Shown here piece after piece: positions 1 to 34,072 of a stretch of DNA of 34,072 bases (position 1 is the stretch's first letter; every line of letters begins with the position of its first letter). The notes beneath the pieces are model-generated. The model had not been told where the DNA came from, made no database searches, and saw nothing but the letters and a program-made list of their open reading frames with translations. A program made the position numbers and the translations under genes. Origin of the DNA: Fidelibacterota bacterium (lineage in GTDB: Bacteria; Fidelibacterota; Marinisomatia; Marinisomatales; TCS56); contig JABMQW010000072.1 in the NCBI GenBank assembly GCA_013203115.1, positions 1 to 34,072 on the forward strand, written 5' to 3'.

Positions 1-104
1 ATGCAATCAAATAAATCTAAATAGGTACCCAATTTTCATGTCAATGTCGGAATTTGGGCATGAGTTGTTGGCTATAATTACTTTTATAGATATTATCACC
101 CGCC

Positions 105-1016
105 ATGAAAACAAGTTTATTACATTTTTCATCAGAAGTATCGGACGCTGTAAATAGTGGTTTACCCGTATTGGCGCTGGAATCAACCATTATCAGTCAC
201 GGGATGCCCTATCCCGATAATTTAGAATTCGCCCAACAGGCAGAAAATATTGTGCGCAAACAGGGGGTTATCCCCGCAACTATAGCTATTATTGGCGGTA
301 AAATTCAAATCGGTCTTAATGAACACTCCCTGAATGAATTAACGGTGGGTCAAAATATCAACAAGGTAGCTGTGCGGGATATTGCCACCACCGTTGCCGG
401 CAAACAATCCGGGGCAACAACCGTATCGGCAACAATGCATATCGCGCACAGCGCTGGCATAGAGGTTTTTGCTACCGGGGGTATTGGCGGCGTCCATCGC
501 TATGGAGAAACCACCTTCGATATATCACAAGATTTACGCGTGTTGGGTAAAATTCCGTTAGTGGTTGTATCGGCTGGCGTTAAGGCAATACTTGACATCC
601 CGCTTACATTGGAATATTTAGAAACCGATGGAGTTACCGTTATCGGGTATCAAACAGACGTTTTTCCCGCTTTTTATTCCCAAAAGTCCGGGTATACAGT
701 TCCAGCGCGCGCGGATTCACCAGAGGACATTGTAGCCATCCATACCACCAACAAAACTCTTAAGATAACCTCGTCTATATTGGTTGTTAATCCAATACCC
801 ATAAGCCACGAAATTCCTTACCAAGAAATGGAGAGTTATATAAACATAGCTCTGGATAAATGCCTCAAAGAAGGAATTCGCGGCAAAAAGGTCACACCCT
901 ATCTTTTAAAGAAAATTGTAAAGTTGACAAAAGGTAGAAGCCTGCAGGCAAATATCAAGCTAGCCCTAAACAACGTTAAGTTAGGGGCTCAGATTGCCAA
1001 AGCTCTTAAACCATAA
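105..1016 (+). CDS. psuG: Pseudouridine-5'-phosphate glycosidase
   Basis: Full-length ORF; motifs LALESTIISHGMPYPDN, KVAVRDIATT, GATTVSATM, FATGGIGGVHR, VVSAGVKAILDIPLTLEYLET are typical of the PsuG/IndA family. Confidence 0.95.
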   Translation: MKTSLLHFSSEVSDAVNSGLPVLALESTIISHGMPYPDNLEFAQQAENIVRKQGVIPATIAIIGGKIQIGLNEHSLNELTVGQNINKVAVRDIATTVAGKQSGATTVSATMHIAHSAGIEVFATGGIGGVHRYGETTFDISQDLRVLGKIPLVVVSAGVKAILDIPLTLEYLETDGVTVIGYQTDVFPAFYSQKSGYTVPARADSPEDIVAIHTTNKTLKITSSILVVNPIPISHEIPYQEMESYINIALDKCLKEGIRGKKVTPYLLKKIVKLTKGRSLQANIKLALNNVKLGAQIAKALKP

Positions 1017-1018
1017 AA

Positions 1019-1450
1019 TTGAGAAATGATACTGTGACACACAAAACTAAAATAAAAGTTCGCGGCTACCATATTGACCTTTACGGTCATGTAAATAATG
1101 CCCGCTATCTGGAGTTCCTAGAGGAGGCGCGGTGGGCCATGTTAGACGATACGGTTGATCGCGAAAAATGGCATACAGCAGGATATGGGCTCGCGGTGGT
1201 TAATATCAATATTAACTATAAACATCCGGCAAATATGGGTGATGATTTGGAAATACTATCTTCTGTTTCTAAAATCGGTAACAAGAGTATCATTTTCGAC
1301 CAGCGGATTGTATTAGCTTCTGATTCAACCCCGGTAGCCGATGCGCTGGTTACCTTTGTCCTGGTAAATCGAAAGACCGGTCGCGCGATTACATTGACCG
1401 GTGAAATCTATAAAAATCTAGAAAATTTATTTGCACGATTAAACCAATAA
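1019..1450 (+). CDS. Acyl-CoA thioesterase, YbgC/4HBT hotdog-fold family
   Basis: TTG start; VRGYHIDLYGHVNNARYLEFLEEARW matches the 4HBT-like signature (D-x-x-GHVNNxxY). Confidence 0.88.
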   Translation: MRNDTVTHKTKIKVRGYHIDLYGHVNNARYLEFLEEARWAMLDDTVDREKWHTAGYGLAVVNININYKHPANMGDDLEILSSVSKIGNKSIIFDQRIVLASDSTPVADALVTFVLVNRKTGRAITLTGEIYKNLENLFARLNQ

Positions 1451-1473
1451 TCATAAACCGTAGATCTCCAACA

Positions 1474-1896
1474 TTGATAAAAATTACTGAGAATATCAGT
1501 ATCCCGGATGATGAATTGAAATTTAGTTATACACGCTCTTCAGGTCCTGGTGGACAAAACGTTAATAAGGTTTCCACCGCTGCATACTTAAGGTTCGATG
1601 TCCGCAATTCATCCACTTTAACTGAAGAAATAAAAATAAGATTAATTAAATCGGCCGGTAAGCGAGTATCAAAAAAGGGAGTACTGATTATCAAGGCCCA
1701 ACGTTATCGCACCCAGGCGCAGAATAGACGCGAAGCACTGGAACGCTTGGTCGGACTTATAAAATATGCTGCTTTGAAACCTGTTTATCGCAAAAAGACA
1801 CGGCCTTCACAAGCTGTTAAAGAAAGGCGCCTAATAGACAAACATAAACACAGCCAGCTAAAACAAGATCGAAAACCGGTTGATATATCTGAATAA
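1474..1896 (+). CDS. arfB: Class-I release-factor-like peptidyl-tRNA hydrolase (ribosome rescue, ArfB/YaeJ type)
   Basis: TTG start; SSGPGGQNVNKVSTA carries the GGQ motif; basic C-terminal tail; about 140 aa, no codon-recognition domain. Confidence 0.92.
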   Translation: MIKITENISIPDDELKFSYTRSSGPGGQNVNKVSTAAYLRFDVRNSSTLTEEIKIRLIKSAGKRVSKKGVLIIKAQRYRTQAQNRREALERLVGLIKYAALKPVYRKKTRPSQAVKERRLIDKHKHSQLKQDRKPVDISE

Positions 1897-1920
1897 TTTT
1901 TTAAAGATTTTAAAAATTTA

Positions 1921-2043
1921 ATCAAATATTATGAACTCCAATGTAATTCCTGGCCCTATTGTTCCGTGTAAAGCAGCGAGGAATTTAACCAAGCCTTCTT
2001 GTCCGCCGTAGTTCCGATGAATCGGAGCGAAGGCTGATTAAAA
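1921..2043 (-). repeat. Dispersed intergenic repeat, copy A
   Basis: The minus strand aligns to 33383-33504 plus strand: 70/86 identical over the ungapped first 86 nt by hand, with one indel in the remainder. Begins at the DUF192 stop codon. Confidence 0.85.
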
Positions 2044-2586
2044 CAGGGGTTTGATAGACCTTATTTCGTGGGCTATCTGTACAGAATCGCCGGGCAGTAT
2101 TTCGTTCTCCAAAAACCAGCCATAAGTCATCTGTAAAGCATATCGGCATTTTTCTGTCGACCGGTAAACAATATTAGGATCAATAATCATATTAAAAATT
2201 TCTTTTATTGTCCCTGTGCTATCCAAATACGCTACCGATATATCATTCCTCGCACCTCGCATGTTAAAAGCAATATGTCGGTTATTTCCATAGATAAATA
2301 GCATCCCCTCATTAAACTCAATCATATCATATTGTGATAACCCACTTCTTTTTTCTGCTGGGGATACAGCTAATGCGGCGTACACTTTGACATCATAATC
2401 CCGTGAGTTTGTGATTATCAGTTCTGTCTCGCCGGGGTGTTTGGGACTGCAGGCTGCTAATAATACTGTTATCATTATCAAAAACGGCCAAAGCTTTTTT
2501 AAACTTGCAGTGTTACCAGATATCCAATTAAATAAACCGCAACTAAACCTTCTTTTCATTATGTCAATACCAAATTTTTTATACAC
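2038..2586 (-). CDS. DUF192 family lipoprotein
   Basis: Signal peptide with lipobox (VLLAACS); GMLFIYGNNRHIAFNMRGARNDISVAYLDSTGTIKEI resembles DUF192. An internal ATG at 2559 may be the true start. Confidence 0.75.
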   Translation of the reverse strand: MYKKFGIDIMKRRFSCGLFNWISGNTASLKKLWPFLIMITVLLAACSPKHPGETELIITNSRDYDVKVYAALAVSPAEKRSGLSQYDMIEFNEGMLFIYGNNRHIAFNMRGARNDISVAYLDSTGTIKEIFNMIIDPNIVYRSTEKCRYALQMTYGWFLENEILPGDSVQIAHEIRSIKPLF

Positions 2587-2966
2587 TGAAGTTAAAATAA
2601 TAACACACGTAAAGTGAAGCCTGTTTTTTGTTTGTGACTATTATTTACATCATCCGGTTAATCAATACTCTCGGCCAAGAAGATTGTTCAGGCTATATGC
2701 CGGTCCCGTAATAGAGTCTTGACAGGCATAGAGAATAGCTTGAATACTTTTTGATAAATATAAACAATTTGTCCACAACACCGTCGATAGCAAACATAAT
2801 GTATATGGAAATATATTGTGTGTCGCACTTGCGGAAAACTTTTTGATTACCGGTTGGGTATGTATTTACACTGTATCTTGTTTTTCTATGATTGTGTATA
2901 GGTCATAGGTCCTGGCGATTATCGAGCGATGGCAAGTATATTTAAGGAGATAGATCGACTATGTGT

Positions 2967-3977
2967 TTATTCGCGAGCCTGAGTAACCAAAATATCGCTT
3001 GGAATCTTATTAATGCCAAGTTTTTCAGCAATGCCGGGATCCAATTTAAGGGCAACTTTCAGGAAATCCTGGGCACCCGGTGTGTTGCTTTGCGAATATA
3101 CCTGATATACCAAAGCATTGGCCCTGGCCAGCCAATCAATATCGAACCTTTCTAATTCTTTAACGCTACCAACCAAGGTGGGTATATGTACATTTGTGCC
3201 CGGCAACAGCATGTCCGGATTAGCAATTATGTCCTTGTTGTGCTCATAAATCAATGGCCACAGATATGGGTCGCCATAATATTCTTTAGCCAGTGCCCAT
3301 AAATTGTCACCTGATTTTATCGCATGTATGATAATTGGATCTTCGGCCACAATATTAACCGGTGGTGGTTCAATAGAAGTTATAACATCAACCTGAATTG
3401 CGGGCGCCACCAGTTGCTGTTCTGGTTGTGGCTCAGGTGTGGCGGTTATTTCGGCTGGTTCTGGTATATCCACCGGGGCGACAACAGCGGTTGAGGCTGT
3501 ATCGTGCTCAATTTTATCACCACCACCTAACCACAACGACCCAATAAGAATCACTAGCGCCAGGGCGGCGGCACCGCTGCTATATTGAATTATTTTATTT
3601 GTTCTCCAAAAATCCCGCAACGATCTGGTTCCGGACATTTCTTTTATTGGTTTTTCAGTCGCTTTCGGCAGCGGGGGAACGATACGCGCCAGATTTTCAT
3701 TAAGCTGGTTTTTAATATCGATGCTGGGGTGAAATACTATTTTGTTATGTCCCGGAATAATAATTGGTTGACCCGTTCGAGGATTAATACCCTGACGCTG
3801 TGCCACTTGACGAAGACGGAAGGTTCCCAGTCCTTTAAGGCGTACCTGTCCATCCCGGACCAAACCTTCTTCGATTGTTTCTGCCAAGTTTCTTAAAACA
3901 ACATGACAGGCTTGCTTGCTTAGGTTGGTTGCGCCGGATACTTGTTCAATCAGCTCAGAAAAGGTTATTTTATTCAT
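2967..3977 (-). CDS. HU/IHF-like DNA-binding domain, transmembrane helix, Pro/Glu-rich linker and LysM domain (HU-TM-LysM protein)
   Basis: aa 1-92 HU-like (FSELIEQVSGATNLSKQ...GLGTFRLRQVAQRQGINPRTGQPIIIPGHNKIVFHPS); hydrophobic helix about aa 134-150; LysM about aa 217-267 (IHAIKSGDNLWALAKEYYGDPYLWPLIYEHNKDIIANPDMLLPGTNVHIP). Confidence 0.85.
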   Translation of the reverse strand: MNKITFSELIEQVSGATNLSKQACHVVLRNLAETIEEGLVRDGQVRLKGLGTFRLRQVAQRQGINPRTGQPIIIPGHNKIVFHPSIDIKNQLNENLARIVPPLPKATEKPIKEMSGTRSLRDFWRTNKIIQYSSGAAALALVILIGSLWLGGGDKIEHDTASTAVVAPVDIPEPAEITATPEPQPEQQLVAPAIQVDVITSIEPPPVNIVAEDPIIIHAIKSGDNLWALAKEYYGDPYLWPLIYEHNKDIIANPDMLLPGTNVHIPTLVGSVKELERFDIDWLARANALVYQVYSQSNTPGAQDFLKVALKLDPGIAEKLGINKIPSDILVTQARE

Positions 3978-4263
3978 TTATTTGACCCTGTTCTTGGACT
4001 CGTGCTTTCAAGCCAACCGATGAGTGAAAGAAAGTTGCTTTCACCGGTGGTAGTTTAACAATCGCTTTTAAGGCCGGATTAAAGGCGTTGCGCGCAGCGC
4101 GAAGTTTAACACCAAACGTTCCCAGTCCTGGAATGGTGAAGCTCTTTTCTTCTACAAGTGTATTTGCCAGCACACCTACAGTGACTTCAAGGATTTCTCG
4201 CGTTTCCTTTTGTGTTTTTCCCAGCTTTTCTGACAGAATTTTGTTTATTTCTGCAGTGTTCAT
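3970..4263 (-). CDS. HU/IHF family DNA-binding protein
   Basis: 97 aa; EINKILSEKLGKTQKETREILEVTVGVLANTLVEEKSFTIPGLGTFGVK...RNAFNP; good RBS (GGAGGAATCGGT-ATG); overlaps the next gene by 8 nt. Confidence 0.85.
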   Translation of the reverse strand: MNTAEINKILSEKLGKTQKETREILEVTVGVLANTLVEEKSFTIPGLGTFGVKLRAARNAFNPALKAIVKLPPVKATFFHSSVGLKARVQEQGQINE

Positions 4264-4413
4264 ACCGATTCCTCCGTTGGTAAGTGAACGCGAATTTGTA
4301 AGTATATACTTAATAATTACTCAAAACAGTATATCCAAATAACAGACAAAGTCAAGAACTTTACGAAAGGAAATAAAACAGTTTGTGTTTTATTTCGGTA
4401 TTAACAGAGACAA

Positions 4414-4965
4414 TTATAAGATTTCGTTGATATTAAACAGGTTTTTTTTATTTGGGGGGATCCCAACGGCTTTTATTCCCAACCCCACATAGTAGGCAAC
4501 CATAGCAATTAAGGCCAGGCCCTCACTAATGATTGGCTGACCATCTTTAAAGACCTGTTTAAAGCGCTTTGGTCCTACTGTGTGAACCGTAATATTTTTA
4601 AGTTTTGGTGATTTCTGATAAATATTGCTTGAATCGGGAAAATAGGGGTTGTCCTGATAGGGGGTTTGGCCAATTAAAAAATTTGTGCCACACCGATTTA
4701 CATGTCCGGAAATACCAACCAATTCATCTATGCCAATCAACCGGTCAACAATTAATAAATCAGTTATTGGCAACGTGGTTTTCAACTTATCAAAATTATA
4801 GGGATTAACAATCTCGGCTGTTAACCCTTGCGGCCATAAAAAAGCCCTTCCTTTATATTGACCAATATTATGCCCCGCGATCCGTTTATCAACATTCAGA
4901 TCCACGCCCCAAGCTTCGAGGCAAGCAATCAAATAGATTGCTGTTTTATCGCAGCTATTTTCCAT
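4414..4965 (-). CDS. Diverged, short purine-nucleoside-phosphorylase-like protein
   Basis: GISGHVNRCGTNFLIGQTPYQDNPYFPDSSNIY resembles the PNP motif DHIN(L)xGxNPLxG...FPDMSxxY; MVAYYVGLGIKAVGI resembles xVARHxGxxVxGIS. Only 183 aa; no N-terminal phosphate-binding Gly motif seen. Confidence 0.5.
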   Translation of the reverse strand: MENSCDKTAIYLIACLEAWGVDLNVDKRIAGHNIGQYKGRAFLWPQGLTAEIVNPYNFDKLKTTLPITDLLIVDRLIGIDELVGISGHVNRCGTNFLIGQTPYQDNPYFPDSSNIYQKSPKLKNITVHTVGPKRFKQVFKDGQPIISEGLALIAMVAYYVGLGIKAVGIPPNKKNLFNINEIL

Positions 4966-5666
4966 CAGGGATATTCTTTCCGCGGTCCAAAAAGGGTCGT
5001 TCCCAAGCGCACCATCGTGCTACCCTCCTCAACGGCAATTTGGTAGTCACTGCTCATACCCATGGATAGTACTTTGATAATCAATGACTCAGCCCTCAAT
5101 TGTTGGTTCAGATCCTCTTTGATTCTCCGCAATAAGGCAAAGGCGGATCTAATCTCGGGTGGATCCGCTCCCAAGGGCCCAACGGTCATTAATCCATTAA
5201 CCGCGATTCCAGCCAGGGAACAGCATGCCAGCAAGGCCTGATCATCTTCAGGATTAAAACCGAACTTGGATTGTTCTCCGCTGGTATTGATTTCCAATAA
5301 TACCGGTGTATCGGTACCAAGGCGCCGACCCCTGCTGGCTATTTTATCAGCCAATTTTACCGAATCAACGGCATCGATAGTATCAAATATTTCAAGCGCC
5401 CGGTTGACTTTATTGGACTGTAGGTGACCAACCATACGCTTTACCAGTCCCGGAAGGTGTGGTAGGCGCGGAAATTTGTCGGCCGCCTCCTGAACCCTGT
5501 TTTCCCCGATTACTGTATTTCCAGCATTGTAAATATTTATAATAGCTTCGGGGTCATGTGTTTTAGTTACAGCAACAATTGTAACTTTATGCCGCACACC
5601 ACTGTAAGCCTGGGCCGCCGCAATATTATCGCGAACCTGCGATAGCCTTTCCGCTATCGTTGACAT
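4965..5666 (-). CDS. yggS: YggS family PLP-binding protein (PLP homeostasis)
   Basis: AVTKTHDPEAI, IGENRVQEAADKFP, HLQSNKVNRALEIFDTIDAVDS, LLEINTSGEQSKFGF, LSMGMSSDYQIAVEEGSTMVRLGTTLFG. Start set at MSTIAERL (5666), 1 bp from the gyrA stop. Confidence 0.95.
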   Translation of the reverse strand: MSTIAERLSQVRDNIAAAQAYSGVRHKVTIVAVTKTHDPEAIINIYNAGNTVIGENRVQEAADKFPRLPHLPGLVKRMVGHLQSNKVNRALEIFDTIDAVDSVKLADKIASRGRRLGTDTPVLLEINTSGEQSKFGFNPEDDQALLACCSLAGIAVNGLMTVGPLGADPPEIRSAFALLRRIKEDLNQQLRAESLIIKVLSMGMSSDYQIAVEEGSTMVRLGTTLFGPRKEYP

Positions 5667-5667
5667 A

Positions 5668-8157
5668 TCAAACTTCTTTTTCTTCGCCGGTGATCTCTGG
5701 TTCTTCTGTTTTAGTATCCAAATCTTCATCTTCGCGAACAACCCGAGTGATCGATGCAATACTGGAACCCAGATCCAGCTTAATTAAACGCACGCCTTGG
5801 GTTACACGTCCAATGGTACGGATCGTCGAAATCGGTTGACGAATAAGTACGCCGCGATTGGTTATTACCATCAGATCATCGGTATCAACTACCTCCATTA
5901 TTGAGACCATTTTCCCTGTTTTATCAGTGGTTCGCATTGTCATAATTCCTTTGCCGCCTCGACTCTGAATCCGGTATTGGATCACATCGGTACGCTTACC
6001 GTAGCCTTTCTCTGTAGCCACCAAGATGGTTCCTTCACGCTTAACGATCACCATACCAACAACTTCGTCCGAGTCTATTGCCAACCTGATTCCGCGCACA
6101 CCCATGGTTTTTCGTCCGCTGGTACGAATGTCTCGTTCTGAAAATCGAATCGATTTTCCCTCCCTGGTACCCAGAATAATACCATCGTCACCATCTGTGA
6201 TACGAGCATCGATCAACTCATCGTTTTCACGAATATCGATGGCATAGATTCCGCCCTTGCGGGGATGACCATAAGCGGATAAAACTGTTTTCTTTACTTG
6301 TCCTCTTTTGGTAGCCATGATGATATAATGCTGATCATCAAATTCTTTTACGCTAACAAATGCCTCGACTTTCTCCCCGGGCTGGCACCCAATTAAATTA
6401 ACGACAGCTCGCCCACGAGTGGCTCTTCCACCCTGGGGAATTTCATGTACTTTCAACCAGTAGCACTTCCCAAGGTCCGTGAAAAAGAGCATGTAATTAT
6501 GGGTATTGGCAATAAATAGATGCTCAACAAAATCATCGTCCTTAGCCGTGGCGCCCTGCAGGCCGCGACCGCCGCGACGTTGACTCCTATAGGTTCCGAC
6601 AGGAGTACGTTTGATATAGCCATTATAGGTAATAGTTAATACCGTATCTTCTTCGGCAATCATGTCTTCAATAGAAAAATCTTTGCCATATGGAAGAATT
6701 TCCGTACGCCGCTCATCGCCGTAAACAGCGCGAACATTTTCAAGCTCTTCTCTTATTATAGCCATCTGCTGGATCCGGCTTTCCAGAACACCTTTTAACC
6801 TGGAGATTAGTTGAATGAGTTCTTTGTACTCGGCAACAATTTTACTGGCTTCCATGCCAGTCAATTTTTGCAGTCGCATATCAAGGATTGCCTGAGCCTG
6901 TTTTTCAGAAAGATCGAATGAACTCATCAAGCCTTCCCGAGCATGACTGACATCTTTACTGGCACGTATAATCGCGATCACTTCATCGATGTTATCCAAC
7001 GCGATCTTCAGGCCTTCCAAAATATGTGCGCGGTCTTCGGCCACCTTCAGATCAAATTTCGTTCGGCGGACTACCACCTCATGGCGAAAATCGATGAAGT
7101 GCTGAATCATCTGGCGCAGCGTCAATAGCTTCGGTATACCATTATTTATCAGAGCTAATAAAATTATTCCGTAGGTCTCCTGCAATTGTGTATAAGCATA
7201 CAGTTGATTCAGGATTACTTCGGGAATAGCATCCCGCTTGGTCTCGACCACAATCCGAATACCATCTTTGTCTGATTCATCACGCACATCAGAGATGCCT
7301 TCCACGCGCTTACTACGCACCAAACTGGCAATAGCTTGTATCAGATTTGCTTTGTTAACCTGGTAGGGTATCTCATTGATAATAATACTGCTGCGGCCCT
7401 GTTTATTGGTTTCCACGACTGCTCGTGCCCGCATCAGTATTTTGCCGCGCCCCGTTTCGTAGGCCTGTTTGATCCCATCGATCCCCTGTATTAGGGCCGC
7501 CGTGGGAAAATCCGGTCCTTTGATATATTCCATTAATTCAGCAACTGTCATTTCCGGATTTTCAATCAAGGCAATTGTAGCTGATACGATTTCGGTCAGA
7601 TTATGCGGTGGAATCTTGGTGGCCATACCAACGGCAATACCTTCCGAACCATTGATAAGCAGGGTTGGTATGGTAGATGGTAATACCTCCGGTTCCTTGA
7701 GGGTATTATCAAAATTGGGAACGAAATCAACTGTATCCTTATTCAGGTCATGCAACATTTCACCGCTTATGCGAGTCATCCGGGCTTCGGTATACCGCAT
7801 GGCCGCCGCTCTATCTCCATCTATCGATCCGAAGTTACCCTGGCCTTTTACAAGCTGATAACGAAGAGAGAAATCTTGCGCCATTCGCACCAACGCATCA
7901 TAAACCGAAGAGTCTCCGTGGGGATGGTATTTACCCATCACATCACCGACAATCCGGGCGGATTTCTTGGAGGAACGGTTCCATTGTACGCCTAAATCGT
8001 TCATGCCGTATAAAATTCTACGATGCACCGGTTTAAGGCCATCCCGTACATCCGGCAAAGCACGTGACACAATTACCGACATGGAGTAATTGAGATAGCT
8101 TTCGCGCATCTCTTCAACTATATCGCGATTTATAATATTTTCTCTGGAAATATCCAC
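5668..8157 (-). CDS. gyrA: DNA gyrase subunit A
   Basis: [22 protein letters not shown], catalytic [11 protein letters not shown], GyrA box QRRGGRG and C-terminal beta-pinwheel repeats. Confidence 0.99.
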
Positions 8158-8205
8158 ATTATTCCTCTAATTTTAAAAACTTAACTCTATGGTCTATCTT
8201 TTGTA

Positions 8206-10456
<2,251 letters not shown>

Positions 10457-10457
<1 letters not shown>

Positions 10458-11545
10458 TAATTCAATCCCAAGTGGTAGCTGGTATCATTGGAACCGGATG
10501 GGTTAACACCCTTTTTTTCTAGGTCAATAATATCGGTGGCTGTGATTATCGTTTGAAGGTCCTTTCCTAAAGCAGATAGCACTTGATCGCTACGCTGAAA
10601 ATCCAATTTGGCAAACAGATCATCCAGTATAATTGTCGGTCCTTTCCCGGTATGTTTTCTAATAAACCGGGCCTCGGCCATCTTAATTAACACCATGGTG
10701 ATTTTATGTTCTCCCTGAGACCCGAATTTACGAAGATCTTCACCATTAAATCCGATTTCATATATGTCCCGGTGGGGTCCTGATCCAGTATATCCGCGAC
10801 GTATATCATTTTTTAAGGATTGTCCTAATATTTTTTTATGTTCGTCGATTGTGAGCGCAGTGTCCGGAGTGTGCTGCAAGCATAATTTTACGTCACCAAT
10901 AGTGAAATCATGCGCTACTTTCTGCAATAAACCTGAAAATTCATTAATGTATTGAATTCGTTCGCGCCAGATTTTATTTCCATTTTTGGCTAATGTATCA
11001 TCCCAGGCCGTGATCATCGATACCGGAGCATTATCTGTTGCTACCCTTACTAAGGCGGCATTTCTTTGTTTCAAAGTCCGGGTGTAGCTAACCAGCGTGT
11101 CCACATACGCTTTGGAAACCACCGAAAAAACCTGGTCAAAATATGATCTCCGGTTCCCCGGTGCACCTTTGGTTATAATTTGTTCTTCCGGACTTAATAC
11201 AACCACCGGGTTGAGACCAATGAGTTCTCGTGCCCCTGAAATCGGTTTTTCGTTGAGGATGAATCGTTTACGTCCGTCGTGCAGTTGATTGAGTTGGATC
11301 TGGTTTTGCTCTTTTCCCTGTTCAAATATTCCAGTGATATTCATCTGCTCGCGCCCAATTTGCAGGGTTTCTAACAATCTACGGGTTCTAAAGCTTCTAC
11401 CATAAGCCAACAGGTAAATTGCCTCAAGAATGGATGTTTTTCCCGAACCGTTCCCCCCCCAAATGACATTCACCCCGGGACCGAATTTAAGCCGGGCTTG
11501 ATCATGATTACGAAATGAGTGCACAGCAATTTCTTTAACAGACAT
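10457..11545 (-). CDS. recF: DNA replication and repair protein RecF
   Basis: FGPGVNVIWGGNGSGKTSILEAIYLLAYGRSFRT (Walker A), SQGEHKITMVLIKMAEA, TIILDDLFAKLD (Walker B). Confidence 0.97.
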
Positions 11546-11612
11546 ACAGCTAACAGTGAAAAATATAAATTTATATAAATTTATTTCCGTATTACATCAA
11601 CGGTGGGCACTG

Positions 11613-12728
11613 TCAATCATTCAATCGGATTGGCATTAACAGCATTGTTAAATCACTGTTGTTGGCCTGTTCCTCCGGATAGAATAGACCAGCGCTGATT
11701 GGTGTTTTTAAATCAATGATGATTTTTTCCACTTTGATATGCGCTAAAATATCTTTTAGGTAGTTTGCGTTATAACCTATGACCAAATCATCCCCCGAGT
11801 AGGAGGCGGATACATTTTCCTGGGCGCGGGAAGCTTTTTCAGGATCTTCTGTTGTTATGGTCACTTTTTCATCAATTATTCTCAGCGCTACCTGGTGGGT
11901 TGATTTATTTGAAAATATTGAAACTCGTCGAACCGCGCCAAGGATCGTTTCGCGCTCCACGGTTAACCGCTTCTCATTATCGCGCGGAATCACCGTGTCA
12001 TAATCAGGAAAGCGCTCATCAATCAGGCGGGTAATAATGGTGTTTTTACCTATTCTGGCTATCAGGTGTTTATCGCCCAGACTGATATCAATATTATCTT
12101 CTTCTGAAAGGAAATTGCCTAGTAATCCAAGAAATTTTCGTGGTACAACTATATCACCACTGAAAGCATCTGTTTGATAGTCGGTACGAATATATCTAAC
12201 AAGACGGTGGCCATCTGTTGCAACAGAGGTTAAATTTTGTTCATTAAACTGGAAAAGAACACCGGTCAGGGCCGGTTTTAATTCATCTTTACTGACGGCA
12301 AAACTGGTGTTATCAATAATATCGCGCATCACGTTCGTTGCCATCGACAATGTCTTTTGTTTGTCTACGTCCGGTATCGCTGGAAATTCATCGGCCGGTT
12401 TTCCCATAAGATCATAAACACCCATTTCTGTGCTCAACTCAACACGATTTTGAGCATCAATTGAGATCGTTATACGGGTCTCCGGAAGTTCATTGGTTAT
12501 TTCCAATAAAGTATGTAATGGAACGGCGGCCGACCCGGTGTCTTCCAAGCTGGCTTCTAGTGGAACAATAATGGTTATTTCAAGATCGGTGGTACGTAAT
12601 AACACCCCCTCATTTTCAGCAACAAATAATACACTGTTTAAAATTGGAAGGGTGGAGCGTACCGGGGTAGCTTTAGATAGTTTTTGTAATGCTGATTGTA
12701 ATTCAGTTTTTGATGTGGAAATCTTCAT
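11613..12728 (-). CDS. dnaN: DNA polymerase III beta subunit (sliding clamp)
   Basis: 371 aa; TPVRSTLPILNSVLF, LTSVATDGHRLVRY, IGYNANYLKDIL, C-terminal LLMPIRLND. Confidence 0.97.
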   Translation of the reverse strand: MKISTSKTELQSALQKLSKATPVRSTLPILNSVLFVAENEGVLLRTTDLEITIIVPLEASLEDTGSAAVPLHTLLEITNELPETRITISIDAQNRVELSTEMGVYDLMGKPADEFPAIPDVDKQKTLSMATNVMRDIIDNTSFAVSKDELKPALTGVLFQFNEQNLTSVATDGHRLVRYIRTDYQTDAFSGDIVVPRKFLGLLGNFLSEEDNIDISLGDKHLIARIGKNTIITRLIDERFPDYDTVIPRDNEKRLTVERETILGAVRRVSIFSNKSTHQVALRIIDEKVTITTEDPEKASRAQENVSASYSGDDLVIGYNANYLKDILAHIKVEKIIIDLKTPISAGLFYPEEQANNSDLTMLLMPIRLND

Positions 12729-12841
12729 AAATGTTCCAAATTTAATTATTGGTTTACTGACGATTTTTTGTTTTTAATGTGCATGATGTTACCGCAATCA
12801 GTTTGTTTTAACAAGTCGTTTTTAAATTTTATCATTTGAGT

Positions 12842-13104
12842 GAATAAAGAATAATATATATAACTTATAAATAAAAATATATTATTTATTAGGGCTGTGG
12901 ATATTGTTAATAGAGAGTACTTGAAAACGGCTAACCAGTGTCTTTTTTCGTACGACAAGTTGTTTAGTTAAGAGATAACATTATGTGGATAACAAATAGG
13001 CGGCTGGGGGTAATTCAGGGTAAAAACGTAAATATTAGCAGAAGGAATGACAAATAAAGGCATAAAAAATATTGTTAATATCCTGTTGGTAATAATGTGG
13101 AAAA
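12842..13104. promoter_or_regulatory. Candidate oriC: AT-rich tract (about 12842-12891) plus DnaA-box-like sites at 12896-12904, 12984-12992 and 13096-13104
   Basis: TGTGGATAT, TGTGGATAA (perfect complement of TTATCCACA) and TGTGGAAAA, all in one orientation, beside an almost pure A/T run between dnaN and the SurA-like gene. Confidence 0.55.
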
Positions 13105-13109
13105 CATTC

Positions 13110-14393
13110 TTAATCCATTATCTGGATAAAGAAATTCTGGCGAGCTTTAACAATCCATTCCGAATACCAATCAGCTTTTTTATGTTCAATGGCCATCATT
13201 TCCAAATCAGTCCAATGTCTTGAAAGATCCGGTTTACCACCCATTTTTATGTTTTCAATCCAGAATAAATGATAGCCGAAATTGGTCTTTACCGGTCTAC
13301 TGCATTCATTCATTTCCAGATAATTAATGATTTGCGCTACCTCAGGGATGGGGAATTTCTGAGGGTTAACCCAACCTAAATCACCGCCCTTCCCCCTGGT
13401 TTCATCATCTTTGGTATAAATTTTAGATAGTCTTGAAAAATCATCTATGGTACTAATGGAGTCTTTTAAATTACTGGCAAATTGATAAGCGCGAGATTCG
13501 TCAGATTCTGAAATTTCGGGAGTAATGAGAATATGGCGGACATAAATCTTTTCACCCTGTTTTTTCATTGTTTGAATCAAATGGTAGCCAAACTGGGTTT
13601 TTACCGGCTGACTGATTTCACCCTCGCTCAGCGTAAAAGCAACTGATCCAAATTCGGGAACCAGTGATTCCCGGCGTATTAACCCCAAACTACCACCATT
13701 AGCAGCTGAACCGGGGTCTTGTGAGTAATCCCGGGCTAAAGTCTCAAAGGATTCACCGTTGATAATGCGTTCACGCAGGTCAGAAATTAACAGTTTGGCT
13801 TTCTGAAGACTTTCTTCACCAGCTTCAACTTCGGTCAATAGATGCCATAAGTGAACCTGGGTTGGAAAGAAAGGGATACTATCTTTGTAGGTATTGTAAA
13901 AAGAAACTACTTCTTGACGACTGACGGTAATTGACATTAATAATTGTTGCTGATAACGCTCGGTTATCATTCTATCCTGCATGTCCGGTTTATATTCGCG
14001 CCTTAGCGATTTTAGGGACTGCCCCAGCATTTCTTCGGCCAGTTCCTCACTACCGGCCTGAGAGATCATATATTCAATCTGCTGATCCAGAGCCTGGTCT
14101 ACTTCTTTTTCTTTTACTTCGATTGAATCAAGCTTTGCCATCTCCAGGATAATTTTCTGGTCAACCATGGATTGAAGAATGTCTTTTTGTAGTTTTACCA
14201 GACGTTCAGGCTCCAACTCAGGATTAATGCGCTGCTGAATTGCTGTCATCTGAACTAATTGAGCAACGTCGCTTTTCAGAATAATGTTATTGTCAACTAT
14301 TGCAGCCAGACCGTCAATTACCATTTGGTTGTCTTGAGCACTTAGCAGGGCCGTTAAAAACATGATATATATAAGCTGATTTTTAATCCTCAT
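13110..14393 (-). CDS. SurA-like periplasmic peptidyl-prolyl isomerase
   Basis: Signal peptide; VDGLAAIVDNNIILKSDVAQL; two parvulin repeats (VHLWHLLTEVEAG...ARDYSQDPGSAANGGSLGLI and VRHILITPEISE...GGDLGWV). Confidence 0.92.
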   Translation of the reverse strand: MRIKNQLIYIMFLTALLSAQDNQMVIDGLAAIVDNNIILKSDVAQLVQMTAIQQRINPELEPERLVKLQKDILQSMVDQKIILEMAKLDSIEVKEKEVDQALDQQIEYMISQAGSEELAEEMLGQSLKSLRREYKPDMQDRMITERYQQQLLMSITVSRQEVVSFYNTYKDSIPFFPTQVHLWHLLTEVEAGEESLQKAKLLISDLRERIINGESFETLARDYSQDPGSAANGGSLGLIRRESLVPEFGSVAFTLSEGEISQPVKTQFGYHLIQTMKKQGEKIYVRHILITPEISESDESRAYQFASNLKDSISTIDDFSRLSKIYTKDDETRGKGGDLGWVNPQKFPIPEVAQIINYLEMNECSRPVKTNFGYHLFWIENIKMGGKPDLSRHWTDLEMMAIEHKKADWYSEWIVKARQNFFIQIMD

Positions 14394-15205
14394 GGATTCA
14401 TATTCTCCAGATTGATTTCTATTTCTGTTACAGTACGGAGACTGTCTAAAATTTTAATTGAGTTAAGGGAAGCGTAGTTCTGATAAAGCTGGTGACGTAG
14501 CACATCATACACATCGTCCAAGTCGCGGTAGGAACCTTCTTTATTACGTTCCAGTACTTCAACTACATGATATCCGTAATCAGTTGATAGCGGTCCGAGG
14601 ACAGTACCGCGGGAGTTATGACCAAAAATCGCATCATCCAGAGGTTTGAGTAATGATCCTCTTTTTACGACTACCGTTTCCACATGATGGGTGGAGAATG
14701 CTTTTTTTCTATCGGCCCCTGAGCGGCTGCGGGCTAAAATACGGCGTACTCTTCGGGCTTCATTTCGGTCTTGAATGATAAAATGATTTATCCGCGCTTC
14801 ATCTACCGGACGGTAAAAACTTTCCAGGTTTGCTTCGTAGGCTAAGTTTATTTCCTCCTGTGTGACGGTTATACCGGAGGTCATAGCTATTTCCAGATAC
14901 GTGCGACCCAGTAATTCACGGCGAAACTTTTCGACCGCAAGTTTGATTAAAGCATCCTGTTGTAAGTTTTGTTCTAAGGCTGCCTGGTAAAGCAATTCAT
15001 CATTAACCCATTGCGATACAACCAGTGCAGAATTTGAAGCCGGTAAAGATTGTTCAGCTAACATTTGATTAAGTCTTTCATATGTCAGCACGACATTGCC
15101 TACCCGGGCAACGACGTTATCTCCGGTTTTATCGTTTGTGCAAGACCACAGGGCAATTACAACAACGGCAAATAAACAAATATAAAGTTTTAATAGATCT
15201 TTCAT
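14390..15205 (-). CDS. PpiC-type parvulin lipoprotein, PrsA/SurA-like
   Basis: Lipobox-like ALWSC; VVARVGNVVLTYERLNQML; GPLSTDYGYHVVEVLERN; overlaps the downstream SurA-like gene by 4 nt. Confidence 0.85.
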   Translation of the reverse strand: MKDLLKLYICLFAVVVIALWSCTNDKTGDNVVARVGNVVLTYERLNQMLAEQSLPASNSALVVSQWVNDELLYQAALEQNLQQDALIKLAVEKFRRELLGRTYLEIAMTSGITVTQEEINLAYEANLESFYRPVDEARINHFIIQDRNEARRVRRILARSRSGADRKKAFSTHHVETVVVKRGSLLKPLDDAIFGHNSRGTVLGPLSTDYGYHVVEVLERNKEGSYRDLDDVYDVLRHQLYQNYASLNSIKILDSLRTVTEIEINLENMNP

Positions 15206-15214
15206 CCGTTTAAA

Positions 15215-18200
15215 TTACTTCTCTGACGAGGGTGAAAACAATTCCACAATTGAACTTGCCATTGTCATGGATGTTGACAGAGACGGTAATTGAATTTCAA
15301 ATCTTAAATCGTTATGCTTATCCACGTTAAAGCGATAGTGGTGGGATGATTTTTTGAGCAATGTTTCTAATTCAGACATCATTTCCACCGAATTATGAAA
15401 ACGTGTTTTAGCAGTAACAGTTCCCATAATTGAATCGGTTTGAATATTAATTACTCGCAACCCGGACCCGAGCGATTGAACCCTCAACTGAGCGACATAG
15501 ATCAAGTTGTTTACAGCTTCCGGCAAACGACCGAACCGGTCACGTAGCTCAGCACTAATTTGCTTGATGGCATGCGGATAATCTGCATCGGCCAGTCCCT
15601 GATAAAAGAACAGGCGATCCTGGACAATATTTATATAGGTGGCTGGAAAAAGAGCCTCGCCGCCAAAGACCACTTGAGCAGATTCGCGCAGATCGGTTTT
15701 TAGATTACCTACGGCTTCATCAACGGCATCCTTAAGTATCTTGCAATACATTTCAAAACCTACGGTGGCGACCTGGCCGCTTTGCTCAAAGCCGAACAGA
15801 TTTCCGGCACCGCGTATCTCCAGATCTTTTAAAGCGATATCATAGCCTGCCCCAAGATTGGAAAAATACTCAATCGCCTTGAGGCGCTGATAAGCATTTT
15901 TAGTCAACTTGATATTTTTAGGAATAACCAGAAGACAATAAGCTTGGCGGTTACTGCGTCCCACGCGACCCCGAATTTGATAGATCTGAGCTAAACCGAA
16001 ACGATGAGAATCATTAATGATGACCGTGTTAGCATTGGGGATATCGAGACCGGACTCAATGATTGTGGTACAAATTAAAATATCAATTTCAGCATTATAA
16101 AAGGCCAGCATGGTAGACTCTAAAAGCCGACTGGACATTTGACCATGGGCAATTGCAATGTTTTTATCTGGAAAGAAGAACTGGATTTTTTCCTGGTAAA
16201 AGGGCAATGCTTCAACATTATTATGTAAAAAGAAGACTTGGCCATTACGATTAAGCTCGAGTTCAATCGCCGCAACTATAACTTCCCAGTTGAAAAAATG
16301 TATCGACGTACGAATAGGCAAACGTTCTTTCGGGGGTGTTTCAATCTTGCTTATATCACGGATACCGATCAAAGACTGCTGTAAAGTACGGGGGATAGGG
16401 GTAGCAGTCAAAGTCATCACATCAACATTCTTTTTTAACTGTCTGATTCGTTCCTTATGGCGGACACCAAAGCGATGTTCTTCGTCAATAATGAGTAAGC
16501 CTAACAGAGGTATGTCGATATCAGTTGAAAGTAGTCGGTGGGTCCCTACGATCATATCGATCGTGCCTGCTGACAGATTCCGAATAATTTCTTTCTGCTC
16601 TTTGGGAGTGCGAAAACGCGACAGTAATTCCACTCGAACCCCAATCGGATCGAGACGGTTTTTTGAGGTTAGATAATGCTGATTGGCCAGGATGGTTGTC
16701 GGTGCGAGGAAAACAACCTTATATCCGCTACTGATAACACCCAGGGCTATTCTTAAGGCAACCTCGGTTTTTCCAAAACCCACATCCCCACAAATCAGAC
16801 GATCCATTGGCGTTGTTTGCTTTAAATCATTCAGCGAATTTTCAATAGCAGAGGCCTGGTCTGGTGTTTCTTCATAAGGGAAAGTGGTTTCCAGCTCAAA
16901 GAGCAATTCAGGATCTGGTTGATATTCAAAACCGCGGGGCTGACTCCGCTGGGCATAGAGGTTTAATAATTCCTTAACGACAGCAGAAGCGGATTTCTTG
17001 GTTCTAAACTTTTGTTGTTCCCACAGGGCTGTGCCTAACCGCGATAACTTAGGGTCTGCATCACCGGCCGGGATGTATTTATGTACCCGGGAAAATTTAT
17101 CCACCGGAACATAGACCACCCCGCCATCAGCGTATTCGATGCTAATGCATTCCTGGGTTGCTGTTTTACTTTCGATTTGCGTCAATCCACGGTATAGGCC
17201 GACCCCAAAATCCTGATGAACCAGAAAATCTCCCCAATCCAGTGATTCTAAAGAACTTAATTGTTTATGAGTGGCTTTATCAGGTAGGACAGACCAGCGT
17301 TGTTTAGGTCGTGATGATATCTGAAATAATTCAGCATAGGTATAGCCAGCCAAACTGTATTCGGGCAACACAAAACCTTTTTGCAGCGGGGCGGCTAGAT
17401 ACTGCGGCGTGAAAGGCAGTTTTTTATCCAGGGAGTCAATTTGTTCTTTTGAATCAGTGAAAATAAACAGGCGGTTACCGAATTGTCGGTAAGCGTTGGT
17501 TAGAATTTCCAGTTTAGCTTCCCAGGTTTGGCGTACAAAAGACGTAGACAGACAATTAATTATGTCCGGTTTAAGGTTTGCGGAAGTTCCGAGATAATAA
17601 CCTTGGGTATTTTTATGAATGAATAGCGATAGAAACCCACTGGGAAGAGCATCGGATAAAGATATTGAAGAACTTGACGGGGCGGTTGGCGGTGGTAAAA
17701 TTTCAAGTTTTTTTAATTGAGTTTCCGTACGCTGAGAAAGGGGGTTGAAAGAGCGCAGGGATTCAATCTCGTCGCCAAAAAGTTCTATTCGGGTAGGTAA
17801 ACCGGCCGATAAAATAAATATATCCAGAATACAGCCGCGCACAGCATAACTTTTTGGAGTGTACACATGGTCAACACGTTCATAACCCCAACAGTCAAGT
17901 GTCTCTATCAGTCTGCCGATATTAAGCTTGGAAGCCACTGAAATAGAGAAGCCGACTTCGTGATCGGTGCGGATCAGGGGAAGATTTAATGCGCTGGATG
18001 TGGTAAAAACCAGACCAATAAATTCTTGACAGATAACATTGATCAAATCCGTCTGATAACGTTCCCAATCCGGTGTAAAACCGGGAACCCGCGTAACAGA
18101 ATCACTTGGCTCAGGAAAATAAAAGACGTTCTTATTAATCAGACTAAATAACGTGCGATAAAAAAGCTCACCTTCAGACAGATTATCACAGATACAAACC

Positions 18201-18385
18201 AGCGGTTGTTTGTTTTTTTGCCAAAGCGATAGAGTTGTCAGTGAGGCCAGGGGCTGGTTAAATCCGCTGCAAGCATAGGGTTTGGCTTGCGAAAGCGCCG
18301 CTGCAAGTTGAGATATTTCCGGGACACGGTTTATAGCAGAGAAAAAAGCGACCAACCCGGCCGGTAATGTTTCACGTGAAACCAT
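15215..18385 (-). CDS. mfd: Transcription-repair coupling factor
   Basis: 1056 aa; CarD-like RID (GDFLVHQDFGVGLYRGL), MDRLICGDVGFGKTEVALR, LIIDEEHRFGVRHKERI, TLTATPIPRTLQQSL, TIIESGLDIPNANTVIINDSHRFGLAQIYQIRGRVGRS. Confidence 0.98.
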   Translation of the reverse strand: MVSRETLPAGLVAFFSAINRVPEISQLAAALSQAKPYACSGFNQPLASLTTLSLWQKNKQPLVCICDNLSEGELFYRTLFSLINKNVFYFPEPSDSVTRVPGFTPDWERYQTDLINVICQEFIGLVFTTSSALNLPLIRTDHEVGFSISVASKLNIGRLIETLDCWGYERVDHVYTPKSYAVRGCILDIFILSAGLPTRIELFGDEIESLRSFNPLSQRTETQLKKLEILPPPTAPSSSSISLSDALPSGFLSLFIHKNTQGYYLGTSANLKPDIINCLSTSFVRQTWEAKLEILTNAYRQFGNRLFIFTDSKEQIDSLDKKLPFTPQYLAAPLQKGFVLPEYSLAGYTYAELFQISSRPKQRWSVLPDKATHKQLSSLESLDWGDFLVHQDFGVGLYRGLTQIESKTATQECISIEYADGGVVYVPVDKFSRVHKYIPAGDADPKLSRLGTALWEQQKFRTKKSASAVVKELLNLYAQRSQPRGFEYQPDPELLFELETTFPYEETPDQASAIENSLNDLKQTTPMDRLICGDVGFGKTEVALRIALGVISSGYKVVFLAPTTILANQHYLTSKNRLDPIGVRVELLSRFRTPKEQKEIIRNLSAGTIDMIVGTHRLLSTDIDIPLLGLLIIDEEHRFGVRHKERIRQLKKNVDVMTLTATPIPRTLQQSLIGIRDISKIETPPKERLPIRTSIHFFNWEVIVAAIELELNRNGQVFFLHNNVEALPFYQEKIQFFFPDKNIAIAHGQMSSRLLESTMLAFYNAEIDILICTTIIESGLDIPNANTVIINDSHRFGLAQIYQIRGRVGRSNRQAYCLLVIPKNIKLTKNAYQRLKAIEYFSNLGAGYDIALKDLEIRGAGNLFGFEQSGQVATVGFEMYCKILKDAVDEAVGNLKTDLRESAQVVFGGEALFPATYINIVQDRLFFYQGLADADYPHAIKQISAELRDRFGRLPEAVNNLIYVAQLRVQSLGSGLRVINIQTDSIMGTVTAKTRFHNSVEMMSELETLLKKSSHHYRFNVDKHNDLRFEIQLPSLSTSMTMASSIVELFSPSSEK
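18368..18383. promoter_or_regulatory. parS-like ParB-binding site
   Basis: TGTTTCACGTGAAACC, 15/16 to consensus TGTTTCACGTGAAACA; lies within codons 2-6 of mfd (ATG GTT TCA CGT GAA ACC). Confidence 0.88.
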
Positions 18386-20256
18386 CAGCTTCGTTTGGCT
18401 AATACCACCGAAAGGATGGCAATATCGGCTGGTGACACGCCGGATATCCGCATGGCCTGGCCGAGAGTCTCGGGACGAACAATGAGTAGTTTTTCCCGTC
18501 CTTCGTTTGAGATGGCCGCAGCCTGGGTATAATCGAAAGAGTCAGGTATATGGTAAGCTTCCTGTTGTTTCATTTTTTCAACCTGCTTGTTTTGGCGGGC
18601 AATATATCCGGCATATTTGATTTCTGTTTCGGCCTCGGTAATTATTTCGTCCTTTATTCCATCAGGGTAACCGGATATATGGATATGCTTGAACAGTCGT
18701 TTTGGTAGCAGGTCGATTTTAACGCCAGGGCGTTTCAACAGGTTGACCGCCTTGGTTGGCTCGGTTATTAACGATTCGCCGGCCTTTGTCAGGGCCGGAT
18801 TTATTTCAGCCGGTTTTACCAGCCTGGACAAGGAAACCGAAAAACGATCGGTTAAGGCCAGTTTGGCTTGAATCAATTCATGAGTTTCTGCTGTGATTAG
18901 ATCAAAAGACCGGGCTTTATCCACTAAGCGGCGGTCCGCGTTGGAGTAACGTAATAACAAGCGGTATTCTGCCCGCGAGGTAAACATCCGGTATGGTTCA
19001 AGCGTATCTTTGGTTATCAGATCGTCAATCAAAACACCAATATAAGCCTCGTCGCGCCCCAGGATAAGTGGTGGTTTATTGTGCAGATACATGACTGCAT
19101 TAACCGCCGCAACCAACCCCTGCGCGGCGGCCTCTTCATAGCCTGACGTCCCGTTGATCTGTCCGGCAAGAAACAAGCCCGTGACCAGCTTGGATTCTAG
19201 TGTGGAGTGTAGCTGTGAAGGGGCGAAAAAATCATATTCTATGGCATATCCCGGGCGGAAAAAACACACTTTTTCCAAACCCGGTATTTCTCGAAGAGCA
19301 GCTAACTGTACTCGCTCGGGTAAACTGGTAGCAAAACCGTTGGCATAGATCTGTTCGGAACCGGTCCATTCCGGTTCCAAGAATAAAGTGTGGGAATCAT
19401 GATGAGCAAAGCGAAATAATTTGTCTTCAATTGAGGGGCAGTAACGGGGACCAATACCGTTAATGTCTCCGGAAAACAGCGGCGCATCGGCAATATTGGC
19501 ATGTATTAACTCGTGACAGGCGGCATTCGTGCGAATTGTATGACAAGGAATATCAGGAGGATTAAAATCAGTGGTTCGATAAGAAAAGGGTGTAGGGTGT
19601 CGGTCGCCTCGAACGATAGTGGTTTTTGAAAAATTAATTGTTGATTTCATTAACCGGGGCGGGGTACCAGTCTTTAGTCTTCCTGCCCGCAAGCCGAGCG
19701 CTACCAGAGCCTCCGTTATTCCACGAGCAGCCGATTCCCCCATTCTACCAGCCGGAATTTTCCGCTGTCCAATGTGAATCAGGCCGTTGAGGAAAGTACC
19801 ACAAGTGAGAATAGCAACCCTGGTATTGATTAGGGTTCCGTCGTCGAGTACAACGCCTTTAAGTGTGCCACCGGAATCCCTGATATCAACGACTTCATTC
19901 TCAATAACCGTGATATTCGGATGTTCCAAAAGGGCTTGCCGGACCAGCGCCTCATAGCGACGTTTATCGATCTGTGCGCGAGGCGACCAGACGGATCGGC
20001 CCTTTGAGCGATTCAGGATTTTAAACTGAATCCCGGCCTGATCGGTTGCCAACCCCATAATGCCACCCAGCACATCCAACTCACGAACCATTTGACCTTT
20101 TGCCAATCCACCAATCGCCGGGTTACAGGAGGCTCTTCCGATGGCCTTAATATCGTGCGTAACTAACGCGACAGTACTATTAAGACCTGCCGCCGCCAAT
20201 GCGGCTTCGATTCCGGCGTGTCCGCCACCAACCACCACAATATCAAATTGATTCAT
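18385..20256 (-). CDS. mnmG: tRNA uridine-5-carboxymethylaminomethyl modification enzyme, FAD-dependent
   Basis: [87 protein letters not shown]. Confidence 0.99.
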
Positions 20257-20258
20257 CT

Positions 20259-20274
20259 GGTTTCACGTGGAACA
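20259..20274. promoter_or_regulatory. Second parS-like site, in the mnmE-mnmG gap
   Basis: GGTTTCACGTGGAACA (reverse complement TGTTCCACGTGAAACC); 14/16 to the consensus. Confidence 0.75.
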
Positions 20275-20279
20275 AGTAA

Positions 20280-21641
20280 TTATTTTCCGACACAAAAATT
20301 GCTAAAAATATTATTTATAATATCGTCCGCAGTTGTTTTTCCCAGTAGACGATCAATTGCATCGATTGCTTCCCGTAATTCGACTGAAACTAACTCAAAG
20401 GCCACTGCCGGTGATTGCAACAATACCGTCGCCTGCTTCAGGTTGGATTCGCAAACCGATAAAGCCTGAAATTGCCGAGCGGATGTGAGCATTAATTCGT
20501 CTGAAGTAGAGCTTGAAATTTGCATCGCTGATTTAATTCGTGTTTTTAAGCGATCCAATCCATCGCCGGTTTTGGCAGAAATATACAGTTGGCCTTCATC
20601 GTCAGTTGGTAAATTTCGTCTTTTATCGGTAGAAAGAGTATCGATTTTATTATAAACATTTAATAATGGTACAGAAGGGCGATAATTAAAATCGAACGAC
20701 TGGTTAAAACCAGGCGGTTCATATACAGCTAAAAGCAGGTCAGCTGCTTCGATTCGGATATGGGTGCGCCGGATACCCTCCAATTCAATTTCCTCCGTTG
20801 ATTGTTGCAGTCCGGCCGTGTCGACTAGATTGATAGGTACGCCGGCGAGGATCAAGGGATAATCAATGGTGTCGCGAGTGGTGCCCGGTGTTGCGCTGAC
20901 TATCGCTCGATCACTGTTGGTGAGGGCGTTTAACAGGGTTGATTTGCCTACATTGGGAGCACCAATGATGACTACATTGGCACCACGGGATAACAGTTTT
21001 CCTTGTTGATATGAATCAATAAGGGTTTGAAAATTCTTAACTAATGCATTTAATATGTTTTTAGCCCGTGGCAATAGATCCGGATTTAACTCATCTTCGG
21101 AAAAATCAAGCTCGAACTCTACTTCGGTTAAAAGGGAAATAATTTTATCACGCAGGTCAAATAGCCGTTCCGATAATTGACCGCGCAATAAACGCAGGTT
21201 CAACTGACTGCTTTCAACCGACTTGGACTGAATTAACCCAGCTACCGATTCGGCCTGTACCAGATCGAGCTTTCCGTTTAGAAAAGCGCGACGAGTAAAC
21301 TCACCCGGATCGGCGATACGTGCACCCAGGCGACAGGTTTCAGCAATAATTGATTCAACAATTACGGGGCTACCATGACAGGCTATTTCCACCACATCTT
21401 CGCCGGTGTAGGAGCCCGGCGCTTTAAAATATGTAATAACTACTTCGTCAAGTGCAATGCCCTGATTGTGGACAACAGTCAGGACAGCGGTGCGCGGAGG
21501 GAGGGTGGGTGCAGCACCATTTTCAGGTGTGCAGAGGGCGGAAGTGATCGTTTGCGCCGCTGGTCCGCTTAGTCTGACTACGGCGATCCCGCTTACACCG
21601 TAAGGAGTAGCTGTGGCAACAATGGTATCGGCTGCCACCAT
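20280..21641 (-). CDS. mnmE: tRNA modification GTPase MnmE
   Basis: ADTIVATATPYGVSGIAVVRLSG, GAPNVGKSTLLNALTNSDRAIVSATPGTTRD, LVDTAGLQ, C-terminal FCVGK. Start set at MVAADTI; the ORF extends to 21704 and would overlap yidC. Confidence 0.97.
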   Translation of the reverse strand: MVAADTIVATATPYGVSGIAVVRLSGPAAQTITSALCTPENGAAPTLPPRTAVLTVVHNQGIALDEVVITYFKAPGSYTGEDVVEIACHGSPVIVESIIAETCRLGARIADPGEFTRRAFLNGKLDLVQAESVAGLIQSKSVESSQLNLRLLRGQLSERLFDLRDKIISLLTEVEFELDFSEDELNPDLLPRAKNILNALVKNFQTLIDSYQQGKLLSRGANVVIIGAPNVGKSTLLNALTNSDRAIVSATPGTTRDTIDYPLILAGVPINLVDTAGLQQSTEEIELEGIRRTHIRIEAADLLLAVYEPPGFNQSFDFNYRPSVPLLNVYNKIDTLSTDKRRNLPTDDEGQLYISAKTGDGLDRLKTRIKSAMQISSSTSDELMLTSARQFQALSVCESNLKQATVLLQSPAVAFELVSVELREAIDAIDRLLGKTTADDIINNIFSNFCVGK

Positions 21642-21654
21642 AGGCGGGGTGGTT

Positions 21655-23382
21655 TTATTTACGACCTTTCCTTGACTTTTTTGCTGGCTGCGGCAGGGCG
21701 ACAACCGGTTGTTGTTGGGGAGTAAGGTACTTTTGCTGCAGGATAGTCAGAACATTGAATAAAGTGTAGTAAAGATTAAGACCGGAAGGGAAGTTATTAA
21801 ACAGGAGCACAAAAAAACCGGTCATGAAATATGACATGTATTTCTGTTGCCCGGAAGCCTGGGTTGGCATCATCTTCTGTTGTATAAACATTGATACACC
21901 CATAATAATCGGCAGAACGCTAATCTGGTCACCATAGATGGGGATAGTAAAAGGCAGGTAGAAAATTGTATCAGGGCTGGAGAGGTCTGTGATCCATCCA
22001 AAAAAGTAAGCGCCGCGCAATTCGATCGTTGACCTGAAAACCTGAAACAAAGAAATTAACAAAGGCATTTGTAACAGTAAGGGCAAACAACCCCCCAGTG
22101 GATTTACACCATGTTCTTTGTACAGGGCCATGGTGGCCTGGTTGAGTTTCTGAGGATTATTTTTATATTTTTCCTTTAATTCGGCAACCAAAGGCTGGAC
22201 AGCCTGCATTTCTTTGGCGGATGTATGGCTCTTTTTGGTAAGCGGATAAACAAGAATTTTTACCATTACTGAGAAGATTATTAAAACGATTCCATAATTA
22301 GGTATACTTTGATGCATTTTTGTTAATAAATATAAAACGCCTTTGGCAATTGGCCGAATGAATGACCAGCCAAAATTCATTATCCGATCGAGATTGACGC
22401 CCAGCGCCTTAACGCGTTTATATTCTAGCGGTCCCAGATAAATCTTGGTGTTACTGGGTTCACCGGCGGACTGATGGAGTGCCACGGAAAAAATACTGCG
22501 CTTTACTTTATTGCTGTTTGTGGAATATCCGCCAATTTCCGCCGATGGTGCCGGGTGATCAGGAATCAGGGCAACAACGAAATATTTCGTTCGTATAGCC
22601 ACCCAGTTGGTCTGACCAATCAAACGCTCCATCTTTAATTCCGCTTTGGCTTTGGGGGTGTGTAAGTCGTCACCAAGAGCAGCATAGCCCTTGAAATAAG
22701 TCAGATCATCTTTGAGATTTTTCTCAGTTACAGGCAATCCACCAGCCCAATGGAGTGAATACAGACCTTGTGAAATATAATCGGAAATTGCCGTTAGGTT
22801 GATATTTATATCTACCTGGTAAGTTTCGGGAGAAAATTGGAGTGTTTTTTCGATTCGCCGCTCATTATAATAAGTATAAAAAGTTAGTTTTAGCGGTTCA
22901 TCGTCTACGGAGTAGCTGGTTTGAGTGCCATCAAAAGACCAGATATTATTTAAATTAAGGTAGCTGCCATCTAGGGCAGAAACAAATGATATTAATAAAT
23001 TAGCGCTGTTTTCAGCAGATATTAATTCTACCTGAGTCGAGTCGTATTTCTGATATCTTTTTAAATGGAAAGAAGTAATAACGCCACCGTTTATATTCGA
23101 GATGACGGCTTGATAAAGCGGGTGGTCGATCGTAAGGATTTTTTCCGAACTGTTTGGTAGAGACCCAACAGCCTGAGATTCAGCAATAATTGGGATATTG
23201 GTGATAGTTGGTTTCAACTCTGATTGTTGTACCGTCTCAAACTGTTTTGGTGTGGTAGTATCAGTTGGCCGGGTTGTCGGCTCCAGGGCTGGTTTGGGAG
23301 GTGATACATATTCCATGTAGAGTGGCCACAGGAAAATCACCAGCGCGATCAGAAAAAAGGCTATTACGGTATTTTTATCCAT
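21655..23382 (-). CDS. yidC: Membrane protein insertase YidC
   Basis: 575 aa; N-terminal TM, large periplasmic domain, NYGIVLIIFSVMVKILVYPLTKKSHTSAKEMQAVQPLVAELKEKYKNNPQKLNQATMALYKEHGVNPLGGCLPLLLQMPLLISLF. Confidence 0.98.
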   Translation of the reverse strand: MDKNTVIAFFLIALVIFLWPLYMEYVSPPKPALEPTTRPTDTTTPKQFETVQQSELKPTITNIPIIAESQAVGSLPNSSEKILTIDHPLYQAVISNINGGVITSFHLKRYQKYDSTQVELISAENSANLLISFVSALDGSYLNLNNIWSFDGTQTSYSVDDEPLKLTFYTYYNERRIEKTLQFSPETYQVDININLTAISDYISQGLYSLHWAGGLPVTEKNLKDDLTYFKGYAALGDDLHTPKAKAELKMERLIGQTNWVAIRTKYFVVALIPDHPAPSAEIGGYSTNSNKVKRSIFSVALHQSAGEPSNTKIYLGPLEYKRVKALGVNLDRIMNFGWSFIRPIAKGVLYLLTKMHQSIPNYGIVLIIFSVMVKILVYPLTKKSHTSAKEMQAVQPLVAELKEKYKNNPQKLNQATMALYKEHGVNPLGGCLPLLLQMPLLISLFQVFRSTIELRGAYFFGWITDLSSPDTIFYLPFTIPIYGDQISVLPIIMGVSMFIQQKMMPTQASGQQKYMSYFMTGFFVLLFNNFPSGLNLYYTLFNVLTILQQKYLTPQQQPVVALPQPAKKSRKGRK

Positions 23383-23385
23383 AGT

Positions 23386-23574
23386 TTAGAGGGGATCATA
23401 CCCACCGGTGTGGTAGGGGTGACATTTTGATAATCGTTTAAGTACAAGCCGGGAGGCGTTAAAAAAAGAATATTTTTGGTAAGCATCCAAGGCATAACTA
23501 CTACAAGTCGGATAAAACCGGCAACTACTTCCGAACACCGGCGATAAAATAAGCTTATAAATGCGAATAAGCAC
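23386..23574 (-). CDS. yidD: Membrane protein insertion efficiency factor YidD
   Basis: RIYKLILSPVFGSSCRFYPTCSSYALDAYQKY...KCHPYHTGGYDPL; GTG start. Confidence 0.95.
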   Translation of the reverse strand: MLIRIYKLILSPVFGSSCRFYPTCSSYALDAYQKYSFFNASRLVLKRLSKCHPYHTGGYDPL

Positions 23575-23636
23575 TGAGACGATTGTCCGCAGTGCTTGAT
23601 CAATTAAAGCTACAAACCGAAAATGGTTTTTAATAA

Positions 23637-23771
23637 TTATGCTGATAGAACCTTACGTCCTTTGGCGCGCCGTCGGCGCAATACATTTCTACCTCCGACT
23701 GTAGCCATGCGAGCCCGGAATCCATGCCGGTTCTTACGTTTTCTTCTGCTTGGTTGAAACGTTCGCTTCAT
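23637..23771 (-). CDS. rpmH: 50S ribosomal protein bL34
   Basis: [44 protein letters not shown]; start trimmed from the longer ORF (23861). Confidence 0.98.
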
Positions 23772-23845
23772 TTTCACTCCATTTTTAGCCCACGAAAATA
23801 AATAAAAAGGTTTAATAATAACAATATAAATACCAGCCGACCAAT

Positions 23846-23956
23846 TGTGGATAATAATCACCCAAACCGATGAATAATCTGCCTAATTGTCCTTTGTACC
23901 GAATGTTGAAATGTCGGTAAATTATACTGTAGCCTTTGTGTATAACTTGTGGACAA
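23846..23956. promoter_or_regulatory. DnaA boxes upstream of and overlapping the dnaA start (23846-23854, 23937-23945, 23948-23956)
   Basis: TGTGGATAA (perfect), TGTGTATAA (TTATACACA), TGTGGACAA (TTGTCCACA, 1 mismatch), all in the same orientation; TATACT -10-like hexamer at 23923-23928. Confidence 0.75.
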
Positions 23957-25310
23957 CTTAAACATTACCTACGAAACCGTTTGGGAAAACACTAAAGAAA
24001 TGCTGCGGCATTCGGTGCCGGATCAGGCCTATAGTACCTGGTTTGAACCAATTAACCCAATTGCACTCACCGATAGCGAGCTAATTCTTGAAGTCCCCAA
24101 CCAATTCTTTTTCGAGTGGATCGAAAGTCATTATACGGCTTTGATCGAACGCACCCTCTGGAAAAATTTACAGTCGGAAATAAAAGTAAAATATACAGTT
24201 TCACCGGAAAGCGGCCAGGTTGGTCTTGATATCGCCGGAGCGCCCCTGACTCCTAAGCCAAAGCCACCACAGGAACCGCCGCAACTGAATTCACGGTATA
24301 CTTTTTCTGCATTTATTGAAGGTGCCAACAACCAGTTTGCCCGGGCGGCGGCCACCTCGGTAGCTGAGACCCCCGGCCAGCCAAACTTCAACCCGCTGGT
24401 TATTTACGGGGGTGTTGGATTGGGGAAAACACACCTCTTGCATGCCATCGGCAACCACATTGCCCATCTGCGCCCCGAGTTAAAGATAATTTGTGCTACC
24501 AGTGAAAAATTTACACTCGACTTTATTTCTTCAATTCAGAAAAACAATACGGTAGAGTTTTCACGGAAGTATCGCAGTGTCGATGTGCTGTTAATTGACG
24601 ATGTCCAGTTCTTCCAGAACAAGGAACAGACCCAGGAACAATTTTTCCATACCTTTAATGAATTATATCAGTCCGGCAAGCAGATTGTCTTAACAGCGGA
24701 TCGCTATCCCGGCGAGATGAGCGGCTTGCAGGATCGGTTATTGTCCCGGTTCCAATCCGGGTTGGCAGTCGATATCCAGCCACCGGATTTTGAAGTGCGT
24801 GTAGCGATCCTGATGGCTAAGGCCGAAGAAAACGGTCTTGACCTGCCCTACGATATCGTGGAATTCATGGCTACCCATATCAAAAACAATGTCCGCGAAC
24901 TGGAAAGTACAATTATTCGCATCCTGGCCCATTCTTCGCTCACCAATCGAGAGATTGATATGGCGATGGTCAAACAGGCGGTTAAGGATCGGCTGGGTAA
25001 ACAGTTTATATCGGAATTGACTATCGAAGATATTATTGGCCGAGTGTCAGAAGCCACCAATCTGACGGAGGAGGTGTTGATCAGCGCCAGCCGCAAAAAA
25101 CCACTGGTTGAAGCCCGCCAGGTAGCTATTTATCTATGCCGTGAAATAATAGGCACGCCGCTGGTTGAACTTGGTTTGCATTTTGGCGGTCGCGATCACA
25201 CCACCATTCTGCATGCCTGCCGCACGATCGAGAAACGCAAGAAAAAAGAACCGCGGATCAAACAACTGGTAACCAAGCTACAGCAGGAACTAACCTTTCC
25301 CTTGACTTAA
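23949..25310 (+). CDS. dnaA: Chromosomal replication initiator protein DnaA
   Basis: GTG start; NPLVIYGGVGLGKTHLLHAIGNH, VDVLLIDDVQFFQNKEQTQEQFFHTFN, GGRDHTTILHACRTIEK. Confidence 0.99.
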   Translation: MDNLNITYETVWENTKEMLRHSVPDQAYSTWFEPINPIALTDSELILEVPNQFFFEWIESHYTALIERTLWKNLQSEIKVKYTVSPESGQVGLDIAGAPLTPKPKPPQEPPQLNSRYTFSAFIEGANNQFARAAATSVAETPGQPNFNPLVIYGGVGLGKTHLLHAIGNHIAHLRPELKIICATSEKFTLDFISSIQKNNTVEFSRKYRSVDVLLIDDVQFFQNKEQTQEQFFHTFNELYQSGKQIVLTADRYPGEMSGLQDRLLSRFQSGLAVDIQPPDFEVRVAILMAKAEENGLDLPYDIVEFMATHIKNNVRELESTIIRILAHSSLTNREIDMAMVKQAVKDRLGKQFISELTIEDIIGRVSEATNLTEEVLISASRKKPLVEARQVAIYLCREIIGTPLVELGLHFGGRDHTTILHACRTIEKRKKKEPRIKQLVTKLQQELTFPLT

Positions 25311-25321
25311 TTGCTTTTTCC

Positions 25322-25342
25322 GGTGTACTATTTCTGTACGCC
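25322..25342. promoter_or_regulatory. Putative LexA operator / autoregulatory dyad
   Basis: GGTGTAC-TATTTCT-GTACGCC, a 21-bp near-perfect dyad abutting the lexA ATG at 25343; TTGACT at 25302-25307 and TACTAT at 25326-25331 form a possible promoter. Confidence 0.6.
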
Positions 25343-25936
25343 ATGTTCCTGACCAAGAAACAGACCGAAATTCTGCTCTATCTGAAAACCTATATTAGCG
25401 ACAACGGGTTTTCGCCCACCTTCGATGAAATCGCCCTTCATTTCGGTTTCAAATCCAAGGGAACCGTATATAAACATATCAAAGCGCTTAAAGTAAAAGG
25501 CGCTATATCACAAGCCTGGAACCGGGTGCGCGGGATTGAAATTGTCGACGATGAACCTCAAAACACCCTGCCGGTTCTGGGGCTTGTAGCGGCCGGCCAA
25601 CCAATTGCTGCCGTTGAAAACCCGGAACAGATTCATGTCCCCCCGGAATTTATATCCCAAGGCGAACATTATGTATTGAAAGTCAGTGGGGAATCCATGA
25701 TTGACCAACATATCGCCGATGGTGATCTGGTGGTAGTAAACCGTTATCGCACCCCACGGGACGGCGATACGGTAGTGGCCCTGATCGATAATAGCGATGC
25801 TACCATTAAAACATTGTACCGACGTGAGGAACTAGTGGAACTGCGTCCTGCCAATAAGGTAATGGAACCCCAGGTGTATAATCGGGAACGGGTTTCTATC
25901 AATGGCGTTGTTGTTGGGGTTTTGCGCAAGTACTGA
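25343..25936 (+). CDS. lexA: LexA repressor / S24 family protease
   Basis: LTKKQTEILLYLKTYISDNGFSPTFDEIALHFGFKSKGTVYKHI (wHTH), GLVAAGQPIA cleavage site, VSGESMIDQHIADGDLVVV, GDTVVALIDNSDATIKTLYR. Confidence 0.96.
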   Translation: MFLTKKQTEILLYLKTYISDNGFSPTFDEIALHFGFKSKGTVYKHIKALKVKGAISQAWNRVRGIEIVDDEPQNTLPVLGLVAAGQPIAAVENPEQIHVPPEFISQGEHYVLKVSGESMIDQHIADGDLVVVNRYRTPRDGDTVVALIDNSDATIKTLYRREELVELRPANKVMEPQVYNRERVSINGVVVGVLRKY

Positions 25937-26001
25937 AACAGTGCGCCCGATCACAGCGCTTTCCCATTGATTCGGGGCTTTAATATTTTCCAATCAAATT
26001 C

Positions 26002-26029
26002 TTGACACTAAAATCTACTGTTGTATATA
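26002..26029 (+). promoter_or_regulatory. Sigma70-like promoter for the giant secreted protein gene
   Basis: TTGACA 26002-26007, 16-bp spacer, TATATA 26024-26029; about 95 nt of 5' leader follow. Confidence 0.55.
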
Positions 26030-26128
26030 TTGGGTTCACTTATTCACTAATGGGAGGGGTGTAATGCACCCCAATACGGTTATTGCGGTAAAGATTTCAA
26101 TTGAAAAAAAAACCTAAAGGAGGTTTTT

Positions 26129-29100
26129 ATGTGGCGCAAGCTAACAGTAATCTTAGTAGTATCTTGTTTGACTTTTGGTTTTGCACTTGACAACCAGACC
26201 CAGGTTATCAGCGAAGATAACACTGAAGTCGGGTTACTTAAAGCCAAGTTAGAAAGTGGTGCAGATTTAACAGCACAGGATAAAATTGCAATAGAGGAAC
26301 TGGGCTTATTGGAAACCACGGTTGCAGCAGGACCGTATACGTTTTCAGTTTCCCGGACAACCTACTTAACAGAAGACTTTGAAACTTGGCCCCCCACGAG
26401 TTGGACGCTTGATCCAGCCACAGGAACCGGCGCCTGGCTTCAAGATAGTGGTGATGACTATGGACCCGGATCAGCTCAAGAAGGAACATATTGTGCGTTT
26501 TTTAATGACTTTGATTATTCTTCTGGAACCACCGGAACAATGACATCGCCCGCGATAGATCTATCATCAGCCACAGCACCAAGGTTGGCGTTTTATTATT
26601 ATGATTCTGGAGGATCCGATGTCGTAATTGTTAAGGGATCCACAGACGGAACAACCTTTACCGACCTGCATACTACGCCATCAACAGTTACGCCATGGAC
26701 TCAAACTGTTGTTGATCTATCTGCCTATGTTGGTAACAGCACAGTTTATATCCAGTTTTATGGATCAAGCGTTTGGGGCACATCAAATCCCCATATTGAC
26801 AATTTTTCCGTAGAAGAAGCACCAACCGATCCGATCATTTCCGTATCCAGTGATTCGCTGGGTTTTGGAATGGTCCCGCCGGGAATGGCTGTGGATCTGA
26901 TTTTAACAATTACCAATGTCGGCGGTGACACCCTCAATATCACCGATATTGCAAGTGATGAGGCCGCCTTTACGGTTGATGTTACTACTGGTGTTGTGGA
27001 AGTTGACAGTTCGCTGGATGTAACAGTTACTTTTACCTCATCAACGCCGGTACGGACCGACTTTGCCGGCACACTGACAATCACCTCTGATGCCGCTTCA
27101 TCCCCGGATGAAGTTCTGCTAGGTGGCGATGCTGCCCCCACCAGCGGTGGTCCCGATACCTTCGGTTACGAATGGGCTAACAGTTACGATGCCGCCGGAC
27201 CGACCTATGCCTGGATCGATACAACCGGTGCTCTGAACCGCGTCATCCAGGGTGATGACATGCGCGGCGAGGTAACCCTGCCGTTTGATTTCTATTATTA
27301 CGGTGCCTGGTACAACAATTTCTGGTTGACTTCCAATGGCTGGGCCGGCTTCGGTGACGACCCCGGAACATCGTCCTATATTAACTACACTATTCCTTCA
27401 ACCAGCGGTGTGGAAAACATGGTCGCGGCCTTCTGGGATGACCTGAAAACAGGTCCTTCATACCATGGTGATATTTATACCAAGGTTGTTGGGACAGAAC
27501 CAAACCGACAGTTTGTTGTCATCTGGCAAGACGTATATCGTTCCTATTCGGCTATAGATGATTGGGTAACCTTCGAGATTATTCTTGAAGAAGGTACTAA
27601 CAATATTACCCTGCAGTACTATGATGTGTCTTTTGGTAATGCTACCTACGATGGTGGCTTATCCGCAACTGTTGGGATTGAGAATGCTGACGGTGATGAC
27701 GGTTCGCTGTATCAATATCTTGGTGACCCACAACTGGTTTATGATGGTCTGGCAATTGAATTTGTCGCACCCCCGCCACCAGTGTTACCGGTTGTTGATC
27801 TATCCGACGATGTTATTGATTTCGGCGGAATTCACCTTGGCCACCCGGCTGACTTTGTGCTGAGCGTAAGTAATGTTGGCGGAGCAGACTTGAATGTCTC
27901 CGATGTAACCAGCAGCAATGCAGTCTTCACAGTGGATGTTACTTCCGGTGTTGTTGCGGTTGGTGCCGATCTTGATGTCACGATAACATTCGACCCGACA
28001 GCCGAAGTTGCCGATACCGCAAATCTTATTATTACATCGGATGCGGCCTCTTCACCCGACACGGTGGTTTGTTATGGTCTTGGTTTACCGGCAATACCGG
28101 CCGATTATTTCATGACCGGATTTGAACCTGACGGTTCTTTGCCAGAAGGTTGGACTTCTGAAAATCAAAACGCTGCCTCATTCCGGCACCATAGCGGCGC
28201 CTACTCACGCTACTTCAGCGCCTGGGGTTCACCACCGCAATATATGATGTCTCAGCGCCTGGATCTGAGTACCGGCACCCACAATGTGTACTTCTGGTGG
28301 AACGAAACGGGTCTGCTCAACGATGACAGTTGTGTTGTTGAAATGTCTGTTGACGGTGGTCTCTGGACCGAAGTTGGCGTTGTTGGTGGTGGTGACAACG
28401 AAGCCTGGACATTTGAAACACTGTCACTCGGCACACCGGAATCCGACGATGTTTTTGTCCGCTGGACTTATCACCAGGGAACCGGAACCAACAACAGTTA
28501 CTACCTGGATGATATTGCCGTACCGCCGGTCTATGTCCCGCCAATGAGCTTGTTCTTCTCGGAATTCATTGAAGGCGGATCATATAATAAAGCGTTTGAG
28601 ATATACAATGGCATGGGCGCTGACGTTGATTTAGCGAACTATCTTGTGCTGGGTAATTATAATGGAAATCCATTCAATGATACCTTGAGATTCCCTGTTG
28701 GAACTATACTAGCAGATGGTGATGTCTATGTGGTTGCTAATGACTTGGCAGATGCGGCTATCATCGCTGTTGCTGATTCAATTATTGAAAACCCATATAC
28801 AACAGGAACATCCTATATTGCTAGTTTTAACGGTGATGATGTTCGTGGCTTATTCCATATTGTTGGTACCGATACTACACTCATCGACCTCTTTGGTCTG
28901 CATGATTTAGTAGATCCCGGTTCTGGTTGGGATGTTGCTGGCGTTCCTGCTGCAACTAAAGACCACACCCTGGTTCGTAAAGCTGACGTTATTATTGGCA
29001 ATATAGACTGGATGGCTTCCGCCGGTACAAATGCCGATGATTCTGAATGGATTGTTATGCCGAAAGATCATCTTCGCGCATTAGGGTCACACCCTGATAT

Positions 29101-32100
29101 CGATTTCTATGAATCTAACGACAATCTTACCGACGCTTTCCCGGTTGTTTCTGGTGTGTTGTATGAAAACATGGCCATCGATCCAGTTGACGATGTTGAC
29201 TATTTCACATTCGAAGCCGATTTCCGTGAAATTATCTCCATCGATATGTATGTATTAGACTATTCACTGCTCGATGGAGCCATTGCAATACTTGATTCTA
29301 ATGGCGTTGAGCTTGAGTATGCTGATGTTGGTTCCCCGTACAGTGGAGGTGACGAATATCTATACGATTTCGATGCACCCTACACTGGAACCTATTACAT
29401 TCTCCTGGGCTATTGGGCTGATGTAAGAGCCTCAACAGGAGCGTATGCTCTGGAACTGACAATCGATCCAGCCCCGCCTGCAGGTGCCGTGGAAGGTACA
29501 GTCACCGACCTGGCAACCACACTGCCAATGATAGGTGTCTCGGTAGAGGTCACCACTATTGATGGTGATTTCATCGCCCTGGACTCCACTGATGCTGACG
29601 GCTATTACCTGGTTGAGTATCTGCCGGAAGGATTTAATGAGATCGGTTTTTATGCTACCGGTTTCCACGCCGCCGGTTTCGGGATCAGTATTGTTGCCGA
29701 CGATACGATTGAACAGAACATTACCCTGGTGCCTGACACCATGACCCAAAGCCTGATATACTATACCGGCTTTGAGACTACTGATGACTCCGGTTCGGTC
29801 GGCGCCCTGGCTGGTGATAACTACTTCGCCGTTGTCGACACTTTCTTTGCACCGATCGACACCGTTCTGCCCGCCGATGGCGACCAGATGCTGGCTTTCC
29901 CGGAACAGGACAGCTTGACCTATCAAAGTAATGATGCCGCTTACTGGATGGCCGGTAGCGCAATTGGTCTGGCCAGTCGCGATGAAGGCTCCCTGCTGTT
30001 GCAGGTCGATGCTTTCATCGATGTTGAAAACAACTGGGACTTCTTCTATCTCGCAGTACTGCTTGATAACGGCTATTTCTATATTGATGAAGACGCTGCA
30101 ATGACCGGTTATTCCGATGGCTGGGTAACGGTTACAGCAGATTTTTCCTGGGTCCTGAATTCAGGTAGTGCTTACTTCGTTCCCATGATCTACTTTGAGG
30201 CTGACGGCTCAGTCGTTTCTGGCTGGGGTGGCGCCTTTGATAACCTCATGGCGATCTACGACGATTTCTACAATGCTCCAGTGGCCGATCTGGAAGTTAC
30301 CCACTATGAAGCGGATGCAACCCTCACCTGGGCCGCACCCGCTACCCGCGGTACGGTCAGCTATGATCTGCAACGAGTAAACTTTGAGAACCCATTCGAA
30401 GTCGACGATAATGAAGGTGTGGCTGTAGCGACTAAAGGTCCGCGACCCAAAGAAAAGGTCACCATGACCTATGAATACTCCAATCCTTCCCGCGACCTTG
30501 TCGGTTACAAAGTATACCGCCAGGATGCCCCGTTCGCGCTGGATGGACCGGCCTTCCTTGATGTAACTACCGATCTGACCTACACCGATGCTACGGTTGT
30601 AGACGGCAATTACTATGACTTCGCAGTCACCACCGTCTATGACGAGGGCGAGAGTAAGGAAACGATTGTTTCCACCAAGATCGGTGCCATCACTCAGGTT
30701 GATCCGTTCGCGGAAGACTTTGAAGGACTCAGTGGTGCTTTACCAACCGGTTGGGAGGCCTTCACAACCCAATCCGATGGTATATCTTGGACGGTCGGTG
30801 ACTCGGCAGCGGCGGATTCGGCTTTTGGTATAGGCGTTTCTTATCCTGTCCCCGGACATACTGACTTTGCCTTTATTGAGGATGGTCGTGGCGACGGAGA
30901 ACCCTTCGAAGCCTTGCTGATTTCACCATTCATCGATGCCAGCAACATGTATTCCGCCGTGGTCAGCTTCTCTGGTTACGAACAGGGCTATGCTGACTTT
31001 GGAAACACCTGGACGCAGTTGATGGTTCGTGTCGACATGAGTGAGTGGCACATCATTACCGATTTCTCCTATGATCATAATGCCGGTTGGGTCGACTACA
31101 TGGGTGATCTTGCTGAAAAGGTTGCAGGTGAAGAATATGTCCAGTTTGCGTTCTATTACTGGCATCAGGGCCTCAACTCCGGTGGCGGTAACGGAATTGC
31201 TGTTGATGACTTCGACCTGTTCGGTATTGCCGGCCCGACTAACCTGACGGCCACCGGTGCCCAAGGACAGATCGAACTAAGCTGGAGTGAACCCACCTCA
31301 CGGACGGCTGCTGCCTTCGATGAGATGCAGTTGAAACTGGTGACCGATGAAGAAATGGAAAACCGGTCAATTGATGGCTTAGCTCCCGAATTGGTAACTA
31401 ATCGCGATGTCTGTTACTCCAACTGGCTGCCCTCCACCTGGTTAACAGCCTTTACTGGTCCGGATTCAGGTTGGAGTGCCCCGACGTTTGTTTCGCTTTA
31501 TGAATTCCCGGTCGGACCGATGACCCTTGAAAAAGCGATTGCTCACGGTTATTACAATACCGGTGATGGGCTAGCCATGCGCGCCTTGATTTCGGTTTGC
31601 ATAGCTGATACGTTGGGTGATTCCTTTGATACCCTGGCAATCGATACACTCGATTTCGTTGTTGATCCAACCTATGCCAACCACTGGGATGCCGAACTGG
31701 ATTTGGTGGGTTTAACTTATGAAGCCACCGATTCCACTTACCTTAAAGTAACCTGGGAACCGTTGGACTATGGTGTAATCACCCTGTGGGGCGATGTTCA
31801 GCTATGGGTCCCTGCTATACGCATGGATGATCCGAACGATGATTATTGGTCAGGCCTGTGCGGCTATGACAGTTCCGGTGTTTTCGAACCGGCCGAACGT
31901 GACTGGTTTATCGAGATCTGCGGTACGCCGACTCCACCAGCTCTGCGTTTCAACGTCTATCGTGACGATCTGCTGTTGAACGCCGAGCCACTGGAGGAAC
32001 TAACCTACATGGATGAAGATGTTATTGTTCTTGAAGAACATGAATACTTCGTCACTGGTTTCGTGCCGATCATTCCTGCTTCCGACAATGCTGGCCTGAT

Positions 32101-32803
32101 GCTGTTCGTTGATACTGACAGTTCCAACCATGCTGCTGCCGCGGCTTTGAATACACCGCCGTCGGCGCCATCCCTGGCAGTACCGCCGGACAACTTCACG
32201 GTTGCAGTTAATAATCTGACCGGTGCCGCCAGTTTTGCCTGGGCTCCATCAGTAGAAACGGATATTGGTCAATCAGTTACTTATGATTTCGAATTGATCC
32301 TCGGTACTTATACCTGGGCCATCAACACTGAAATCACCACTGTATCAATACCCTATGCGGAACTGTATACGGAAATATTCGACAACCAGGGTGTCCAGTC
32401 TCTGACCGGTACCTGGAATGTCTTGGCTACAGATGGCTTGGATGATACACCAGCCGCTAATGGCCCAAGGAATATTACTGTAGATGTTACCGCCGTCGGC
32501 GTGGATGAAGGTCCTGCGATTCCGGATGTGTTCGCCCTGCATCAGAACTATCCGAATCCGTTTAACCCCAACACGACGATTGCTTACGATGTTCCGGAAG
32601 TAAGCCATGTACGGATCGATATCTATAACCTGTTAGGTCAGAAGATTCGCACCCTTATTAACGGTGAACATGCCCCGGCTTACTATCATGCCAGGTGGGA
32701 TGGTACCACCGACGCCGGTGCAATCGTTGCCTCAGGTATGTATATCTACCGCATTGATGCCGGTAAGTTCTCAGCTATACATAAACTGGTAATCATGAAA
32801 TAA
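26129..32803 (+). CDS. Giant multidomain secreted protein with T9SS type A-like C-terminal sorting domain
   Basis: Signal peptide (MWRKLTVILVVSCLTFGFA); MAM/jelly-roll-like modules; two Ig-like 'choice-of-anchor' modules; lamin-tail-like segment (LFFSEFIEGGSYNKAFEIYNG); pre-peptidase-like segment (DFYESNDNLTDAFPV...DDVDYFTFEAD); CarboxypepD_reg-like; FN3-like; C-terminus FALHQNYPNPFNPNTTIAYDVPE...GMYIYRIDAGKFSAIHKLVIMK. Confidence 0.9.
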   Translation: MWRKLTVILVVSCLTFGFALDNQTQVISEDNTEVGLLKAKLESGADLTAQDKIAIEELGLLETTVAAGPYTFSVSRTTYLTEDFETWPPTSWTLDPATGTGAWLQDSGDDYGPGSAQEGTYCAFFNDFDYSSGTTGTMTSPAIDLSSATAPRLAFYYYDSGGSDVVIVKGSTDGTTFTDLHTTPSTVTPWTQTVVDLSAYVGNSTVYIQFYGSSVWGTSNPHIDNFSVEEAPTDPIISVSSDSLGFGMVPPGMAVDLILTITNVGGDTLNITDIASDEAAFTVDVTTGVVEVDSSLDVTVTFTSSTPVRTDFAGTLTITSDAASSPDEVLLGGDAAPTSGGPDTFGYEWANSYDAAGPTYAWIDTTGALNRVIQGDDMRGEVTLPFDFYYYGAWYNNFWLTSNGWAGFGDDPGTSSYINYTIPSTSGVENMVAAFWDDLKTGPSYHGDIYTKVVGTEPNRQFVVIWQDVYRSYSAIDDWVTFEIILEEGTNNITLQYYDVSFGNATYDGGLSATVGIENADGDDGSLYQYLGDPQLVYDGLAIEFVAPPPPVLPVVDLSDDVIDFGGIHLGHPADFVLSVSNVGGADLNVSDVTSSNAVFTVDVTSGVVAVGADLDVTITFDPTAEVADTANLIITSDAASSPDTVVCYGLGLPAIPADYFMTGFEPDGSLPEGWTSENQNAASFRHHSGAYSRYFSAWGSPPQYMMSQRLDLSTGTHNVYFWWNETGLLNDDSCVVEMSVDGGLWTEVGVVGGGDNEAWTFETLSLGTPESDDVFVRWTYHQGTGTNNSYYLDDIAVPPVYVPPMSLFFSEFIEGGSYNKAFEIYNGMGADVDLANYLVLGNYNGNPFNDTLRFPVGTILADGDVYVVANDLADAAIIAVADSIIENPYTTGTSYIASFNGDDVRGLFHIVGTDTTLIDLFGLHDLVDPGSGWDVAGVPAATKDHTLVRKADVIIGNIDWMASAGTNADDSEWIVMPKDHLRALGSHPDIDFYESNDNLTDAFPVVSGVLYENMAIDPVDDVDYFTFEADFREIISIDMYVLDYSLLDGAIAILDSNGVELEYADVGSPYSGGDEYLYDFDAPYTGTYYILLGYWADVRASTGAYALELTIDPAPPAGAVEGTVTDLATTLPMIGVSVEVTTIDGDFIALDSTDADGYYLVEYLPEGFNEIGFYATGFHAAGFGISIVADDTIEQNITLVPDTMTQSLIYYTGFETTDDSGSVGALAGDNYFAVVDTFFAPIDTVLPADGDQMLAFPEQDSLTYQSNDAAYWMAGSAIGLASRDEGSLLLQVDAFIDVENNWDFFYLAVLLDNGYFYIDEDAAMTGYSDGWVTVTADFSWVLNSGSAYFVPMIYFEADGSVVSGWGGAFDNLMAIYDDFYNAPVADLEVTHYEADATLTWAAPATRGTVSYDLQRVNFENPFEVDDNEGVAVATKGPRPKEKVTMTYEYSNPSRDLVGYKVYRQDAPFALDGPAFLDVTTDLTYTDATVVDGNYYDFAVTTVYDEGESKETIVSTKIGAITQVDPFAEDFEGLSGALPTGWEAFTTQSDGISWTVGDSAAADSAFGIGVSYPVPGHTDFAFIEDGRGDGEPFEALLISPFIDASNMYSAVVSFSGYEQGYADFGNTWTQLMVRVDMSEWHIITDFSYDHNAGWVDYMGDLAEKVAGEEYVQFAFYYWHQGLNSGGGNGIAVDDFDLFGIAGPTNLTATGAQGQIELSWSEPTSRTAAAFDEMQLKLVTDEEMENRSIDGLAPELVTNRDVCYSNWLPSTWLTAFTGPDSGWSAPTFVSLYEFPVGPMTLEKAIAHGYYNTGDGLAMRALISVCIADTLGDSFDTLAIDTLDFVVDPTYANHWDAELDLVGLTYEATDSTYLKVTWEPLDYGVITLWGDVQLWVPAIRMDDPNDDYWSGLCGYDSSGVFEPAERDWFIEICGTPTPPALRFNVYRDDLLLNAEPLEELTYMDEDVIVLEEHEYFVTGFVPIIPASDNAGLMLFVDTDSSNHAAAAALNTPPSAPSLAVPPDNFTVAVNNLTGAASFAWAPSVETDIGQSVTYDFELILGTYTWAINTEITTVSIPYAELYTEIFDNQGVQSLTGTWNVLATDGLDDTPAANGPRNITVDVTAVGVDEGPAIPDVFALHQNYPNPFNPNTTIAYDVPEVSHVRIDIYNLLGQKIRTLINGEHAPAYYHARWDGTTDAGAIVASGMYIYRIDAGKFSAIHKLVIMK

Positions 32804-32832
32804 ACACAGCTTAACTAAGCTGGATTCTTGCA

Positions 32833-32860
32833 GAAAGGGGCGCTTTGGCGCCCCTTTCTT
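32833..32860 (+). terminator. Rho-independent terminator downstream of the giant gene
   Basis: GAAAGGGGCGC-TTTG-GCGCCCCTTTC, 11-bp perfect stem, followed by TT. Confidence 0.85.
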
Positions 32861-32893
32861 ATTAGGGGAAAACCGGTTGGTTTTATTAAATTC

Positions 32894-32923
32894 TTGACAC
32901 AAGCAACGATATAGCCGTACAAT
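32894..32923 (+). promoter_or_regulatory. Sigma70-like promoter for ssb
   Basis: TTGACA 32894-32899, 18-bp spacer, TACAAT 32918-32923. Confidence 0.6.
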
Positions 32924-32986
32924 TACACGGAACGATTCTGTATTAATCAGTATCTAATCTGTAAATAAAGTAATAAGGAGAGAATC

Positions 32987-33388
32987 ATGCAAAGAGGAAG
33001 TGTAAATAAAGTCATTCTGGTTGGGCATTTGGGCGGTGTACCCGAAAGCCGCTATACACCATCAGGCAGCGCCGTAACGAATATTACTATGGCTACCAAT
33101 GAGTCATGGCGCAAAAGTGACGGTGAAACCGAAGAGCATACCGAGTGGCATCGTTGTGTATTGTGGGGTAAACTGGCTGAGCGAGCAAAAGAGTTTTTAA
33201 AGAAAGGTCAACAGATTTATTTGGAAGGCCGCCTCAGAACGCGCAATTGGGAAGACAAAGATGGAGTTAAGCGCTATACAACAGAAGTCATTGCCGATAA
33301 TTTTACAATGCTGGGGCGTAAAGGCGTCGAAGACCAGGCTGATAGTAAAACACCGCCGGACAATGATGATGATGATCTACCCTTTTAA
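32987..33388 (+). CDS. ssb: Single-stranded DNA-binding protein
   Basis: [75 protein letters not shown], acidic DDDDLPF tail; RBS AAGGAGAG. Confidence 0.98.
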
Positions 33389-33504
33389 TCCGCCTTTGTT
33401 CCGATGAATCGGAGCTACAGCAGACGAGAAGGGTTGGTTAAATTAACCGCTGCTTGCGACGGAACAATGGGTCCAGGGCTACCCTGGGGTTCATACCCTT
33501 TGAT
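33383..33504 (+). repeat. Dispersed intergenic repeat, copy B
   Basis: Begins at the ssb stop codon; contains hairpins TCCGATGAATCGGA, GGTTAAATTAACC and CCAGGGCTACCCTGG. Confidence 0.85.
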
Positions 33505-33526
33505 TTAAATAAAGTCATGGTATCTG

Positions 33527-33559
33527 AAGCAGGGAGCGGTAATGCTCCCTGCTTTTTTT
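33527..33559 (+). terminator. Rho-independent terminator downstream of ssb and repeat B
   Basis: AAGCAGGGAGC-GGTAAT-GCTCCCTGCTT followed by a T tract. Confidence 0.88.
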
Positions 33560-33708
33560 ATATTAATCAGAGAAATCAGTAAAGTGGCACACATCACTCT
33601 AAAAGGTATCGTGTGTCAATTACCCTTTTATTTTAATAATAACAGTGGTATCTTTGCCTGGTTTTTAGTTTGTGCGGTGCAAGCCGCAACACAATTCAAG
33701 GAGCGATA

Positions 33709-34072
33709 ATGAAGAGCGTCATTAAAATTTTTTCCAGCCTGGTATTAACAACAACACTGTTTTGCCAGACATTTGTGGCCGATGGACAATTCAATCAGTT
33801 TGTTACCTATTATTTAACATCGGTGGACCTGGAAACGGGCGAAACCGACTTTCAGTTATTTTATTATAACTTAAGTTGTCCGGACTGTCCTACGGATGCC
33901 ACCGGCCGTTATACCACCCCAATTGAGGTATCGATAGACTTCTCGATCTATATCCAGTCACCGGCCCTGGGTCTCGATGAGGAAATTGCCCATCTTTCAA
34001 CCCGGGAACCGTTTTTAATGTATGCTCCAGTCAATCTGGACAACCGTGATTTTAACATCGATGCCTTGGAAA
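33709..34072 (+). CDS. Secreted protein of unknown function, 5' part only (runs off the window)
   Basis: RBS AAGGAGCG; MKSVIKIFSSLVLTTTLFCQTFVADGQFNQFVTYYLTSVDLETGETDFQLFYYNLSCPDCPTDATGRY..., open to the window end. Confidence 0.75.
   Translation, partial: MKSVIKIFSSLVLTTTLFCQTFVADGQFNQFVTYYLTSVDLETGETDFQLFYYNLSCPDCPTDATGRYTTPIEVSIDFSIYIQSPALGLDEEIAHLSTREPFLMYAPVNLDNRDFNIDALE

Follow-up and report, generated by a model that had tools for sequence, protein, structure and literature searches.

A gene pair for a small HU protein and a membrane-anchored HU protein with a LysM domain in Fidelibacterota, a candidate link between DNA and the cell wall

Introduction

Most known ways in which bacterial DNA is physically connected to the cell wall are indirect. 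Proteins of the HU type bind DNA with little sequence specificity. In Bacteroidetes, the HU-CCDC81_bac proteins are said to carry two HU domains each, together with a transmembrane (TM) helix and a SPOR domain, and a role in chromosome partition has reportedly been predicted for them. IHF is an alpha/beta heterodimer of two different HU-fold subunits with an intercalating proline in each. Among LysM proteins, Kbp also has a BON domain, and TsaP is a secretin partner described as peptidoglycan-binding in the title of Siewering (2014). RodZ is a bitopic protein with its N terminus inside, and its HTH domain binds MreB, not DNA (PMC6946637).

The window analyzed here, that is the whole stretch of 34,072 nucleotides from a Fidelibacterota bacterium (GenBank assembly GCA_013203115.1, contig JABMQW010000072.1), encodes a 336-aa protein (P0001) composed of an HU domain, a TM helix and a LysM domain (HU-TM-LysM), adjoined by a 97-aa small HU protein. 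As in the reported HU-CCDC81_bac proteins, HU would lie inside and a peptidoglycan-binding-type domain outside, on either side of a TM helix, and the two HU subunits of the pair recall the two HU domains said to occur in each of those proteins. The pair differs from that theme, and is new with respect to it, in having another wall domain (LysM plus a helical hairpin, not SPOR), HU subunits split over two genes, and a host from another phylum. It resembles IHF in its two different HU-fold subunits with an intercalating proline in each, although one subunit is membrane-anchored, arm residues are altered and the score is far below the IHF cut-off. Like RodZ, the HU-TM-LysM protein is about 335 aa long and would be bitopic with its N terminus inside, placing a domain of DNA-binding type in the cytoplasm and another domain in the periplasm; RodZ, however, has an HTH instead of HU, no LysM and no paired small gene. 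TsaP and Kbp have the closest LysM subtype, but no HU domain.

If the interpretation developed below is true, a nucleoid-wall HU heterodimer would be a bacterial counterpart in principle of the linkers that run from the nucleus to the outside, and membrane-anchored HU, reported for Bacteroidetes with SPOR, would have arisen elsewhere with another wall domain. A single polypeptide with a nucleoid-protein fold inside, a wall-type domain outside and an obligate soluble partner makes such a link directly testable.

Results and Discussion

Gene pair and domain architecture

The two reading frames are exactly those given by the sequence-only reading, including the 8 nt that they share (Table 1). This overlap is identical in a second genus of the window's family (G001), and other families show spacings from -17 to +11 nt; the two genes are probably translationally coupled.

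Table 1. Features of the gene pair in the window (TM, transmembrane).
Feature	Position	Strand	Basis
Promoter-like site upstream of the pair	4328..4355	(-)	TTGACT-16-TATACT, 10/12; consensus match alone, weak
Small HU-fold protein, 97 aa, probable dedicated partner subunit	3970..4263	(-)	PF00216, AlphaFold2, Foldseek, own clade
8-nt overlap ATGAATAA of the small HU and HU-TM-LysM genes	3970..3977	(-)	ORF coordinates
HU-TM-LysM protein, 336 aa (P0001)	2967..3977	(-)	HMMs, AlphaFold2, Foldseek; 17 full-length homologues
HU domain, residues 1-99, predicted cytoplasmic	3681..3977	(-)	PF00216, AlphaFold2, Foldseek
Single TM helix, residues 128-150, preceded by RDFWRTNK	3528..3596	(-)	AlphaFold2 helix; hydrophobicity
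Disordered Pro/Glu-rich linker, residues 151-212, predicted periplasmic	3342..3527	(-)	pLDDT <50
LysM domain, residues 216-266, predicted periplasmic	3180..3332	(-)	NF008399, TsaP/Kbp chains, PF01476
Helical hairpin after LysM, residues 277-312	3042..3149	(-)	AlphaFold2; kept in homologues

The fused HU domain matched PF00216 over residues 6-93 (E 4e-22, 78.6 against a cut-off of 22.4 bits), had IHF as its top match in a sequence search of solved structures (E 2e-12), and retrieved HU/IHF chains with Foldseek (E 2e-7), Kbp appearing further down the list. Its best curated match was IHF-alpha (NF001401, E 1.5e-16), at 60 bits against a cut-off of 111. The 97-aa protein also matched PF00216 (E 7e-16, 58.6 against 22.4 bits), was modeled by AlphaFold2 with an HU fold (pLDDT 84.5) and retrieved HU with Foldseek (E 1e-7), which bears out the earlier description of the upstream gene as a soluble HU-like protein. 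PF00216 likewise matched every one of the 17 fused and 16 small homologues, and by profile and fold both proteins belong to the HU/IHF superfamily.

Two narrower HU classes were considered and rejected. PF18291 (HU-HIG) scored 28.1 bits on P0001 against a cut-off of 26.2, but PF00216 outscored it by a wide margin, and the domain is fused to TM-LysM, not to the wHTH, Ig or Gly-rich parts that mark that class. The HU-CCDC81_bac profiles PF18174 and PF18175 gave only sub-cut-off matches on the pair, matches of a kind that HUs from E. coli and other control genomes also produced, and PF18175 exceeded its cut-off in none of 244 genomes; PF00216 scored instead, and the HU-TM-LysM proteins had no SPOR match, LysM standing in its place.

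An AlphaFold2 run of the 336-aa protein using 17 family members gave an HU domain at residues 1-99 (pLDDT about 90), the helix at 128-150, and a low-confidence linker, followed by a LysM domain at 216-265 and helices within 277-312, mostly at pLDDT >=90. The hairpin is formed by helices 277-296 and 302-312 (pLDDT of the block about 90) and is conserved in all 17 HU-TM-LysM proteins and also in HU-less versions. Hydrophobicity peaked at residues 135-153. HMMs, AlphaFold2 and Foldseek thus agree on the order of HU, one TM helix, linker and LysM. Each of the 17 proteins has its best hydrophobic segment between HU and LysM, with at least as many K/R in the 20 residues before this segment as after it, and in sum well more. 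This excess on the N-terminal side indicates that HU is inside and LysM outside, so that the N-in, single-TM topology proposed earlier is strongly suggested by the charge pattern and by the modeled helix.

The LysM domain of the 336-aa protein matched the Kbp LysM model NF008399 (E 1e-11) and the chains of TsaP (3jc8, E 1e-8) and Kbp (7pvc, E 8e-7), and the Kbp LysM resembles it in both sequence and fold. PF01476 reached E 0.002 and 18.4 bits, under its curated cut-off of 20.9, and matched 11 of the 17 homologues at E<=0.01; the homologues L064 and L065 exceed the cut-off, with 24.8 and 23.3 bits. Profile and predicted fold together place the HU-TM-LysM family in the LysM family. As the subtype is that of Kbp and TsaP, not the classical one, peptidoglycan binding is not assured. 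The pair might bind DNA at the membrane with LysM engaging a partner other than peptidoglycan, by protein docking of the secretin-associated or Kbp type. The nearest LysM matches, K+-binding Kbp and secretin-associated TsaP, would suit such a partner, yet going by its title the source cited above presents TsaP itself as binding peptidoglycan, and one family (f20) has the pair in a peptidoglycan-recycling context; we regard this alternative as improbable.

Distribution and co-occurrence

In G001 the same pair stands at the same place, the two proteins being 60% and about 40% identical, so its presence in the window is not a matter of chance. Within the order (130 genomes), the window and G001 held the only long-frame HU proteins among the PF00216 matches listed. 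A profile search of the phylum (245 genomes) recovered 17 full-length HU-TM-LysM proteins and one truncated one, which fall in four families: f1 (the window's own), f19, f20 and f23. Outside the phylum, a scan of genome contigs with patterns from P0001 only returned just HU-only or LysM-only matches, a plasmid search gave no record spanning most of the query (the best were HU-only matches), and viral contigs had no matches. A literature search returned nothing relevant on tethers combining HU and LysM.

A small HU gene lies directly upstream in all 16 loci that have upstream sequence on the same contig. At the 17th (G188), a contig break splits this gene, with its start on C98 and its tail on C236. 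The small HU was recognized with its own profile (A4) at a threshold of >=110 bits, which 18 genomes reached, all other HUs of the phylum scoring <=66; the second G188 piece, at 66 bits, is the detached tail. Both proteins occur in 17 and neither in 225 of 244 genomes (kinship being ignored in the counts and in the Fisher p values), and the only mismatches, G150 and G178, are both cut by contig ends. In a tree of the HU domain, based on 92 columns only and with the f19 member as a long branch, the small HUs grouped in a clade of their own (100/99), as did the fused HUs (90/88), and each clade stood apart from the housekeeping HUs, of which pair-bearing genomes mostly carry two besides. The distribution is patchy (about 19 of 244 genomes), which shows that the pair is dispensable.

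The two halves of the fused protein can be parted. In G190 (f20), a TM-LysM half without HU adjoins the same GH3-beta-lactamase gene as in its relatives, and the genome has two ordinary HUs only. In seven f29 genomes, a TM-LysM-hairpin protein of otherwise similar build has DUF1508 (PF07411) where HU would be (loci L068-L074 of G209-G212 and G219-G221; checked by HMM in two genomes, the other five being alike by eye). The small-HU profile found no small HU in any of these eight genomes, so the small HU tracks the fused HU domain, not LysM; no other observation argues as strongly for a heterodimer. The periplasmic half must have a use of its own, since f29 and G190 keep it without HU. In G185 and G191 the neighboring alr and GH3-beta-lactamase genes are present and the whole pair is absent; G185 (95% complete) belongs to the same genus as the pair-bearing G184, G186 and G187. 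Because the two genes are so strictly paired, the small and the fused HU very probably form a heterodimer; the earlier proposal of a dedicated HU partner for the membrane protein is upheld by adjacency, co-occurrence and separate clades.

Several variants were observed in passing. In G149, a second TM-LysM gene (L067:2671-3231) directly follows the HU-TM-LysM gene and has a nearly identical LysM part, a recent partial duplication. The small HUs of f20 g54 and g56 (L084:5224-5961 and L085:1814-2539) have an acidic/Pro-rich C-terminal tail of ~150 residues and are without the intercalating proline. HUs of a second housekeeping-type class, in which one segment is lengthened (LRIEIRNFGVFEVKPTKAKPRARNPRTNEEV), occur at L003, L029, L032, L033 and L132 and are conserved in f1 and f29. 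The GTPase neighboring the f29 loci L068-L074 resembles HydF by eye.

DNA-contact residues and proposed function

The DNA-contact set comprised the intercalating Pro63, arm residues K53, R55, R58 and R61, and the NPxTG tip. Of the fused HUs, 16 of 17 retain the proline and most retain the tip; of the small HUs, 14 of 16 retain the proline. In the fused HU, R55 is replaced by V/I in 16 of 17 sequences and K53 and R61 are mostly lost; in the small HU, basic residues at 53, 55, 58 and 86 are kept, R61 is replaced by F/Y in 16 of 16, and the TG turn is mostly lost. Mean arm charge is +0.9 in fused, +4.9 in small and +4.1 in housekeeping HUs, and DNA binding by the fused HU, given its lost arm residues and low charge relative to housekeeping HU, may be weak or gone. 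The sequence-only reading held that loss of DNA-contacting arm residues across homologues would refute its tether; the proline and the basic residues of the small HU proved to be kept, whereas R55 and, for the most part, K53 and R61 of the fused HU were not, a pattern that would fit an asymmetric DNA-binding heterodimer.

The same depletion of basic arm residues in the fused HU would suit a membrane HU pair that acts without binding DNA, docking a cytoskeleton, division or synthesis protein and linking it to the wall via LysM. RodZ offers the precedent of an N-in bitopic protein whose DNA-binding-type domain serves another partner, and DUF1508 in place of HU in f29 shows that the N-terminal half is swappable. 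The nearly invariant proline and mostly kept NPxTG tip of the fused HU speak against it, as do the K/R residues at 53, 55, 58 and 86 of the small subunit, and a candidate partner protein was not found. Such a role is unlikely, if not negligibly so.

The interpretation we favor, at a probability of roughly 0.5, is that DNA is joined to the wall by a membrane-anchored HU heterodimer. A soluble and an inner-membrane-anchored subunit would make up one complex, the HU-HU part of which would bind DNA in the cytoplasm with little sequence preference; LysM and hairpin would cross the periplasm on the flexible linker and bind peptidoglycan or a wall-associated partner, and the nucleoid would thereby be tied to the wall at many places, not at the origin only. 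DNA binding, peptidoglycan binding and tether function are predictions from sequence, and DNA-to-envelope anchoring by the pair is plausible on these grounds. Retention and loss of the two genes together across one phylum is what would be expected of a DNA-to-cell-wall link. Weighing against this reading are the arm residues lost from the fused HU, the TG turn and R61 lost from the small HU, the non-classical LysM subtype, the patchy distribution, and the TM-LysM halves that f29 and G190 keep without HU. The fuller proposal, that the heterodimer mechanically joins the nucleoid to the peptidoglycan wall and that its two genes are passed on or lost only together, is tentative and falls somewhat short of even odds.

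Genomic context

In the window, dnaA is about 20 kb from the pair, with gyrA, gyrB, dciA, recF and dnaN in between, and G001 repeats this order from the pair to dnaN. Two parS-like 16-mers occur (18368-18383 and 20259-20274, with 1 and 2 mismatches; 0 expected). DnaA-box-like words number 6 against 3.9 expected, a total that is not significant, with TTATCCACA words directly upstream of dnaN and dnaA. Of the origin surroundings described earlier, gyrA, gyrB, dnaN and the parS-like sites stand, and the DnaA boxes do not as a total. The parS-like sites themselves lie between mfd, mnmG and mnmE.

These surroundings had led to the suggestion that the pair holds the chromosome or, more specifically, its origin (oriC/parS) to the envelope. 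The gyrA/gyrB/recF/dnaN neighborhood is, however, limited to f1: none of gyrA, gyrB, dciA, recF, dnaN and dnaA was found near the pairs of f19, f20 and f23, that of f23 neighboring rlmN/TsaC-type/recA genes, and in two single-contig genomes, G184 and G186, dnaA is 838 kb and 946 kb away from the pair. Origin anchoring is not conserved because neighbors differ in these families and the distance reaches 0.84-0.95 Mb; the pair also has no sequence-specific DNA-binding domain. Conserved origin linkage was rejected, and an origin-specific anchor as a general role is largely refuted and very improbable. Scattered homologues unlinked to the origin, which the sequence-only reading had itself named as a refutation, are what was observed as far as its origin part goes.

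In f20 g55 (L064-L066), the pair stands amid genes for alanine racemase, a GH3-beta-lactamase fusion, a NagK-like kinase, an SSF symporter and NamZ, which is a peptidoglycan-recycling cluster and bears on the LysM half. This setting would also suit a transmembrane regulator, in which LysM would sense the condition of the wall or fragments of it, and the HU pair would alter local DNA structure or the transcription of nearby wall genes. The f1 and f23 neighbors already named provide no constant target gene, though, and the low sequence specificity of HU-type proteins would be a poor basis for such control, so that we consider a regulator rather doubtful.

Two other proteins of the window were noted. 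A 2224-aa protein (26129-32803 (+)) combines Ig-like repeats of the HYDIN/ASH type with a lamin-tail domain, and its match to the type IX secretion sorting tail (Por_Secre_tail) is near the cut-off; this match, together with a PorD-like gene in a relative, suggests an FCB-type phylum. A 183-aa protein (4414-4965 (-)) has no Pfam or NCBIfam match; G001 has a conserved counterpart (41%), located there between the pair and a yggS-like gene.
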